This document shows positions 1-64,000 of a DNA stretch of 64,000 nt, in pieces. Source of the stretch: Rufibacter psychrotolerans (GTDB taxonomy: Bacteria; Bacteroidota; Bacteroidia; Cytophagales; Hymenobacteraceae); contig NZ_JAFFJV010000015.1 of assembly GCF_016924645.1 (NCBI RefSeq), positions 62,001-126,000 of the forward strand, in the 5' to 3' direction. The translations under genes were made by a program, and so were the position numbers. Position 1 is the stretch's first letter. Each line of letters begins with the position of its first letter. The notes under the pieces are model-generated. The model did not search any database and was not told the origin of the DNA. It saw nothing but the letters and a program-made list of their open reading frames with translations.

Positions 1-1468
1 ACTTGAAGTGTTTCAGGAACCATTTCCGCTGACGGGAAAGGATGCCTTTGGTGTAGTACGCGTGCAGGAAAGGATGCACGTACAGCGTAATGTTTTTCTG
101 ATTCTGGCGGGTCAACAGATCTTCAATGGTCTGATCTATGTCATCGGTCACCAGAATGCTGGCGGATATCTTGCCGCTGCCTCCGCAGGTAGGGCATACC
201 TCGCCGGTTACAATATTCTGCTCAGGCCGAACGCGCTGGCGGGTGATCTGCATGAGCCCGAATTTGGAGATGGGCAGCACCGTGTACTTAGACCGGTCTT
301 TCTTCATCTCTTCCTTCACCACATCCTGCACTTTTTGCCGGTTCTCGGCCGACTTCATGTCAATGAAGTCTACTACAATGATTCCGCCCAGGTCCCGGAG
401 GCGCAGCTGACGCGCTACCTCTTTTGCCGCGGTAAGATTCACATTCAAGGCGGTGGCTTCCTGGTCCGTCTCGGAGTTGGATTTGTTGCCGCTGTTTACA
501 TCTATCACGTGCAGGGCCTCGGTGTGTTCAATCACCAGGTAACCGCCGCCGGGAATGCTCACCGTCTTCCCGAACAGGGATTTCAGCTGCTTTTCAATGT
601 TATAGTGTTCAAAGGCTTTTACCTTGCCCGTATGGTGCTTCAGAATCTTCAGCTTGTCCGGGGCAATGGTCTCAATGTAAGTTTTGATTTCTTCGTGCAG
701 CTTGGGGTCATCTACCACAATGCTGTCAAAACTTTCATTTAAGATGTCTCTCAACATGGAGGAGGAGCGTCCAAGCTCCCCAATTACCTTGTCGCGCTCC
801 TTGGCGGTGCGCAACGTGGCAATGCCTTCTTCCCAGGTGGCCAGCATGGAGCGGAGGTCTTTGTCTAGCTCCGCCACTTCGCGGCCCTCGGCCACGGTGC
901 GGATGATCACCCCAAAATTCTCCGGCTTAATGGAGGTTATCAGGCGTTTTAGACGCGTACGCTCTTCTTTGCTTACAATCTTCTTTGACACGCTTACCGT
1001 GTTAGAGAAGGGCACAAGCACCAGGTAGCGGCCAGCCAGGGAAATCTCGCAAGAAAGCCGGGGCCCCTTGGTAGATATTGGCTCTTTTACAATCTGGACC
1101 AGGACCTGCTGTCCTTTCTTCAGGACATCGGCCATTTTGCCCAGCTTGTCTATTACGGGCTCAAACTTGATCGGGCCAAGCTTGGCAGAAGTGTTCTTCT
1201 GGGTCTGCACCATCTTCACGTATTTGTTGAGCGTTTTCACGTTCTCACCCAAATCATGGTAGTGCAGGAAAGCGTCTTTGGTGTAGCCAATGTCAATGAA
1301 CGCGGCGTTCAGACCGGGCATTACCTTTTTCACGGTTCCCAGGAAAATATCTCCCACCGAGTAGTTGGTATCATTCCGGTCGAAGTGATACTCCACTAAT
1401 CGCTTGTCCTGAAGAAGGGCTATTCGTTCTCCATCTTGAGTAGAATTAATAATTAATTCGTTACTCAA
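1..1468 (-). CDS. rng: ribonuclease G/E family protein (3' end beyond window)
   Basis: Endoribonuclease of the RNase E/G family, acting on rRNA precursors and mRNA. About 489 residues are visible and the C-terminal few dozen lie outside the window. An N-terminal S1 RNA-binding region (about residues 35-120) precedes the catalytic part, where the metal-binding stretches VIDVNSG and VVDFIDM are intact, followed by the zinc-link motif CPTCGGSGK. The start is TTG at 1466-1468: the frame closes at a TAA a few codons upstream, no ATG lies between, and the N-terminus MSNELIINSTQDGER matches the phylum's form. The mS38/bS22-like gene lies just upstream, a common neighbour in this phylum. Function is secure from motifs; only the end is missing. 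Confidence 0.95.
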   Translation of the reverse strand, partial: MSNELIINSTQDGERIALLQDKRLVEYHFDRNDTNYSVGDIFLGTVKKVMPGLNAAFIDIGYTKDAFLHYHDLGENVKTLNKYVKMVQTQKNTSAKLGPIKFEPVIDKLGKMADVLKKGQQVLVQIVKEPISTKGPRLSCEISLAGRYLVLVPFSNTVSVSKKIVSKEERTRLKRLITSIKPENFGVIIRTVAEGREVAELDKDLRSMLATWEEGIATLRTAKERDKVIGELGRSSSMLRDILNESFDSIVVDDPKLHEEIKTYIETIAPDKLKILKHHTGKVKAFEHYNIEKQLKSLFGKTVSIPGGGYLVIEHTEALHVIDVNSGNKSNSETDQEATALNVNLTAAKEVARQLRLRDLGGIIVVDFIDMKSAENRQKVQDVVKEEMKKDRSKYTVLPISKFGLMQITRQRVRPEQNIVTGEVCPTCGGSGKISASILVTDDIDQTIEDLLTRQNQKNITLYVHPFLHAYYTKGILSRQRKWFLKHFK

Positions 1469-1554
1469 TGTTTTAGATGCTTAGTTGGAAGAATATACAA
1501 AGCCCAGCATTACCAGAGGCGGCAATGTGGGCTTGAAAGATCAAAGGCTATGCC

Positions 1555-1644
1555 TTATTTTTTCTTGTGTCTATTCTTACGAAGACGCTTCTTTCTTTTG
1601 TGAGTAGCGATCTTATGTCTTTTTCTTTTTTTACCGCAAGGCAT
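1555..1644 (-). CDS. 29-residue AURKAIP1/COX24-domain (mS38/bS22-like) small ribosomal protein
   Basis: An ATG at 1642-1644 opens 29 codons ending in TAA. The product begins MPCGKKRKRHK and is almost entirely Lys, Arg and His, with the block KKRLRKNRHKKK at the end. This is the tiny conserved Bacteroidota protein annotated as AURKAIP1/COX24 domain. The same domain occurs in mitochondrial ribosomal protein mS38, and mycobacterial bS22 is a comparable basic peptide, so a place on the small subunit is likely but inferred. It sits between rng and the TPR gene, all on the minus strand. Automated callers often skip it because of its length. Confidence 0.9.
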   Translation of the reverse strand: MPCGKKRKRHKIATHKRKKRLRKNRHKKK

Positions 1645-1683
1645 AGTCTTGATTTTTTATTAGTGAAAAATATTTTAACTCTT

Positions 1684-2565
1684 TTATTGAGCGCTGTTCA
1701 GGCGCTGTAAATAGTTGTCTGCAGAAGCCTGCACCTCTGGCTGCTTGCTTATTTCTTTGACTTTCAGGAAAGCCTTCTGGGCCTCTGCTTTCTTACCCGT
1801 CTCAGCCAACGCTACGCCCAGGTAAAAAGTGCCCTCTACGTGGTCTGGGCTCACCGCCAACAGCTCCCGGAACCGGTCTACCGCCTTCTCATACTGATTA
1901 GACTGGATAGACAGCACGCCCAGGTTAAACAGGGCTTTCTCGTTCTTAGGGTCTGCCGCCAGCACTTCGCGCAGCAGGGTGATGCCCCGCATAGGCGTGC
2001 TGCTGGCAATGAAGGTCATGGCCATGTTGGTCTTGGCGTCCAGGTTGGTGGGGTTGTTCCTGAGCACCTGCTCATACAGCCCTTGCGCCTTGGCGCCCAA
2101 AGCTTGGGAACGCTCTTGCGTGGCAGCAAACGTAAACGCCTCAAAATACTGGTCAGCGGCCTTCTGCAGGCTTTTCTCGCCTGGCCTTACCTGAGCCATT
2201 TGCTCAAAGTAGTACCCGGCGCTGTCATGCTTGGCAATGGCCGCGTACTTCTGGCCCAGCTCATCGGCTAGCTTGCCTTTGGCCTGGGCGTTGGCCTCCA
2301 GGTTGAAGCGGTTGCGCAGATCGGCAATTTCCTTCAACTGGGCGGGCGATGCCTCCACGTGTGCGTCTGCCGGGGCGGCCTCGTTCGCGTGGTCTTCATG
2401 GCCCGGATGGTTAGGGTCATGGGCAGGCTCATCGCGGTTGGCGGTAGCTCCGTTAGAAGCAAACTCTCCTTTACTGTCCTTGTTTATAATCACTTTGGGT
2501 AACATAGCCATCAAAACAGCCAGCACCACGGCAGAGAAAATAAGGGCTATCCGACCTTTTGACAT
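1684..2565 (-). CDS. membrane-anchored tetratricopeptide-repeat protein
   Basis: 293 residues. An N-terminal hydrophobic segment (about residues 7-27) is followed by a charged His/Asp/Glu/Ala-rich linker (about 40-75), then tandem TPR helices, clearest in the second half where typical patterns such as ALFNLGVLSIQ and EGTFYLGVALAETG appear. It probably projects a TPR scaffold into the periplasm as a single-pass membrane protein. A TACCTTTG box on the same strand lies 46 nt upstream. TPR proteins next to HU and rng are frequent in Cytophagales, but the partner is unknown and no catalytic motif is visible. Confidence 0.85.
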   Translation of the reverse strand: MSKGRIALIFSAVVLAVLMAMLPKVIINKDSKGEFASNGATANRDEPAHDPNHPGHEDHANEAAPADAHVEASPAQLKEIADLRNRFNLEANAQAKGKLADELGQKYAAIAKHDSAGYYFEQMAQVRPGEKSLQKAADQYFEAFTFAATQERSQALGAKAQGLYEQVLRNNPTNLDAKTNMAMTFIASSTPMRGITLLREVLAADPKNEKALFNLGVLSIQSNQYEKAVDRFRELLAVSPDHVEGTFYLGVALAETGKKAEAQKAFLKVKEISKQPEVQASADNYLQRLNSAQ

Positions 2566-2610
2566 AGACTTGAAACCTCTAAATAATTAAAAAGCAAACC
2601 GTTGCGGGTG

Positions 2611-2618
2611 CAAAGGTA
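2611..2618 (-). promoter_or_regulatory. candidate -7 promoter box for the TPR gene
   Basis: On the minus strand this reads TACCTTTG, an exact match to the Bacteroidota -7 consensus TAnnTTTG. It lies 46 nt upstream of the TPR start and in the short gap after the HU gene. No good TTTG element is visible at -33, so this rests on the -7 box alone. Confidence 0.4.
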
Positions 2619-2625
2619 CAAAAAA

Positions 2626-2931
2626 CTAAGAAACTACGGTTTCTTTAATTTTTTTGCTGTTTTTGATCTTGGCAACAAACGTCTTAGACGGCTTGAAAGA
2701 AGGGATGTAGTGCTCGTCAATGATGATAGACGTGTTCTTAGAAATATTGCGGGCTACCTTCTTGGCGCGCTTCTTATTCACAAAGCTCCCAAAGCCACGC
2801 ACATAAATGTTATTACCATCGGCCATGGAATCTTTTACCACTTTGAAAAACGCTTCTACTGTGGCCGCAACATCAGATTTCTCAATCCCTGTCTTATCCG
2901 CAATTTCTGATATAACTTCTGCTTTAGTCAC
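2626..2931 (-). CDS. HU/IHF-family DNA-binding protein
   Basis: 101 residues, the usual size for HU. The N-terminal helical half begins MTKAEVISEIADKTGI and contains VAATVEAFFKVVKD; then comes the family signature region VRGFGSFVNKKRAKKVARN, the flexible beta-arm that inserts into the DNA minor groove. The Lys-rich C-terminal tail is normal. It binds and bends DNA non-specifically as a nucleoid protein. The start is GTG; no in-frame ATG lies near upstream. A long leader with a 12-bp palindrome separates it from a TACCTTTG box. It is divergent from mutY. Confidence 0.95.
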   Translation of the reverse strand: MTKAEVISEIADKTGIEKSDVAATVEAFFKVVKDSMADGNNIYVRGFGSFVNKKRAKKVARNISKNTSIIIDEHYIPSFKPSKTFVAKIKNSKKIKETVVS

Positions 2932-2970
2932 TTGTTTAACTTGTTTAAGTAATTAAGTAAAGATGAATAT

Positions 2971-2982
2971 GTTTGTACAAAC
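2971..2982. promoter_or_regulatory. 12-bp perfect palindrome in the HU leader
   Basis: GTTTGTACAAAC lies 39-51 nt upstream of the HU start, between it and the putative promoter at 3022-3029. This is the size and position of an operator for a dimeric regulator. A tandem CTTGTTTAA pair lies closer to the start codon. No regulator is identified, and chance cannot be excluded for a site this short. Confidence 0.35.
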
Positions 2983-3021
2983 GTTATGCTGTATTGCTAC
3001 CGCATCCCTGAAATCGGGGCA

Positions 3022-3029
3022 CAAAGGTA
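3022..3029 (-). promoter_or_regulatory. candidate -7 promoter box for the HU gene
   Basis: Reads TACCTTTG on the minus strand, matching the Bacteroidota TAnnTTTG box, with an ATTG about 23 nt further upstream as a possible -33 element. It would give an untranslated leader of about 85 nt holding the 2971-2982 palindrome. Confidence 0.45.
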
Positions 3030-3123
3030 GTTGGGCTTTTCGGAAAGTAAAACAATTTATGTAAAAAATCTGTTCGTTCTGGCACCGCGTAAGAACAGCA
3101 AACCAACACGTTAAAGCCTTTTC

Positions 3124-4197
3124 ATGGCCGCTTCCCCTTCTTTTTTTAGTTATATCCTCATTGAGTGGTACCACCGCCACCAGCGCCCCTTGCCCTGGCG
3201 CGAAACCACAGACCCTTACGCCATCTGGCTTTCAGAAATCATTCTGCAGCAGACGCGCGTGCGGCAGGGCCTGCCGTATTACCTTAAGTTCATGGAGCGG
3301 TTCCCTACGGTGCAAGACCTGGCCCATGCCCCCGAGGATGAGGTGCTTAGGCTCTGGCAGGGCCTGGGATACTACTCCCGCGCCCGCAACCTCCACCATA
3401 CCGCCAAGCAGGTGGTAAGTGAGTTTGGAGGCCGTTTTCCGGATACGTACGCCAAACTGCTGCAGCTCAAGGGAGTGGGCACCTACACCGCAGCGGCCAT
3501 TGCCTCCTTTGCCTACCGGGAGCCGGTGGCCGTGCTGGACGGCAACGTGTATCGCGTGCTGGCCCGGGTGTTTGGCCGCCAGGAGAACATTGCCGCCCCA
3601 GCCAGCAAGAAAATATTTGAGGAGCTTGCCAACGCCCATCTGCCGGCAGACCAACCCCATACCTACAACCAGGCCATCATGGAGTTTGGGGCCATCCAGT
3701 GTACCCCGGTGGCGCCAGACTGCCTGTTCTGCCCGCTGCAGCAAGAGTGCTTCGCGTTTCAGCACGGCCTGGTGAACGTTCTGCCCATCAAGGAGAAAGC
3801 CAAAAGCAGCCGCCAGCGGTACTTCCATTATCTGGTCTTACAGCACGAAGACAAACTCTACCTGAGAAAGCGCCCGGCCAATGACATCTGGCAGAGCCTC
3901 TATGACTTCTACATACTTGAGACCGACGAACTGCACCCCGAGCCGGCGCTGCTGCAGAACCGGGCCGCCGAGGCGCTGGGCCTGCCCGGGCTGGAGTTCC
4001 GCAGCACCGGCAAAGTGTACAAACACATCCTGAGCCACCAGAAAATTGCCGCCCAGTTCTACCTTTTTTCGCTCCCTTCTCGTTTAAGGGAGGAAACGGA
4101 AGACACTATAGGCATAAAGCTATATACCATTGAAGAGATAGAAGCCCTGCCCAAACCTATTTTGATCCATTCGTTTTTAGATGAGCACTTTTTTTAA
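3124..4197 (+). CDS. mutY: A/G-specific adenine DNA glycosylase MutY
   Basis: 357 residues. It removes adenine mispaired with 8-oxoguanine, preventing G:C to T:A changes. The HhH-GPD domain shows the catalytic glutamate in SEIILQQTRV (E38), the hairpin LKGVGTYTAAAI and the catalytic aspartate in VLDGNVYRVLAR (D139). The iron-sulfur loop is complete: C193-x6-C200-x2-C203-x5-C209. The C-terminal third is the Nudix-like 8-oxoG recognition domain. The ATG start is 193 nt from the divergent HU gene. The next genes are ssb (45 nt), gldE and gldD, the mutY-ssb-gldE-gldD order seen in gliding Bacteroidota. Confidence 0.97.
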   Translation: MAASPSFFSYILIEWYHRHQRPLPWRETTDPYAIWLSEIILQQTRVRQGLPYYLKFMERFPTVQDLAHAPEDEVLRLWQGLGYYSRARNLHHTAKQVVSEFGGRFPDTYAKLLQLKGVGTYTAAAIASFAYREPVAVLDGNVYRVLARVFGRQENIAAPASKKIFEELANAHLPADQPHTYNQAIMEFGAIQCTPVAPDCLFCPLQQECFAFQHGLVNVLPIKEKAKSSRQRYFHYLVLQHEDKLYLRKRPANDIWQSLYDFYILETDELHPEPALLQNRAAEALGLPGLEFRSTGKVYKHILSHQKIAAQFYLFSLPSRLREETEDTIGIKLYTIEEIEALPKPILIHSFLDEHFF

Positions 4198-4242
4198 TAT
4201 ATTTATAAGCTAAATCAAATTTAAACCACTTGATTTTAACCT

Positions 4243-4728
4243 ATGGCGAGCATCAATAAAGTTATCTTAATTGGCAACCTTGGCAAAGACCCTGAAGTGC
4301 GTCATCTAGAAGGCGGCGTGGCCGTGGCTCGCTTTCCGTTGGCCACGTCAGAGACGTTCAAAGACAAAAATGGGGAGCGCCAAGAGCGCACCGAGTGGCA
4401 CAACATTGTGGTGTGGCGCGGTTTGGCCGAAGTTGCCGAAAAATACGTCAAAAAAGGTCAGTCAGTCTACATTGAGGGCCGCATCAGGACCAACAGCTAC
4501 CAGGACAAAGACGGCATCCAGCGGTACAGCACCGAGATTGTGGCCGACAACATGACCATGCTGGGCGGCCGCCCCGAAGGCGGCGGAGCGGCGCAGAACG
4601 GCGGTGGCTACAGCAACGAGGCCCCGGCAGCCAGCGTAAATACCACTAGCGGGAACACGGGCCAAGGCAAAGGGGGCAACTCCCGCGCGGCAGCCTATGA
4701 AGAAGAGCCAGACGATCTGCCCTTCTAA
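4243..4728 (+). CDS. ssb: single-stranded DNA-binding protein
   Basis: 161 residues. The OB fold spans about residues 1-108, starting [20 protein letters not shown], followed by a Gly/Asn/Ala-rich disordered linker and the acidic tip EEEPDDLPF that docks replication and repair partners. It coats ssDNA as a tetramer. The gene lies between mutY and gldE with short gaps, so co-transcription is likely. Length and architecture are fully typical. Confidence 0.97.
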
Positions 4729-4754
4729 CCTATTGTTGAACCAAACTTAGAGAT

Positions 4755-6098
4755 TTGGAAAGTATACCTCCATTAGGGGAGCCCTCCAGTTGGGGCTCTC
4801 TCTTACTTTTTTCCCTTTCAACTTTTCAAGGGGTGGAATGGGTTCTCCCTTCTGTCCTGCTTGCGCTCCTCTTCGGCGGCAGCCTGGCCATCTCTGCCTC
4901 CCTTGCCGCCTGCCAGCAATACCTTAGCACATCGGCCGCCACCCGGCAACCAGCCGTTCCGTTCCTGCAGCAGCCGGAGCGGGTTCTCCTGGCCGGTGCA
5001 TTTCTTTCCTCCACGCTTCACCTCCTGCTGGGCGTGTGCGGCTACTGGCTCCTGACCTATCTGGTGGCCTCGGCGGCCCCGCACCCTTGGCTCATCACCG
5101 GCGGATGCCTGGTGGCCGGGGCGGTCCTGCTCCTGGCGGCCCGGCTGTATTTTGCCAATTGGGGCCGGCGCAAACAAGCCATTTCTGCCACTCCGGTACT
5201 CACCGCTGCCCTAAGAACGGTGTATGCCCTGGGTGCCCCGTTTGTGGCCATCATCCTTCCCCTGCAGCAATTGGTGGGCCGCACCCGGGTGGCTTTCGGG
5301 GCCCCGTCTCCCTCTGAGGAACTCACCCACTCGCTGGACCAGACGCCCGCTGAGCCCATCTCGCCGGAGGAAAAAGGCCTGCTCAAGGCCATTGTGAACT
5401 TCAGCTCCATTACCGTGCGGCAGATCATGCGCGCCCGCGTAGACGTGATTGCCTTTCACCGGCGCATGCCGTTTCCGGCCCTCCTGAAGCAGATCAACCA
5501 GTGGGGCTACTCGCGCGTGCCCGTGTACACCGAGGGTCTGGACAAGATTGACGGCATTCTGTACGTGAAAGACCTTTTGCCTTATTTGAACGCCCCCGCC
5601 GACTTTGTGTGGCAAAACCTGATCAGAACCCCTTACTTTGTACCCGAAACCAAAAAAATAGACGAATTACTGCGTGAGTTCCAGGACCGCCGGGTGCACA
5701 TGGCCATTGTGGTGAACGAGTACGGCGACACCACTGGCCTGCTCACCCTGGAAGATGTGATTGAGGAGATTGTGGGCGAGATCCATGACGAACTGGACGA
5801 CGAGGAAGACCGCTACTATACGCAACTGGACGAACACACGTTCCTGTTTGAGGGGCGCACCTCATTGCACGATTTCTGCAAGGTGGTAGACCCGCCGGCC
5901 GAGCTGCTGAAAGAAGTAAGGGGCGAGGTAGAATCGGTGGCCGGGTTAATGCTGCGCCTGTTCTCCCGCATTCCGCATACCGGCGAGGAGATTCAGCTGG
6001 GACCTTACTTCTTCCGCATTGAAGCCGCCGACAGTAAAAAAATAAAGAAAGTACGGGTGCACGAAGCGGTGCACCATCCGCATAATGAAAAAGAATAA
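4755..6098 (+). CDS. gldE: gliding motility-associated protein GldE (CBS/CorC-type membrane protein)
   Basis: 447 residues of the TlyC/CorC-like family. The first ~180 residues hold hydrophobic segments (about 14-50, 75-100, 110-135, 150-170). Next come paired CBS domains (about 210-340, with VNEYGDTTGLLTLEDVIEEIVGEI split over the second) and a CorC/HlyC transporter-associated domain. In Flavobacterium, GldE works with GldD in gliding and type IX secretion. The start is TTG at 4755, 26 nt after ssb; no ATG occurs in frame before the CBS region, so a shorter form would lose the membrane domain. The last 14 nt overlap gldD. Confidence 0.9.
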   Translation: MESIPPLGEPSSWGSLLLFSLSTFQGVEWVLPSVLLALLFGGSLAISASLAACQQYLSTSAATRQPAVPFLQQPERVLLAGAFLSSTLHLLLGVCGYWLLTYLVASAAPHPWLITGGCLVAGAVLLLAARLYFANWGRRKQAISATPVLTAALRTVYALGAPFVAIILPLQQLVGRTRVAFGAPSPSEELTHSLDQTPAEPISPEEKGLLKAIVNFSSITVRQIMRARVDVIAFHRRMPFPALLKQINQWGYSRVPVYTEGLDKIDGILYVKDLLPYLNAPADFVWQNLIRTPYFVPETKKIDELLREFQDRRVHMAIVVNEYGDTTGLLTLEDVIEEIVGEIHDELDDEEDRYYTQLDEHTFLFEGRTSLHDFCKVVDPPAELLKEVRGEVESVAGLMLRLFSRIPHTGEEIQLGPYFFRIEAADSKKIKKVRVHEAVHHPHNEKE

Positions 6099-6684
6099 CC
6101 TGCTCTCTCTTCTTACCGCGTGCTGCGGCATTCTCTTGTTGGCCGGCTGCGCAGAAGAGTACACTCCCAAACCCAAGGGCTACAACCGCATAGACTTACC
6201 CGAGGCTCGGTACACGCGCCTGCAGGAACAACACCCATACGTGTTTGAGCACTCGGTGCACGCCAGAATCCTGAAGGATTCTTCCCGCATTGCCGAGCCG
6301 CACTGGATTGACATCTACTACCCGCAGTTCAAGGCCAACATCCAGCTCACGTACAAAGACTTCAACCAGGACCCTAAGAAGTTCAACGCCCTGGTAGAGG
6401 ATGCCCGCAAGCTCACCGGCCGGCACCAGATCAAGGCCTACGCCATTGAGGAAAGCCAGATTCAGACGCCCACAGGCATTACCGCCAGCGTGTTTGAGCT
6501 GGAGGGCGAAGTGCCCAGCCAGTTCCAGTTCTATCTGACAGACAGCACCAAGCACTTTTTTAGGGGAGCCCTCTACTTCAGAACCGCCACCGCCAATGAC
6601 TCTCTGGCGCCCGTGATTGAGTACCTGAAGAAAGACGTGGTGCATCTGTTGAACACCCTACACTGGACAGAGCAGGTGAAGTAA
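6085..6684 (+). CDS. gldD: gliding motility lipoprotein GldD
   Basis: 199 residues. An N-terminal lipoprotein signal (hydrophobic stretch ending LLLAGC, lipidated Cys at residue 22) is followed by the GldD body with KPKGYNRIDLPEARY and PHWIDIYYPQFKANIQLTYK. GldD is required for gliding and surface-protein secretion in Flavobacterium and is anchored in the envelope. It begins inside the 3' end of gldE (14-nt overlap), implying translational coupling. A copy of the 36-bp palindrome starts 5 nt after the stop. Confidence 0.93.
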   Translation: MKKNNLLSLLTACCGILLLAGCAEEYTPKPKGYNRIDLPEARYTRLQEQHPYVFEHSVHARILKDSSRIAEPHWIDIYYPQFKANIQLTYKDFNQDPKKFNALVEDARKLTGRHQIKAYAIEESQIQTPTGITASVFELEGEVPSQFQFYLTDSTKHFFRGALYFRTATANDSLAPVIEYLKKDVVHLLNTLHWTEQVK

Positions 6685-6689
6685 ACTGC

Positions 6690-6725
6690 GTTTTAGGGCC
6701 GTTTTGGGGAAAACGGCCGATAAAC
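6690..6725. repeat. 36-bp dispersed palindrome, copy 1
   Basis: Starts 5 nt after the gldD stop. The inner arms GGCCGTTTT and AAAACGGCC pair perfectly around GGGG; both arms carry C/G in place of the family's usual T/A, a paired change. Confidence 0.85.
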
Positions 6726-7047
6726 AGCAAACCCTTCTTATGTGCCTGGCAGGTAACTTTTCCGCAAACTTTTACCTGCAGCTGCAATATGGCGGGACAG
6801 GTAAACCTCTAACCGCGCACCTGCGTCTCGGCTCAACCTACTCTCACCGGTATTTTCGCTTACGGCAAGTGTTGTGTTTAGAGGCTAGTTTTAGAAAAGT
6901 GGTTCCTAAACACAAATACGCCGCGGCCCTACGTGAGCCGCTACTGCTCCCTGATAGCAGAAACTCGTTGCTCCGGCGTATCCAACTTTTCCCTCCGTTA
7001 GCCCCTCTCCCATCTTTTGCGTAATTTTACAGGACGGCTTCGCGGCA

Positions 7048-7083
7048 GTTTTCGGGCAGATTCTGGAAAAACGGCCGCTAAAC
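7048..7083. repeat. 36-bp dispersed palindrome, copy 2
   Basis: Diverged copy 19 nt before the recG start. The outer GTTTT and TAAAC ends and the exact length are kept; the inner arms are weakly paired. Confidence 0.6.
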
Positions 7084-7102
7084 ACCAAGCTTCTCTCATT
7101 AC

Positions 7103-9199
7103 GTGTCATCAGGCTTTTTCCATACCAAAATAGAGTTTCTCAAGGGCGTTGGGCCACAGCGGGCTACCCTGTTGCAGACCGAGCTGGCCATTTTCACCTA
7201 CGGCGACCTCATCCAGCACTACCCGTTCCGGTACATGGACCGCACGCAGTTCCACAGCATCGCGGAGCTCACCGAAGACATGCAGTACGTGCAGATCAAA
7301 GGGCGCATTCTGGAGAAGAACCTGCTGGGCGAAGGGCGCAAACAACGGTTGTCGGCCATCATCCGGGACGCCTCCGGCGAGATGGAACTGGTGTGGTTCA
7401 AGGGCGTGAAGTACATGACCACCCAGCTGAAGGTGAACCATGAGTACATCGCCTTCGGCAAGCCCAGCCTGTTCAACGGCCGGTTCAACATGGCGCACCC
7501 AGAGCTGGAGGAAACCTCTGAGATAAAGCCCGAGCAGACGTTTCTGCAGCCGGTGTACCACACCACCGAGAAACTCAAGAACCACCGCGTAGACAGCAAG
7601 ACCATCAGCAAAATGATGATGGAACTGCTCAAACAGGCGCCCACGCACCTGCCCGAAACGCTCACGCCCGAGCTGGTGGACCGCTACCGCATGGTATCCA
7701 AGCGCGAGGCCATGCTGCAGATCCACTTTCCCAAGAACTGGGACACGCTGCAGGCGGCCCGCTTCCGGCTGAAGTTTGAGGAACTGTTCTACACCCAGCT
7801 CAAGCTGGTGCGCACCGCCACCAAACGCAAAGCCGAACTGGCCGGACAGATCTTCAGCAAAACGCCTACTTTAACCGAGTTTTACAAAAATCACCTTCCT
7901 TTTGACCTTACCAATGCCCAGAAACGGGTGGTGCGCGAGATTTACCAGGACGTAACCAGCGGCAAGCAGATGAACCGCCTCTTGCAGGGCGACGTGGGCA
8001 GCGGCAAAACCATTGTGGCATTCGTGACCATGCTCCTGGCCACCGACAACGGGGCCCAGGCCTGCCTCATGGCGCCCACCGAGATCCTGGCCGACCAGCA
8101 CTACCAGGGCCTGAAGCAGCACGCCGACAAACTGGGCATTGTGCTGGGCAAACTCACCGGCTCCACCAAGAAAGCCGACCGCCGGGTGCTGCACGAGCAA
8201 CTGCGCAGCGGCGAAATGCAGATGATTGTGGGTACGCACGCCCTGCTGGAAGATGAGGTGCAGTTCCAGAACCTGGGCCTGTGCATTGTAGACGAGCAGC
8301 ACCGCTTCGGCGTGGCCCAGCGCTCTAAACTCTGGCAGAAGAACCCCCGCGTGATTCCGCACGTGCTGGTCATGACGGCCACGCCCATTCCGCGTACCCT
8401 GGCCATGACCCTGTACGGCGACCTGGAAGTCTCTGTGATTGACGAGCTGCCCGCCGGGCGTAAGGAAATCATTACCGTGCACCGCTATGACGCCAACCGC
8501 CTGCGGGTGTTCGGGTTTATCAGGGAGCAGCTGAAACTCGGCCGGCAGGCCTACATTGTATACCCGCTCATTGAAGAGTCTGAGGGGCTGGAGTACAAAG
8601 ACCTGATGGACGGCTACGAGAGCGTGACCCGCGCCTTCCCGGAGTACCGCGTGAGCATGGTGCACGGCAAGATGAAGCCGCAGGACAAGGATTTTGAGAT
8701 GCAGCGCTTCCTGAAACACGAAACCCACATTATGGTGGCCACTACCGTGATTGAGGTGGGCGTGAACGTGCCCAACGCCAGTGTGATGGTGATTGAGAAT
8801 GCCGAGCGGTTTGGGTTGGCGCAGCTGCACCAGTTGCGGGGACGCGTGGGCCGGGGCGCTGACCAAAGCTACTGTATCCTGATGACGGGCTACAAGCTCA
8901 GCAAAGAGGGCAAGACGCGCATTGAGACCATGGTGCGCACCAACAACGGCTTCGAGATTGCCGATATTGACCTGAAACTTCGCGGGCCGGGAGATTTGAT
9001 GGGCACCCAGCAAAGCGGCGTGCTGGATCTTCTGATTGCTGATCTGGCAAAGGATGCCAAAATTTTGAAGGAAAGCCGGGCGGCGGCCCTGGAGATCGTA
9101 GAAAAAGACCCGGACTTAAGCCTTCCGGAGCATGCCAACCTGTTGCGGCACATCCGGTCGCTGAGCCATAACACCGTGAACTGGAGCCGGATCAGCTAG
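7103..9199 (+). CDS. recG: ATP-dependent DNA helicase RecG
   Basis: 698 residues, the normal length. RecG reverses stalled replication forks and branch-migrates recombination intermediates. The N-terminal wedge/OB domain (about 1-250) starts with the HhH-like FLKGVGPQRATLL. The helicase core shows Walker A QGDVGSGKTIVA, the DEQH box DEQHRFGVAQR, TATPIPRTLAMT, and the C-terminal LRGRVGRGADQSYC. The start is GTG at 7103; the next in-frame ATG would cut off the wedge domain. It stands alone, with palindrome copies upstream and no close downstream partner. Confidence 0.97.
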   Translation: MSSGFFHTKIEFLKGVGPQRATLLQTELAIFTYGDLIQHYPFRYMDRTQFHSIAELTEDMQYVQIKGRILEKNLLGEGRKQRLSAIIRDASGEMELVWFKGVKYMTTQLKVNHEYIAFGKPSLFNGRFNMAHPELEETSEIKPEQTFLQPVYHTTEKLKNHRVDSKTISKMMMELLKQAPTHLPETLTPELVDRYRMVSKREAMLQIHFPKNWDTLQAARFRLKFEELFYTQLKLVRTATKRKAELAGQIFSKTPTLTEFYKNHLPFDLTNAQKRVVREIYQDVTSGKQMNRLLQGDVGSGKTIVAFVTMLLATDNGAQACLMAPTEILADQHYQGLKQHADKLGIVLGKLTGSTKKADRRVLHEQLRSGEMQMIVGTHALLEDEVQFQNLGLCIVDEQHRFGVAQRSKLWQKNPRVIPHVLVMTATPIPRTLAMTLYGDLEVSVIDELPAGRKEIITVHRYDANRLRVFGFIREQLKLGRQAYIVYPLIEESEGLEYKDLMDGYESVTRAFPEYRVSMVHGKMKPQDKDFEMQRFLKHETHIMVATTVIEVGVNVPNASVMVIENAERFGLAQLHQLRGRVGRGADQSYCILMTGYKLSKEGKTRIETMVRTNNGFEIADIDLKLRGPGDLMGTQQSGVLDLLIADLAKDAKILKESRAAALEIVEKDPDLSLPEHANLLRHIRSLSHNTVNWSRIS

Positions 9200-9225
9200 A
9201 CCTGAGTCTGGGTCTTTTGGAAGAA

Positions 9226-9456
9226 TTAATTCAAAGAGTAAGTAAAGGTTTCTTCAGTAGTTACTTTTTTAATGGTGGGTTCTACAACACTGTTGGTCTG
9301 CTGTGTGAAAGGGAATGTCTCTTGAAAATTAACTGAATAAGCACTTCCCGTTGTAAGATCTTTTTCCTTGCCGATTTCATTGGAGGCGTCATCTTTTAAA
9401 TACTTTCCTACCAAAATCATCCCAACTAAAACAAACATCTTAAACGTAAACTTCAT
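9226..9456 (-). CDS. small exported or membrane protein, unknown function
   Basis: 76 residues starting MKFTFKMFVLVGMILVG, a short positively charged and hydrophobic N-terminus that could be a signal or anchor; the rest is Thr/Glu/Lys-rich. No family is recognised. It is convergent with recG (26 nt between stops) and has an A-rich leader typical for the phylum. The reading frame could be real or fortuitous; the signal-like start favours real. Confidence 0.5.
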   Translation of the reverse strand: MKFTFKMFVLVGMILVGKYLKDDASNEIGKEKDLTTGSAYSVNFQETFPFTQQTNSVVEPTIKKVTTEETFTYSLN

Positions 9457-9892
9457 AATCTAAAAGAAAAAATTAAATGTTTTAAAGTACTACAAATACG
9501 TTACTTCCGCTTAAACTATGATTACCAGAAGGTTAGCTTTCTGTTAAATAATCATATTTCACTTTGTACCGTCTGCTCCATTTTCACCTGCCATTTTTGG
9601 GCAAGCCTTGGAATGTACGGGCCATTAGGGCAGGGGTTCGGCTTCAGTCTGTAAAAAGTTTTCCACAAGCCTGAAGCAAAATAGTCCTATATTATAATAT
9701 TAAATATTTAGTATTTTTTGTCTTTGTCTGCCTGTTTTTCAGGCGGCTGCAAAGTTAAACATTAAATTCATAATCACTAACATTAGCCCCTTACTTCCTG
9801 CTTTTTTCGGGGCTTTGATTTTGCATTTTATATACTTTATGGCTCCTGCTGCGTTATGCGGTATATTTGCCTTACATCACTCTGTAAGAAAT
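9457..9892. other. 436-bp AT-rich gap upstream of a secreted-protein gene
   Basis: No gene seen. Positions about 9690-9720 are an AT-only stretch rich in TATTA and ATTAAATATT that could unwind or hold promoters for the flanking divergent genes. The frame opening at 9815 runs into the next CDS, but its first 26 codons do not look like protein start material; the signal peptide begins at 9893. Confidence 0.5.
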
Positions 9893-11344
9893 ATGCGCAC
9901 CAACTCCCTGTTTCTGTTTGCTTATCTTCTGGTAGTAGTTGCCCTCCTTTCGGCCCCAGTGGCCCGGGCGCAAAAGATAAAGTCGGCGGCCTTTACCTAT
10001 GTGCCTGAAACCGCCGGCGACCAGTACAACCAACGCATCCCCAAAAAGGCGTTCGCCATCAGTCCCACAGACTTCATTATTCTAAGCCGCACCGCCGACA
10101 ACACCTATGCGGTGGAGCGCTACGGCGCCGACCTGAAGGCCACCTGGTCTACCCCCGTGAAATTGGTGGGGCAGGAAACGGTAGAATCCTTTTCCCAGAA
10201 CCAGCAAACGGCGTTGCTGATCACCCACCGCGTCTCGGCGGAGCAAGGCAGCCAGGCGCTGTACGGTCGCTTGTTTGATGTAAAGACCGGCAAGGAGCTG
10301 AAGCAGGCCAAACTGCTGGAAGCGCCCAGCAAGAGCCGCCGGTTGGCCGTAGCCACCTCGGCAGACGGTTCCAAACTGGTAACCTACCATTCCATTACCC
10401 GTGATGAACAACTGCGCTCCATCCAGGCCGTGGTGTATGACGCCGCGCTTACCAAGATCAAAGACCGCCTGTATGATTTTGCCAATGCCGGCCACCAGGT
10501 GAGCGCCCAGGTGCAGATTGACAACCACGGCAACCAGTTTGTGAGCATCCTTACCAACAACTCCATGCGCCTGAGCGTGCGCCGCTACAACAACCGCGAC
10601 AATGAGATTAAGGTAATGGAGGTCATGCTGGGCGGCGTGTTTGACGGCACCAAGGTATACGTGATGGACACCAACTTTAAACTGCACCAGGACAGCAGCC
10701 TGTACGCGGCCGTGCTGGTGGCCGAAGAGAAAACCGGCGCGTACCACAGCCTCAAGATGGTGAGGTTTGACTATGCCGCCGGCAACATGCGCTTTGCCGA
10801 GGAGTTCCGCTTCACCCCCGAGTTCACCGAGAAGGTCACCAAAGCCACTGGCGCCAAGCGCCTGGAAGACCTTTACCTGTCAGACATCCTCATCAGTACC
10901 GAGGGCCAGACCCTGGTGATTGCCGAGAAAAAGTACACCGATGGCGGCGAGCACAGCGACTACCACGCCAAGGAACTGCTGCTCTTTGCCTACAACGAGT
11001 ACCTGCAGCCTACCTGGAACTCGGTGATCCTGAAAGACCAGGTGGCGCCCGCCGCCGAAGGCTTCGCGGGTATCTCGTACAGCGCGCACCTCACCGGCAA
11101 CCGCCTGCAGCTGCTCACCCTGGAAACCATCAAAGGCAAAACCGATCTTTACTCGCGCTCCATTCACCTGTTAACCGGCGCGGCCGAGCCGCCCAAAGCC
11201 GTGGGCCTGAACGTAGCCAATGACAAGCAGGTAGCCTTTGTGAAAGACTTTACCACCTGGCTGGACGAGCGCACCATCACGGCGGTGAACAGACCATCCA
11301 AAGCATCGGCGGGCTTGCGTCTTAGCCGGATCACGTTTAAATAG
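9893..11344 (+). CDS. secreted protein of unknown function
   Basis: 483 residues from the ATG at 9893, which opens a clean signal peptide (MRT, hydrophobic core, APVARAQ cleavage region). The mature part is beta-rich, with repeated strand patterns such as DFIILSRTADNTYAVERYG and GSKLVTYHSITRDE, suggesting a beta-propeller-like fold, but no repeat consensus is clear. An upstream in-frame start at 9815 is possible but would bury the signal peptide. I do not recognise a named family. A palindrome copy follows the stop by 5 nt, then a strong bidirectional terminator. Confidence 0.8.
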   Translation: MRTNSLFLFAYLLVVVALLSAPVARAQKIKSAAFTYVPETAGDQYNQRIPKKAFAISPTDFIILSRTADNTYAVERYGADLKATWSTPVKLVGQETVESFSQNQQTALLITHRVSAEQGSQALYGRLFDVKTGKELKQAKLLEAPSKSRRLAVATSADGSKLVTYHSITRDEQLRSIQAVVYDAALTKIKDRLYDFANAGHQVSAQVQIDNHGNQFVSILTNNSMRLSVRRYNNRDNEIKVMEVMLGGVFDGTKVYVMDTNFKLHQDSSLYAAVLVAEEKTGAYHSLKMVRFDYAAGNMRFAEEFRFTPEFTEKVTKATGAKRLEDLYLSDILISTEGQTLVIAEKKYTDGGEHSDYHAKELLLFAYNEYLQPTWNSVILKDQVAPAAEGFAGISYSAHLTGNRLQLLTLETIKGKTDLYSRSIHLLTGAAEPPKAVGLNVANDKQVAFVKDFTTWLDERTITAVNRPSKASAGLRLSRITFK

Positions 11345-11349
11345 AAGGC

Positions 11350-11385
11350 GTTTAGCGGCTGTTTTCCAGAAAAGAGGCCAAAAAC
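11350..11385. repeat. 36-bp dispersed palindrome, copy 3
   Basis: Begins 5 nt after a stop codon. The right half keeps AGAAAA and GGCCAAAAAC; the loop is CCAG. It is followed 15 nt later by a GC-rich terminator. Confidence 0.8.
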
Positions 11386-11400
11386 GCTAACTCAAACCCC

Positions 11401-11442
11401 AAAAGCCCCATAGTGCACATTTGCGCTATGGGGCTTTTCTTT
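11401..11442. terminator. bidirectional intrinsic terminator
   Basis: 13-bp perfect arms AAAAGCCCCATAG and CTATGGGGCTTTT around a 12-nt loop, with T-rich flanks on both strands. It serves two convergent genes (stops at 11344 and 11462). Confidence 0.85.
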
Positions 11443-11461
11443 TAAAGGCAGCCGTTTGGGG

Positions 11462-11917
11462 TTACTGCGGCACCGTAAAGCTCACGCTCGCCCGGGCCGG
11501 ATATTGCTCCAGCCCCTGGTTGGCTACCCGCGCCTGAATGGAGAAGGCACTTCCCCGGGCAATATCAGCGGGCACCTGGTAGTTGAACAGGAGCGAATCG
11601 GTGCGGGTGATGTTGCTGTACGCGGGCTGGTAGGGCACCTCCCCTATTTTGGTCTCCTGCGTGCCCATGATCATATAGAACTGAATGTCTTTGATCTGCC
11701 CCTCAGACCAATACCGCAGGTCAAAACTCAGGTTGGTGCCGGGCGGCACAGCCGTGGAAGCCGGGGTAACCAGCCGGAACGTGGCAATCCTGGGCACATA
11801 CCCCAAGTCTTCTTTGATGATGTCTTCCAGGTCTTGGGTAGGGTCTTCGTCACAGGCGCTGAAACCAAAAGCAAAGGCCAGCAGAAACAAGGCGATAAGG
11901 TTAGATATGCTTTTCAT
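11462..11917 (-). CDS. lipoprotein of the susC-susD operon (SusE/F-like position)
   Basis: 151 residues from the ATG at 11917. The lipoprotein signal ends FGFSAC with the Cys at residue 22, followed by an acidic DEDPTQD linker that may act as a surface export signal. The remainder looks like one Ig-like beta-sandwich. It starts 13 nt after susD on the same strand, so it is the third gene of the operon, where SusE/SusF-type surface ligand-binding lipoproteins usually lie. There is no sequence match to SusE that I can claim. An extended start 17 codons upstream would spoil the signal peptide. Confidence 0.75.
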   Translation of the reverse strand: MKSISNLIALFLLAFAFGFSACDEDPTQDLEDIIKEDLGYVPRIATFRLVTPASTAVPPGTNLSFDLRYWSEGQIKDIQFYMIMGTQETKIGEVPYQPAYSNITRTDSLLFNYQVPADIARGSAFSIQARVANQGLEQYPARASVSFTVPQ

Positions 11918-11930
11918 TTTAGGGCTGTTT

Positions 11931-13358
11931 TTATTGAAATAACCACAAAGGGCTGGTTTGGGTAACACCGCTGGGCACGCACGTATTCACGCCCGGCTCC
12001 TCATCGGCCAGGTTAGACCGCTGCACCCAGGGATTGCCCGGCAATTGGTTAATGACCGGCTTCTCAAGCCCCACATACACACTGGGGTCGTACTGGTAGC
12101 GGCGCATATCGGTCCAGGTTTCTATCTGCAGGAACAGGGCAATGTACTTCTGCAGCAGGATATCGGCCAGGGTTAAGGTAGCGGGGCTCAGGCCAACGGC
12201 GGGGTTGTCTACATAAGCGGTGATATCGGCTTCAGCCACCCCCACTTTGCGCATGCTGGCTTCAATGCCCCGCCGGTAGGCCAGGTAAGACTCCGCCCGA
12301 TTGGTGTTGAAAAGGGCCTCGGCCAGGATAAACTGGGTCTCGGCGTAGGTAATCAACTGGATAGGGGCCACGTCACGGGTATGCCATGAAGCAGTGGTCA
12401 GGTTCACGTTTGCGGTGGGCTGGTCGCCCACCAAGCGACCGGGGGTAAGCCCCACATAGGTAGGGTTAGTACCGGAGCGCGTCATGTAGATGGGCAGGCG
12501 AGGGTCTGCCGCCCCCTGGAACCTCCCGCCCCGGCCACTCATCAGGTCTACCACGTACGAACTGGGCTGCATGGGCTTGTTGGTGGCATTGCCGATAAAG
12601 CCAAACCACGGATTGGGATTTTGCTGCTCATGGAGCAACTGCAAATCATCAGCGTTGGAGCTGAAAGCCAGGCTGGCTTCCTGAGCAGCGGTGGCCAGGG
12701 CGCCGGGTTGCTTTTCACTCAGGTGCAGAAAGTACCGCGCCCTAATGGCGTGGGCGGCTTTGGTCCACTTGGCCAGGTCTCCGCCGTAGATCAGGTCATT
12801 CTGCACGGTTCGCAGGCTGGGCAGCGAAGGCAAGGGTTGGGCCAGGTCTGACAGGGCTTCCTCCAGCAGGGCAATGATGTGCGTCTGGTAGAGGTCTTCC
12901 ATCTTATCGTAGCAGGGGTACAGGTTGTCGGTGCCCTGGTTGGCCTGGGAGTAGGGAGCATCGCCGTAGACATCGGCCACGGTCATCAGGTTTAACGCCA
13001 GCAGCGTCTTGGCGATGCCCGAATAGTTGAACGCCCCTACCGCCTCGGCCCGGGTGATGATGTCCTGAAGCGTGGGAAAGGCGTCTGAGTAAAACGGCTG
13101 CCACAGTTGATCAAAGCCGTAGGGCGTAAACTGCCCGATGGCCTGCCCCGTGAGGTACTGCGGATACTGGGCCCCGTACTGGGCCGCCCCGTACAGGGTG
13201 TTGGCCGTAAACCGCTGGGCCGAGGGCAGCAGCGTGGGCAGCGTGGCCTCGCCGGCGCTTACCCGTGAGGGGTCAGTGTTCACGTCCAGCAGGTCTCCGC
13301 AGGAAACCAGCAGCAACACGCCCAAGGCCATGGTTATATTGTTGAGTAGCTTTCTCAT
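11931..13358 (-). CDS. susD: SusD/RagB-family outer-membrane lipoprotein
   Basis: 475 residues from the ATG at 13358, giving a lipoprotein signal ending LLLVSC. The opening GDLLDVNTDPSR and TLPTLLPSAQ are those of the SusD-like_2 branch. The body is the helical TPR-like SusD fold; C-terminal TWTDMRRYQYDP is typical of the branch. It acts as the lid and surface receptor over its SusC partner, delivering a ligand for import. The SusC stop is 4 nt upstream. No glycoside hydrolase, peptidase or sensor is adjacent, so the substrate (glycan, peptide or other) is undetermined. Confidence 0.92.
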   Translation of the reverse strand: MRKLLNNITMALGVLLLVSCGDLLDVNTDPSRVSAGEATLPTLLPSAQRFTANTLYGAAQYGAQYPQYLTGQAIGQFTPYGFDQLWQPFYSDAFPTLQDIITRAEAVGAFNYSGIAKTLLALNLMTVADVYGDAPYSQANQGTDNLYPCYDKMEDLYQTHIIALLEEALSDLAQPLPSLPSLRTVQNDLIYGGDLAKWTKAAHAIRARYFLHLSEKQPGALATAAQEASLAFSSNADDLQLLHEQQNPNPWFGFIGNATNKPMQPSSYVVDLMSGRGGRFQGAADPRLPIYMTRSGTNPTYVGLTPGRLVGDQPTANVNLTTASWHTRDVAPIQLITYAETQFILAEALFNTNRAESYLAYRRGIEASMRKVGVAEADITAYVDNPAVGLSPATLTLADILLQKYIALFLQIETWTDMRRYQYDPSVYVGLEKPVINQLPGNPWVQRSNLADEEPGVNTCVPSGVTQTSPLWLFQ

Positions 13359-13362
13359 GAGG

Positions 13363-16300
13363 TTAAAACGTAGCGTTAAGACCAAAATAAATACTGCGGG
13401 TAGCCGGTATGTTGGTACCCACGTACCCAAACACGTTGCTGCCCGGCCCGTAGGCACTCTGCTCGGGGTCAAAGCCTATGAAGGGCGACGTCATCCAGAG
13501 GTTATTGCCGGTTACTGAGGCGGTCAGGTTAGAGAATGGGGTCTTCGCCAACAAGGTCTTGGGCAGCGAATAGCTCAGGCTCACGTTTTGCAGGCGCAGC
13601 ACGCTGGCATCCTGAAAGCCGTTGAACTCCTTGGCCAGCCGGTACCGGAACGACTGGCTGTAGAGACTGGACACGTCAATGACCACCGGGGTAGTGTTCT
13701 CTACCCACACCGGAGCTTCCCTGGTACCCGTATTGATCACGCCGTCAAAGATCACCAGACGGTTGCGCAGGTTGGTCTCTGCCCCGGTGGGCGACTCCCC
13801 ACCCGCAGACCCGTAGCGCATGCGGCGATTTATGTCAAAGGCATCGCCGCCCTTCCTGAAGTTGAACAGAAAACTAAAGCTGAAGTTCTTGAAGGTGAAG
13901 CTGTTGTTCCAGCCGCCCTCAAAGTCTGGAAAAGCGTTGCCTATGTGGGTGTCCTGGGCCAGCGGGGTGCCCAGCCAGTTGTTGTTCACGTCTGGGTACC
14001 CGTTGATGATGACCAGGCGGCCATGGGCCGGATCTCCGGGGTCGTTTACCCGGCTAAGCTCCCAGCCGTACCAATCGCCGGGGCGCCCCCCGGTCTGGAT
14101 GCGCTGTTTCACCCACGGCGATTCTGGCTGAAAGGTGATCACATCCACCCCCTCGGGCATGCTGACTACTTTGCCCCGCAGCCGCGTGAAGTTGAAAATG
14201 CTGCTCCAGCTGAAGTCCCGCGCTTTCAGCACCTCGGCGTCTACCACCAGCTCTATGACCCGGTTCTGGATCTCGCCGGCATTGGCCACGTAGGTGATAA
14301 AGCCCGTGGCCCGGCTGGTAGGAATGGGCACAATCTGGTCTACCGAGTTCTGGATAGCGTAGTTGGCATCTACCCGCAGGCGGTTGCCTAAGAAGGCCAG
14401 CTCCACGCCCAGTTCTATGCCCTTGGTGCGCTCGGGCCGTAACCGCTCAGAGCCTATGGTAGTACTCTGCCTGATGCCCGCCACGCCCAGGAACGGGGGC
14501 AGCGTGCTGTAGTAGGTTCCTAGCAAGTAAGGTGCAGCGTCTTTCCCCACCTCGGCGTAAGAGGCCCTTATTTTTCCGTAGTTGAAGAAGCGGTTCTGCG
14601 AAAGGCCCAGGGTCTCGCTGAAGATGTAGGCCAGGCTCACCGACGGGTAGAAAAACGACCGGTTGGCCACGGGCAAGGTAGAGGACCAGTCATTGCGGCC
14701 GGTCACGTTCAGGAACACGGTTTCTTTGTAGTTCAGCTTGGCGTCTCCAAACACCCCAATGATGTTGCGCTCGGTGGGGAAAGAACGCACCGTGTACTGC
14801 CCCAGGTTGTTCACGCTGTTAAAATCAGGCAAAATGAAGTTGGTACCAGAGCCAATTACATCGGTGGTGTTGATGGCCGTGACCTGATTGCCCAATGAAA
14901 CCGTCAGGCCCAGGTTTTCGCCTAGTTGGCGTTCACCGGTGAGCAGCAGGTTGCTGTTGATTTCCTGGTAGGTGAGGCTTTGCTCAGAAATACTGCCCCG
15001 GCTGGTGGCGGCAATTAACACAGTGGGCCGCGTAATGATGCGCCGGTTGTTGCTGTAATAGTCAATGCCCGCCCGGTAATCCAGAGCAAGCCAATCGGTG
15101 AATTTGTAGTTAAGGCCCACATTCCCGATGATCCGGTTCAGGTCTTCCTCCTGGTAGGCGTTCTCCGCGAAGAACAGCGGGTTATCCAGCTGGGTAGAAT
15201 ACCGGTTCTGGGTTCCGTCTGGGTTGAGGTAGTTGAGCATGTCTACATCTGGCGCGTAGCGCGACGCGTACGAAACCACCCCAGACCCGCCTACCCCGCT
15301 CCTGGGGTTGGTGCCCTGCGAGTTGATGAAATTGGCCGAGGCATCTACCCGTACGCGGTCAGAGGCTTTCAGGGCCCCGGTGACTTTGGCGGTAGTCCGC
15401 TCAAACTCTGAATTGGGCACCACGCCGGTCTGGTCCAGACGGCCCAGAGACGCATAGAAAGTAGCCTGCTCCGTGCCGCCAGAAACCGAAAAGTTGTTCT
15501 GGAACTGGTGCCCGGTCCTGAACACCTGGTCCCACTGGTCATACACGCGCTCTCCGGGTGGAATAGGCGGACCATCGGCCCGGTAGTCGGTGGGGTTGTA
15601 GACTCCGTTGATGCCCCGGCTGTACCGCTCCTGCATGGGCGGTGTGCGGTACACATCATCCACGCTGAAGGAAGTCCGGAAGTTGTACGTGGTTTTCCCC
15701 GCCTGCCCCGATTTGGTGGTGATGATCACGGCCCCGTTGGAAGCCCTGAGCCCGTACAACGCCGAAGCGGCCGGGCCTTTCAGCACCGAGATGGAGGCGA
15801 TGTCGTCTGGGTTGAGATCCGCGAAGCGGTTGGTGTTGGTGAAGATATCACCCGCCCGGCCCCCGGTCAGGTCTGCCTGTTCCCCGGCCCGGCCACCCGT
15901 CAGGTTCGTCTGATTGCTGATCGGGATTCCGTCTACCACAAACAGGGGCTGGTTGTTGGCATTAGGGTTAAGCGAGTTGATGCCCCTGATCACAATGGTG
16001 GAACCCGCCCCCGGAGCGCCGCCGGCACTCTGGATGCTCACCCCGGCCACCCGGCCGCGCAAGGCATTGATAGCGTTGGGCTGGTTGGTTTCCTGAATTA
16101 ACCGGCTGTCTACTTCCTGCACGGCGTAGCTCAGGGCCCGGCGCTCCTGCTCCACCCCAAAGGCGGTGACCACCACCTCGCCCAAGGCCCGGGCATCTTC
16201 CGCCAGACCCACGTTAATGGTCTGCTGGTTGCCCACCGGCACTTCCCGCGTTCGGTACCCAATAAAGGAGAATACCAGTACCGCATTGGGGCCCGAGACA

Positions 16301-16485
16301 GCGATGGTGTACCTGCCGTCTGGCCCCGTAGCCACCCCGTTGGTAGGATTGTCCCTTTCCAGTACGGTTACCCCCGCAAGCACCTCGTTGGTTTTACCGG
16401 AGGTGACCTGCCCCGTGATCCTGATCTGGCCATAAGAGTAGAGGCTCCCCATGACCAGGAATAAAATGCATAGAGATTTTATCAT
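13363..16485 (-). CDS. susC: SusC/RagA-family TonB-linked outer-membrane transporter
   Basis: 1040 residues. A signal peptide ends about residue 19 (YSYGQ); then a carboxypeptidase-D regulatory-like domain (about 22-100), a plug with GEVVVTAFG (102-110) and LFVVDGIPI, and a 22+ strand barrel ending in Phe. It imports ligands captured by SusD using TonB energy. The plug carries an 11-residue tandem duplication with the shared core LTGGRAG (residues 195-205 and 206-216). It is first in the operon with susD and the lipoprotein. About 500 bp of regulatory space lies upstream; no anti-sigma factor gene is adjacent. Confidence 0.95.
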   Translation of the reverse strand: MIKSLCILFLVMGSLYSYGQIRITGQVTSGKTNEVLAGVTVLERDNPTNGVATGPDGRYTIAVSGPNAVLVFSFIGYRTREVPVGNQQTINVGLAEDARALGEVVVTAFGVEQERRALSYAVQEVDSRLIQETNQPNAINALRGRVAGVSIQSAGGAPGAGSTIVIRGINSLNPNANNQPLFVVDGIPISNQTNLTGGRAGEQADLTGGRAGDIFTNTNRFADLNPDDIASISVLKGPAASALYGLRASNGAVIITTKSGQAGKTTYNFRTSFSVDDVYRTPPMQERYSRGINGVYNPTDYRADGPPIPPGERVYDQWDQVFRTGHQFQNNFSVSGGTEQATFYASLGRLDQTGVVPNSEFERTTAKVTGALKASDRVRVDASANFINSQGTNPRSGVGGSGVVSYASRYAPDVDMLNYLNPDGTQNRYSTQLDNPLFFAENAYQEEDLNRIIGNVGLNYKFTDWLALDYRAGIDYYSNNRRIITRPTVLIAATSRGSISEQSLTYQEINSNLLLTGERQLGENLGLTVSLGNQVTAINTTDVIGSGTNFILPDFNSVNNLGQYTVRSFPTERNIIGVFGDAKLNYKETVFLNVTGRNDWSSTLPVANRSFFYPSVSLAYIFSETLGLSQNRFFNYGKIRASYAEVGKDAAPYLLGTYYSTLPPFLGVAGIRQSTTIGSERLRPERTKGIELGVELAFLGNRLRVDANYAIQNSVDQIVPIPTSRATGFITYVANAGEIQNRVIELVVDAEVLKARDFSWSSIFNFTRLRGKVVSMPEGVDVITFQPESPWVKQRIQTGGRPGDWYGWELSRVNDPGDPAHGRLVIINGYPDVNNNWLGTPLAQDTHIGNAFPDFEGGWNNSFTFKNFSFSFLFNFRKGGDAFDINRRMRYGSAGGESPTGAETNLRNRLVIFDGVINTGTREAPVWVENTTPVVIDVSSLYSQSFRYRLAKEFNGFQDASVLRLQNVSLSYSLPKTLLAKTPFSNLTASVTGNNLWMTSPFIGFDPEQSAYGPGSNVFGYVGTNIPATRSIYFGLNATF

Positions 16486-16734
16486 AGTATGTAGGTTAAG
16501 GTGAGGCTACGGCAGAGAACTAATAGACCTAAGGTAGAAATAGTGTATATAAAAAAGAATATTCCATAGTTAAATATTTACACAGTTAAACTGCAGAACC
16601 TCACCAGTTTACAAAGGTTAATACCACACTTAAACGCCTCCTGCTGCAGGGGCAATTCCCAACCACTGAGCAGCTAGAACAGCCCCACCGCCCGCGTACA
16701 GATGACTGCCTAAAAGCTCCTCTGCACCCATGCC

Positions 16735-16770
16735 ATTTTAGGGCAACTCTGGCGAAAACAGCCCTGAAAC
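16735..16770. repeat. 36-bp dispersed palindrome, copy 4
   Basis: Outer arms ATTTTAGGGC and GCCCTGAAAC remain paired at most positions; the centre is diverged. The exact 36-bp length is kept. Confidence 0.65.
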
Positions 16771-16841
16771 ACACCAAAGAATTGCCGAGGCTAGGCCCAG
16801 ATGTTCACCCCAAACCCATAGCCCCGTTACTAGAATTTAGC

Positions 16842-16890
16842 CCTAAAAACAGAAAGCCCCGCTGAGGCAGCGGGGCTTTCTGTTTTTAGG
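16842..16890. terminator. bidirectional intrinsic terminator
   Basis: Long perfect-to-near-perfect hairpin: CCTAAAAACAGAAAGCCCC pairs with GGGGCTTTCTGTTTTTAGG around GCTGAGGCAGC. It lies about 100 nt past the fadE stop on the minus strand. The left flank ATTTAGCC resembles half of a palindrome copy. Confidence 0.85.
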
Positions 16891-16917
16891 CAATTTTGAC
16901 CAAAATAGGTCGTAAAC
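16882..16917. repeat. 36-bp dispersed palindrome, copy 5
   Basis: Its first nine bases GTTTTTAGG are also the end of the terminator stem and T-run, so the two structures are physically fused. The right end is GTAAAC. Confidence 0.7.
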
Positions 16918-16986
16918 GCCATGCTTCGTGCACGAACTCAAGAAAAGTCTTTCGTCTTTTGTCTTGAACCTTGCGTCTTAAAAAAA

Positions 16987-18774
16987 CTAGTACACAAACT
17001 CGTTCGCCTTGATCATCTCAGCGGCGATGCGGCGACGGGCTTCTTTGGTGTTGTACGGCTCCAGCTTGGTGAAGCGCTTGAGACCAATCAGCAGCAGTTT
17101 CTGCTCATCACCGGGCTCAGACATGGCGGCGATGGCTTCTTTACCCGCTTTGTTGATACGGTCAGCGGCGTCATTAATCACCACGCGCATCATGTCCAGC
17201 TGGCGGGAGGTGGCTTCCTCGCCATTGCGGCTCACCAGTTTCTCCACGCGCAGCATGGTAGACTCGGCAATGTAGGTCTGGATGGCCATGTCGGCGATGT
17301 ACATCAAGACTTCCTGCTCTTTGTCCAGGGTCATCATGAACTTCTGCACGGCGGTACCGGCGGTGAGCAGCACGGCTTTCTTAAATTTCTCCACGGCTTT
17401 CTTCTCGGCGGCAAACAGGCTGGTGTCCTCGTCCCCAAAGTCCGGAATCGCCATCAGTTCATTCTGCACGTTGGCGGCGGGGCCCATCAGGTCTAGTTCG
17501 CCCTTGAGAGCTTTCTTCAACACCATGTCCACGATGAGCATGCGGTTGATCTCATTGGTCCCCTCAAAAATGCGATTGATGCGGGCATCGCGGTACGCGC
17601 GGTCCATGGGGTAATCGGCGGAGAAGCCGTAGCCGCCGTAGATCTGCACGCCCTCGTCTACCACGTAGTCCAGCACCTCAGAGCCGTCTACCTTCAGGAT
17701 GGCGGCCTCCACGGCAAACTCGCGGGCGGCTTCCAGCACGGCCTGGTTGTAGCTCTTGCCGGCGGCCAGCAGCTCCTGCTCTTTCAGGTGGATATCATGC
17801 CCGCAGCGGTACAGCGCAGACTCCACGGCAAAGATTCTGATGGCCTGCTCGGCCAGTTTATGGCGGATGGCCCCGAACTTGGAGATTGGAATCTTGAACT
17901 GGATGCGCTCATTGGCGTATTTCACCGACAGGTCTGCCACTGATTTACAAGCGCCCAGGCAAGCCGCCGCTAGTTTAATGCGCCCGATGTTGAGGATGTT
18001 GAAGGCAATGAGGTGGCCTTTGCCAATCTCGCCCAGCACGTTCTCTTTGGGTACTTTGCAGTCGGTGAAGAACACCTGGCGGGTAGACGAGCCTTTGATG
18101 CCCATCTTGTGCTCCTCGGGGCCCAGGCTCAGGCCTTCGTAGCCTTTCTCCACAATAAAGCCCGTGAACTTGTCGCCGTCTACCTGCGCGAACACAATGA
18201 ACACATCGGCGAAGCCGGCGTTGGTGATCCACATTTTCTGGCCGTTCAGCACGTAGTAGTCGCCGCTGGGGTCCAGCACCGCTTTGGTTTTGGCGGCCAG
18301 GGCATCTGACCCGGAGCCTGGCTCCGTTAGGCAGTAAGAAGAAGCCCACTCGCCCGAAGCCAGCTTGGGAATGTACTTGGCTTTCTGCTCCTCGGTGCCG
18401 AAGTACAGGATAGGCAACGTTCCGATACCGGTATGAGCGGCAAACGCCACCGGGAACGAGTGCCCCGAGCCCACGGACTCGGTCACGAGCAAAGACGAAT
18501 TGAAGTCCATGCTCAGCCCGCCGTACTCCTCTGGGATGGCCACGCCGAACAGGCCCAATTCGCCGGCCTTCTTCATGAGGTTCTCCATGAGGCCTTCCTC
18601 GTGGTTGTCCAGGCGCTCCACCAGCGGCATCACCTCGGTTTGCACAAACTGCTGGGCCGTCTCGGCCATCATGCGTTGTTCCTCAGAGAAGTCCTCTGGG
18701 ATGAAAATATCCTGGGCGTTGGTTTCTTTGATGATGAACTCGCCGCCTTTTAGGGTTCTATTGGTAGTTTCCAT
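16987..18774 (-). CDS. fadE: acyl-CoA dehydrogenase (VLCAD-like, long C-terminal extension)
   Basis: 595 residues, catalysing the first beta-oxidation step (acyl-CoA to trans-2-enoyl-CoA) with FAD. Signature stretches CLTEPGSGSDA and YGGYGFSADYPMDRAYRD are present, and the catalytic glutamate lies in RIFEGTNEINR. An extra C-terminal helical domain of about 170 residues puts it with the long-chain type found beside FadN and FadA. It is the last gene of a fadN-fadA-fadE series on the minus strand. The four-helix-bundle cassette ends only 4 nt before its ATG, so the cassette supplies the whole leader. Confidence 0.95.
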   Translation of the reverse strand: METTNRTLKGGEFIIKETNAQDIFIPEDFSEEQRMMAETAQQFVQTEVMPLVERLDNHEEGLMENLMKKAGELGLFGVAIPEEYGGLSMDFNSSLLVTESVGSGHSFPVAFAAHTGIGTLPILYFGTEEQKAKYIPKLASGEWASSYCLTEPGSGSDALAAKTKAVLDPSGDYYVLNGQKMWITNAGFADVFIVFAQVDGDKFTGFIVEKGYEGLSLGPEEHKMGIKGSSTRQVFFTDCKVPKENVLGEIGKGHLIAFNILNIGRIKLAAACLGACKSVADLSVKYANERIQFKIPISKFGAIRHKLAEQAIRIFAVESALYRCGHDIHLKEQELLAAGKSYNQAVLEAAREFAVEAAILKVDGSEVLDYVVDEGVQIYGGYGFSADYPMDRAYRDARINRIFEGTNEINRMLIVDMVLKKALKGELDLMGPAANVQNELMAIPDFGDEDTSLFAAEKKAVEKFKKAVLLTAGTAVQKFMMTLDKEQEVLMYIADMAIQTYIAESTMLRVEKLVSRNGEEATSRQLDMMRVVINDAADRINKAGKEAIAAMSEPGDEQKLLLIGLKRFTKLEPYNTKEARRRIAAEMIKANEFVY

Positions 18775-18778
18775 GGTA

Positions 18779-19214
18779 GTATCACGTATCGTGTATCAAG
18801 TATCAGGACTTATTTTTAACCTAGGCTCTTTTTGAGCCTGTATAACATTTTCTGAATGTTCTCCACTTTTACAAGAAGTGGCTCTGTAGTTTCATTGTTA
18901 ATTAATTTTAAGCGTTGCGCCAATAGGAGTTGAGTTTCAACTTCAAAAGCAGAACCAGTAGCAATGGTGATAAACTGAGAAAACTCCTTATTTGAGTTTC
19001 TCCCAGCCCCTTCAGAAATATTTGAAGGTACAGAAACAGCAGCTCGTGTGAGTTGAGAAGTTAAACCAAACTTTTCATGAGCCGGGAAGTTGGCTGTGGC
19101 TAAATAGATGGCTTCAGCCAAATCCATTGCCTCTTGCCAGACTCTCAATTCCTTGAAATTATGCATTGGCTAATTCAACTTTTGTCTTGCTACTTGATAC
19201 CTGCTACTCGATAC
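18779..19214. mobile_element. 436-bp inverted-repeat cassette carrying a four-helix-bundle gene
   Basis: Left arm 18779-18809 and right arm 19184-19214 are both 31 nt and match in inverted orientation at 24 of 31 positions. Each arm is built from GTATC-type units. The arms enclose a 374-nt interior filled by the 116-codon gene. The unit fills the fadA-fadE gap: 10 nt from the fadA stop and 4 nt from the fadE start. A gene-less version with identical arm lengths lies at 33071-33141. No transposase and no target duplication were seen, so mobility is inferred from architecture. Confidence 0.65.
18816..19166 (-). CDS. four-helix-bundle protein (23S rRNA intervening-sequence, S23 family)
   Basis: 116 residues. 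It opens MHNFKELRVWQEAMDLAEAIY and contains the family hallmark FGLTSQLTRAAVSVPSNISEGAGR followed by a run including NKEFSQFITIATGSAFEVETQLLLA (each quoted piece in order, helix 2 to helix 3). This family was first met inside intervening sequences of 23S rRNA genes in Leptospira and Coxiella. The fold is basic and oligomeric; its biochemical role is unknown. Here it lies inside an inverted-repeat cassette between two beta-oxidation genes and has no evident metabolic link to them. Confidence 0.92.
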   Translation of the reverse strand: MHNFKELRVWQEAMDLAEAIYLATANFPAHEKFGLTSQLTRAAVSVPSNISEGAGRNSNKEFSQFITIATGSAFEVETQLLLAQRLKLINNETTEPLLVKVENIQKMLYRLKKSLG

Positions 19215-19224
19215 TCCATGCGCG

Positions 19225-20403
19225 CTAGCGCAACAATTCATAAATCCCCGCCACGCCTTGGCCGCCGCCCACGCAGGCGGTTACCATGCCGTATTTCTTG
19301 TTCTGGCGGCGCAGGTCACTGAAGAGTTGCACGCTCAGTTTGGCGCCGGTACAGCCCAGCGGGTGCCCCAGCGCGATGGCACCGCCGTTGGGGTTCAGTT
19401 TGTCTGGGTCAATGCCCAGTTCCCGCATCACGGCCACCGACTGCGACGCAAACGCTTCGTTCATCTCAATGATGTCAATGTCCTGCAGGTTCATGCCGGC
19501 GTTCTTCAGGGCGCGCGGAATGGCTTTCACCGGGCCCATGCCCATGATGCGCGGGTCCACGCCCTCGGCGGCGTAAGACACCAGGCGGGCAATGGGCTCA
19601 ATGTTCAGCTCTTTTACCATGCGCTCGCTCATGACAATGACAAAGGCAGCCCCGTCTGAAGTCTGCGAAGAGTTACCCGCCGTTACCGTTCCGTTGGCCG
19701 CGAACACCGGCCGCAGTTTGGCCAGTTTCTCCATAGACGTATCGGCGCGCGGGCCCTCATCGGTGTCAACCACGTAGGAGCGGGTTTTCTTTTTGCCGTT
19801 CTCGTCCAGGAAAGTCTCTTCTACCGTGATGGGCACAATCTGGTCTTTGAACCGGCCTTCCTCAATGGCCCTGATGGCTTTCTGGTGCGAGGCGTAGGCA
19901 AAGGCATCCTGGTCTTCGCGGCTTACCTTAAAGTCATGCGCCACCGCCTCGGCGGTCAAGCCCATGCTCAGGTAGTACTCCGGGTGCTCTTTGGCAATTT
20001 TGTAGTTGGGCACGGTTTTCCAGCCCACCACCGGCACCAGGCTCATGGACTCGGCGCCTCCGGCGATGATGCAGTCGGCCATGCCGGCCTGGATTTTGAA
20101 GGACGCCGTAGCGATGGTCTCAATACCCGAGCCGCAGTAGCGGTTCATGATGGCCCCGGGCACGTTGATGGGCAGCGACAGGAGCGAAATCATGCGTCCC
20201 ATCTGCAGGCCTTGCTCGGCCTCGGGCACCGCGTTTCCCACCAGCAGGTCATCTACGCGGGCGGGGTCCAGCTGCGGCACCGATGCCAGCAGGTGTTTGA
20301 TGACATCGGCGGCCAGATCATCGGGCCGGGTGAACCGGAATACGCCGCGCGGGGCTTTCCCCACGGCGGTCCTGAATCCGGCAACTATATAGGCAGTTTG
20401 CAT
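19225..20403 (-). CDS. fadA: acetyl-CoA C-acyltransferase (3-ketoacyl-CoA thiolase)
   Basis: 392 residues. It cleaves 3-ketoacyl-CoA with CoA, the last beta-oxidation step. The nucleophile is C90 in MNRYCGSGIETIA; the C-terminal catalytic set is GHPLGCTGAK and TACVGGGQGVA. Length is typical. It is the middle gene of fadN-fadA-fadE. Its leader holds AATGTGCT octamers and a palindrome copy, then the GIY-YIG cassette upstream. Confidence 0.96.
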   Translation of the reverse strand: MQTAYIVAGFRTAVGKAPRGVFRFTRPDDLAADVIKHLLASVPQLDPARVDDLLVGNAVPEAEQGLQMGRMISLLSLPINVPGAIMNRYCGSGIETIATASFKIQAGMADCIIAGGAESMSLVPVVGWKTVPNYKIAKEHPEYYLSMGLTAEAVAHDFKVSREDQDAFAYASHQKAIRAIEEGRFKDQIVPITVEETFLDENGKKKTRSYVVDTDEGPRADTSMEKLAKLRPVFAANGTVTAGNSSQTSDGAAFVIVMSERMVKELNIEPIARLVSYAAEGVDPRIMGMGPVKAIPRALKNAGMNLQDIDIIEMNEAFASQSVAVMRELGIDPDKLNPNGGAIALGHPLGCTGAKLSVQLFSDLRRQNKKYGMVTACVGGGQGVAGIYELLR

Positions 20404-20421
20404 TTTCTTTTCTGTTTGATG

Positions 20422-20455
20422 TTAATGTGCTAATTCTTAATGTGCTAATGTGCTA
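20422..20455. repeat. AATGTGCT octamer cluster upstream of fadA
   Basis: Three AATGTGCT units (20424-20431, 20439-20446, 20447-20454), the last two in direct tandem, begin about 20 nt upstream of the fadA ATG. The same octamer lies upstream of fadN and in the 27.5-27.9 kb gap. Confidence 0.75.
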
Positions 20456-20459
20456 TTCT

Positions 20460-20496
20460 GTTTTTGGCCTGTTTTTTGGAAAAACAGGCCAAAAAC
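20460..20496. repeat. 36-bp-family dispersed palindrome, copy 6 (37 bp)
   Basis: The best-paired copy: 17-bp perfect arms GTTTTTGGCCTGTTTTT and their complement around TGG. It lies in the gap between the GIY-YIG cassette and fadA. Confidence 0.9.
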
Positions 20497-20593
20497 GCAG
20501 CCGTTCATCAAGTCTATGAACCGCTTCCCCTTTTATCATCCTGAAAGGACCTTATGGACGCAGGGCAATTGATTCTAACTCACCACCCTTTTT

Positions 20594-20970
20594 GTCATTC
20601 TGAAAGAATCTCGGTGGCGAACGGTAGTTCAGTCAGCTATCTTCAGAAAAAGCATCTTCGGGTTGATACTCTTAATCAAAGCTACTTTCTCTTCCCTGCT
20701 CATCAGCTTCAGTTCTGTCTCCCGGTCAATGGCATGCTGCACATAGGTGTGCCGCTCATAGTACAGCAACTTGTAGCAGTAATACTTGCCAGCGAATGTC
20801 TCTGGCTTCCCTCTGTTCTCCCGGTGTTCAAACAGTCTTCTAGACAAATCATTGGTCATTCCCACGTAGAGCACGGCCTTGGTTGGGTTTGATGTGATGT
20901 AGACAAAGTAGTTATGCTGTTTCATGGCCGCTGCTTGTCTAGTTTGTTACCGAGATTCTTCCAGAATGAC
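20594..20970. mobile_element. 377-bp inverted-repeat cassette carrying a GIY-YIG gene
   Basis: Left end 20594-20618 and right end 20946-20970 are 25-nt inverted repeats matching at 22 positions. The gene inside starts 20 nt from one end and stops 10 nt from the other. The ends read GTCATTCTGAAAGAATCTC and carry their own small hairpin TTC-TGAAA-GAA. Weaker outer copies lie at about 20535-20558 and 21003-21020, as if nested. The 139-bp element at 27637 has related ends but no gene. There is no transposase; movement by or with the GIY-YIG protein is a hypothesis. Confidence 0.65.
20629..20925 (-). CDS. single-domain GIY-YIG nuclease-superfamily protein
   Basis: 98 residues that are nearly all GIY-YIG domain. 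YFVYI and LYVGMTN are the two halves of the motif (residues 6-10 and 19-25), followed by the conserved arginine in SRRLFEH and the metal-binding glutamate region DRETELK (67-73), then LIKSINP. The key residues are present, so nuclease activity is plausible. It resembles the small stand-alone UPF0213 type of unknown role. It is bounded closely by 25-nt inverted repeats and sits between fadN and fadA, to which it has no obvious functional tie. Confidence 0.9.
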   Translation of the reverse strand: MKQHNYFVYITSNPTKAVLYVGMTNDLSRRLFEHRENRGKPETFAGKYYCYKLLYYERHTYVQHAIDRETELKLMSREEKVALIKSINPKMLFLKIAD

Positions 20971-21100
20971 AGTGAGGAGAGACGTTACTTGCGTGAACTA
21001 AAACTTCCTTAGAATGACAAAGTGGAGAGTGAGCCGTTACAAATCAAAAGTCAAGTAAAGGGAGCGGCCGGTTGCCAAAGCTCCTGAGAACAAATTCCCC

Positions 21101-21136
21101 GTTTTTGGCTTACTTTCTGAAAACGAAGCCCAAAAC
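21101..21136. repeat. 36-bp dispersed palindrome, copy 7
   Basis: Ends 14 nt downstream of the fadN stop (minus strand). Outer arms GTTTTTGGCT and AGCCCAAAAC pair; the inner arms are diverged. Confidence 0.75.
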
Positions 21137-21150
21137 GGGAGATTCAGCCT

Positions 21151-23553
21151 CTAATTCCTGAGCGGTTTACCCGTAGTCAAAATGCTCTTGATGCGCTCTA
21201 GGGTTTTGCGCTCACCGCAGAGGCTCAGGAAGGCTTCGCGCTCCAGGTCCAGCAGGTATTGCTCAGAGACTTCAGACGGCATGGAAAGGTCACCGCCGCA
21301 CATCACGTAGGCCAGCTTCTCAGAGATTTTGCGGTCATGGTCTGAGATGTAGCCGCCGGCCTGCATGGCGTGGGCACCGGTAATGAACATCCCCAGCCCG
21401 GCGCGGCCCTGTACCTTGATGTTGGTCTTAGGCGTGGGCTTGGTGTACCCGGCTTCGGCCAGGAGAATGGCTTCGGCTTTGGCTTCGGCAATAAGGCGGT
21501 TGTTGTTGAGCGTGATACCGTCGCCGCGTCGCATAAAGCCCAGGTCAAACGCCTCGTGGGCCGAGGTAGAGACTTTGGCCATGCCGATGGTCATGAACAC
21601 GTTGCGCAGGGCGTTGAACTCGGTATCGCCTTCCTCGTAAGCGGCCGAGGTCCGCAGGGTCATTTCCTTGGTTCCGCCCCCGCCCGGAATCAAGCCCACG
21701 CCAAACTCCACCAGCCCGATGTACGATTCGGCGGCGGCCTGTACTCTATCGGCGTGGAGGCAGAGCTCGCAGCCCCCGCCCAGCGTTAAGCCGTGCGGCG
21801 CGGCCACCACCGGAATAGCCGAGTAGCGCATGCGCATCATGGTGTTCTGGAACTGCCTGATCATGAGGTTGAGTTCATCGTACTCCTGGTCCAAAGCGTA
21901 CATGAACACCAGGGCCAGGTTAGCGCCGGCCGAGAAATTGGTGGCCTCGTTGCCTACCACCACACCCCGGAAACTCTGCTCGGCCAGGTCAATGCCTTTG
22001 TTCAGCCCTTGGATGATCTCGCTGCCAATGGAGTTCATCTTGGTGTGGAACTCTACGTTCAGGATGCCGTCGCCTAAGTCAAGGATAGAGCAACCGGCGT
22101 TTTTCCAGACCACGTTGGTGCCGCGCAGCACGTCCAGCAGCACAAATTTCTCGGTGCCCGGAATCTGCTTGTATTCTTTGCTTTCTAGGTCATAGTACTG
22201 GCGCTGGCCGTTGTGGCTGCGGTAGAAGCTCTCATGCCCGGCCTCCAGCATCTGGTACACCCACTGGGCAGGCTTGTAACCGGCGGCTTCCATGGCGCTC
22301 ACGGTCTCGCGCACGCCCACGGCGTCCCAGGTCTCAAACGGACCCAGCTCCCAACCGAAGCCGGCGCGCATGGCATCATCAATGCGGTAGAGCTCGTCTG
22401 AAATTTCAGGGATGCGGTTGGTCACGTACTGGAACAGGCCGTAAGACGTTTCCCGGAAAAAATCGCCGGCTTTGTCCTGGGCCTGGCTGAAGGCTTTGAG
22501 GCGCTTGCGCAGGTCTTCAATGGGCTTGAGCATTTCCATGCTCTGGAACCTGACCTTCTGCTTGGGCCCGTATTCCATGGTTTTCAGGTCCAGTGTGAGA
22601 ATCTCGGTGGAACCTTCGGGGGTTTTGGTTTTCTTGTAGAAGCCTTGTCTGGTTTTATCGCCCAGCCAGCCTTTCTCCAGCATCTGCTGAATGTAGCCCG
22701 GCAGCTGAAACAGGTCACGGGCTTCGTCTTGCTCGCCAGACTGGTACAGGCCTTGCGCTACTTTGGCCAGCGTGTCAAGGCCTACCACGTCTGAAGTTCT
22801 AAACGTAGCTGATTTTGGTCTGCCCACCACGGGGCCGGTCAGCCGGTCTACTTCGTCCACGTTCAGGCCTAGTTTGCCCATGACGTGCAGCACCTGCATG
22901 ATGCCGTAAATGCCCACCCGGTTGGCGATGAACGCCGGGGTGTCTTTGGCCAGCACGGTGGTTTTGCCCAGGTACAGGTCACCGTAGCGCAGCAGGAACT
23001 GCGTGACTTCGGGGTCTGTGTGCGGGGTGGGTATGATCTCCAGCAACTTGAGGTAGCGCGGCGGGTTGAAGAAGTGGGTGCCGCAGAAGTGCTTCTGGAA
23101 ATCCGCGGAGCGGCCCTCGGCCATCAAGTGAATGGGAATCCCCGAGGTGTTAGACGTAATCAAGGTGCCCGGCTTGCGGAACTGCTCTACCCGCTCAAAG
23201 ATGGACTGCTTGATCTTGAGGTTCTCCACCACCACCTCAATGGTCCAATCGCAGGAGGCAATCTCCGGGAGGTCATCGTCAAAGTTACCGGTCTTGATGA
23301 GGCTGGCTTTGGTTTTCTCATACAGTGGCGCCGGGTTAGAGGTAATGGCCGTCTGGAGGGCCAGGTTCACAATGCGGTTGCGCACGGGCTTGTGCTCCAG
23401 CGTGAGGCCTTTGGCTTCTTCCTCGGGCAGGAGCTCGCGCGGCACCATGTCCAGCAGGAGCACCTGTACGCCGATGTTGGCAAAGTGGCAGGCAATGCGC
23501 GAGCCCATCACGCCCGAGCCTAGCACCGCCACCTTCTTGATGATTCTCTTCAT
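21151..23553 (-). CDS. fadN: bifunctional 3-hydroxyacyl-CoA dehydrogenase/enoyl-CoA hydratase (FadN-type)
   Basis: 800 residues. It hydrates enoyl-CoA and oxidises the product with NAD. Domain order is dehydrogenase first (Rossmann start VAVLGSGVMGSRIACHFA, C-terminal dimerisation halves to about residue 430), then the crotonase domain with AGANLALVFMY and HGLTLGGGCELCLHADRV. That order matches FadN of Bacillus rather than FadB of E. coli, which is reversed. It is the first gene of fadN-fadA-fadE on the minus strand and lies directly downstream of a MarR regulator. AATGTGCT octamers lie in its leader. Confidence 0.95.
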   Translation of the reverse strand: MKRIIKKVAVLGSGVMGSRIACHFANIGVQVLLLDMVPRELLPEEEAKGLTLEHKPVRNRIVNLALQTAITSNPAPLYEKTKASLIKTGNFDDDLPEIASCDWTIEVVVENLKIKQSIFERVEQFRKPGTLITSNTSGIPIHLMAEGRSADFQKHFCGTHFFNPPRYLKLLEIIPTPHTDPEVTQFLLRYGDLYLGKTTVLAKDTPAFIANRVGIYGIMQVLHVMGKLGLNVDEVDRLTGPVVGRPKSATFRTSDVVGLDTLAKVAQGLYQSGEQDEARDLFQLPGYIQQMLEKGWLGDKTRQGFYKKTKTPEGSTEILTLDLKTMEYGPKQKVRFQSMEMLKPIEDLRKRLKAFSQAQDKAGDFFRETSYGLFQYVTNRIPEISDELYRIDDAMRAGFGWELGPFETWDAVGVRETVSAMEAAGYKPAQWVYQMLEAGHESFYRSHNGQRQYYDLESKEYKQIPGTEKFVLLDVLRGTNVVWKNAGCSILDLGDGILNVEFHTKMNSIGSEIIQGLNKGIDLAEQSFRGVVVGNEATNFSAGANLALVFMYALDQEYDELNLMIRQFQNTMMRMRYSAIPVVAAPHGLTLGGGCELCLHADRVQAAAESYIGLVEFGVGLIPGGGGTKEMTLRTSAAYEEGDTEFNALRNVFMTIGMAKVSTSAHEAFDLGFMRRGDGITLNNNRLIAEAKAEAILLAEAGYTKPTPKTNIKVQGRAGLGMFITGAHAMQAGGYISDHDRKISEKLAYVMCGGDLSMPSEVSEQYLLDLEREAFLSLCGERKTLERIKSILTTGKPLRN

Positions 23554-23564
23554 AGTTACTGTAT

Positions 23565-23602
23565 TAATGTGCTAATTTTTCAATTTGCTCATGTGCTAAT
23601 TG
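23565..23602. repeat. AATGTGCT octamer remnants upstream of fadN
   Basis: AATGTGCT at 23566-23573 and ATGTGCTAAT at 23591-23600, beginning about 12 nt upstream of the fadN start. This is the same unit and position as at fadA. Confidence 0.6.
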
Positions 23603-23664
23603 TAGCACGAATATTCTCTAAACTTGGCACTCCTTTGTCCCTTAAAGGGCGACGAAAAGTTTCT

Positions 23665-23700
23665 GTTTCCGGGCCGCTTCTAGAAAAACACACTGGAAAC
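23665..23700. repeat. 36-bp dispersed palindrome, copy 8
   Basis: Ends 6 nt downstream of the marR stop (minus strand). GTTTCC and GGAAAC outer ends pair perfectly; the middle is diverged. Confidence 0.65.
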
Positions 23701-23706
23701 AGCAGG

Positions 23707-24165
23707 CTACTTGGCCGACCTTCCTTCGTCTGCAAACACTTCTTTTGACTCAATGAGGCTGTTGATCTGCCCGATGACCTGAAAGAACACCTGCAGCTGG
23801 CCCTCGGGGATTACTTCCCGCACCTTTTTGTTGAACTGCTTCACGGTAACGCGGCTTACCTCGCGCTTCTCCAGCCCCAACTCTGTGAGCAGGATGCGCA
23901 CGCTGCGCTTGTCCTGGGCGTCGGCGGCCTTGTAGATGAGGCCTTTCTCTTCCATGCTCTTGAGAATGCGGGTAAGGCTGCGGGCCTCCAGGCCCAGCAG
24001 GGGCGCAATCTTGGTGGCGGGGGTGCCCTTCTCGGGGTCAATGTTGAGCAGCACAAACCCAATGGAGGTGGTGATATCATTCTTCACCGCCTGCGTATTA
24101 TACATACGGGCAATGGCGTGCCAGCACACCTTAATGTTATAGTCAACCGTCTCGTCTGCTTTCAT
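23707..24165 (-). CDS. MarR-family transcriptional regulator
   Basis: 152 residues. A winged helix-turn-helix of MarR type is visible: recognition region ATKIAPLLGLEARSLTRILKSMEEKGLI, wing KAADAQDKRSVRILLTELG, flanked by dimerisation helices. It is transcribed with, and directly upstream of, fadN-fadA-fadE, and downstream of fadD. It is therefore a good candidate for the acyl-CoA-responsive repressor of beta-oxidation, a role filled by other families (FadR, PsrA) elsewhere; that role is inferred from position only. Confidence 0.9.
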   Translation of the reverse strand: MKADETVDYNIKVCWHAIARMYNTQAVKNDITTSIGFVLLNIDPEKGTPATKIAPLLGLEARSLTRILKSMEEKGLIYKAADAQDKRSVRILLTELGLEKREVSRVTVKQFNKKVREVIPEGQLQVFFQVIGQINSLIESKEVFADEGRSAK

Positions 24166-24354
24166 GGGGTTCGTTTGTCTCTTACCAAATTTAGAAAATA
24201 ATTGTTATGCTTGCATACCAATTAAACGTAAATTTTTCTGGTCTGTTAAAAGAATCCTACTCCAGATCAAATTCCCTTAACCCGCCGGCCTTTCTGCAGC
24301 CCCAGATTAGCAGTTTCAAAAAGCTTGTAGGACTGCGTTAGTAACCGGACTATA

Positions 24355-24390
24355 GTTTTGGGCCTGTTTTCCTTAAAAAGGACTGAAAAC
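24355..24390. repeat. 36-bp dispersed palindrome, copy 9
   Basis: The left half GTTTTGGGCCTGTTTTCC is almost consensus; the right half is diverged (AAAAAGGACTGAAAAC). It lies next to the fadD terminator. Confidence 0.8.
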
Positions 24391-24406
24391 CAGCAAGTGT
24401 ATAAAG

Positions 24407-24442
24407 CAAGAGAGGAGACACATTGCTGCGTCTCCTCTCTTG
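24407..24442 (-). terminator. fadD terminator hairpin
   Basis: 13-bp perfect arms CAAGAGAGGAGAC and GTCTCCTCTCTTG around a 10-nt loop, 12 nt past the fadD stop. The T-run after the hairpin on the minus strand is weak. Confidence 0.75.
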
Positions 24443-24453
24443 TCTGGGGTGCC

Positions 24454-26220
24454 TTAAGCGGTGCGGTACAGGCTCTCAATCAAGGCGCGGTTGTTAGTGG
24501 TGATCACCTTGCGCTTGATGCTGAGCTTGGGGGTCATCTCGCCGGTTTCTACGCTCCAGGCTTTGGGCAGCAGCACAAACTTCTTGATCTTCTCGTACTG
24601 GGCCAGGTGTTCGTTGGCTTTGTCAATCTCCTTTTGGAACTTGTCCAGCACCTCGGGCTTTTTAATCATCTCCTCATTGGAAGTATAAGGAATGCTGTGG
24701 ATGCGGCACCACTCCTGCAGGCCCTCAAATGCGGGCACAATCAGGGCAGCGGGGAATTTCTCGCCTTCGCCCACCACCATCACCTGCTCAATAACCAGTG
24801 ATTCCTTGAGTTTGTTCTCAATGAGCTGCGGCGCAATGTACTTGCCGCCCGAGGTCTTGAACATCTCTTTCTTGCGGTCTGTGATCTTGAGGTATTTGCC
24901 TTCCACCAGCTCGCCAATGTCGCCGGTGTGGAACCAGCCGTCAGGGTCAATTACCTCGGCGGTAAGGTCGGGGCGTTTGTAGTAGCCCACCATCACGCTC
25001 TTGCTGCGGGTCAGGATCTCGCCGTCCTCGGCAATCCTGATTTCCACGTTGTCAATGGCGGGGCCCACGGTGCCAATCACGTTGTTCTCGGGTTCGTAGC
25101 GGTTCACGGCAATGACCGGCGAGGTCTCGGTGAGGCCGTAGCCTTCCATCACCCTGATGTCGGCGGCCCAGAACACGCGGGCCAGGCGCGGCTGCAAGGC
25201 GGCCCCACCTGACACGATCACTTTCACGTTGCCGCCCAGGGCCTCTTTCCATTTTGAGAAGATGAGCTTGCGCGCCAGTTTGAGTTGCAGGTCATAGAAC
25301 GCGCCCGGCGAGGTGCGGGTGTCGTATTTCTGCCCCAGGCCCAGGGCCCAGAAGAACAGGCCTTTCTTGACGCCGGTAAGCTCGCCGCCTTTGGCCACAA
25401 TCTTGTCGTAGACTTTCTCCAGCAGGCGCGGCACCGTCACAAAAATGTGCGGGGCTACCTCTTTGAGATTATCGCCTACTTTGTCAATACTTTCGGCAAA
25501 GTAGATAGACACGCCCACGCTCAGGTAGATGCAGGACACCATGCGCTCATAGATGTGGCACAGCGGCAAAAAGCTCAACGCGCGGTGCGTCTGGTTCACG
25601 GGCACGTACGGCATGGCCGAGGTGAAATTGCTCACCAGGTTGTTGTGCGAAAGCATCACGCCTTTGGGCGCGCCGGTGGTACCCGAGGTGTAGATGATAG
25701 ACAGCAGGTCTGAGGGCTGCACGGCGGTCTTGTACGGCTCCAGCGTGGCGGGGTCTTCGCCCTCTCCCATCTTCAGGAGCTCGGTCCAGTGCTTGGCCCC
25801 GGGCACGCGGTCAAAGGTGTAAATTTCCTGCACGCCCGGCACCTCGCGGGCCGCTTCCTTCACCTTGTTGTACAAGTCCTCGGTAGACACCAAAATCAGC
25901 TTGGTCTCCGAGTCTTTAAGGATGTACCGGTAATCTTCCACCGTAATGGTAGGGTACATGGGCACGCTCACGGCACCGGTTTGCTGAATGCCGTAGTCAG
26001 CGAACACCCACTCCGGACGGTTCATGGAGATCAAAGCGACTTTATCGTCTTTCCTGATCCCCGATTTCAGTAACGCAAGGCTCAACGTGTTTACCGTTTC
26101 TATCACTTGCTGTGTACTGTATTTCACCCATTCTCCATTGATTTTAGCCGCCAGACAGTCTGGTTGCGGAAACTGCTCTAACTGGTTGGCTAGCAGATCA
26201 AAAACCCGGGTTACTTTCAT
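24454..26220 (-). CDS. fadD: long-chain fatty acid-CoA ligase (AMP-forming)
   Basis: 588 residues of the ANL adenylating superfamily. It activates fatty acids with ATP and CoA. The P-loop-like motif is IIYTSGTTGAPKGVMLSH, followed by GYGLTETSPVIAVN, the linker hinge region GWFHTGDIGELVEGKYLKITDRKKEMFKTSGGK (in adjoining parts) and the C-terminal catalytic lysine region. Length matches the FAA1/long-chain branch. It lies upstream of marR and fadN-fadA-fadE on the same strand, so this is one fatty-acid degradation block. It is divergent from the arginase-fold gene. Confidence 0.94.
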   Translation of the reverse strand: MKVTRVFDLLANQLEQFPQPDCLAAKINGEWVKYSTQQVIETVNTLSLALLKSGIRKDDKVALISMNRPEWVFADYGIQQTGAVSVPMYPTITVEDYRYILKDSETKLILVSTEDLYNKVKEAAREVPGVQEIYTFDRVPGAKHWTELLKMGEGEDPATLEPYKTAVQPSDLLSIIYTSGTTGAPKGVMLSHNNLVSNFTSAMPYVPVNQTHRALSFLPLCHIYERMVSCIYLSVGVSIYFAESIDKVGDNLKEVAPHIFVTVPRLLEKVYDKIVAKGGELTGVKKGLFFWALGLGQKYDTRTSPGAFYDLQLKLARKLIFSKWKEALGGNVKVIVSGGAALQPRLARVFWAADIRVMEGYGLTETSPVIAVNRYEPENNVIGTVGPAIDNVEIRIAEDGEILTRSKSVMVGYYKRPDLTAEVIDPDGWFHTGDIGELVEGKYLKITDRKKEMFKTSGGKYIAPQLIENKLKESLVIEQVMVVGEGEKFPAALIVPAFEGLQEWCRIHSIPYTSNEEMIKKPEVLDKFQKEIDKANEHLAQYEKIKKFVLLPKAWSVETGEMTPKLSIKRKVITTNNRALIESLYRTA

Positions 26221-26374
26221 AGTGCTGTGGTTGCTTAGTCGTTTGTTGGGTTAATATAAGCAAATAAGGTTTAAAAAAACCAAAACCGGCTGGTGCCTCC
26301 TGCGGCAATTTGTTAAAAATGCTGCGGCCCCATGACCGATAATTACCTAAATTTGATTTTTGCCCACGCGTTCC

Positions 26375-27523
26375 ATGAACCTTTCCATCTTTTTTGAACC
26401 GCTTCCTGAAGATCCGTTCGGCTACCCCGAGCACCCCAAATCTGTAGGCAGCTACATTGCCCCTTTCGTGCATTCCTTCCCAGACTGGCGGTCGGCGGAG
26501 ATTGTGCTCATTGGCTTGCCAGAGTACCGGGGTGCCGCCCACCCCACCGAACTTACTTACCAGGGTCCCAACAAAATACGGGAACAGCTTTACCGCCTGA
26601 TGAAGGGAACCGGCACCTGGCTAGTCATGGACCTGGGCAACCTGCTGCCGGGCATTCACCTGGAAGACACCTACCTGCGGCTCAAGGAGGTAATAGAAAT
26701 ATTAGTGGACGCAGGCAAGTTTCCTATTTTGCTGGGCGGCTCCCATGACCTTACCTACGGGCAATTCTTAGGGTACGAGCACTTGTCCAAGACAGTTAAC
26801 CTGGTGGTGGTAGACAGCCAGCTGGACATGGCCACCGAGGAGCGCGCCACCCCCGAGCTAAGCCACCTGCACCGCATCTTGCTGCATGAGCCCACCTACC
26901 TGTTTGGGTTCAGCCACGTGGGGCACCAGGCCTACCTCACCGAGGCCTCTACGCTGGCGGCCCTGGAAAAACTTCATTTTGAGCTGTTCAGGGTAGGACA
27001 AGTGCACCAGCAGATCAAGGAACTGGAGCCGGTCATGCGGCAGGCCGACCTGGTGAGCTTTGACGTGGCAGCCATCCGGCACCAGGATGCGCCCGGCCAG
27101 CAGCACGCCAACCCGTTCGGGCTTACCGGCGAGGAAGCCTGCCAGCTCTGCTGGTACGCCGGCCAGAACAACCAGCTCAGTTCGTTGGGCTTCTACGGCT
27201 ACCGCCCCGAGTTGGACTACCGCCATCTCACCGCCACCACCCTGGCCACCATGGTGTGGTACAGCATAGAGGGCTACCACCAGCGGCTGCCCACCATGGA
27301 CTTCCAGAGCAATCAGTTCCTCCGCTTTTCGGTGGGCTTCCACGACAACCCCAACAAGATGCTCTTCTACAAAAGCCGCCACGCCGAAAAATGGTGGATG
27401 CAAGTGGAAGACCTCTCGGGCCAGCGCCCGCCCATGGTGGTCCCCTGCAGCTATCAGGACTACCTCACCGCCGCCGACGGCGAAGTACCCAACCGCTGGA
27501 TCCTGATGCAGGCGAGGTTGTAA
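26375..27523 (+). CDS. formimidoylglutamase/arginase-fold protein with degenerate metal site
   Basis: 382 residues from the ATG at 26375 (a TTG five codons upstream is also in frame). The ureohydrolase fold is recognisable from LGGSHDLTYGQF and the region preceding YGYRPELDYRHLT. Active ureohydrolases bind two Mn ions through a His in GGDHS, Asp/His/Asp in DAHxD and Asp/Asp in SFDxD. Here these read GGSHD, DSQLD and SFDVA, so at least one His and one Asp ligand are missing. It may bind something without hydrolysing guanidino groups. Members like this are common in Bacteroidota and often annotated formimidoylglutamase; that activity is doubtful here. Confidence 0.8.
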   Translation: MNLSIFFEPLPEDPFGYPEHPKSVGSYIAPFVHSFPDWRSAEIVLIGLPEYRGAAHPTELTYQGPNKIREQLYRLMKGTGTWLVMDLGNLLPGIHLEDTYLRLKEVIEILVDAGKFPILLGGSHDLTYGQFLGYEHLSKTVNLVVVDSQLDMATEERATPELSHLHRILLHEPTYLFGFSHVGHQAYLTEASTLAALEKLHFELFRVGQVHQQIKELEPVMRQADLVSFDVAAIRHQDAPGQQHANPFGLTGEEACQLCWYAGQNNQLSSLGFYGYRPELDYRHLTATTLATMVWYSIEGYHQRLPTMDFQSNQFLRFSVGFHDNPNKMLFYKSRHAEKWWMQVEDLSGQRPPMVVPCSYQDYLTAADGEVPNRWILMQARL

Positions 27524-27636
27524 CGGGTTAATTTTTACAATGTGCTAATGAGTTAATGTGCTGATGTGCTAATTATTGACACCAGTAGCGTATAGACCCA
27601 AGTAGCAAAACAAAGACACAAGGCTTCTCTTCGTGT

Positions 27637-27775
27637 TGTCATCCTGAAAGGATCTTGTGGGCAAACTGCAACTGGCTGGCTAAAAGCTTTAATCAATCTA
27701 CCTTAAGAGACGGGGAGCCCTCGTTTCATAGCTTTTGTATTTCTAGCTTGCCCACAAGATCCTTTCAGGATGACA
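27637..27775. mobile_element. 139-bp gene-less element with perfect 28-bp terminal inverted repeats
   Basis: 27637-27664 and 27748-27775 match at 28 of 28 positions. Each end carries the motif TCCTGAAAGGA, a small hairpin. Compared with the GIY-YIG cassette ends (TTCTGAAAGAA), both sides of that hairpin have changed together. The 83-bp interior has no gene; the 73-codon frame crossing it is accidental. It fits a miniature non-autonomous element (MITE-like). No clear target duplication is seen. Confidence 0.75.
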
Positions 27776-27802
27776 AAAGGGTGTTGCGGAGCGAGAAAAG
27801 AC

Positions 27803-27838
27803 GTTTCATGCCTAATTTTCAGAAAACAGCCCGAAATC
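27803..27838. repeat. 36-bp dispersed palindrome, copy 10
   Basis: Right half CAGAAAACAGCCCGAAATC is close to consensus; the left half is diverged. It lies between the 139-bp element and the octamer cluster. Confidence 0.65.
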
Positions 27839-27938
27839 AGAAAACCGCCCGAAAAAGACAACTATTAGCACATTGAAAACAATTAGCACATCAGCACATT
27901 AACTAAATAGCACATTAACTAAATAGCACATTACCCCC

Positions 27939-28169
27939 ATGCAACAATACACCCGCGCCCAGTTGGCCCTCAGGAACGGACAGGACAGAGACGAGATTTG
28001 GGTGGCCTACAAGGGCGAGATCTATGACGTGACCAAGTCCCGGCTGTGGCGCAAGGGACAGCACTATGAGCACTGGGCTGGGCAGGACTTAACCGAGGAA
28101 CTGCAGGACGCGCCCCACACCGAGTTTGTGTTTGATAAGTTTTCTGTGGTAGGAATCTTAAAAAAATAG
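27939..28169 (+). CDS. cytochrome b5-like heme/steroid-binding domain protein
   Basis: 76 residues, a lone cytochrome b5 fold: YTRAQLALRNG, IWVAYKGEIYDVTKSRLW, then HYEHWAGQDLTEEL and SVVGILKK. In this compact branch the heme-facing histidines are displaced; His residues in GQHYEHWAG and APHTEF are candidates, but typical HPGG is absent, so heme binding is not certain. No signal peptide, so cytoplasmic. It lies 53 nt before the murK-like gene with a palindrome copy between. Confidence 0.8.
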   Translation: MQQYTRAQLALRNGQDRDEIWVAYKGEIYDVTKSRLWRKGQHYEHWAGQDLTEELQDAPHTEFVFDKFSVVGILKK

Positions 28170-28173
28170 TTCT

Positions 28174-28209
28174 GGTTTGGGCAGTTTTTCAGAGATTTGG
28201 CCCAGATTC
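28174..28209. repeat. 36-bp dispersed palindrome, copy 11
   Basis: Starts 4 nt after the cytochrome b5-like stop. The outer arms TTTGGGC and GCCCAGA pair only in part; length is kept. Confidence 0.65.
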
Positions 28210-28222
28210 TCTAAGCACGTGT

Positions 28223-29074
28223 ATGATTCTGATTGCTGACAGCGGCTCCACCAAAACAGCCTGGCGGTTAATAGACACCGAAGGCGAAGTGGGCCAGGCC
28301 CATACGGTAGGCATTAACCCCTACTACCAAGACACCCCTGAAATAGCCTCCATGCTGCAGGAAAGTCTTCTTCCCCAACTTTTAGGCGAGGCCCCCCAGG
28401 AAGTTCACTTCTACGGGGCGGGCTGTAGTGCCAAAGACAAACAAGCCATAGTGGCCTCCGCCCTTGCCGAGCTGTTCCCGCTGGCAGACATCAGCGTGCA
28501 CCACGACCTGGAGGCCGCCGCCCGCGCCCTGTGCGGCCAGGAAGAAGGCATTGCCTGCATCCTGGGCACCGGCTCCAACTCCTGCCTGTATGATGGCGAG
28601 AAGATCATCCAGAACGTGCCCAACCTGGGCTTCATCCTGGGCGACGAGGGCAGCGGTGGCTACATGGGCAAGCGCATTGTGCAGGCCTTCCTCAACCAGG
28701 AGCTGCCCCAGGACATCCACCAGGCGTTCATGGACCGCTACCACACCAACCGCGACGAGATTGTGGACCACGTGTACCGCAAGCCCTACCCCAACCGGTA
28801 CATGGCGGGCTTCGCCAAGTTTCTCTTTGACCACCGCCAGCACCCGTTCATCTACCAGATGATTTCGCAGTGTTTTGCTGATTTCTTTGAGAAAACGGTG
28901 GTCAAGTACCCCAATTACCAGAAGCTGAAAACCCACTTTGTGGGCTCCATCGCGTTTTATTTTGGAGACATCCTGCGTACGGTAGCCCAGCAGTACGGCC
29001 TTACCGTAGGCAACATTCTAGAAAGTCCTATTGCAGGCCTGAGCCTGTACCACCAACAGAAAATAACCCTATGA
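28223..29074 (+). CDS. BadF/BadG-family amino-sugar kinase, MurK-like
   Basis: 283 residues of the actin-like ATPase fold: phosphate-1 loop LIADSGSTKTAWRL near the N-terminus, GTGSNSCLYDG and the GDEGSGGYMGK adenosine region. The family phosphorylates N-acetylglucosamine or N-acetylmuramic acid. Its stop overlaps the murQ start (ATGA), and such kinase-etherase pairs in Bacteroidota and Clostridia are MurK-MurQ. The likely substrate is therefore cell-wall MurNAc (and GlcNAc), giving the 6-phosphate that MurQ uses. Substrate choice is inferred from context. Confidence 0.88.
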   Translation: MILIADSGSTKTAWRLIDTEGEVGQAHTVGINPYYQDTPEIASMLQESLLPQLLGEAPQEVHFYGAGCSAKDKQAIVASALAELFPLADISVHHDLEAAARALCGQEEGIACILGTGSNSCLYDGEKIIQNVPNLGFILGDEGSGGYMGKRIVQAFLNQELPQDIHQAFMDRYHTNRDEIVDHVYRKPYPNRYMAGFAKFLFDHRQHPFIYQMISQCFADFFEKTVVKYPNYQKLKTHFVGSIAFYFGDILRTVAQQYGLTVGNILESPIAGLSLYHQQKITL

Positions 29075-29877
29075 GCACCACTGAAACCGCGTCGTACTAC
29101 GACCACTTGGAGCAGATGAGCGTGCATGAGCTCCTCACTAACATCAACAAAGAAGACAAGACCGTGCCGTTGGCCGTGGAGAAAGCCATTCCGCAGTTGG
29201 AGAAATTAGTGGAAGCCACCGTTGCCAAGATGAAGGAAGGCGGCCGCTTGTTCTACATTGGCGCCGGTACCAGTGGCCGCCTGGGCGTGGTAGACGCCTC
29301 TGAGTGCCCGCCCACCTACGGCGTACCCTTTGACATGGTCATCGGGATCATGGCCGGCGGAGATACCGCCATCAGGAAAGCCGTGGAGTTTGCCGAGGAC
29401 GATGACCAGCAGGCCATCAAAGACCTGGATGCCTACGGCGTGAACGAGAAAGACGTGGTGGTGGGCATCGCGGCCTCGGGCCGTACGCCGTACGTGATTG
29501 GCGGCCTGCAGGCCTGCAATGAGCGGGGCATTACCACCGGCTGCATTGTCTGCAACGCCAACAGCAAAGTGGCGGCCGTGGCCAAGTTTCCGGTAGAGGT
29601 AGTCACCGGCCCCGAGTTTGTGACCGGCAGCACCCGCATGAAAGCCGGCACCGGCCAGAAACTGGCCCTCAACATGCTCACCACCTCCACCATGATCCGG
29701 CTGGGCCGCGTGAAGGGCAACAAAATGGTAGACATGCAATTGACCAATCACAAGCTGGTAGACCGGGGCACCCGCATGATCATGGAAGAACTGAACATCT
29801 CTGAGGCCAAGGCCAAGGAGTTGCTGGAGCTGCACGGCAGCGTGCGCGCCGCCATCTCGGCCCAGGGCCAGCACTAA
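29071..29877 (+). CDS. murQ: N-acetylmuramic acid 6-phosphate etherase
   Basis: 268 residues. It cleaves the lactyl ether of MurNAc-6-phosphate to GlcNAc-6-phosphate and D-lactate in peptidoglycan recycling. The SIS domain carries the hallmark FYIGAGTSGRLGVVDASECP with the catalytic Glu nearby, GIAASGRTPYVIGGL, and the signature STRMKAGTGQKLALNMLTT. It is shorter at the C-terminus than the E. coli form (about 300), as usual in this phylum. Translationally coupled to the kinase; a palindrome and terminator follow. Confidence 0.95.
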   Translation: MSTTETASYYDHLEQMSVHELLTNINKEDKTVPLAVEKAIPQLEKLVEATVAKMKEGGRLFYIGAGTSGRLGVVDASECPPTYGVPFDMVIGIMAGGDTAIRKAVEFAEDDDQQAIKDLDAYGVNEKDVVVGIAASGRTPYVIGGLQACNERGITTGCIVCNANSKVAAVAKFPVEVVTGPEFVTGSTRMKAGTGQKLALNMLTTSTMIRLGRVKGNKMVDMQLTNHKLVDRGTRMIMEELNISEAKAKELLELHGSVRAAISAQGQH

Positions 29878-29881
29878 TACT

Positions 29882-29917
29882 GCTTTTGGCCTGTTTCCTG
29901 AAAAAAGCCCCTGAAAC
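29882..29917. repeat. 36-bp dispersed palindrome, copy 12
   Basis: Starts 4 nt after the murQ stop and runs directly into the terminator at 29920. Core GGCCTGTTTCC and the right-hand GAAAC end are conserved. Confidence 0.75.
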
Positions 29918-29919
29918 AG

Positions 29920-29951
29920 AAAGATTCGCCCCACCCGGCGAATCTTTTTTT
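29920..29951 (+). terminator. murK-murQ terminator
   Basis: AAGATTCGCC and GGCGAATCTT, 10-bp perfect arms, loop CCACCC, followed by six or more T. It abuts the palindrome copy. Confidence 0.9.
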
Positions 29952-30017
29952 ATGCCCACGGGCCATCCTAAAGCCTTGTTTCTCCGTTATGGATTTCTGC
30001 AGTAAGTTTATACAACC

Positions 30018-30587
30018 ATGCACACCATTGAACCCTTTTACAACTGGATAGAAGCCTACTCGGCCTCAGAAGACGAGCGCTCGCCGCTGTACGGCGCCGA
30101 GAACAGCGAGTCTGAATATACCCACACCATCTACGGCTACTACATTCACCCGCAGTGGGACGACATTGACTCTGAGACGCTTTTCCTCAAGATCCTCTAC
30201 GCCGACTACAACGAGGGCTACGCCGTGATTGAGCTCATTGGCGAGTGGAACGACACGCTCAACAATGACATCATGACCCTGAAGCGCAACATCCTGGACC
30301 TGATGATGGGCGAGGGCATCAACCATTTTATCCTGATTGGCGAAAACGTGTTCAACTTTCACGGCTCAGATGACGCCTACTATGAGGAGTGGTTTGAGGA
30401 AGTGGAAGACGGCTGGATCGCCGCCATCGGATTTCAGGAGTTTGTGGTGCGCGAGATGCAGCAGTTTCACCTAGACTATTACATCAACTTCGGGGGCGAC
30501 CTGGACAAGATTCCGTGGCGCACGCTTACGCCGCCCCGGCTCTACCATCTGGTAGACAGCCTTATTCAGCGCAGGTTGGGACCGTAG
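30018..30587 (+). CDS. conserved protein of unknown function
   Basis: 189 residues, no signal peptide or membrane segment, strongly acidic and rich in Tyr and Trp (HTIYGYYIHPQWDDIDSE, YYEEWFEEVEDGW). A central helix-strand pattern LKRNILDLMMGEGINHFILIGENVFNFHG suggests a small alpha/beta fold. I do not recognise the family, though the character is that of a lineage-specific cytoplasmic protein. It is monocistronic, ending in its own strong terminator. Confidence 0.75.
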   Translation: MHTIEPFYNWIEAYSASEDERSPLYGAENSESEYTHTIYGYYIHPQWDDIDSETLFLKILYADYNEGYAVIELIGEWNDTLNNDIMTLKRNILDLMMGEGINHFILIGENVFNFHGSDDAYYEEWFEEVEDGWIAAIGFQEFVVREMQQFHLDYYINFGGDLDKIPWRTLTPPRLYHLVDSLIQRRLGP

Positions 30588-30606
30588 CCCGCTTTCAACC
30601 CCGTTA

Positions 30607-30648
30607 AAACAAGAGAGGGTGCCCCTGCGGGCACCCTCTCTTGTTTTT
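30607..30648. terminator. bidirectional intrinsic terminator
   Basis: 18-bp perfect arms AAACAAGAGAGGGTGCCC and GGGCACCCTCTCTTGTTT, loop CTGC, with T-run on the plus strand. It lies between convergent genes. Confidence 0.92.
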
Positions 30649-30665
30649 CTCAAAGAGCCAGACTG

Positions 30666-30866
30666 CTAGTCTTTCACGTCCTCGGCGGTGTTTTCAGCGG
30701 CATCGCCCGCCCGTTCGGCGCCATCTTCTACTTCATCACCGGCCTCTTCGGCAGCGTCTTCCACTTCTTCGGTACGGTCCTCGGCACGCTCTTCAGTGGT
30801 GTTATTGCAGGAAGCGAAGGTCATCATGCCTGTGGCCAGGGCCAGCATCAACAAGTTCTTTTTCAT
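30666..30866 (-). CDS. tiny acidic lipoprotein A
   Basis: 66 residues: lipoprotein signal with lipidation site FASC (Cys 20), then an almost pure Glu/Asp/Ala helix with regular heptad-like spacing (EEVEDAAEEAGDEVEDGAERAG in overlapping pieces). Small antitoxin-like or envelope-stress lipoproteins of this kind are common, but no function is known. The leader just before ATG is identical to that of lipoprotein B, and the two look like paralogues. Confidence 0.75.
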   Translation of the reverse strand: MKKNLLMLALATGMMTFASCNNTTEERAEDRTEEVEDAAEEAGDEVEDGAERAGDAAENTAEDVKD

Positions 30867-30921
30867 AGTTTTATTTTGTACGGGTCTAACAAATTACGCG
30901 TAGGTGCAGAGTAAAGGCTTC

Positions 30922-31146
30922 TTACTGAGCATCCTGGGTAGTGTCCTCGTTGTCCTTTGGATCTGCCTTGTCCACGCTGTCTCTTACTTCTCTGGCCTGC
31001 CGGGCCAGCACTGAGTCACCGGCCATTTCGGCGTGCAGTTCTACTTTCTCGGCCTGGTCCTCCATGCGGTTCTCTGTTTTGGAGTCACAGGCAGTAAGGC
31101 TTGCAAAGCCCGCCAGTGACGCCAACAGAAAGAATGTCTTTTTCAT
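30922..31146 (-). CDS. tiny acidic lipoprotein B
   Basis: 74 residues: signal with site LTAC (Cys 20), then a charged helix containing NRMEDQAEKVELHAEMAG and a disordered acidic tail. It is second of three tandem small lipoproteins on this strand. The bases ACAAAATAAAACT directly before its ATG are the same as at lipoprotein A, showing a shared, recently duplicated initiation region. Confidence 0.75.
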   Translation of the reverse strand: MKKTFFLLASLAGFASLTACDSKTENRMEDQAEKVELHAEMAGDSVLARQAREVRDSVDKADPKDNEDTTQDAQ

Positions 31147-31323
31147 AGTTTTATTTTGTCTGATCAGGAAATCCTTTGGTCAACTATTCTCTGGTAAGCC
31201 CTTAAAATTGAACTACAAAGAATAGGGTGGCACTTCTTGGCATATGTACGAGTGTATGGGAGAATGGATATATTACACGGCCTAGATATAAGAACAATGC
31301 AACTACATTCTTTTCAACGCACA

Positions 31324-31367
31324 AGGCGCGGGCCATTCTTGAAATATCTCAAGAATAACCCGCGCCT
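31324..31367. other. hairpin downstream of lipoprotein C
   Basis: 19-nt arms matching at 17 positions: AGGCGCGGG...ATTCTTGA pairs with TCAAGAAT...CCCGCGCCT. It lies 30 nt past the lipoprotein C stop. A strong T-run is missing on that strand, so it may stabilise or weakly terminate the transcript. Confidence 0.6.
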
Positions 31368-31396
31368 GAAAAAATGGTGCCGTATCTGCCTGGAGC

Positions 31397-31588
31397 TTAC
31401 CTGACAGAGTCTGCCGCAACCGTATCCTGCAAAACCCCGGCCGTGTCCAGCGGCGAGGCAGTGGTCTCGGCTATGTCTGTGGCGGTGGTGGCATCTTCTA
31501 CAGAAATGGCCTCTTGGGTGGGCCTGGTGTCACACGCAGAAAGAGCCAGTATGCCTGCTACTGCAACTAAAGAAAAGAAACTTCTCAT
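31397..31588 (-). CDS. tiny lipoprotein C
   Basis: 63 residues: signal peptide with site LSAC (Cys 19), then a short Thr/Ala/Asp-rich disordered chain without the helical pattern of A and B. It lies 65 nt downstream of der on the same strand. Function unknown; the signal and length resemble A and B, but common origin is not shown. Confidence 0.7.
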   Translation of the reverse strand: MRSFFSLVAVAGILALSACDTRPTQEAISVEDATTATDIAETTASPLDTAGVLQDTVAADSVR

Positions 31589-31653
31589 AAATGGTAATAA
31601 AGGGGGTTGTAGGGTAAAAGGTCGCGGAAAAAAGAAGGGAGCGGCAGAACCGT

Positions 31654-32967
31654 TTACTTCTTCCTGAATACTAAATTAACGGGTACACCCTCAAATCCAA
31701 AGTTCTCCCGCAGGCGGTTCTCCAGGTAGCGGGTGTACGATTCTTTGATGTATTGCGGCAAGTTGCAGAAAAACGCAAACGTAGGCGTGTGCGTGGGCAA
31801 CTGGGTCACGTATTTGATTTTTACAAATTTGCCCTTGATAGACGGCGGCGGATACCGCTCAATCTCCTTCAGCATGGCATCATTCAGCTTGGAGGTAGGA
31901 ATCTTCATGCTCCGGTTCTCATACACGTCAATGGCGGTCTCAATGGCCTTGTGCACGCGCTGCTTGTTCAGCACCGAGATGAAGATGATGGGCGGATACG
32001 AGATGGGGGCAATGCGCTCCCTGATCTGGTTTTCCATGTCGCGCATGGTGTTGGTTTCCTTCTCTACCAAATCCCACTTGTTCACCAGGATCACCAGGCC
32101 TTTGCGGTTCTTATCTGCTAAGCCAATGATGTTCATGTCCTGGGCCTCCAGGCCGCGGGTGGCATCCAGCATCACAATCACCACGTCACTTTCTTCCAGT
32201 GCTCTGATGGAACGCAGCACCGAGTAGAACTCAATGTCTTCGTGCACCTTGCTTTTCTTCCGGAGCCCGGCGGTGTCTACAATGATGAACTCCTTGCCGT
32301 ACGCGTTGTAGTGCGAGTGGATAGAGTCACGGGTAGTTCCGGCAATATCAGTCACAATGTTGCGGTCTTCGCCCAGCAGCAGGTTCACAAACGAGGACTT
32401 GCCTACGTTGGGCCTGCCCACCACGGCAATTCTAGGAATGCCAGCCTCGGGGTTCTCAATGCCTTCCTCGGGGAAGTGCGCCACCACGGCATCCAAAAGT
32501 TCACCGGTGCCCGAGCCGTTCTGGCTGGAAACCGGAAAAATCTCGTTCTCAAAGCCCAGGGCATAGAATTCACCCGACAAGTGCCCGCGGGCGTGCGTAT
32601 CGGCTTTGTTGGCTACAATGTACACGGGCTTATCGGTGCGGCGCAGCACGTTGGCGAACTCCTCGTCCAGACCGGTGAGGCCCGCCTCCACGTCTACCAT
32701 GAACAGGATTACATCGGCCTCTTTGATGGCCAGTTCCACCTGTTTTCTGATTTCTTCTTCAAAAATGTCGTCTGACCCGTGCACGTAGCCGCCGGTGTCA
32801 ATGACAGTAAAATATTTGCCTGTCCACTCGCCGTGGCCATAGTGCCGGTCGCGGGTCACGCCGCTCACGTTGTCCATGATGGCTTTGCGCTCGCCTACTA
32901 AACGGTTGAACAGGGTTGATTTGCCCACGTTGGGGCGTCCTACAATGGCGATGGTATTTTGTGCCAT
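31654..32967 (-). CDS. der: ribosome biogenesis GTPase Der (EngA)
   Basis: 437 residues. Two tandem G domains: the first with [17 protein letters not shown] and NKAD, the second with [20 protein letters not shown] and NKWD, then a KH-like C-terminal domain. Der is essential for 50S subunit maturation. Length and motifs are typical. The minus-strand neighbour upstream is era, another ribosome-assembly GTPase, separated by a palindrome copy and the solo GTATCA inverted repeat. Confidence 0.97.
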
Positions 32968-32983
32968 ATCTACTTGAATGTGC

Positions 32984-33019
32984 GTTTTGAGGCTCCTTTG
33001 AGGGAATCGCTCCCAAAAC
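32984..33019. repeat. 36-bp dispersed palindrome, copy 13
   Basis: Lies 16 nt upstream of the der start. GTTTTGAGG and CTCCCAAAAC form outer arms; the centre differs. One of the few copies at a 5' end. Confidence 0.65.
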
Positions 33020-33070
33020 GCGGGTTAAACCTGCGGTATCGCCTCCTTGGCGCCGCGTAGGGTACTGTTG

Positions 33071-33141
33071 GTATCACGTATCTAGTAGCAAGTATCAAGA
33101 CTTAATTTTTGTCGTGCTACTTGATACGTGTATCTTGATAC
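33071..33141. repeat. 71-bp gene-less GTATCA inverted repeat
   Basis: Two 31-nt arms (33071-33101 and 33111-33141, 22 of 31 paired) around TTAATTTTT. Arm length, arm sequence and the T-rich spacer correspond to the outer parts of the four-helix-bundle cassette at 18779-19214 with the gene removed. The right arm touches the era stop codon. Confidence 0.7.
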
Positions 33142-34031
33142 TAAATGCTGTTATAGCCGAAGCGGTCTAGCAGGCGTTTGTCGGCGCGCCAGTTTTCATT
33201 CACGCGCACGTACAAGTCCAGGAACACTTTCTTCTGGAAGAACTCTTCCATGTCTACGCGGGCCTGGGTGCCTACTTTCTTCAGGGCTTCGCCTTTGTTG
33301 CCAATCACAATGCCCTTCTGGCTTTTGCGCTCCACAGAGATCTCGGCGCGCATCCTGATGATCTGGTCGTCTTCCTTAAATTCCTCAATCACTACCTCGC
33401 AGCTGTAAGGAATCTCTTTTTTGTAGTTGAGGAAGATTTTCTCCCGGATCATCTCGGCCGCAAAGAAACGCTCGGGCTTATCGGTTAGTTCATCTTTGGG
33501 GTAATATGCCGGGTGCTCGGGCAGCAAGTCCAGGATTTTCTGGAACACGCCGGGGATGCCCTGGTTGTGCAGCGCCGAGATGGGTAGGTATTCCTGCGCG
33601 GGCAGCTGCTCCCGCCAGTAAGCGACTTTGGCTTCCACGTCTTCCTGGGTGGCCTGGTCAATCTTGTTGATGAGCAGCAGAATGGGCGCCTTGGCTTTGC
33701 GCAGGCGCTCCACCACCTCGCTCTCGTCGTGCTTCTCGTAGATATCGGTCACGAACAGGATCACGTCAGCGTCTTCCAGCGAGGCGTGCACAAAGCGCAT
33801 CATGGACTCATGCAGCTCGTACTGGGGCTGAATGATGCCGGGCGTGTCTGAGTAGACAATCTGGAAATCGTCGCCGTTCAGGATGCCCATGATGCGGTGA
33901 CGGGTGGTCTGCGCCTTGGAGGTGATAATGGAGAGTTTCTCGCCCACCATCACGTTCATCAACGTGGACTTGCCTACGTTAGGCTTCCCGATGATGCTGA
34001 CAAACCCTGCTTTGTGCGGCTGCTCTGCCAT
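33141..34031 (-). CDS. era: GTPase Era
   Basis: 296 residues. G domain with [18 protein letters not shown] and NKID, then the KH domain with VIGNKGEALKKVGTQAR, which binds the 3' end of 16S rRNA. Needed for 30S assembly. Length typical. A TACCTTTG box lies 28 nt upstream. The stop codon abuts the solo GTATCA inverted repeat, so the repeat lies directly at the transcript's 3' side. Confidence 0.97.
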   Translation of the reverse strand: MAEQPHKAGFVSIIGKPNVGKSTLMNVMVGEKLSIITSKAQTTRHRIMGILNGDDFQIVYSDTPGIIQPQYELHESMMRFVHASLEDADVILFVTDIYEKHDESEVVERLRKAKAPILLLINKIDQATQEDVEAKVAYWREQLPAQEYLPISALHNQGIPGVFQKILDLLPEHPAYYPKDELTDKPERFFAAEMIREKIFLNYKKEIPYSCEVVIEEFKEDDQIIRMRAEISVERKSQKGIVIGNKGEALKKVGTQARVDMEEFFQKKVFLDLYVRVNENWRADKRLLDRFGYNSI

Positions 34032-34059
34032 TTTTCTTCCTGTTTTTTGAAATAGTTTG

Positions 34060-34067
34060 CAAAGGTA
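34060..34067 (-). promoter_or_regulatory. candidate -7 promoter box for era
   Basis: Reads TACCTTTG on the minus strand, matching TAnnTTTG, 28 nt upstream of the era ATG. No clear -33 element at the usual distance. Confidence 0.4.
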
Positions 34068-34138
34068 CGGCTTTTTAATGAGTTCTGCGTCAGGAGTTCA
34101 ATTTCAGGTAATTACCTGTACGCGCCAGAGCCTTTGCT

Positions 34139-34174
34139 GTTTTAGGCCCCTTTTTGTTAAAACCGAATGAAAAC
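34139..34174. repeat. 36-bp dispersed palindrome, copy 14
   Basis: Conserved GTTTTAGGCCC start and GAAAAC end; inner arms weak. It lies between the era promoter region and the NHL-gene terminator. Confidence 0.7.
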
Positions 34175-34193
34175 AGAAATCTTCCCACCAAAA

Positions 34194-34228
34194 AAGGGAA
34201 GCCGACGCAGTGTCAGCTTCCCCCTTTC
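34194..34228 (-). terminator. terminator for the NHL-repeat gene
   Basis: On the minus strand GGGGGAAGCTGACAC pairs imperfectly with GTCGGCTTCCC and is followed by TTTTTT. It lies about 75 nt past the stop, after a palindrome copy. Confidence 0.65.
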
Positions 34229-34261
34229 CATGGCAGTGGTGGATGGTTCGACATCCGTTCC

Positions 34262-34297
34262 GGTTTCGGGCCCTGTTTCTGAAAATGAGCCCCAAAC
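34262..34297. repeat. 36-bp dispersed palindrome, copy 15
   Basis: Ends 7 nt downstream of the NHL-gene stop (minus strand). Outer arms GGTTTCGGG and CCCAAAC; inner arms TTTCT and GAAAA. Confidence 0.75.
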
Positions 34298-34304
34298 GGA
34301 AAAC

Positions 34305-36761
34305 TTATCTTTTCACCATTCTCTTCACCACAAACTGCCGGTCTGTTTGCACCCGCACCAGGTACATGCCGGCGGGTAAATGCTGCAGGTTAAGCGAGAG
34401 TTTTTGGGCGGAAGGCTTCGCTTCTTTCTCCAGCACCGGTTGCCCCTGGGCACCCAGTACCTGCACCTGGCACGTCTGCGCCTCCAGTTTTCCCAGGTCC
34501 AGTGTTACTTGCCCGGTGGTGGGGTTGGGGTGAAGGGCAATGGTTTCTGGCGCTAACTCTTCCCGCGTTGAAAGGACGGTGTTGGTACCGGTCACGTGGA
34601 TGATGTATGGGTTCTTGGCCGGGTCATTGGTCTTGATCACCAGTTGCGCCTGCTGCGGCCCTACCGCGGTGGGCTGGAAATTTACGGTGAGGCTTGTGTT
34701 GTCATTAGGGTCAATGGACGCCGGCAGGAACATGGTCTGGGGCGAGAAAGCACTTGCCTGCGGGCCGGTAACCTCTACCTTGGGCGAGCCAGTAAACTCC
34801 AATAAGCTTGACGCAGAAAGGTTGCCTATCCGGAAGGTGAAGGAAATGGGCGAGCCCGAGTAGCCCCCAAAGTCAAAGGTGCCGTTGTGCGGAATCACCG
34901 TGCCGCCCCACTTCACCTGCATGTCGCCGCCGGCCACACCTTCACTGAACCTCGTAATCTGGTGGGTACCTATGTCAGACACATAAAGGCTGCCGTTTTT
35001 ATCAAGCGCTACGCCAAAGGCATCTTTAAGCCCATTTCCGGCCAGGTTCAAAGCAGTCTGAAAGAGATAGCTGCCATCATCCTGCAACTGAAAACGTTGC
35101 ATTGTGTTATTACCATCATCCACTACATACACATTTCCAGTGACCCCCAAGGCAATAGCGCTGGGCTCAAGCATGGATCCGGCATAAAACCCAAAACCTC
35201 CAAACTGGGTTACATAGGTGTAGGTTCCGTCTACGCTGGGGCTGAATTTCTGTACCCGGCTATTGCGCCAGTCTGCCACAAACAAATGACCGGTGGCATC
35301 TATGGCAATACTCCGGGGCGAGTTAAATAAGCCGTTGGTGCTGCCCCAACCGCCAATCACGTGCATAAAGATGCCGGTGGGGCTAAACTTCTGCAAACGG
35401 TTATTCGTAGCGTCGGCCACCACCACATTGCCTACATGGTCTAAGGCCAGCCCCGCCGGTTGGTTCAACTGCCCGTTGCCAGAGCCTCTCGTGCCAAACT
35501 TCAGGGCAAACGAGTAAGTGCCATCTGGGTGTAGGCTGAACCTCTGGATGCGGTCATTTCCTTCATCCGCCACATACACGTCGCCGCTGCCATCTACCAC
35601 AATGCCCGCTGGCCCTTTAAATTGCCCATCTGCAGACCCCAAGCTCCCAAACTGAGCAAGGAATGCCCCGGCAGGGCTAAACTTCTGCACGCGGTGGTTT
35701 TCACGGTCCGACACATACAGGTTCCCGTCTTTATCAGTGGCCATGTAGCTGGGTCCATTGAAGTCCCCGGCACTTGCGCCGTTCTCGCCCAGGTTAGCCA
35801 GATAACCACCTGCGGCGGTAAATTTCTGGATTCTGGTCTCACTTAGGATGACGACGTTTCCCGTTGGGTCAATCGCTATGTCGGTAGGCCGGTCAAAGGT
35901 GCCCTCCGTAGAGCCATAAACCCCAAACTTACCCAGGTAAGCGCCCGCGGAATTGAATTTATGCACCCGGTGGTTACCACGCTCCGTGACGTAGACGTTG
36001 CCCGCCTCATCAACGGCCAAACTCGCGGGCTCTACCAGCACTCCGTCTTCGGTGCCGCTAAATCTGGGAATCGGGTTCCCGAACGCGCCCAAGAAAGCAT
36101 AAGCGCCGTCTGCCCCCAGTTTAAATTTGTTGATCTTCTGCCGGTCTTGGTCCAGCACGTACACAATGCCCTCCTGGTCTACCGTAATGCCGTAAGGAGA
36201 CCAGAATTCACCCTCACCGTTGCCGTACTTGCCAAACTTATTCAGCAATACGCCCGTGGGGCTGAATTTCTGCACGCGCTTCATGCCGTTGTCTACGACA
36301 AACACGTTACCGGCGGCATCCACGGCAATGTCCCGTATCTCGCCGTCAAATTGGCCATCATTGCGCCCTGAAGACCCAAATTGTAAGTCATAGGCATACG
36401 TGCCGTCTGGATTAGGGCTGAACTTCTGCACCCGGTTGTTCACCTGGTCCCCCACGTAGACATTGCCAGCGGCATCAACGGCAACCCCCACGGGGTGTTT
36501 GAACTGCCCGTTGCCAGAGCCAAACGAACCAAAGCGCGCGAGCGCCTGACCCGCAGGGTTGAATTTGATGACCTGGTGCTGGTATCGGTCGGTAACGAAA
36601 GTATTACCAGCGCCGTCAATAGCCACGCTGTAAGGCTTCTGCAAATTTCCGGAGCCAATCTTTTTGAGGGCAGTGAAAGAAAATTGCTGCGCCCGCCCAG
36701 AAAGGCAGAGCAGGCAGAGGACACAAAACAAGAATACTTTTTGCGTAAAGGTTGAAATCAT
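34305..36761 (-). CDS. secreted NHL-repeat protein with type IX sorting domain
   Basis: 818 residues. Signal peptide to about residue 24 (LSGRAQQ). Residues about 30-600 are NHL-type beta-propeller repeats, recognisable from the recurring NVYVxDxxNxRVQKFSPxG and GSxGxxxGQFxxPxGIAVD patterns, some eleven or more blades. A choice-of-anchor-D-like beta domain follows (about 620-720, with SLTVNFQPTAVGPQQAQLVI). The last 80 residues, starting IALHPNPTTGQVTLDL and ending VVKRMVKR, are a type IX secretion C-terminal signal. The protein is likely exported to the cell surface; its ligand is unknown. Confidence 0.9.
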   Translation of the reverse strand: MISTFTQKVFLFCVLCLLCLSGRAQQFSFTALKKIGSGNLQKPYSVAIDGAGNTFVTDRYQHQVIKFNPAGQALARFGSFGSGNGQFKHPVGVAVDAAGNVYVGDQVNNRVQKFSPNPDGTYAYDLQFGSSGRNDGQFDGEIRDIAVDAAGNVFVVDNGMKRVQKFSPTGVLLNKFGKYGNGEGEFWSPYGITVDQEGIVYVLDQDRQKINKFKLGADGAYAFLGAFGNPIPRFSGTEDGVLVEPASLAVDEAGNVYVTERGNHRVHKFNSAGAYLGKFGVYGSTEGTFDRPTDIAIDPTGNVVILSETRIQKFTAAGGYLANLGENGASAGDFNGPSYMATDKDGNLYVSDRENHRVQKFSPAGAFLAQFGSLGSADGQFKGPAGIVVDGSGDVYVADEGNDRIQRFSLHPDGTYSFALKFGTRGSGNGQLNQPAGLALDHVGNVVVADATNNRLQKFSPTGIFMHVIGGWGSTNGLFNSPRSIAIDATGHLFVADWRNSRVQKFSPSVDGTYTYVTQFGGFGFYAGSMLEPSAIALGVTGNVYVVDDGNNTMQRFQLQDDGSYLFQTALNLAGNGLKDAFGVALDKNGSLYVSDIGTHQITRFSEGVAGGDMQVKWGGTVIPHNGTFDFGGYSGSPISFTFRIGNLSASSLLEFTGSPKVEVTGPQASAFSPQTMFLPASIDPNDNTSLTVNFQPTAVGPQQAQLVIKTNDPAKNPYIIHVTGTNTVLSTREELAPETIALHPNPTTGQVTLDLGKLEAQTCQVQVLGAQGQPVLEKEAKPSAQKLSLNLQHLPAGMYLVRVQTDRQFVVKRMVKR

Positions 36762-36932
36762 AGAAAACTTTTAAGCGAATAAAGGGTTATGTAGAACAGT
36801 GCTATAAATATAAGTATTTCTACATATATACTTAGTTTAGAACAATAGAGTAGTACTTACAGATGACTGCGGGAAACTTACAAGATGACGCATATCATCT
36901 GTGCAAGAGGTGACTTGTGCCCTGCAAATCCG

Positions 36933-36940
36933 TACCTTTG
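36933..36940 (+). promoter_or_regulatory. candidate -7 promoter box for hemH
   Basis: TACCTTTG with a TTG at 36915-36917, 15 nt upstream (shorter than the usual spacing). The start codon lies only 13-19 nt downstream, which would give a very short leader. Confidence 0.45.
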
Positions 36941-36958
36941 TACTTCAATGATATGCTT

Positions 36959-37987
36959 ATGAAAAGTGGACTTCCTGGCAAGACAGGAGTATTATTGGTA
37001 AATCTCGGCACGCCGGACTCTCCCAGCGTACCGCACGTGCGGAAATACCTGCGCGAATTTTTATTAGATAAACGGGTGCTGGACATTGCGGCACCTTCCA
37101 GATATATGTTGGTGAACGGGGTCATTGCTCCCTTCAGAGCGCCCAAGTCGGCGAAAGTATACGCCCAGCTCTGGACCGAGCGCGGTTCGCCCCTGCTCTT
37201 TCACGGCTTGGATCTACAGCGGCTGGTGCAGGAGAAACTGGGCAAAGACTACCACGTGGCGTTTGGGATGCGGTACCAGAGCCCCAGCATTGAGAATGCC
37301 CTGAGAGAGCTGCAGGAAAAAGTAGTGGACCGCATTGTGGTGCTGCCGCTGTTTCCGCAGTATGCCTCGGCCAGTACCGGCTCTGTACAGGAGAAGGTGA
37401 TGGAGATTGTCAGCAAGTGGGAAGTGATTCCAGACATTAAGTTCATCAGCACGTTCTGCAACCACCCCGGCTTTATAGGTACTTTTGCCGAGATTGCCCG
37501 CGCCCACATGGCCAAGCGCGACTATGACCATTTCGTGTTCAGCTACCATGGTTTGCCGGAGCGCCAGATCTTGAAAGCCAGCACCAAAGGCTACTGCCAA
37601 CTGGGCGTTTGCTGCAACACGTACCACAGCCGTAACCGCTACTGCTACCGGGCCCAGTGTTTTGAGACCTCGCGCCAATTGGCCAAAGTCCTGAACATCC
37701 CCGAGGACAAGTACACGGTTTCTTTCCAGTCCCGCTTAGGAAAAGATCCTTGGCTGCAACCTTACACCGATTTTATCCTGAAAGACCTGGCAGCCGCCGG
37801 CGTGAAAAGCGTACTGGCCTTCAGCCCCGCCTTCGTGGCCGACTGTCTGGAAACCACCATTGAGGTTGGCAAAGAATTCAAGGAAGAGTTTGAGGCCGCC
37901 GGTGGCGAGCACTGGCAACTGGTAGAAAGCCTGAACACCCATCCTATGTGGGTGCAGGCGGTGGTAGACATGATTCAGGAAGCGTGA
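36959..37987 (+). CDS. hemH: ferrochelatase
   Basis: 342 residues from the ATG at 36959 (ATG 36953 and GTG 36917 are in-frame alternatives; a promoter-like box at 36933 argues against the latter). It inserts ferrous iron into protoporphyrin IX. Motifs: KTGVLLVNLGTPDSP, the catalytic histidine in FSYHGLPER, and SPAFVADCLETTIEVG with the conserved Glu. The region after the histidine is Cys-rich (five Cys within about 25 residues around QLGVCCNTYHSRNRYCYRAQ), which could bind metal. No other heme genes adjoin. Confidence 0.95.
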   Translation: MKSGLPGKTGVLLVNLGTPDSPSVPHVRKYLREFLLDKRVLDIAAPSRYMLVNGVIAPFRAPKSAKVYAQLWTERGSPLLFHGLDLQRLVQEKLGKDYHVAFGMRYQSPSIENALRELQEKVVDRIVVLPLFPQYASASTGSVQEKVMEIVSKWEVIPDIKFISTFCNHPGFIGTFAEIARAHMAKRDYDHFVFSYHGLPERQILKASTKGYCQLGVCCNTYHSRNRYCYRAQCFETSRQLAKVLNIPEDKYTVSFQSRLGKDPWLQPYTDFILKDLAAAGVKSVLAFSPAFVADCLETTIEVGKEFKEEFEAAGGEHWQLVESLNTHPMWVQAVVDMIQEA

Positions 37988-38012
37988 GTTGAGTAGTAGG
38001 TAGCCTTTTATT

Positions 38013-38052
38013 ACAGGAGAAGCCACGGTGTTGCCGTGGCTTCTCCTGTTTT
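38013..38052. terminator. hemH terminator
   Basis: 16-bp perfect arms ACAGGAGAAGCCACGG and CCGTGGCTTCTCCTGT around TGTTG, followed by TTTT that is also the start of palindrome copy 16. Confidence 0.9.
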
Positions 38053-38083
38053 CGGGCTGTTTTCCAGAAAACAGCCTAAAAAC
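38048..38083. repeat. 36-bp dispersed palindrome, copy 16
   Basis: Close to consensus: arms TTTTCGGGCTGTTTTCC and GAAAACAGCCTAAAAAC. Its first bases are the T-run of the hemH terminator. Confidence 0.9.
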
Positions 38084-38242
38084 AGAAAAATGCAGCACCG
38101 TGGTATTAACACGACGGGCTATACGCAGCAAATACCGTTTCCATCTCATTAAAACCGTTTTTTGCCACAAACACTTGGAAGCATTTTTTAGCCAGAGGCT
38201 TTTTGCTGCATAGCACTGCGTCGTTCTGCGGAACGATGCTAC

Positions 38243-38273
38243 GTTTTCTGTATTAAAAAAACAGCCCGGAAAC
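38243..38273. repeat. dispersed palindrome, copy 17 (31 bp, truncated)
   Basis: Right half AAAACAGCCCGGAAAC is conserved; the left half has lost about 5 nt. It is joined on its left to the CGTCGTT...CTAC module. Confidence 0.5.
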
Positions 38274-38330
38274 GGAAATCAAAAAACTACCCCAATCCTG
38301 AAAATTCTACAAATCCTGTAAATCCTGCTC

Positions 38331-38912
38331 CTAGATGCGCTTGAAGTCCACCCAGTCTTCTGCGGTAGCTTCGGCGCTTTTCAGCAACTGGTGCAGCAGT
38401 GCTTCGCCCTGGTCAGACACCAGAACCTTGTTGCGCTGTTCGGGTTTCAGGAAGCCTTCGGCCACGCTGTGGTCCAGCATCTGCAGGAAGGGATTGAAAT
38501 AGCCGTTCACGTTGTACAGCGCGTAAGGCTTTTTGATGATCTTAATCTGGTTCCAGGTGACAATCTCGCAGAACTCGTCAAAGGTCCCGAAGCCGCCGGG
38601 CAGGGCCATGAACGCATCTGACTCGGCAGCCATGAGGGCTTTGCGCTCGTGCATGGTTTGCACCACGTGCAGCTTGGTCAGGCCTTCATGCGCCACCTCC
38701 ATGTCTACCAGGCTCTGTGGGATCACGCCCACCACTTCGCCACCACCGGCCAGCACCGCATCGGCAATCACGCCCATCAGGCCCACTTTTCCACCGCCGT
38801 ACACCAGCCTAATCTCCTTCTGGGCGAACAGGGTGCCCAGCGCGTGGGCGGCTTCACGGTAAACAGGATTATGGCCGCTCTGGGCGCCGCAGAAAATGGC
38901 AATGCTTTTCAT
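38331..38912 (-). CDS. LOG-family protein (cytokinin riboside monophosphate phosphoribohydrolase-like)
   Basis: 193 residues from the ATG at 38912 (an in-frame GTG lies two codons upstream). Rossmann-like fold starting IAIFCGAQSGHNP, with the nucleotide-binding GGGKVGLMG and the catalytic family motif LPGGFGTFDEFCE. LOG proteins cut the N-glycosidic bond of nucleoside monophosphates; in bacteria the physiological substrate is often unknown and annotation as TIGR00730 Rossmann protein is usual. Not linked to its neighbours. Confidence 0.92.
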   Translation of the reverse strand: MKSIAIFCGAQSGHNPVYREAAHALGTLFAQKEIRLVYGGGKVGLMGVIADAVLAGGGEVVGVIPQSLVDMEVAHEGLTKLHVVQTMHERKALMAAESDAFMALPGGFGTFDEFCEIVTWNQIKIIKKPYALYNVNGYFNPFLQMLDHSVAEGFLKPEQRNKVLVSDQGEALLHQLLKSAEATAEDWVDFKRI

Positions 38913-38980
38913 GTGCACTTGGTTAAAGTGAAAAGCGAAGGTACAAAAACCGCGAAGGTTACGTCCTGCCTCAACGGTCT

Positions 38981-39016
38981 GTTTTTACCCTATTTTGCCC
39001 AAAACCCACCAAAAAC
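38981..39016. repeat. 36-bp dispersed palindrome, copy 18
   Basis: GTTTTTACCC and AAAAAC ends; diverged centre. Its right end overlaps the left arm of the 174-bp inverted-repeat element by 5 nt. Confidence 0.65.
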
Positions 39017-39185
39017 GTAGCTTCGTTCCCCTGTAACGACGGGTTTCTACGAAGCGAACCAGTCTCTAAATTGTCAAACCTATCTCTTTGCAACGAGAAC
39101 TTCTGCTATGAAGGAAGGTTCTCTCTGGGGAGCCATTTTTGTTTCAGGAAGACACGTCGTTACAGGGTAACGACGCTACGTTTTG
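39012..39185. mobile_element. 174-bp inverted-repeat element flanked by two palindrome copies
   Basis: 30-nt ends 39012-39041 and 39156-39185 match at 28 of 30 positions in inverted orientation (AAAACGTAGC...CCTGTAACGACG). Each end overlaps a 36-bp palindrome by 5 nt, making a symmetrical composite from 38981 to 39216. The 114-bp interior has no gene. MITE-like by architecture only. Confidence 0.65.
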
Positions 39186-39216
39186 GGTCTAATTTCCAGA
39201 AAACTGGCCCAAAACG
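39181..39216. repeat. 36-bp dispersed palindrome, copy 19
   Basis: Outer arms GTTTTGGGTC and GGCCCAAAAC; loop TCCAGA. It runs directly into the terminator that follows. Confidence 0.8.
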
Positions 39217-39250
39217 AAACGGGAGCCACTTGCGCGGCTCCCGTTTCTTA
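39217..39250. terminator. proS terminator
   Basis: 12-bp perfect arms GAAACGGGAGCC and GGCTCCCGTTTC around an 8-nt loop; on the minus strand the T-run TTTCGTTTT is supplied by palindrome copy 19. Confidence 0.85.
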
Positions 39251-39305
39251 TCTTCAGAAAAATGAGAGACATCTGCACATCTCCCCATTTTCAAATCTCC
39301 AAATA

Positions 39306-40784
39306 TTAGTAGGCTCTGGCGAAGTACACGCGGCGCTTGGACGGCTGACCGGTCACCATGTCCACGCCGTCTTCCTCCGGAGAATCCAGGGCGATGCAGC
39401 GGATGGTGGCTTTGGTTTCTTCTTTGATGCGCTCCTCGGTCTCTGGCGTACCGTCCCAGTGGGCCAGCACGAAGCCTGGTTTCTCGTCCAGCACGCGCTT
39501 GAACTCCTCGTAAGAATCCACTCTGGTGGTGTTCGCTTCGCGGAAGGTGAGGGCTTTCTGGAAGATGTTGGCCTGAATCTCGTCCAGCAAGGCAGGCACC
39601 AGGTTCACCAGGTCATCAAACTGCTGCGAAGATTTCTCTTTGGTGTCGCGGCGGGCTACTTCAGCGGTACCGTTCTCCAGGTCCCGACCGCCAATGGCGA
39701 TGCGCACGGGCACGCCTTTCAGCTCCCACTCGGCAAATTTGAAGCCAGGGCGTTCAGTGTCGCGGTCGTCGTACTTCACGGAGATGCCTTTGGCCTCCAG
39801 TTGTTTTTTCAGGCCCAGCACCTTCTCAGAGATCTGCGCCAGTTGCTCCTCGCCTTTGTAGATAGGCACAATCACTACCTGGATTGGGGCCAGTTTTGGC
39901 GGTAGCACCAGGCCTTCATCGTCTGAGTGCGCCATGACCAGGGCCCCCATTAAACGGGTACTCACGCCCCATGACGTTCCCCATACGTGCTCCAGGCCGC
40001 CTTCTTTGGTAGCGAATTTCACGTCAAAGGCCTGCGCGAAGTTCTGGCCCAGGAAGTGCGAGGTACCGGCCTGCAGGGCTTTGCCGTCTTGCATGAGTCC
40101 CTCAATGCAGTAGGTGTCAATGGCTCCGGCAAAGCGCTCGTTGGGGGTTTTCCTGCCTCTAATCACCGGCAGGGCCAGGAAGTTCTCGGCAAAGTCGGCG
40201 TAGACGTGCAGCATTTGCTCGGTCTCGGCAATGGCCTCTTTCTCGGTGGCGTGGGCGGTGTGGCCTTCCTGCCACAGGAACTCGGCGGTACGCAGGAACA
40301 GGCGGGTCCGCATTTCCCAGCGCACTACGTTGGCCCACTGGTTAATGAGCAGGGGCAGGTCGCGGTAGCTCTGGATCCAGCCTTTGTAGGTGTTCCAGAT
40401 GATGGCCTCTGAGGTAGGGCGCACAATGAGCTCTTCTTCCAGGCGGGCGTTGGGGTCTACGCGCAGTTTGCCGGGCTTGTCGGGGTCGGTTTGCAGGCGG
40501 TAGTGGGTGACCACGGCGCATTCCTTGGCGAAGCCCTCGGCGTTCTGCTCCTCGGCCTCAAACAAACTTTTGGGCACAAATAGGGGGAAATAGGCGTTGG
40601 TGTGTCCTGTTGCTTTGAACATGTCATCCAGCACGCGCTGCATCTTTTCCCAGATGGCGTACCCGTAGGGTTTGATGACCATACAGCCGCGCACGGCCGA
40701 GTTTTCGGCCAGGCCGGCCCGCTTTACTAACTCATTATACCAGAGAGAATAATCCTCACTGCGTTTAGGCAACCCTTTACTCAT
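39306..40784 (-). CDS. proS: prolyl-tRNA synthetase (eukaryote/archaea-type)
   Basis: 492 residues. Class II synthetase charging tRNA-Pro. The short form without the bacterial editing insertion, with motif 2 region [24 protein letters not shown] and the anticodon-binding domain followed by the C-terminal extension ending [10 protein letters not shown] typical of the archaeal type. Most Bacteroidota use this form. Monocistronic; divergent from the lipoprotein at 40987. Confidence 0.95.
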
Positions 40785-40986
40785 TTTTCGTATCTTTGAT
40801 AGAGAAGAAATATATAGCGAAATCTCAATAGCCCGGCATAGAATTTGCTTGTTTTCTAGCCAGCCCTATACCTTTTCGGCTCAAAAATACGTTAATATAT
40901 CTGAATAGAAACGTTGGCGAACCGGATACTCGTGTGACTGGCTTTCGTGAATTGATCTAGCATCCAAAACCAACTACTATACTCCC

Positions 40987-42081
40987 ATGAAATATACCTT
41001 CAATAGATTGCTTATACTCCCCCTGGCGGGCTTTCTGGCGGCTGGGTGTAGCACTTCATCTAACTTGCAGACCAGCGAGGCCGATGACGTGTACTTCTCC
41101 TCGGCCGACAAAGTCACCTACGTGGAGCCGGCCCAGGACCTGACGGTGGAAGAAACCCTGGCCGCCGGAACGGAAGACGATGCCTCCCGGGACATCTCGG
41201 AGCGGGTGAGCGACCCGCAGACCTACAGCAGCCGCAGAAGCAGCAGCACGCCTTACCAGTACTCGTACTATGACGCGCCGTTCGGTAACCCGTTCTACGC
41301 CTACCATACGCCGTTCTACTCACCGGGCCGCTACTACTCCAGAGCCATGATGTACGACCCGTGGCTGGACCCGTGGTATGATCCCTTCTACGGCCCCAGC
41401 ATGTCCAGCTTAGCGCTTTATGATCCTTTCTGGCCCCGCACCGGTTTGTCTATTGGCATTGGGCTTGGCTTTGGCCGCTACTACAACCCATGGGGCTATG
41501 GGTACGGCTACGGCTACGGTTATAACCCATTCCGCTACGGGTACTATGATAACTATTATGGCGGAGGCCGTGTTGTTGCCAACCGCGTAGCCTACGGCCG
41601 CAGAGATGACCGCAGCTCCAATGCGGGCAGCCGCAACCCCAATATCTCGCGTGACCCACGTGGCAGCATTGCCGCTCCGGCCACCAACAGATCGGCCAAC
41701 GCGGTGGTAGACGCAGAGGACAGAACCCGCTCCGGCAGGGTTGCCAGCCAGCCAGGGACCACCTCCGGCGATACCGGTCAGCGCCGCCGCAGACCAGTTG
41801 CCACCCCTCAACCCGGTGGGCAGTCTCAGCAGGGCATCATCATCCAGGACCAAAGCCGTAATTCACGCACCAGCCGGTCAGAGGGCGCGCAGCCTACCAG
41901 ACGGCAACGCATAGAGTACACCCCTGCCCCAAGCAGATCTTCTGAGATGCGCAGCCGCTCCTATGAACCAAGCCGGTCTTCATATGAGCCAAGCCGCTCC
42001 TCGTATGAGCCTTCCCGTTCTTCGGGCGGTAGCTCAGGAGGTGGCAGCAGTTCCGGAGGAAGCCGCCGAGGCAGAAATTAA
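40987..42081 (+). CDS. low-complexity lipoprotein, unknown function
   Basis: 364 residues. Lipoprotein signal with site LAAGC (Cys 21). Low-complexity regions follow: a Tyr/Gly/Pro-rich middle (about 95-205, with a GYGYGYGYN run), an Arg/Asn-rich zone, and a C-terminus made of three SYEPSRSS units followed by Gly/Ser (about 320-360). The chain looks disordered and surface-exposed or matrix-like. It is often mislabelled by neighbour transfer from proS. It ends 21 nt before the FadL-like porin gene, so the two may be co-transcribed. No function can be assigned. Confidence 0.8.
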   Translation: MKYTFNRLLILPLAGFLAAGCSTSSNLQTSEADDVYFSSADKVTYVEPAQDLTVEETLAAGTEDDASRDISERVSDPQTYSSRRSSSTPYQYSYYDAPFGNPFYAYHTPFYSPGRYYSRAMMYDPWLDPWYDPFYGPSMSSLALYDPFWPRTGLSIGIGLGFGRYYNPWGYGYGYGYGYNPFRYGYYDNYYGGGRVVANRVAYGRRDDRSSNAGSRNPNISRDPRGSIAAPATNRSANAVVDAEDRTRSGRVASQPGTTSGDTGQRRRRPVATPQPGGQSQQGIIIQDQSRNSRTSRSEGAQPTRRQRIEYTPAPSRSSEMRSRSYEPSRSSYEPSRSSYEPSRSSGGSSGGGSSSGGSRRGRN

Positions 42082-42102
42082 CCCCCATCTTTTTAAACTT
42101 AC

Positions 42103-43581
42103 ATGAAACGATATAGCTTTCTTTTGGCCTGCCTGGCGCTGCTAGGCAGTGCCGGGAAGGGCTTTGCCCAGACAGAGGTAGACGCTCTTCGTTATTCCCG
42201 TACTGATTTTGGCGGAACTGCCCGCACCATGGGTATTGGTGGCGCCAACGTGGCGTTGGGCGCAGACGCCGGAAATCTTTCCAGCAACCCTGCCGGCCTG
42301 GGGCTTTTCAGACGCTCTGAGATTACCGTATCGGCGGGCATCGTGGGCAATGAGGTGAACAGCCGCGTGTATGGCTCTGAAACCACCGAAAGCCGCAACA
42401 ACCTCAACATCCCCGGCCTTTCGGCGGTGTTTACCACCCGCAAAGCCGATGACGAGGAGGGCGACTGGCGCTCCAGCTCTTTCGGGGTGGGCTTTACCCG
42501 CCTCAACAACTTTAACCAGCGTTCTTTCTACCGGGCTACCGGCCCAGAAAGCAACATGAAGTTTGGCGAGTATGCCGCCCAGCGGGCCGATCTGTATGGC
42601 CTGAGCCCTAATTCGCTCCAGGAGCTGGCCTATGAGACCTACCTGATTGAGGAGGATGACCTGGGCTTCTACAACCCCAACTGGGAAGGCACCAACGTGT
42701 TCCAGGAGAACATTCAGTCTAGCGGGGCCCAGAACCAGTGGGACTTTGCCTACGGCGCCAGCTTCCGGGATAAGTTGTTCCTGGGGGCTTCCCTGGGCGT
42801 GTCTACCATCAGGTTCAAACAAACCCGGACGTATGCGGAGGAAGGCCCGCAGAACATCAGAGACTTGCAGCTGCGCGATGACCTGACCACCGAAGGAACT
42901 GGTATCAGCCTGCGCGTGGGTGCCATCTACCGCCCCAGCGATGCGCTGCGGTTAGGTTTCTCTGTGCAAACGCCTACCTGGTACACCCTAACCGACCAGT
43001 TCAACACCACCTTGGCCGTGAACTACAACGAGGCTCCGGAGGAAGGCGCTTCCCTGAACCAGTACTTTGCCGCCGATCCCGGCGAGTATGAGTACAACAT
43101 CACCACGCCGTTCAGGGCCACCGGGGGCGCGGCCTTCTTCCTGGGCAAAAACGGGTTCATCACCGCCGATGTGGAGTACGTAGATTACAGTAGCGCCCGC
43201 ATTAACGCCGATGATTCTTTCCAGGCCGAGAACCAGAACATCAAGACGCTCTATGACAAAGCCCTGAACTACCGCATTGGGGCCGAGGCCCGCTTTGACA
43301 TCTTCCGGGTGAGAGCCGGTTATGCCCTGTACGGTGATCCGTTCAAGAACAGTGATGCGAACCAGGCCAAGACGTTCCTGACCGGTGGTTTCGGGATCAG
43401 GCAGGAGAACTTCTTCATTGACGGAGCTCTGGTGTATGGTAAATACAACAGCGTTTACTCGCCTTACACTAACGCCGAAATCAACGACCAGAACTCTCCG
43501 TTCTACAACGTGACTACCCCTAGTGTGGTGAACAAACACAAGAACACCAACTTTGTGGCCACCGTGGGTTGGAATTTCTGA
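42103..43581 (+). CDS. FadL/OmpP1/TodX-family outer-membrane porin
   Basis: 492 residues. Signal peptide to about residue 22 (GKGFAQ). The mature start DALRYSRTDFGGTARTMGIGGANVALGAD and SNPAGLGLF are the FadL-family hatch motif region; the rest is a beta barrel ending in Phe. Such proteins pass hydrophobic compounds, including long-chain fatty acids, through the outer membrane, which would feed the fadD-fadN-fadA-fadE block elsewhere in this window, though the two are not linked. In this phylum it is often annotated hemin receptor. Confidence 0.88.
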   Translation: MKRYSFLLACLALLGSAGKGFAQTEVDALRYSRTDFGGTARTMGIGGANVALGADAGNLSSNPAGLGLFRRSEITVSAGIVGNEVNSRVYGSETTESRNNLNIPGLSAVFTTRKADDEEGDWRSSSFGVGFTRLNNFNQRSFYRATGPESNMKFGEYAAQRADLYGLSPNSLQELAYETYLIEEDDLGFYNPNWEGTNVFQENIQSSGAQNQWDFAYGASFRDKLFLGASLGVSTIRFKQTRTYAEEGPQNIRDLQLRDDLTTEGTGISLRVGAIYRPSDALRLGFSVQTPTWYTLTDQFNTTLAVNYNEAPEEGASLNQYFAADPGEYEYNITTPFRATGGAAFFLGKNGFITADVEYVDYSSARINADDSFQAENQNIKTLYDKALNYRIGAEARFDIFRVRAGYALYGDPFKNSDANQAKTFLTGGFGIRQENFFIDGALVYGKYNSVYSPYTNAEINDQNSPFYNVTTPSVVNKHKNTNFVATVGWNF

Positions 43582-43586
43582 TACCC

Positions 43587-43622
43587 GTTTTAGGGCTATT
43601 TTCCCTGAAACAGCCTTAAAAC
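43587..43622. repeat. 36-bp dispersed palindrome, copy 20
   Basis: Starts 5 nt after the porin stop. Near-consensus arms GTTTTAGGGCTATTTTCC and GAAACAGCCTTAAAAC; it joins a terminator immediately. Confidence 0.88.
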
Positions 43623-43623
43623 T

Positions 43624-43671
43624 AAAAAATAGAAGGCCTCTCCTGTAGCAAGGAGGGGCCTTCTATTTTTT
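43624..43671. terminator. bidirectional intrinsic terminator
   Basis: 20-nt arms AAAAAATAGAAGGCCTCTCC and GGAGGGGCCTTCTATTTTTT with one mismatch. It serves convergent genes with stops at 43581 and 43688. Confidence 0.92.
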
Positions 43672-43687
43672 ACCTTGCACAGGTTTG

Positions 43688-46600
43688 TTACAGCTTTACA
43701 AACCTGCGCCGGTGCACCTCTTTGCCTAAGCCTATTTCCAGGATGTACACGCCTGGCACCAGGCTGCTCACATCCAGTGTTTTCTCCAGAACCGTAAGGG
43801 TTTTATCAACTGTGGTGCGCCGTACGGGTTTGCCCAGCTGGCTCCTGAACGTGACCTGTACCTGCCCCACGGCGTTGGAAGCAAAGGTGAGGGCAAGCTC
43901 CTCCCGTACCGGGTTGGGGTTGATCTTCACCTCAGAAGCTGCCAGATGCACCACCTGCTCCTCGTTCTCACTGGCGGCAAGGCAGCCATTGGTTACGGTT
44001 TGCACCCTGTACCGCCCCGAGTTCTTTACTACCAGGCTTTGTTGGGTACTGCCCACAAGCGGAGCTTCATTGAAGAACCATTGGTAGCTATCTGCCTGGG
44101 GGGCAACCAGGGTATCGCCGTTTTTGGCCAGTTTTATGGCTTTCGGGTGAATTCTGACGGTCACCTCCGCAGCAGGGCCTTCGCAGCCATTAAGGGTTTG
44201 GGTGGCGTAGAATGTGGCGCTACTTGTCACCGATGGGGTGAATTGGTTGCCGGCAGCAACCTTCTGCTGTCTGGCAGCATCTGCGTACCAGGTTATGTTG
44301 GCCCCTGTCGCCACCAAAGGCATCAAGGCATCGCCCTCACACTGCGATGGCACCTCCGCAATCACTGGGGAAGAAGGCAACTGATACCTGAAGATTTTCA
44401 CCTGGCTGCTGGAGATCTTTTTACATAAAGTAGTGGTCCACTCCAGGACCGTCTCACCATATCCAATGGCCTGAACGGCAGAGTTAGGGTTTTGCGGGTC
44501 TGCAATAAAGGCTTGGCCGCTAACTACTCTCCATTTACCAACTCCTTTGGCAGGCATGTTTCCCTGCAAGACAGCCTGACTAGTTTCACATAAGCTGATG
44601 TTGCTCCCGGCCCTGGAAACAGTAGGTTCCTCTATGCCGCAATCAGTCACCGCAACCGCCACGGGTGAAACGAGCACTGTATCTCCTATGATGTTGGTGA
44701 CTTCATTGGTAGCGATAGGCCTGTTAAAATCAAAATAGTTATGGGCGGTGTTTTTGATCACAGTGCCTTTAGGGTTGCCTGGATTCTGCGCAATAGAGAA
44801 CTTCACAAACCCATGGCTGCCCGGCTCATTTGTTTTATGGTCTGGCAGATTAATGTTTTTAAAGGTAAAGGTCAGCACGGGTCTCCCCTTGCCCGTGACG
44901 GTATAGGTGAACGGATGCGAGGCCGCCCCCACCCGCAGCGAGGCAATGTCCAGGTGCTCACTGATGGTGTCCTTTACCACCACATTGTAAGCCACATCAG
45001 TACCCGTGTTCTGGAACCTGACCAGGTACTCCAACGCATCCTCAGCCTTGATATAATGCCGGGCCGTGATACCCTTAGGGCTCACCTGTTTGTCGTTGGG
45101 GTCATAGCTGTCCACAATCTCCAGGCAGGAAATATCCACCTCCGCGTCGGCGTCATCCTGGTAGAAGTTGTCAATGGGCTGGGGCATGGCCTGGAACGGA
45201 GTGCCCACCGGAATGCCCGGAGGCTGCAGACTTACGGCAGGTCGGCTCTGTCCCGGATGGTGGGGCACCTGGTCCACCTCCAAGCGGAAGGTGACCAGTT
45301 GGGCGGGTACTTCTAAGGTGGTGGAATCTCCTTGCCGTAGTTTGACTTTCCCTTGCCTCACCAGGGCAGTATTGGCGTACACGCGGTACGCGGTGCTGTC
45401 TTCCATGTCGCCTTGCCCCTCGTTGGCAATGGTAAATTCTGCCGTCTGCTGTTGGTTGGTGAAGTGAGCGGCCAAGGCCACGCTGGCCTGGCTCCACTGC
45501 TGGCTGCGGGGAGCACAGGCATTCTTAGGCGTGATAAAAGCTTTGACGCACTGGCTCAAGCCCCTGATCTCTTCCTTCCAGCAGATGGTAGAATCTGCAT
45601 TCACAAAGCTTTTGCGCTCGCCTGGTTTCAGGGTACCAATCTCAAAGATGAAGGCGGAATCTTGCCGGGCTACCCACGGCAAACTGCTGCTGATGGGCAC
45701 TACATATTGCGGGTAAATCACCATGACTCTCACGTTATGGGCGGCTGCGGTGCCCTCATTGGCGTAGGTAACGGTGGTATTGCTCCTGAAACAGCGCCGG
45801 CGGCGGTCAGCGGCTATGTCAATGGTGAGTTGCGGGCACTCGGTTACCTGGGTCCCGAAGTTTAGATTATTGACTTCGGCCAGGTTTTCAGAAGTGGTAA
45901 CGGGCACTGCGGTATTGCACACCCGCCGGATGGTTGTTTTGGAGGCTGCCCCAAACAAAGGGGTTATCTGGTACTCTCCGGGCTCTAACCTGATGGAGTA
46001 CTCCCCCTGGCTGTTGGTAATGCCGTAGTAATCTCCGGGCTCTGCTTTTATCAGAATATTCGCAAAGCCTTGCTCGTGCTCCTCCGGCCTGCAGTTTCCG
46101 TTTATGTCATTGAACACTTTTCCGCTTACCCGTGTGGCCAAGGCACCGCTGCTATCAGCCAGGTGAGCGATGAAAATGTCGTCCAGGCCCGCTCCCTGCA
46201 GTAGCTTGTTCCCTAGCAACAATCTGTTTTTGAAGGACCCTGTGTACACCAGTTCCTTCTGACCGGGATTGAAAGCAATTTCGGGCTGTTCCCCAAAGTA
46301 GTTCACCAGCCAGACTTTTTCGCCTGCAAGGCTTAACTTACTCAGGAAAACATCCTGCACCAGGGTGGTAGGAGCGGTACTAAACAGGGTATCGTTTTCT
46401 GCCAGAATGCCTCCCGCAAAGATACCTGCCAGATAAAGCGCATTATTGCCGTACACCAACTCGGTGGGTTGCATGAAACTGCCTAACTCCCCCTTCCTGA
46501 CACCCATTATTTTGGTTGCCCACAAAGCTTTGCCGGCGGGGTCAAACTTCAGCACAAGGCAGTTAGCAGCAGGAGAACCTTCAATGAGAAGGTCATCTAT

Positions 46601-47536
46601 CTGCACTGCCTTTGCCCGGATATCTGAGGTGGCACTAAGCGAAAGATAGAGGTTATTGTCGTTGTCAATTACCAAGCCGCCGTTCTCTGAGGTGTTGAAA
46701 ATAAAGGGAAGCGCCTTTGCCCACACCACTTTTCCTGCTGCGTCTTGCTTGGCAATGAACGGGGTAGTTAGAAAGGGATTTGATGCATCTTCAGGTTTGG
46801 CAGGCTCCAGGGTGATTTCGTCCAGGCTGGCTTTTCCAACAAACGCCCCACCTGTTACTACATTTCCTTCACTATCCAGCTTTACATCCTGGTACTGGAG
46901 ATTGTAATTAGGCGAGCTTTTACACCAGACCACGTTTCCTTCTGGCGTAAATTTCCCTAGAAAGTCGCGCTCAGCCGCTTTTGCCGGCACGTGCAAAGGC
47001 AGCGGTATGCCCATGAAGTTATCGCCAAAGAAGGAGCCCACCACATAGATGTTGCCTTGCTTGTCAAGGGCTACGCTCTTGCCCCTTCCCTTTTGGAAGC
47101 CGGCCCCTTTGAACTCCTTTTGCCATTTTACGCTTCCTTCGCTGTCAAGCTTTAGCAGGGAAAAACTGGAGGTTTGCGCGTCTGCCCCCTGCCCCACCAC
47201 CACAACATTTCCCTCGGCATCTACTGCCAGGTCGGTGTATCTATGGTCAATACTGCTGCCTTCATCATCCTTCACCCAAACCGCTTTTTTGTCTTTCCCA
47301 TACTTGGCAATGAAGCCTCCTTTTTTCCGCTGCGGGATGCCTTCAAACGCTGCCCCATCTTTGCCGCCAACATGCCCAATGACATAGGTCCATCCCTTTG
47401 CATCTGCCACTACTTTTGACGCATAGTCATAGCTATCTGAGCCGATGGATTGCACTGAAGAAATTACTTGAGCCTGCCCAGGACTAACAGAACAACAGAG
47501 AATACATAGCAAGACCTTCAGGAAGAAGTGCTTCAT
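43688..47536 (-). CDS. large secreted multidomain protein with type IX sorting domain
   Basis: 1282 residues. Signal peptide to about residue 22. Residues about 25-460 are SBBP-like propeller repeats (DAEGNVVVVGQG, DKQGNIYVVGSF and similar). Next a Cna-B/SdrD-like collar domain (SGKVFNDINGNCRPEEHEQG, about 475-560), beta-sandwich domains, a conserved adhesin-like region with DSYDPNDKQVSPKG and LEYLVRFQNTGTDVAYNVVV (about 835-960), Ig/PKD-like strands, and a C-terminal sorting domain from about 1205 (INPNPVREELALTF to RRRFVKL). Likely a surface-displayed structural or adhesive protein; ligand unknown. Confidence 0.88.
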   Translation of the reverse strand: MKHFFLKVLLCILCCSVSPGQAQVISSVQSIGSDSYDYASKVVADAKGWTYVIGHVGGKDGAAFEGIPQRKKGGFIAKYGKDKKAVWVKDDEGSSIDHRYTDLAVDAEGNVVVVGQGADAQTSSFSLLKLDSEGSVKWQKEFKGAGFQKGRGKSVALDKQGNIYVVGSFFGDNFMGIPLPLHVPAKAAERDFLGKFTPEGNVVWCKSSPNYNLQYQDVKLDSEGNVVTGGAFVGKASLDEITLEPAKPEDASNPFLTTPFIAKQDAAGKVVWAKALPFIFNTSENGGLVIDNDNNLYLSLSATSDIRAKAVQIDDLLIEGSPAANCLVLKFDPAGKALWATKIMGVRKGELGSFMQPTELVYGNNALYLAGIFAGGILAENDTLFSTAPTTLVQDVFLSKLSLAGEKVWLVNYFGEQPEIAFNPGQKELVYTGSFKNRLLLGNKLLQGAGLDDIFIAHLADSSGALATRVSGKVFNDINGNCRPEEHEQGFANILIKAEPGDYYGITNSQGEYSIRLEPGEYQITPLFGAASKTTIRRVCNTAVPVTTSENLAEVNNLNFGTQVTECPQLTIDIAADRRRRCFRSNTTVTYANEGTAAAHNVRVMVIYPQYVVPISSSLPWVARQDSAFIFEIGTLKPGERKSFVNADSTICWKEEIRGLSQCVKAFITPKNACAPRSQQWSQASVALAAHFTNQQQTAEFTIANEGQGDMEDSTAYRVYANTALVRQGKVKLRQGDSTTLEVPAQLVTFRLEVDQVPHHPGQSRPAVSLQPPGIPVGTPFQAMPQPIDNFYQDDADAEVDISCLEIVDSYDPNDKQVSPKGITARHYIKAEDALEYLVRFQNTGTDVAYNVVVKDTISEHLDIASLRVGAASHPFTYTVTGKGRPVLTFTFKNINLPDHKTNEPGSHGFVKFSIAQNPGNPKGTVIKNTAHNYFDFNRPIATNEVTNIIGDTVLVSPVAVAVTDCGIEEPTVSRAGSNISLCETSQAVLQGNMPAKGVGKWRVVSGQAFIADPQNPNSAVQAIGYGETVLEWTTTLCKKISSSQVKIFRYQLPSSPVIAEVPSQCEGDALMPLVATGANITWYADAARQQKVAAGNQFTPSVTSSATFYATQTLNGCEGPAAEVTVRIHPKAIKLAKNGDTLVAPQADSYQWFFNEAPLVGSTQQSLVVKNSGRYRVQTVTNGCLAASENEEQVVHLAASEVKINPNPVREELALTFASNAVGQVQVTFRSQLGKPVRRTTVDKTLTVLEKTLDVSSLVPGVYILEIGLGKEVHRRRFVKL

Positions 47537-47626
47537 AAAAGAGATGGAATACTGTATAGGAATAAACTATAGCACAAGGATACAGTAAATCTGCACGAGT
47601 TGACAACTGTTAGCCCCTAAAATGCA

Positions 47627-47657
47627 AAAGCCCAGCCGTGTTACACGACTGGGCTTT
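47627..47657. terminator. lpd terminator
   Basis: AAAGCCCAG and CTGGGCTTT stem with an inner CCGTG/CACGA extension; on the minus strand it is followed by TTTTGCATTTT. It lies about 24 nt past the lpd stop. Confidence 0.8.
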
Positions 47658-47680
47658 CCTAGTGATATTATTTCCAGAGA

Positions 47681-49084
47681 TTAAATATGAATGGCTCTGT
47701 TCTCTGTAGCGGCTAAACAGGCTTCTTTCATGGCCTCAGTATAGGTGGGGTGCGCGTGGCTCATGCGGGCGATGTCCTCGGCAGATGCCCGGAACTCCAT
47801 GGCCACCACTGCCTCCGCGATCATGTCTGCGGCACGTGGCCCGATCATGTGCACGCCCAAGATTTCATCTGTCTGCGCGTCTGCCAGTACTTTCACGAAA
47901 CCATCGGTGTCCATAGACGCTTTGGCGCGGCCTGAAGCTTTGAATGGGAACGAACCTGCTCTGTATGCTACGCCCTGCGCCTTCAACTGCTCCTCAGTGA
48001 AGCCTACCCCAGCCACTTCTGGCCAAGTGTATACCACACCCGGAATCAGGTTGTAGTTGATGTGCGGCTTTTGGCCCGCTATGATTTCGGCTACCAGCAC
48101 TCCTTCTTCTTCGGCTTTGTGCGCCAGCATGGCTCCGCGTATCACGTCGCCAATGGCGTAGATGCCCGGCACGTTGGTTTGCAAGTGATCGTCTACGGCA
48201 ATCATGCCGCGCTCACCCAGTTGTACCCCGGCATTCTCCAGACCCAAACCTTCGGTGTATGGCTTACGCCCAACGGATACCAAGCAGTAGTCGCCTTCAA
48301 AGGTAACCGTTTGGCCTTTAGGAGACTCAGCGGTAACTACTACGCCTTCGCCTTGCACTTCGGCCCCGGTTACTTTGTGCCCGAAGAAGAACTCAAACCC
48401 TAAGGTCTTTTTCAGCACACGCTGCAGTTCTTTGCCTAAAGAACGGTCCATGGTAGGGATAATGGCATCGGTGTACTCTACCACAGACACTTTCGCGCCT
48501 AAGCGGGCATACACAGAACCTAACTCCAGCCCAATCACCCCACCGCCAATCACGATCAGGTGTTTTGGCACTTCTTTCAGGGCCAAGGCCTCGGTAGAAG
48601 TGATAATGCGGTTCTTGTCTACGGGCAGGAACGGCAGGTTGATGGGCTTAGAACCCGTCGCGATGATGGTTTTTTCCGTCTCAATCTGCTGCTCGGCGCC
48701 GTCTTGCCCAGTGATTTTGATAGTGTTTTTGTTCACGAAAGAGCCCAGACCGTTGTACACGTCTACCTTGTTCTTCTTCATGAGGTACGCAATGCCGTCG
48801 TTGTTAGACTTGATCACGTCACCTTTGCGGGCAATCATCTGCTCCAGGTTCACTTTGAGATTATCCAACTCAATACCGTGCGTCTTGAAGGTATGCGCGG
48901 CATTGTGGAAGTGCTCAGATGAATCCAATAAGGCTTTAGACGGAATACAGCCTACGTTCAGGCAAGTACCACCCAACACTGAATATTTCTCAATAATGGC
49001 GGTTTTCAGGCCCAGCTGCGCACAGCGGATAGCGGCCACGTAGCCTCCCGGTCCTGAACCGATTACCGTTACATCGTATTTCAT
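47681..49084 (-). CDS. lpd: dihydrolipoyl dehydrogenase (E3)
   Basis: 467 residues. FAD flavoenzyme that reoxidises the lipoyl arms of 2-oxoacid dehydrogenases. N-terminal FAD fold VIGSGPGGYVAAIRCAQLG, redox disulfide C41/C46 in GGTCLNVGCIPSK, NAD fold VIGGGVIGLELGSVYARLG, and the C-terminal interface with the catalytic His in SHAHPTYTEAMKEA. It is third after sucA and sucB on the minus strand, separated from sucB by a 138-bp MITE-like element. Confidence 0.97.
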   Translation of the reverse strand: MKYDVTVIGSGPGGYVAAIRCAQLGLKTAIIEKYSVLGGTCLNVGCIPSKALLDSSEHFHNAAHTFKTHGIELDNLKVNLEQMIARKGDVIKSNNDGIAYLMKKNKVDVYNGLGSFVNKNTIKITGQDGAEQQIETEKTIIATGSKPINLPFLPVDKNRIITSTEALALKEVPKHLIVIGGGVIGLELGSVYARLGAKVSVVEYTDAIIPTMDRSLGKELQRVLKKTLGFEFFFGHKVTGAEVQGEGVVVTAESPKGQTVTFEGDYCLVSVGRKPYTEGLGLENAGVQLGERGMIAVDDHLQTNVPGIYAIGDVIRGAMLAHKAEEEGVLVAEIIAGQKPHINYNLIPGVVYTWPEVAGVGFTEEQLKAQGVAYRAGSFPFKASGRAKASMDTDGFVKVLADAQTDEILGVHMIGPRAADMIAEAVVAMEFRASAEDIARMSHAHPTYTEAMKEACLAATENRAIHI

Positions 49085-49146
49085 GATTTTTCTATTTATG
49101 GAGGAAACAGACCCTCGTTATTTTAACACAGGGGGGCAGAACTAGA

Positions 49147-49284
49147 ACCCACCCCTTCCCCTCCCAGGAGGGGAATTTTGAGCTTTAGACGCTCTCCCCT
49201 ACAGGAAGCGGCCTTTACTCAGTTAGCAATTAAAACTATCTTACTTTATCTGAAACTCCCCTCCTGGGAGGGGCAGAGGTGGGT
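49147..49284. mobile_element. 138-bp gene-less element with 28-bp inverted ends
   Basis: 49147-49174 and 49257-49284 match at 26 of 28 positions, inverted. Each end contains its own palindrome CCCCTCC(C)AGGAGGGG. It occupies most of the 290-bp sucB-lpd gap; its hairpins would form in the sucA-sucB-lpd transcript. Repeats of this CCCCTCC type are frequent in Bacteroidota genomes. No target duplication seen. Confidence 0.7.
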
Positions 49285-49374
49285 CTGCAGCTTATCAAGG
49301 TATCCTCTCCGCCCACCCATAACGTAAAGGAGGAGCAAACCTGACGCTTACCCCTCCCTCACAGATTCAATGCA

Positions 49375-51015
49375 CTAAACGCCCAACAGGAGTCTCATTG
49401 GATCTTCCAGCAACTCTTTTACGCGCACCAGGAAGCTCACCGACTCACGGCCGTCAATGATGCGGTGATCGTAAGACAGGGCCAGGTACATCATCGGACG
49501 GATTTCCACCTGGTTGTTGATAGCCACCGGACGATTCACGATGTTGTGCATCCCCAGGATAGCCGATTGCGGCGCGTTGATGATGGGTGTTGACATCATA
49601 GACCCGAACACCCCACCGTTGGTGATGGTGAAGGTACCGCCGGTCATCTCATCAATGCCCAGTTTGTTCTCACGGGCACGCTTAGCTAAACGAACGACTT
49701 CTTTCTCGATACCATCCAGGCTCAGGCCTTCGGCGTTGCGGATCACCGGAACCACCAGACCTTTAGGCGCAGAAACGGCAATGGAAACGTCGCAGAAATC
49801 GTTGTACACGATCTCGCCCCCGTCAATCTGGGCGTTAACGGCTGGCCACTCTTGCAGGGCCACGGTACAAGCCTTCACGAAGAACGACATGAAGCCTAAG
49901 CCTACCTCGTGCTTCTCTTTGAACTTGTCTTTGTATTTGGCCCGAATGTCCATGATCGGCTTCATGTCTACCTCGTTGAAGGTGGTCAACATGGCCGTTT
50001 CATTTTTCACCGCTACCAGACGGCGGGCAACTGTTTTACGCAGGCTGCTCATTTTCTCGCGGCGGCTGTTGCGTGAACCCGCAGCGGCCGGAGCCGGAGC
50101 AGCAGATTCTTTGGCAGCAGGTGCGGCAGGAGCGGCGGCAGGTTGTGGCGCCGGAGCAGCCGGACGAGCCTGGGCGTTCTGGGCATCTTCTTTGGTGATG
50201 CGACCATCTCTGCCAGTACCGTTCACGTCTGCAGCGTTAATGCCTTTCTCAGAAAGGATTTTGCCGGCAGCCGGCGATGGCGTACCGCTGGCGTAGGTAG
50301 AAGCCCCTGAAGTGGCAGCAGCAGCCTGCGCTGGTTGTCCAGACGGAGCAGCCGTTTGCGGAGCCGGAGAAGTAACCACACCAGAACCAGCACCTACTTC
50401 AATGCGGCAGATGGTAGCGCCAATTTCAATGGTGTCGCCTTCTTGGGCAACAATGCGCAGGACACCGGCCGCTTCGGCAGGTAATTCAAACGTAGCTTTG
50501 TCAGACTCCAGTTCACACAGCACTTCGTCCATGGCTACCTGGTCTCCGTCAGATTTCAGCCACTTAGAGATCGTTACCTCGGTAATCGACTCTCCCACGG
50601 TTGGAATTTTCACGTCGATGGTCTGACCGGCACCGCCACCCGTGGTGGCTTGGTTCTGGGTACCGTGGCTTGGCGTGTTTTCCGCCGCTACTGTGCTCTG
50701 CGGGTCGGTCACGCTTTTATTTTCAGTGAGGGTGTGCTGCGTAGAAACAGTGGTAGGTTGAGGAGTGGAAGCGCCTTGGCCGGCCCCGTCAATGGTACAG
50801 ATAACCTCCCCGATTGGAATGGTATCGCCTTCCTGGGCTTTGATTCTAAGAATACCAGCGGCTTCGGCGGGCAATTCAAAGGTAGCCTTATCTGATTCCA
50901 GCTCGCAGATCACCTCGTCCATGGCAACCTGATCGCCGTCTTGTTTCAACCATTTCGCGATGGTCACTTCCGTGATGGATTCCCCAACCACTGGTACTTT
51001 TACTTCTAAGCTCAT
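49375..51015 (-). CDS. sucB: 2-oxoglutarate dehydrogenase E2, dihydrolipoyl succinyltransferase
   Basis: 546 residues from the ATG at 51015 (nine codons inside the longest frame, giving the standard [17 protein letters not shown] start). Two lipoyl domains (about 1-80 and 130-215), each with the lipoylated lysine in ESDKATFEL, joined by Thr/Gln and Ala/Pro linkers; a peripheral subunit-binding domain (about 250-285); and the catalytic core with [15 protein letters not shown]. It moves succinyl groups to CoA. E. coli SucB has one lipoyl domain, so this is a two-lipoyl form. Downstream of sucA with a palindrome copy between. Confidence 0.96.
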
Positions 51016-51050
51016 ACTTTCTTTTTGGCTTAAGATGATCACTTAAGTCT

Positions 51051-51086
51051 GTTTTGGCCCTGTTTTCTGGGGAACAGGGCCAAAAC
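51051..51086. repeat. 36-bp dispersed palindrome, copy 21
   Basis: Ends 14 nt past the sucA stop, between sucA and sucB. Perfect outer arms GTTTTGGCCCTGTT and AACAGGGCCAAAAC with TTCTGGGG at the centre. Confidence 0.9.
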
Positions 51087-51100
51087 AGCTTTTACCTTAT

Positions 51101-53863
51101 TTAAATGCTGAAGGCGCGTTCAATGATGCTGCGCTGCTCTTTCTGGTGGATTTTGTTGTAACCGGTAGCCGGAGATGAGCTTGGCTTACGGGATACCACA
51201 TCATCAATGTTTTTGCGCATCACGCTCAGGATGTAGGTCCAGGCACCCATGTTATAAGGCTCTTCCTGTACCCAGATGATTTGTGCCTCTGGGTATTTCT
51301 CCAGTTCACGCACCAACTGTACTTCTGGGAACGGATGCAGCTGCTCCAGACGGATGATGGCTACATCTTTGCGGTTGGTTTTCTGCTGCTCTTCCAACAG
51401 GTCGTAGTATACTTTACCAGTACACAGCAACACTTTGGTCACGGCTTTCGCCTCTGCGTACGCATCGCCAATTACTTCCTGGAAAGATCCCTGGGCGAAG
51501 TCTTCAATTGGCGACATCACGTTCTGGTGACGCAGCATAGACTTTGGCGACATGTGGATACATGGCTTGCGGTACGGCGTAGCCAACTGACGGCGCAGCA
51601 TATGGAAGAAGTTTGCCGGCGTGGTACACTGGGTCACGTACATGTTGTACTCCGCGGCCAACTGCAGGAAGCGCTCAGGACGGGCATTGGAGTGCTCTGG
51701 TCCCTGGCCTTCATAGCCGTGCGGTAACAACATCACCAGACCGTTCATGCGCTGCCACTTAGATTCAGTGGACGAGATGAACTGGTCAATCATCACCTGT
51801 GAACCGTTGGCAAAGTCACCGAACTGCGCTTCCCAGATCACCAGGGCGTTCGGGTTAGCCATAGCATAACCGAACTCAAAGCCCAACACGCCATACTCAG
51901 ACAGCAGGGAGTTGTAAATATGCAACTGCTGCTGGTTTTCCTGGATGTGGTTCAGGTTGGTGTAAGCCGCGTTGGTATTGGCATCACGCAACACCGCGTG
52001 GCGGTGCGAGAAAGTACCACGGCGCACATCCTGTCCGCTCATGCGCACAATCTTGTTTTCCAACAGAATGGAACCGTACGCCAGCAATTCCGCCGAAGCC
52101 CAGTTCAGGGAGCGGCTGTTGAAGAACATATCCTGGCGCTCTTTGATGAGCTTCTCAATCTGCTTCAGCGGCTTGAAGTTCTCTGGCAAAGTACTCAACG
52201 CCTTTCCTACTTTCTCAATGGCCTCTACCGGAATACCGGTTTCTGGCGATTGGTGGAAATCCTCTGGCTTAGAACGGCGCAGTTCCTGCCACTCTTTTTC
52301 CAGAACCTGGTAATTGTAAGGCAATGGCTCCTGCTTCACCATGTCCAGACGCTCCTGCAGCATCTGCCGGAACTCCTTGTCCATCTCATCGGCTAACTTA
52401 GCGTCTACCTCACCGCGGCTTACCAATGATTTGTTGTAAATCTCGCGTGGGTTAGGGTGCTTAGAGATAAGATTGTACAACTGAGGCTGGGTGAACTTAG
52501 GCTCATCTGCCTCGTTGTGGCCATGGCGGCGGTAGCACACCATGTCAATGAAGATATCATTGTGGAAACGCTGACGGTATTCCGTAGCTAGGCGTACGGC
52601 AAAAACCACAGCCTCCGGATCATCACCGTTCACGTGCAGCACCGGTGCGTCAATGATCTTCGCTAAATCAGTGCTGTAGATAGAAGAACGGGCGTCTTCA
52701 AAGTCGGTGGTGAAACCAACCTGGTTGTTGATCACGAAGTGGATGGTACCGCCGGTGCTGTAACCTTCCAGCTTGGCCATCTGGGTAACCTCGTAGCCAA
52801 TGCCCTGACCTGCTACCGCCGCATCACCGTGGATGAGGATAGGCAGAATTTTATTAGTGTCACGGCCATACATGGAATCCAGTTTGGCGCGCACAAAACC
52901 TTCTACCACCGGGTTCACCGCCTCTAAGTGCGAGGGGTTGGGAGCCAGTTTCAGGTTAATTTTGTGGCCATATGGCGTGTCAATCTCGCTGGAGAAGCCC
53001 ATGTGGTATTTCACGTCACCATCGCCCATGGTCAGGTCTGGCACGGCCGTTCCCTCAAATTCAGAGAAGATCTGCTCATAGGTTTTGCCCATGATGTTGG
53101 CCAGCACGTTCAAACGACCGCGGTGCGCCATCCCAATCACTACTTCCTGCACGCCAAGTTCGGCACCTTTGTCAATGATGGCATCCAGGGCCGGGATAGT
53201 GGTTTCGCCACCTTCCAGGGAGAAGCGTTTCTGCCCCAAAAACTTGGTGTGCAGGAAGTTCTCAAACACCACCGCCTCGTTCAGCTTAGACAGAATGCGC
53301 TTCTTGTAGTCGATGGAAGGATTGAAATTGATAGACTCCTTCTCAGCCTTCTGCTTGAACCACTCCAGCACCTCTGGGTCGCGGATGTACATGTACTCAA
53401 ACCCGATGGTTCTTTCGTACACTTTTTTCAGGGTAGCCAGAATGTCGCGCAGGGTGGCAGCGCCTAAGCCAAGCTCAGAACCGCTCTGGAATTTAGTGTC
53501 CAGATCGGCCTCAGAAAGCCCGAAGTCAGAAAGGTCCAATAGTGCCTTGCGGTCTTTACGCGGACGCACCGGGTTGGTGTTAGACCGCAGGTGACCGCGG
53601 GAACGGTAGGCATAGATCAGGTTTCTCACCTGAATTTCTTTCTCTACCTCACTGGCAGAGACGCTGGGGGCAGCGCCAGGAGCGGCGGGTTTTGCGGCAA
53701 CCGCTGCTTCCCCGTTTTCACTGGGGTAGCTCTGGGAGAAATCAAACCCCTCAAAGAATTTCTGCCAACCAAAATCCACCGAACCTGGATCTTGCTGATA
53801 CTGCTTGTACAGTTCATCAATGTACGCTCCATGCGCGTTGGCTATATAAGAGTATTTATCCAT
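51101..53863 (-). CDS. sucA: 2-oxoglutarate dehydrogenase E1 component
   Basis: 920 residues. Thiamine-diphosphate enzyme decarboxylating 2-oxoglutarate and passing succinyl to E2. N-terminal domain with AYRSRGHLRSNTNP, active-site histidines in MAHRGRLNVLANIM, the ThDP/Mg region IHGDAAVAGQGIGYE and NNQVGFTT, CYRRHGHNEADEPKFTQP, and C-terminal EEPYNMGAWTY. First gene of sucA-sucB-lpd, read on the minus strand. Length and motifs fully typical. Confidence 0.97.
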   Translation of the reverse strand: MDKYSYIANAHGAYIDELYKQYQQDPGSVDFGWQKFFEGFDFSQSYPSENGEAAVAAKPAAPGAAPSVSASEVEKEIQVRNLIYAYRSRGHLRSNTNPVRPRKDRKALLDLSDFGLSEADLDTKFQSGSELGLGAATLRDILATLKKVYERTIGFEYMYIRDPEVLEWFKQKAEKESINFNPSIDYKKRILSKLNEAVVFENFLHTKFLGQKRFSLEGGETTIPALDAIIDKGAELGVQEVVIGMAHRGRLNVLANIMGKTYEQIFSEFEGTAVPDLTMGDGDVKYHMGFSSEIDTPYGHKINLKLAPNPSHLEAVNPVVEGFVRAKLDSMYGRDTNKILPILIHGDAAVAGQGIGYEVTQMAKLEGYSTGGTIHFVINNQVGFTTDFEDARSSIYSTDLAKIIDAPVLHVNGDDPEAVVFAVRLATEYRQRFHNDIFIDMVCYRRHGHNEADEPKFTQPQLYNLISKHPNPREIYNKSLVSRGEVDAKLADEMDKEFRQMLQERLDMVKQEPLPYNYQVLEKEWQELRRSKPEDFHQSPETGIPVEAIEKVGKALSTLPENFKPLKQIEKLIKERQDMFFNSRSLNWASAELLAYGSILLENKIVRMSGQDVRRGTFSHRHAVLRDANTNAAYTNLNHIQENQQQLHIYNSLLSEYGVLGFEFGYAMANPNALVIWEAQFGDFANGSQVMIDQFISSTESKWQRMNGLVMLLPHGYEGQGPEHSNARPERFLQLAAEYNMYVTQCTTPANFFHMLRRQLATPYRKPCIHMSPKSMLRHQNVMSPIEDFAQGSFQEVIGDAYAEAKAVTKVLLCTGKVYYDLLEEQQKTNRKDVAIIRLEQLHPFPEVQLVRELEKYPEAQIIWVQEEPYNMGAWTYILSVMRKNIDDVVSRKPSSSPATGYNKIHQKEQRSIIERAFSI

Positions 53864-54236
53864 AGAATTGAAAGTACTTACTTGAATCGCGGCAAATTAT
53901 AAAATCATGACCAATAGACATAACCTTAGATTCGCATAAGCAAATATATAAACCACATTAACAAATTATCAGTAGTTCTGGGATACATCTGCTTTGATAC
54001 GTTCTCTTCATCTAAGGGGTACGTGATTTATTTTGATTTTGGCGAAATTAGAGATAAATAGATAAGGCACAAACCTTTACTCTAACTCTGCTTTTAATTC
54101 TTCACTTTCCCCGTTTTCTATTCATTATTCTATTTTTAAGCCAAAAACAGGAGCCTTTTTCCTGACGCATTTCCTCGCTGAGCATCCTTTCTCCAAGGTT
54201 ACGAGTACACAAAAGACTACCTACGCTTGTTTTTGT
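53864..54236. other. 373-bp divergent promoter region of sucA and the DsbA-like gene
   Basis: No gene. AT-rich near sucA; TATATTTG on the minus strand at 53941-53948 is a possible -7 box about 78 nt from the sucA start. At about 54131-54166 there is a weak fragment resembling the 36-bp palindrome (TTTTTAAGCC...AGGAGCC). Confidence 0.5.
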
Positions 54237-54836
54237 ATGATACCCAAAATCACTGTTTACTCAGATTACGTTTGCCCCTACTGCTTTCTGGCGGAAGAAG
54301 AAATAAAGAAAGCCCAGAAGATAGTGGGCCAGGAAATACCCGTGGAGTGGATGCCTTTTGAACTCAGGCCCGCCCCTACCCCCACCCTGCGGCCGGAGGA
54401 AAGCTACCTGCAAACCACCTGGAAAAACTCAGTCTACCCCATGGCAAAGGAATTGGGCGTACCTATCCAACTGCCCACTGTGTCACCGCAGCCGTACACG
54501 CATCTGGCATTTGAGGGGTTCCAATATGCCAAAGAACAGGGCAAAGGAGAAGCCTACACCCACCGCCTGTTTACGGCCTTCTTTCAGGAAAGCAAGGACA
54601 TTGGAGCAATAGAGGTGCTCACGCAACTGGCCGGGGAGATAGGGCTTGAGGCCAGCGCCTTTCAGGAAGCCGTGACTTCGCGCAGGTACCAGACTGCCCA
54701 CGCGGCTGCGCTGCGGCACGCTGTGGAAGAAGTGGGCGTAAGGGCCGTGCCCACCATGGTTATTGGGGGACACACCATCCGAGGTATGCTGCGCGCCGAG
54801 GACCTGGCCAAGGTACTGCAAAGCTTCTCCTCCTGA
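54237..54836 (+). CDS. DsbA-family (FrnE-like) thiol oxidoreductase
   Basis: 199 residues. Thioredoxin fold with helical insertion; redox motif C13-P-Y-C16 in YSDYVCPYCFLAEEEI. The C-terminal part has the cis-Pro region VRAVPTMVIGGHTIRGML. No signal peptide, so cytoplasmic, like FrnE proteins that handle disulfides or polyketide-type substrates. It ends 51 nt before the stop of the convergent kinase-like gene, with a palindrome copy filling the gap. Confidence 0.9.
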   Translation: MIPKITVYSDYVCPYCFLAEEEIKKAQKIVGQEIPVEWMPFELRPAPTPTLRPEESYLQTTWKNSVYPMAKELGVPIQLPTVSPQPYTHLAFEGFQYAKEQGKGEAYTHRLFTAFFQESKDIGAIEVLTQLAGEIGLEASAFQEAVTSRRYQTAHAAALRHAVEEVGVRAVPTMVIGGHTIRGMLRAEDLAKVLQSFSS

Positions 54837-54847
54837 TACGCCTCTCT

Positions 54848-54883
54848 GTTTTAGGCCTGTTTTGGGGAAATCTGCCTTGAAAC
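54848..54883. repeat. 36-bp dispersed palindrome, copy 22
   Basis: Fits between two convergent stops, 11 nt after one and 3 nt before the other. GTTTTAGGCCTGTTTTGG and a diverged right half ending TTGAAAC. Confidence 0.8.
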
Positions 54884-54886
54884 GGC

Positions 54887-56503
54887 TTACTCCCGGTTTC
54901 TTACCCGTACAAAAGCCGGAACCTCCGCCGCGGTCTGGAAGAGTTCTGCGTTGGTGATGGGCCCGGCCTGCAGGTTCACGCCATTGGTTTCATCCAGCAC
55001 CACTGTTTTCTTACGCCACCCCTCCAGGCTTGATCTGTCGGTGACTTCATCCAGGCCCGCGCCGCCGTGCACGTAGACATAGGAGCCTTTCTGGGCCGTT
55101 CCGCGCACGTCAAAAATATCCTTGCCGCCCAACCCATAAAGCCTGATCTTTTCGGTTTCTACGGCAAAAAACGTGCGGCTATAGACTTTGGCGCCGTTTA
55201 CGTTGCCTGGGCCCAGGCGGTAGACTTCCACCACGGTTCTGCCCTGCGGAAGCCGCTGCACCACAAAGCGTTCTGGTTCATCTGAGCCCACCACGGCCAC
55301 TTCCCGGGCCAGGATCTTGTAGTACTCCTCCGCCACCTGCACCAGCAACCGTCTGCGGCTCCTCAGTTTCTGGAAAGTCTCCTGCCCCACCAGGGCATAC
55401 ACCGACGGGGGCAGGCGCCGGGCCGCCACGTGCAGCACAGAATCAGAAAGGGCGGTCTGCATCTCGCGCGCCAACCTCCTGAAATCAACCAGGGTAACCT
55501 CAGACAGGGCCCGGGCATCCAGGAAGGCCGCGTTGATGGTGAGGCCGTACACGTCTTTGAACCGGGCGTGGAAAGACTCAAACTTGCGGGCGGCAAACTT
55601 GCGGGTGGCAATCCAGGGAATCACGCCGTCGTCGTAGAGGCAAAGCGCCTGGTCCCGGTCTTTAGGCACGGGTTTGTACCACACCTCCTTGCCCTGGGCA
55701 TACACGGCCCAGTCCCACTGGCCCTCGTGGCGGTCCCAGTCGCTGAGCAGCATGTCCAGGAGGCGGGCTTTAGCGAAGGCCCACTGGTCAATGCGGTGCC
55801 GGCTGGAGCCATAGCGCCGCCGCAGCATCTCCTCGGTACTGACCAGGTCAGAGGCCGGCCCGAACTCCTTTGTGAGCGAGGCTTTGCTGGTAAACTTCTC
55901 CTCCATGAGGAACAACTTGTTCCCGAAGAGGTTGGCGTACTGCCTGAAACTCTGGTCTGAAGGGGGCACATACACCAGTTGCGGGTGGGAGTGAAAGATA
56001 CCGGCGGCATGGGCCAGCGGCTCTACCACCAGCGCCGCATACGGGTTGGTAGCCGACACCTGGTCGCGCACGAAGGCGCCCACAAAGGTTTTCCGCCAGA
56101 ACGGGGGCAGCACGCTAATAGGGTCTTTGTCTATGGAGCGCAGCGCAAACCGGCGGCCCAGGGAGTCTACCAAGGTAAGGCTGGTGGTTTGCATGCCGCC
56201 GCCCAGTTTCTCAATGGCCAGCCCGCCTTTGGCCTCCTGCATGTGAAAGACCTTGGCTTTTACCGGTACCGCCCACACCGGGCGGTAATGCTCGCCCAGG
56301 AAAAAGGCGGCCGCCTTGCTGACTTGGTAATGGGCGCCGGCACTCACTGTCACACAATCCCGCACCACAGGTTGTGCAATCCGGTTTCCTCCCAAGGCAG
56401 GCAGGGGCCCGCGTTCCCCTGCCTGTTCATCCGTAAAAAAGAAGCTCACCAGTCCGTACAGGAACAGCCCCCCCAGTAGTGCCAGTAGAATTCTTCTCTT
56501 CAT
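54887..56503 (-). CDS. membrane-anchored protein with atypical-kinase-like module
   Basis: 538 residues. An N-terminal hydrophobic segment (about 5-24) anchors or exports it. The rest is homologous to residues about 365-800 of the 1186-residue protein at 60094. Shared features resemble a Fam20/HipA/CotH-type kinase core: a Gly-rich strand GGGMQTTSLTL (101-111) leading to ALRSIDK (120-126), a putative catalytic loop LLDMLLSDWDRHEGQW (248-263; D257) and a metal-binding-like DRDQAL (282-287). No beta barrel follows. Named families with these motifs phosphorylate proteins or sugars; activity here is only suggested. Confidence 0.6.
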   Translation of the reverse strand: MKRRILLALLGGLFLYGLVSFFFTDEQAGERGPLPALGGNRIAQPVVRDCVTVSAGAHYQVSKAAAFFLGEHYRPVWAVPVKAKVFHMQEAKGGLAIEKLGGGMQTTSLTLVDSLGRRFALRSIDKDPISVLPPFWRKTFVGAFVRDQVSATNPYAALVVEPLAHAAGIFHSHPQLVYVPPSDQSFRQYANLFGNKLFLMEEKFTSKASLTKEFGPASDLVSTEEMLRRRYGSSRHRIDQWAFAKARLLDMLLSDWDRHEGQWDWAVYAQGKEVWYKPVPKDRDQALCLYDDGVIPWIATRKFAARKFESFHARFKDVYGLTINAAFLDARALSEVTLVDFRRLAREMQTALSDSVLHVAARRLPPSVYALVGQETFQKLRSRRRLLVQVAEEYYKILAREVAVVGSDEPERFVVQRLPQGRTVVEVYRLGPGNVNGAKVYSRTFFAVETEKIRLYGLGGKDIFDVRGTAQKGSYVYVHGGAGLDEVTDRSSLEGWRKKTVVLDETNGVNLQAGPITNAELFQTAAEVPAFVRVRNRE

Positions 56504-56697
56504 GTAAGCGCAGTAGACTAGAGTACAGCTTTACCCCAAACCTTTGCCAAAGGTTAGCCGGTTTAAGGGCAACGTTCTTCCTCCCATTACGCAAAAACAC
56601 CAGAAAAACGCTATCTTTAGGCTTGTGAGCAGGCGTTAACCTTACCAGTTTGCCCTGCGTTTAATCAATTCTACCCAACCTTAACCTTACTTTACCT

Positions 56698-56970
56698 ATG
56701 GCAAACAGTGCTACCTACACCGGAATCACTCCAGATCTGTATAACACGCTAAGAGGCAAATTGGGCGCAGCGGGCATTGAACTGGCCGGCAACAGCGGCC
56801 GCGTGTCTAAGCAAGGCGTTACCGCCGATTATGCGTATGAAGAAGCCACGCAAACCCTGCAGATCAACAACGTACAGGTGAGCTTTCCGGCCAGTATGAT
56901 GTTCAGCCCAGACAAGATCATCCAGAAGATAACGGAGGCGGTACGCGGCGCCGGCGGACAGGTGGCCTAA
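56698..56970 (+). CDS. small conserved protein, unknown function
   Basis: 90 residues, no signal peptide or membrane segment. YTGITPDLYNTLRGKLGAAGIELAG followed by a strand-rich centre (ADYAYEEATQTLQINNVQVSFPASM, in adjoining parts) and a C-terminal helix; looks like a compact alpha/beta domain. I do not recognise it. Monocistronic, ending in its own terminator at 57014. Confidence 0.65.
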   Translation: MANSATYTGITPDLYNTLRGKLGAAGIELAGNSGRVSKQGVTADYAYEEATQTLQINNVQVSFPASMMFSPDKIIQKITEAVRGAGGQVA

Positions 56971-57013
56971 CTTGTTCTAAAAAAGCGCGACCTTAGCGGC
57001 TGCGTTTGCGTAT

Positions 57014-57055
57014 AAAAATCCCGGTTCGGCCCCACAGGCCAGACCGGGATTTTTT
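57014..57055 (+). terminator. intrinsic terminator
   Basis: AAAAATCCCGGT and ACCGGGATTTTT with an inner GGCC/GGCC stem and a T-run, about 45 nt past the stop of the preceding small gene. Confidence 0.9.
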
Positions 57056-57097
57056 GTACACCTTGACTACCTCTAGAGACACCAAGAAACTAACACT

Positions 57098-57361
57098 ATG
57101 GAACAATCACAGAATACCTCCACCCAGCTTGTACAGCCCAAAGATTTCGCCAGAACCGTAGAGTCTATTGTGCACGTGTACCAAGGCAACCATGATGTGC
57201 TACCAGATCTGCTGGCTGATGCCGGCCGGATGTTGCTCAAGGTGCGTCAGAAAATGACGCCCGTGCAGCTGGTGCTGTCGGTGGCCGCGGTGGCCATTGG
57301 CGCCATTGTCCTGGTTTCTTACAGCGGCAACCAGTTCAGCGACGCGGAAGAAGTGAAGTAG
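57098..57361 (+). CDS. small single-pass membrane protein, unknown function
   Basis: 87 residues. A soluble helical N-terminal half (residues 1-50) precedes one transmembrane helix (about 56-76, VQLVLSVAAVAIGAIVLVSY) and a short polar tail. No family recognised. It stands alone between two strong terminators. Confidence 0.65.
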   Translation: MEQSQNTSTQLVQPKDFARTVESIVHVYQGNHDVLPDLLADAGRMLLKVRQKMTPVQLVLSVAAVAIGAIVLVSYSGNQFSDAEEVK

Positions 57362-57379
57362 CACCTTTTGCCCCACGCA

Positions 57380-57420
57380 GAAAAGCCCCGCTTATACCCA
57401 TAGGCGGGGCTTTTTGTTTC
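57380..57420 (+). terminator. intrinsic terminator
   Basis: AAAAGCCCCGC and GCGGGGCTTTT stem with TTTTTG tail, 20 nt past the stop of the small membrane protein. Confidence 0.9.
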
Positions 57421-57494
57421 AAGACAGTCGCTTAGTTCTTTTTATTATAAGAATGTTTATATTATATTTATAGTAAACAAGAACAGAGTGACAC

Positions 57495-58469
57495 ATGAAA
57501 AAAGCAAGCAAGTACTTATTCATGGGCATGGCTGGACTACTGGTGGTAGTGTTATCTGCCCTGGCATACGTGAAGGTGGCCCTGCCCGATGTAGGCGAAG
57601 CCCCCGAGATCAAGATCACCGGCACTGAAAGCCAGGTTGCCCGCGGCAGGTACCTGGCCCACAACGTAATGGTGTGCGTTGACTGTCACTCTGAACGGGA
57701 TTGGACCAAGTACTCTGGTCCGCCCAAACCGGGCACCTGGGGCAAAGGCGGCGAAGCCTTCTCCAAGGACATGGGCTTTCCCGGCACCTTCTTCGCCCGC
57801 AACATTACCCCGGCCGGCGTGGGCGACTGGACCGACGGGGAGCTGTTCAGGGCCATCACCGCTGGGGTAGACAAGAACGGGCAGGCCCTGTTCCCGGTCA
57901 TGCCCCACCACCTGTACGGCCAACTGGCCCAGGAAGACATTGAGGCCGTGATTGCGTACATCCGCACGCTGCCCGCCATTGAGAACGACATCCCAGACTC
58001 GCAGCCGGAGTTCCCCATGAACTTCATCATGAACACCCTGCCCAGGAAAGCCAGCCTCAAACCCATGCCCGCCAAGTCAGAGACGCTGCTGTACGGCAAG
58101 TACCTGGCCACGGCGGCAGCCTGCGGAGAGTGCCATACGCCTAAAGAAAAGGGCCAGAACATACCAGGAATGGAATTTGCCGGCGGCATGGAGTTCAAGC
58201 TCCCGGACGGAAGCACCCTCCGGTCGGCCAACATTACGCCCGACAAGAAAACTGGCCTGGGCAACTGGACCAAGGAGGCCTTTATAAACCGGTTTAAGCA
58301 GTACAATGATTCTTCGTTCCACACCCAAACGGTAGCCAAGGGTGCGTTTAACACGGTCATGCCCTGGGTAATGTACGCCGGCATGGAACAGCAAGACCTG
58401 GAAGCCATTTACGCCTATCTGCAAGACATTCCGGCAGTACCCCACCAGGTGGTTCGCTACAGCAAATAA
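57495..58469 (+). CDS. membrane-anchored diheme cytochrome c
   Basis: 324 residues. An N-terminal hydrophobic segment (about 8-28) serves as signal anchor, leaving two cytochrome c domains in the periplasm. Heme motifs are C61-V-D-C-H65 and C210-G-E-C-H214; distal Met ligands are likely in FPVMPHHLYG and NTVMPWVMYAGM. This resembles the cytochrome subunits that accept electrons from PQQ or flavin dehydrogenases, but no such dehydrogenase is adjacent. It probably passes electrons to a terminal oxidase. Confidence 0.92.
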   Translation: MKKASKYLFMGMAGLLVVVLSALAYVKVALPDVGEAPEIKITGTESQVARGRYLAHNVMVCVDCHSERDWTKYSGPPKPGTWGKGGEAFSKDMGFPGTFFARNITPAGVGDWTDGELFRAITAGVDKNGQALFPVMPHHLYGQLAQEDIEAVIAYIRTLPAIENDIPDSQPEFPMNFIMNTLPRKASLKPMPAKSETLLYGKYLATAAACGECHTPKEKGQNIPGMEFAGGMEFKLPDGSTLRSANITPDKKTGLGNWTKEAFINRFKQYNDSSFHTQTVAKGAFNTVMPWVMYAGMEQQDLEAIYAYLQDIPAVPHQVVRYSK

Positions 58470-58506
58470 ACACCAGAGGTATTAGCGTTAATCTTTTTAC
58501 CGGAGC

Positions 58507-58542
58507 CGTTTGGGCCTGTTTTCTCAGAAACAGCCCTAAAAC
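58507..58542. repeat. 36-bp dispersed palindrome, copy 23
   Basis: Extended in this copy: the flanks GGAGC and GCTCC also pair, giving a 47-bp palindrome 58502-58548. Core GGGCCTGTTTTC and GAAACAGCCCTAAAAC. Confidence 0.88.
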
Positions 58543-58665
58543 GGCTCCTTCTTTTTTGGGCTACGCCAACGGTTTGTAGCCTGCAAAGGTGCGCCGGGCG
58601 CAGAAAGTGGAAGGCTTGGGCACTCACGGCGCGCTGTTTATGTTTTCTTTGCACACGCCCTTGGT

Positions 58666-59148
58666 ATGCCCCGCAAAAAGAAGAAGAAGTACGCCGCTGC
58701 AGATGCCGTTCCGCTCACCGCCCAGGAGCGGGTGAGCCGTTACATGCGCGGCAACAAGTCCAGGGACACGCAGCCGGAGTTGCTACTGAGGCGCGCCCTG
58801 TGGCAGAATGGCTTGCGCGGCTACCGCATTCATTGGAAGCACGTGCCGGGCAAGCCCGATGTCTGCTATCCCGGCCGCAAATTGGCCATCTTCCTGCATG
58901 GGTGTTTCTGGCACCGGTGTCCGCACTGCCTGCCCGCCATGCCCAAAACCAACCTCCCCTTCTGGACCGAAAAATTCACCCGCAATCAGCAGCGGGACCA
59001 GCAGCACCGTCAAAAACTTAAAGCGGCAGGCTGGCAGGTACTGGTCATCTGGGCCTGCCAACTGCACCAGGACCTGGCGGGCTGCCTGCTTACCATCAAG
59101 GCCTTGCACCAAGGCGTGCCGGAGAGCTATTGGGTAGAGGCCGCGTAA
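58666..59148 (+). CDS. vsr: very short patch repair endonuclease
   Basis: 160 residues. Vsr nicks T:G mismatches that arise from deamination of 5-methylcytosine. Family motifs: VSRYMRGNKSRDTQPELLLRR, the catalytic aspartate in GKPDVCYPGRKLAIF, and the zinc-site motif GCFWHRCPHC with a later WQVLVIWACQ. Lysine-rich start (MPRKKKKKY) is acceptable. Vsr is normally beside its cytosine methyltransferase; none is within this window, so it is an orphan here. Confidence 0.94.
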   Translation: MPRKKKKKYAAADAVPLTAQERVSRYMRGNKSRDTQPELLLRRALWQNGLRGYRIHWKHVPGKPDVCYPGRKLAIFLHGCFWHRCPHCLPAMPKTNLPFWTEKFTRNQQRDQQHRQKLKAAGWQVLVIWACQLHQDLAGCLLTIKALHQGVPESYWVEAA

Positions 59149-59174
59149 CTTTTGCGGCTTAGCACACACTCTCT

Positions 59175-59210
59175 GTTTTGGGGCCGTTTCGCCAAAAACA
59201 CGCCCTAAAC
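59175..59210. repeat. 36-bp dispersed palindrome, copy 24
   Basis: 26 nt after vsr. GTTTTGGGGC and GCCCTAAAC ends; inner CGTTTCG and CCAAAAAC partly paired. Confidence 0.8.
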
Positions 59211-59286
59211 ACCAATTGTGCCCTCCGCTTGCTTTCTATTGGGAAGCGCACTTCAGCAGTCTAAAAAACAACAGCGAGGCCTGGGT

Positions 59287-59838
59287 TTACTCCCAACGGA
59301 CTGGCACGCCCAACTTACGGGCGGTATACCCCGCGGCCGAGGCATGCAGTTTGGGCAAGACCTGGTTCAAATCGTCGGCAAACTCCACGTGCAGGTCTTC
59401 GTGCAGCTTTTGCAGTTTCTGCAGCGCCTCCTGCGTCTGTTTGGCCAGGAACACCCCCAGCGGTTCGGTGGCGCCGGTTAGGTCACGCACCAGGTCCTGC
59501 TGGTATAACAGTACTTCCTTTAGCAGCAACAGCAGCAGGCTGACTCCCCCGTAGGCATCGGCGGTTACTTTGGCGTGGTTGTTCAGGAGCGGGCACAGCG
59601 CCCGCAAAGCGATCAGCAGTTCAGAGGCGTTGTAGTAAAAGCCCTGCGCCACGGCCTGAATGTGGGCATGCAGCGCTTCTCTTCGGGTTTCCAGTCCATC
59701 GGGGCCTTCCAGCAACTCAAAGGCCAGCTGCTCCTGCAGCAACTGGTTGGGCGTGAGCAGCTGCAGCAACAGTTTGTCTTTGCGGGCGGCGGGCAGAGCC
59801 AGAATGGCCTTGCGGAGTTCTTTGTCTAACGCGGGCAT
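59287..59838 (-). CDS. helical protein of unknown function
   Basis: 183 residues from the ATG at 59838 (MPALDKELRKAI), preferred over an upstream in-frame start that would add a Lys-rich tail of 11 residues. It is Leu-rich and all-helical by pattern (DKLLLQLLTPNQLLQEQLAF, SLLLLLLKEVLLYQQDLV), soluble, without known motifs. Convergent with vsr. Family not recognised. Confidence 0.65.
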   Translation of the reverse strand: MPALDKELRKAILALPAARKDKLLLQLLTPNQLLQEQLAFELLEGPDGLETRREALHAHIQAVAQGFYYNASELLIALRALCPLLNNHAKVTADAYGGVSLLLLLLKEVLLYQQDLVRDLTGATEPLGVFLAKQTQEALQKLQKLHEDLHVEFADDLNQVLPKLHASAAGYTARKLGVPVRWE

Positions 59839-60032
59839 AATGCGAGTCTTCTTCTTAGCGTGAAACAACAAAACGGCCCGGTTTATTCCTTTTCGGGAAA
59901 GATTGCCCCAGGCAGCAGGCTTGCTGGCAGCGCCGGCATGAAAGCAGGGGCTGCGCCAACCTTAGAGGGCCAAAACTGCGTAAACAGCGGCAAACAGCCG
60001 GTGCATCCCGGTTTTTCAAAGTACGGTTCCTT

Positions 60033-60068
60033 GTTTTGGCCCTGTTTTCCAGAAAGCAGGCGCAAAAC
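60033..60068. repeat. 36-bp dispersed palindrome, copy 25
   Basis: Near consensus on the left, GTTTTGGCCCTGTTTTCC; right GAAAGCAGGCGCAAAAC. It lies 25 nt before the start of the 1186-residue protein. Confidence 0.85.
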
Positions 60069-60093
60069 CAGAGAGCTGCCAGCTCCTTAAAAA

Positions 60094-63000
60094 ATGAACA
60101 TGAGAGACTATTTACCCTACAGGGTAATCCTTCTTCAACTTTGCGCCTGGGTGTTTGCGCCCCTGGTTGCCTGGGCCCAATTGCCATCCCTGCCATCTGG
60201 TTCTCCCTCGTACACGGTGCTGCTGGCCGGCCGGTGGTCGCCGGGTCAAACTGCGGCGGCTCCCCTGCCGCTGTTGCAAGCCCAGTTGCAGCAATCCGGC
60301 GAGAAAAGCGCCCTGGTGCTCATCGGGAATCCTTTTCAGCCGGCTACCCTGCCGGCTGTATCGGCGGCCAACCGCAAAGAACTGGAGGCGCAGCTGCAGC
60401 GGCAACTCAACTACCTGCAAGGCTACCAAGGCAAGATCATCTTAATGCCCGGCGAGCATGACGCCAAGGGCCGCGTGGTACAGGAAGTGAAGAACCAGGA
60501 ACGGTTTATTGCGCAGTACCTTAATAACGAGAAGCTGGTCTTGCCCGAGAACCACTGCCCCGGCCCCTCTGAGGTGGCCCTCACCGATGACGTGCACCTG
60601 CTCCTGCTAGACACCCAGTGGCTGCTGCCCAACCGCCGCATAGACGAGGAAGAGGAACAGCGCGGCTGCCCCACTACCGGCGGCACCGCCACCCTGGCCG
60701 CCCTGGACGACGTGCTGCGCAGCAACGAGGAGAAGAACCTGCTGGTGGTCATGAGCATCTCGCCCCAGATGAAGAACCTGGAGTACCGCCTCATGCACCG
60801 CCAGCTGGCCCAGATGTACACCCAGCACAAGGGCCTGGTACACGCTGAGGGCAACTCGGCCGCCCTGGCGCACCAGACCAAGGACAGCGTCCACTTTGTT
60901 TCGGCGGGCTTGGGCGCTGACAGCCGGAAAATTTCCAAAGACGCCACGGCGCACTTCTCGCAGGCCAGCGCCGGGTTTGCCAAGCTGCTGTATTTCCCCA
61001 ACGGCGAAACCTGGCTGGAGATCTGGACCGCCCCAGACGCCCAAAGCGCCCAGGGCCAGGTGGCGCACCGGGCGCTGCTCTCGCGCAAGCTCACCCAGCA
61101 ACAGCTAGAGGCGCAGATCAAACGCATGAACCTGAACTTCGCGGGGCAAAAGGCCAGCCTGCCGGCCAGCCTGGTGTACAAGGGCAGCGGCTTCAGAGAG
61201 TGGCTGCTGGGCGAAAACTACCGCCCCGAGTGGCAAACCCCCGTTACCCTGCCGGTCTTTGACATTGGTTCCCAGAAAGGCGGCCTGAAGGTGGTGCAGC
61301 GCGGCGGCGGCTTTCAGACCGTGTCCCTGCGCCTGGAAGACAGCACCGGCCGCCAGTACGTGCTGCGCTCCGTGGAGAAATACCCCGACGCGGCCCTGCC
61401 CCGCATCTTGCGCCAGACCATTGCCGCCGACGTGGTGAAAGACCAGATCTCGGCCTCGCACCCGTATGGCGCGCTGGTGGTGCCAAGGCTGGCCAGCGCC
61501 GTGGGCGTGTACCACACCAACCCGCAGTACTTTGCCATTCCGGAGGATCCGCGGTTTGGGAAGTACCTCAAGGGCTTTGCCAACACCATTGGCCTGTTTG
61601 AGGAACGTCCCGACGAAGACATGTCTGACCTGGCCAGCTTCGGGAATTCTGAGAACGTGGTGGGCACCGACAAAGTCCTGGAAAACACCCTGGAAGACCA
61701 GAACGACGAGGTGGACCAGCGCAGCCTGCTCCGAGCCCGCCTCCTGGACTTCTTCATTGCCGACTGGGACCGCCACGACGACCAGTGGCGCTGGGCCGAG
61801 TTCAAGAAAGAAGGCAAGGGCAAGCTCTACAAACCCGTACCGCGCGACCGTGACCAGGCTTTCTTCGTGAACCAAGGGGTGATCCCCAACATTGCCAGCC
61901 GCCGCTGGATCCTGCCCAAGGTGCAGGGGTTTGACGAGAGCCTGCGCGACATCAAGGGCTTCAACTTCAACAACCGCTACTTTGACCGCTACTTTCTCAC
62001 CAAACTGGAACGCGCTGACTGGGTGGCCATGGCCGATTCTGTGCGCGCCGCCCTCACCGACGAGGCTATTGACGAGGCCGTCCGTGCTTTGCCGCCAGAG
62101 GTGTACAGGATCTCCGGTGAGCGCCTGGCCAACACCCTCAAAGCCCGCCGGGCCTACATCCGCCGCGACGCCGAGGACTACTATGAGTTCCTGGCCCAGA
62201 AAGTAGACGTGGTGGGCACTGATCTGGAGGAACAGTTTGAGGTAAGACGCGAGCCCGGCGGCTCTACCCTGGTCACCATCTACAAGAAAGGGAGCACCGC
62301 CCCCGAGGACGAGCTGTACCGTCGCCGCTTCCAGCCCGATGAGACCCGCGAGATCAGGCTGTACGGCCTGGGCGGCGCCGATGCGTTCAACGTGCAGGGC
62401 CAGGCCTCAGACGGAATAAGGGTACGCATCATTGGAGGCGACGGCCAGGACGCTATCACAGACAGCTCCAGCGTGGTGGGCCTGCGCCGCCTGACCTACG
62501 TGTACGATGCCCCTAACGGCACCCAACTGCAGTTGGGCCCTGAGGCCCGCAACCTTACCCGTAAACGGCCCACGCCGGTGTATGACCGCCGCAGCTTTAG
62601 GTACAACTACCTCGGCCCGCTGGCCTCCATTAATTATAACCGCGACGATGGCTTTATCCTGGGCGGCGGGGTGCTGCTCAAAACCCAGGGCTTCCAGAAA
62701 GAGCCGTATGGCATGATGCAGCGCCTGGAAGCCAGCTATGCGTTTCAGACCAAGTCGTTCATGGTAGACTACGGGGCCCATTTCCCGCAGCTGAGGCTAG
62801 GCCTTGACCTGAAGGTGAACGTGAACTGGAAAAGCCCGGGCTTCTCGCAGAACTTCTTTGGGTTGGGCAACGAGACCGCCTACAACCCAGACATAGACAT
62901 TGAGTATTACCGGTTCCGGTCTGCCCAGTTCTACGCCAACGTCTTGGCCGGCCGCAAGCTGAGCCAGTACGAGACCATCTTCGTGGGTCCGGCTTACCAG

Positions 63001-63654
63001 ACCGTGAACGTGGAGCGTACGCCGGGCCGGTTCCTGCCCGAGCAGCTGACCACCTCAGACCGGCTGGCCGGCTACTATGAACCGCATGCCTACGCCGGGG
63101 CCCGCATAGAATACGTGCTAGACTCCCGTGACCTGGCGGCCCTGCCGGCCAAGGGGGTGTACTGGCAAGTAGCCGCCGACCTGCTCAAGGGCACTAACCG
63201 CCACTCGGCAGACGTGGCGCGGGTGCACTCGCAGTTCGCCCTCTACCAGACCCTGCGCATTCCGCTGAAGCTGACCCTGGCTACCCGCTTTGGCGGCGGC
63301 CACACCTTTGGCGATGACTTTGAGTTCTTCCAGGCGCAAACCCTGGACGGCCCCACCATGCTGCGGGGCTACCGCCGCAACCGCTTCAGCGGGCAAAGCA
63401 CCCTCTACAACAACACGGAGGCCCGCCTGCGCCTGTTCAGCTTCACTACCTACCTGTTCCCTGCCTCCATCGGGGTCTTCGGGTTCCATGACATTGGCCG
63501 CGTGTGGATGGAAGGCGAAAACTCCAAAAAATGGCACCGAAGCCACGGCGGCGGCATCTGGCTCTCGCCCCTGAACCAGGTGGTCCTCTCAGTGGGCTTT
63601 GCCGCCTCACAGGAAGAAAACCAGTTCCTGCTCCGGGGCGGTTTCCAGTTCTAA
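60094..63654 (+). CDS. degenerate phosphoesterase + kinase-like module + Omp85 barrel fusion
   Basis: 1186 residues. Signal peptide to about residue 28 (VAWAQ); ATG 60100 is an alternative start. Residues about 38-310 have a calcineurin-like phosphoesterase layout, but key sites are altered: GNPFQP where GDNxY is usual, PGEHD for PGNHD, and no GHxH motif. Residues about 365-800 match the 54887 protein: GGGFQTVSLRL (404-414), YVLRSVEK (422-429), LLDFFIADWDRHDDQW (550-565, D559), DRDQAF (585-590). Residues about 830-1186 form an Omp85/BamA-type barrel with the lid motif LRGYRRNRFSG and terminal Phe. It sits in the outer membrane; role unknown. Confidence 0.8.
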   Translation: MNMRDYLPYRVILLQLCAWVFAPLVAWAQLPSLPSGSPSYTVLLAGRWSPGQTAAAPLPLLQAQLQQSGEKSALVLIGNPFQPATLPAVSAANRKELEAQLQRQLNYLQGYQGKIILMPGEHDAKGRVVQEVKNQERFIAQYLNNEKLVLPENHCPGPSEVALTDDVHLLLLDTQWLLPNRRIDEEEEQRGCPTTGGTATLAALDDVLRSNEEKNLLVVMSISPQMKNLEYRLMHRQLAQMYTQHKGLVHAEGNSAALAHQTKDSVHFVSAGLGADSRKISKDATAHFSQASAGFAKLLYFPNGETWLEIWTAPDAQSAQGQVAHRALLSRKLTQQQLEAQIKRMNLNFAGQKASLPASLVYKGSGFREWLLGENYRPEWQTPVTLPVFDIGSQKGGLKVVQRGGGFQTVSLRLEDSTGRQYVLRSVEKYPDAALPRILRQTIAADVVKDQISASHPYGALVVPRLASAVGVYHTNPQYFAIPEDPRFGKYLKGFANTIGLFEERPDEDMSDLASFGNSENVVGTDKVLENTLEDQNDEVDQRSLLRARLLDFFIADWDRHDDQWRWAEFKKEGKGKLYKPVPRDRDQAFFVNQGVIPNIASRRWILPKVQGFDESLRDIKGFNFNNRYFDRYFLTKLERADWVAMADSVRAALTDEAIDEAVRALPPEVYRISGERLANTLKARRAYIRRDAEDYYEFLAQKVDVVGTDLEEQFEVRREPGGSTLVTIYKKGSTAPEDELYRRRFQPDETREIRLYGLGGADAFNVQGQASDGIRVRIIGGDGQDAITDSSSVVGLRRLTYVYDAPNGTQLQLGPEARNLTRKRPTPVYDRRSFRYNYLGPLASINYNRDDGFILGGGVLLKTQGFQKEPYGMMQRLEASYAFQTKSFMVDYGAHFPQLRLGLDLKVNVNWKSPGFSQNFFGLGNETAYNPDIDIEYYRFRSAQFYANVLAGRKLSQYETIFVGPAYQTVNVERTPGRFLPEQLTTSDRLAGYYEPHAYAGARIEYVLDSRDLAALPAKGVYWQVAADLLKGTNRHSADVARVHSQFALYQTLRIPLKLTLATRFGGGHTFGDDFEFFQAQTLDGPTMLRGYRRNRFSGQSTLYNNTEARLRLFSFTTYLFPASIGVFGFHDIGRVWMEGENSKKWHRSHGGGIWLSPLNQVVLSVGFAASQEENQFLLRGGFQF

Positions 63655-63669
63655 CCCGTAGGACCCATA

Positions 63670-63711
63670 AAAACAGAAAGGGCTGGCCATATGGCCAGCC
63701 CTTTCTGTTTT
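63670..63711. terminator. bidirectional intrinsic terminator
   Basis: Perfect 42-bp palindrome: arms start AAAACAGAAAGGGCTGGCC (21 bp each) with no loop, flanked by T-runs on both strands. It lies between convergent stops at 63654 and 63745. Confidence 0.92.
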
Positions 63712-63742
63712 GAGGCTTTTTTTGGTAAAAGACCCTTAAAAC
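63707..63742. repeat. 36-bp dispersed palindrome, copy 26
   Basis: Its GTTTT is the end of the preceding terminator; its right end lies 2 nt from the stop of the next gene. Outer arms GTTTTGAGG and CCTTAAAAC. Confidence 0.75.
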
Positions 63743-63744
63743 GC

Positions 63745-63975
63745 TTAGTTCAGGAAAATAGAGAACAGCTCAAACCGGTTAGAGGAAAAGCTCCAGTGCG
63801 AGGGTGATGGATGAATCTCCTCGCCGGTGGCATCAATAATGGTCACCGCCATTCCTTCTTCCTGGTTGAGGGGCTCAGTGAAATGTTTCACCGTGTACAC
63901 GTGCCCTTCCTCAATCCACTCTTCTGGCTCAAAGTTGGGGAGGGTGGCATCAATACACTTGGCGTAAACCGCCAT
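63745..63975 (-). CDS. small conserved cytoplasmic protein, unknown function
   Basis: 76 residues from the ATG at 63975 (a TTG 7 codons upstream is also in frame and close to the window edge). Starts MAVYAKCIDATLPNFEPEEWIEEGHVYTV (in parts) and ends FSSNRFELFSIFLN; compact, mixed alpha/beta, with an SH3-like strand pattern around VYTVKHFTEPL. No signal peptide. I recognise the sequence type as conserved in related genomes but know no function. Confidence 0.7.
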   Translation of the reverse strand: MAVYAKCIDATLPNFEPEEWIEEGHVYTVKHFTEPLNQEEGMAVTIIDATGEEIHPSPSHWSFSSNRFELFSIFLN

Positions 63976-64000
63976 ATAGCTAGGTGGATAGATCAAATTT

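Follow-up and report, generated by a model that had tools for sequence, protein, structure and literature searches.

A module of predicted kinase-like fold in exported proteins of Rufibacter psychrotolerans and other Bacteroidota

To our knowledge, extracytoplasmic phosphorylation is firmly documented in animals and almost unknown in Gram-negative bacteria. The described systems that invite comparison with the proteins analysed here are CtkA (PDB 3akj/3akk/3akl), a HipA-like Ser/Thr kinase of Helicobacter, the HipA family (PF07804), PI4KII, CotH and Fam20 and, among outer-membrane proteins, the Omp85 'Metallo' subfamily (Front Microbiol 2014, PMC4104836). Here we describe a module that occurs twice in a window of 64,000 nucleotides from Rufibacter psychrotolerans (contig NZ_JAFFJV010000015.1), once in a 538-aa protein (P0002) and once in a 1186-aa protein (P0001). 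With a probability of roughly 0.6, we consider the module to be a new kinase-like family near the CtkA/HipA/PI4KII fold and a probable envelope phosphotransferase in Bacteroidota.

The initial annotation of the window had reported two ORFs with a common string of motifs in the same order, and both were present as described. The features of P0002 are as follows.

54887-56503, minus strand: P0002, stand-alone kinase-fold protein of 538 aa (ORF, module search of the genome, AF2 model)
56432-56503, minus strand: N-terminal hydrophobic membrane anchor or signal segment, residues 1-24 (hydropathy; cleavage motif not seen)
55304-56359, minus strand: predicted kinase-fold core, residues 49-400 (AF2 and Foldseek; the same core stands alone in ~430-aa homologues)
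56171-56203, minus strand: Gly-rich strand GGGMQTTSLTL, residues 101-111 (Gly101 and Gly102 unchanged throughout 97 homologues)
56126-56143, minus strand: beta3, L-R122-S-I-D-K126 (Arg and Lys invariant, 97/97)
55895-55909, minus strand: hinge strand LMEEK with the invariant Glu201 (motif mapping and 97-module alignment)
55715-55756, minus strand: putative catalytic-loop motif DMLLSDWDRHEGQW with Asp257, D250 to W263 (aligned with DRHNGNW of CtkA and NxDxH of HipA)
55646-55666, minus strand: putative metal-loop motif PKDRDQA, P280-A286, with Asp282 and Asp284 (motif mapping and 97-module alignment)
54938-55303, minus strand: C-terminal beta domain, residues 401-522, fold unidentified (AF2 secondary structure)

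The N-terminus of P0002 looks like an uncleaved membrane anchor and that of P0001 (..LVAWAQ) like a cleavable signal peptide, both judged by hydropathy only. P0001 is composed as follows.

60094-63654, plus strand: P0001, 1186-aa fusion of signal peptide, degenerate phosphoesterase, kinase-fold module, beta domain and Omp85 barrel (ORF, Pfam, AF2, Foldseek, HMM)
60208-61086, plus strand: degenerate calcineurin-like phosphoesterase without the metal motifs, residues 39-331 (HMM of intact relatives, i-E 2e-42)
61159-62199, plus strand: predicted kinase-fold core, residues 356-702 (alignments A1/A2, AF2)
61303-61335, plus strand: Gly-rich strand GGGFQTVSLRL, residues 404-414 (motif mapping)
61363-61380, plus strand: L-R425-S-V-E-K429 (motif mapping)
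61747-61788, plus strand: DFFIADWDRHDDQW with Asp559, D552-x4-D557-W-D559-R-H-x-x-Q-W565 (motif mapping)
61840-61860, plus strand: PRDRDQA, residues 583-589, with Asp585 and Asp587 (motif mapping)
62200-62559, plus strand: beta domain after the kinase core and before the barrel, residues 703-822 (AF2 secondary structure)
62605-63651, plus strand: Omp85/BamA-type beta barrel, residues 838-1186 (Pfam PF01103, Foldseek)

The common module cannot be ascribed to chance, because the P0001 and P0002 copies share 41% identity over ~460 aa and can be aligned with three other copies from the same genome. The five modules of the host genome (G000, 5.18 Mb) belong to the window pair, a head-to-head pair on contig 10 (L002 and L005, 532 and 527 aa) and L003, a fusion of 1255 aa encoded on contig 21, and their ~460-residue alignment contains 85 invariant positions. 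Genes for 2-oxoglutarate dehydrogenase and a DsbA-like protein adjoin the P0001/P0002 pair in the window, and an ORF at 58666-59148 resembles, by eye only, a very-short-patch-repair (Vsr) endonuclease.

We modelled the shared module by AlphaFold2 (AF2) with 97 homologues. The computed model reached a mean pLDDT of 91.8 and a pTM of 0.91, with pLDDT above 90 over most residues, and its elements follow the order of a kinase. The Gly-rich beta strands come first, then beta3 carrying the invariant Arg, helices and the hinge strand with the invariant Glu; a further helix precedes the DWDRH loop, after which come a beta hairpin, the DRD loop and a helical lobe. Kinases or kinase-fold proteins appeared throughout the best 50 PDB matches listed by Foldseek, with CtkA as the best match (E 1.9e-6, probability 1.00), and with PI4KII-alpha (1.4e-4), HipA (1.9e-4), COQ8A (8.5e-4), CotH (1.3e-3) and Fam20 (4kqb; 3.9e-3) also found; WaaP was another of the fold matches. 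Among predicted viral structures, a PI3/4-kinase domain protein (2e-7) and many Ser/Thr kinases were matched. Judging from the model and its top matches, the module has the two-lobed kinase fold of the protein-kinase-like (PKL) superfamily, and we hold this predicted resemblance to be nearly certain. TM-scores to PDB kinases were modest (up to 0.53 on target length) and count against the kinase reading, albeit such values are expected because the family is distant and has extra elements. A kinase-like module had been proposed in the initial annotation, and the AF2 fold check, defined beforehand as its possible refutation, was passed. The proposed likeness to Fam20, HipA and CotH stood as far as the kinase fold is concerned, with HipA among the nearest families, but CotH and Fam20 were not the nearest: the predicted fold appears to lie in the CtkA/HipA/PI4KII branch.

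In a profile search of the PDB, CtkA ranked first of 177,635 sequences and was aligned at its DRHxxNW loop, at an E value of 0.46, which is not significant; a PDB sequence search with P0002 alone returned no match. We also ran hhalign against Bacteroidota alignments of HipA and CotH, with column-shuffle controls. HipA gave a probability of 2% and a score of 24.7 (at most 21.3 in 60 column shuffles) with the catalytic loop aligned, and the CotH alignment gave nothing. Since the sequence profiles are not significant and homology rests on structure, we regard the module as a family of its own in the PKL superfamily. Recruitment to HipA or CotH by sequence only was rejected for the same lack of significance. 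Membership of the established families was also rejected: P0001 and P0002 lack matches to HipA_C (PF07804), CotH (PF08757, for which hhalign was empty as well) and the PI3/PI4 kinases (PF00454), none of which is among the families listed for the 97 members, and for Fam20 there was no Fam20C Pfam match and the fold match was weak. No Pfam, NCBIfam or PADLOC model was found to cover the module in P0001 or P0002, nor any Pfam or NCBIfam model in the 97 members, and PADLOC matched neither protein with regard to a defence role.

Conservation of the putative active site was computed from an alignment of 97 modules drawn from numerous genera (A2; A2 position + 39 gives the P0002 position). In P0002 numbering, the invariant residues include G101, G102, R122, K126, E201, D255, W256, R258, W263, W265, P280, D282, R283 and D284, so that the Arg and Lys of R-S-x-x-K, the hinge Glu, D-x4-D-W, the Arg of DRH and D-R-D are all retained; D147 is present in 96/97 modules. 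The Asp of DRH, Asp257, is Asp in 73/97, Ser in 21/97 and Gly in 3/97. From the alignments with CtkA and HipA we infer that D257, and not D255, may be the catalytic Asp. In both P0001 and P0002, a basic beta3 residue, the catalytic Asp and the metal-binding Asp follow one another as in the PKL superfamily, a statement about sequence order only. The Lys strand named in the initial annotation was confirmed as an invariant motif, but the interior of beta3 holds Arg rather than Lys: in the AF2 model R122 lies inside the strand and K126 just past it, and therefore either could be the counterpart of the VAIK Lys. The position of the metal-binding Asn of kinases is occupied by Gln, which counts against the kinase reading. 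All of the 38 aligned fusions keep Asp559, DWDRHxxQW, the beta3 Arg and Lys and DRD, and their kinase lobes are the best-conserved part (mean majority-residue fraction 0.67 and 0.60, versus 0.50 in the phosphoesterase and barrel).

Hydropathy analysis detected hydrophobic N-termini in 60/67 long fusions, 48/70 stand-alone proteins and 0/54 cytoplasmic controls, and the module proteins are very likely exported. P0001 and P0002 both carry such N-termini, in agreement with the export of both proteins claimed initially. The further claim that one of them has its own outer-membrane barrel is supported by the C-terminus of P0001, which belongs to the Omp85 superfamily (PF01103, E 2.2e-11; Foldseek match to BamA, E 1.4e-11). 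No Pfam match for POTRA was obtained before this barrel at the threshold used, and the beta domain of unidentified fold occupies the place. Export does not require the barrel, because most stand-alone copies lack it, and lipid- or membrane-anchored stand-alone copies argue for a module that faces the periplasm, with its side of the outer membrane undetermined. Missing from the initial annotation was the degenerate phosphoesterase of P0001. The domain has lost all five metal-ligand motifs (GDxx, GDNx, GNHD, HHP and GHxH) and bears a deletion, whereas the adjoining kinase motifs are intact; the phosphoesterase appears to be dead. The five motifs are all kept in the paralogue L003 of the same genome. 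PF00149 was matched in 27/38 fusions and Omp85 in 31/38.

A pattern scan of the genome collection confirmed at least 571 relatives, the nearest of which, among the matches listed, are five loci (L006-L010) with 76-81% identity. A profile search, in a survey confined to Bacteroidota, found the module in 114/296 genomes, and in 60/60 genomes of the host family Hymenobacteraceae, with 2-6 copies each. The proteins comprise the kinase core with just a membrane anchor (~430 aa), the core and beta domain with a lipoprotein signal or anchor (~530-580 aa; anchored and lipoprotein copies span ~430-580 aa overall), the core, beta domain and barrel (~870 aa), or the phosphoesterase, core, beta domain and barrel (~1200-1350 aa). 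The shortest copies (L168-L172, around 5836-7122 or 5920-7212) suggest that the beta domain is dispensable for the core. In the barrel proteins L174 (2686-4905), L175 (1951-4047), L177 (3416-6013) and L178 (2452-5112), the module has lost its motifs or is itself reduced to remnants, possibly a natural series of module decay. We found no publication that joins phosphoesterase, Omp85 and kinase; preprints, most subscription papers and the KINtaro family table were outside the scope of this search. Within that bound on novelty, the module is a widespread family without a name or a Pfam/NCBIfam entry.

All 22 Ser-type modules of the tree fall into a single monophyletic clade (support 0.945), in which the other invariant residues of the site are retained. 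In Hymenobacter, Adhaeribacter and Rufibacter, Ser-type genes adjoin an Asp-type gene, mostly divergently, and in Pontibacter the Ser-type gene follows in tandem; further neighbouring pairs were found in at least 13 genomes. As the paired loci were fetched via Asp-type matches, a partner for every Asp-type gene is not implied: several Asp-type genes have no Ser-type partner in range, and none lies beside P0002. The divergent genes L002 (1456-3051, minus strand) and L005 (1390-2973, plus strand) on contig 10 carry DWDRH and DWSRR, respectively, the latter with GGS in place of GGG. They form an apparent kinase-pseudokinase pair conserved in Hymenobacteraceae.

Gene neighbourhoods offer partial hints. 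At 23/38 fusion loci, spread across the phylum, a protein with an HD domain and C-terminal PycTM segments is encoded near the fusion, mostly adjacent to it, in tandem or divergently; the C-terminus of one such HD hydrolase (L186, 1799-2986, plus strand) is matched by PADLOC to Pycsar/CBASS-type 2TM effectors. Polyphosphate kinase and a SixA-like phosphatase occur close to fusions in the host genome and at Pontibacter, Hymenobacter and Labilibaculum/Ancylomarina/Marinifilum loci. Beside the intact host fusion L003, the stretch L185:7414-11564 encodes the SixA-like phosphatase, PPK1 and a DUF6268-like protein. In another family (f23), 14 genomes have PPK1 among the matches listed, and in 13 of them PPK1 and the fusion are 7-16 kb apart; the proximity is only suggestive, because these genomes are related. 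The P0001/P0002 pair itself lies outside neighbourhoods of the PPK1 or HD-PycTM type. A functional link to the APP1 phosphatidate phosphatase was rejected as lineage synteny, since this neighbour is conserved in Hymenobacteraceae and was otherwise seen at one flavobacterial locus.

Could the predicted fold itself be wrong and the module unrelated to kinases? The non-significant profiles and modest TM-scores leave room for such an artefact, but it is hard to reconcile with the high pLDDT, the dominance of kinases in the top matches from two structure libraries and the correct motif order, and we consider it very improbable. A kinase fold without enzyme activity, acting as a binding or gating domain that replaces POTRA in barrel fusions, as some pseudokinases do, is another alternative. 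The periplasm is scarce in ATP, which counts against any kinase there, the catalytic Asp is missing from a stable clade and from some module-barrel proteins, and the barrel protein L175 does without most of the module. Nevertheless, a mere scaffold has no need of the DWDRHxxQW, beta3 Arg/Lys and DRD residues that are invariant in 38/38 fusions, and we regard this alternative as unlikely.

If the module is an enzyme, its substrate may be an envelope glycan, lipid or small molecule rather than a protein, as for Fam20B, WaaP and PI4K. This sub-case of the phosphotransferase reading is a serious, if minority, option: PI4KII and PI3/4-kinase-like proteins rank high among the fold matches, WaaP was matched as well, and Fam20B is a xylose kinase (PMC7948968), but our neighbour survey found no conserved linkage to LPS or lipid synthesis genes, and the APP1 neighbour is nearly limited to one lineage. 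Whether the substrate is protein or glycan/lipid remains undecided. Chemistry other than transfer of the gamma-phosphate, such as AMPylation or glutamylation, is performed by other kinase folds (PMC10870513, the KINtaro paper), yet the residue signature of a flipped nucleotide was not identified here. Polyphosphate might also replace ATP as the donor, given that polyphosphate kinase and SixA are encoded close to intact fusions in two lineages and the host genome. This neighbourhood is not universal, however, and PPK1 is considered to be cytoplasmic; we see little likelihood in either departure from ordinary phosphotransfer.

We therefore return to the envelope phosphotransferase as the preferred reading. 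The kinase shape and the frequent fusion to a phosphatase-like domain and a barrel mean that the module may phosphorylate something outside the cytoplasm. There are no biochemical data, and donor, substrate and activity are inferred and unproven; on balance, we lean towards an active phosphotransferase. A membrane or lipid anchor, or else an Omp85 barrel, would hold the module at the envelope. A nucleotide or other phosphate donor would be bound between the lobes by the Gly-rich strand, the beta3 Arg/Lys, the DWDRHxxQW loop and the DRD metal loop, and the phosphate would then be moved to an envelope substrate, be it protein, glycan or lipid. Antagonism within the long fusions is likewise inferred: the fused phosphoesterase may undo the modification made by the kinase, apparently no longer in the window copy. 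Elsewhere in the genome, the Asp-less sister encoded beside an intact copy may serve as a regulatory partner, an inference by analogy with Fam20A and Fam20C (PMC7948968). It is attractive to speculate that Bacteroidota possess a phosphorylation system in the periplasm or at the surface, with kinase and phosphatase fused on a barrel chain, a dead sister as regulator and possibly a donor other than ATP, e.g., polyphosphate; the proposal as a whole is doubtful at present. Independently of that proposal, the family makes testable enzymes of many proteins now called 'hypothetical', Omp85 or metallophosphoesterase, and with its conserved, apparently dead partner it offers a bacterial counterpart of Fam20A and Fam20C.

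What sets this Bacteroidota family apart is the combination, outside Pfam and NCBIfam, of a confident kinase fold, near-perfect active-site conservation, export signals and a phosphoesterase and barrel on the same chain. CtkA is its best fold match, and the DRHxxNW of CtkA aligns with the DRHxxQW of the module; CtkA, at 325 aa, lacks the envelope anchor, phosphoesterase, beta domain and barrel seen among the module proteins, and the sequence similarity is not significant. HipA resembles the module in fold (E 1.9e-4), and hhalign places its catalytic loop correctly, but the module proteins are exported, lack a HipA_C match and were not seen to adjoin a HipB-like partner. PI4KII is similarly close in fold (E 1.4e-4), whereas the module is exported, bacterial and without a PF00454 match. 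The Omp85 'Metallo' subfamily shares the PF00149 domain and the Omp85 barrel, and L003 is an intact member in the host; the accessible part of its description mentions no intervening module and terms the N-terminal domain a metalloprotease (PMC4104836). CotH and Fam20 share the kinase fold with the module, albeit with weaker fold matches and no Pfam match, and Fam20 resembles it further in acting outside the cytosol and in pairing an active kinase with a pseudokinase (PMC7948968).
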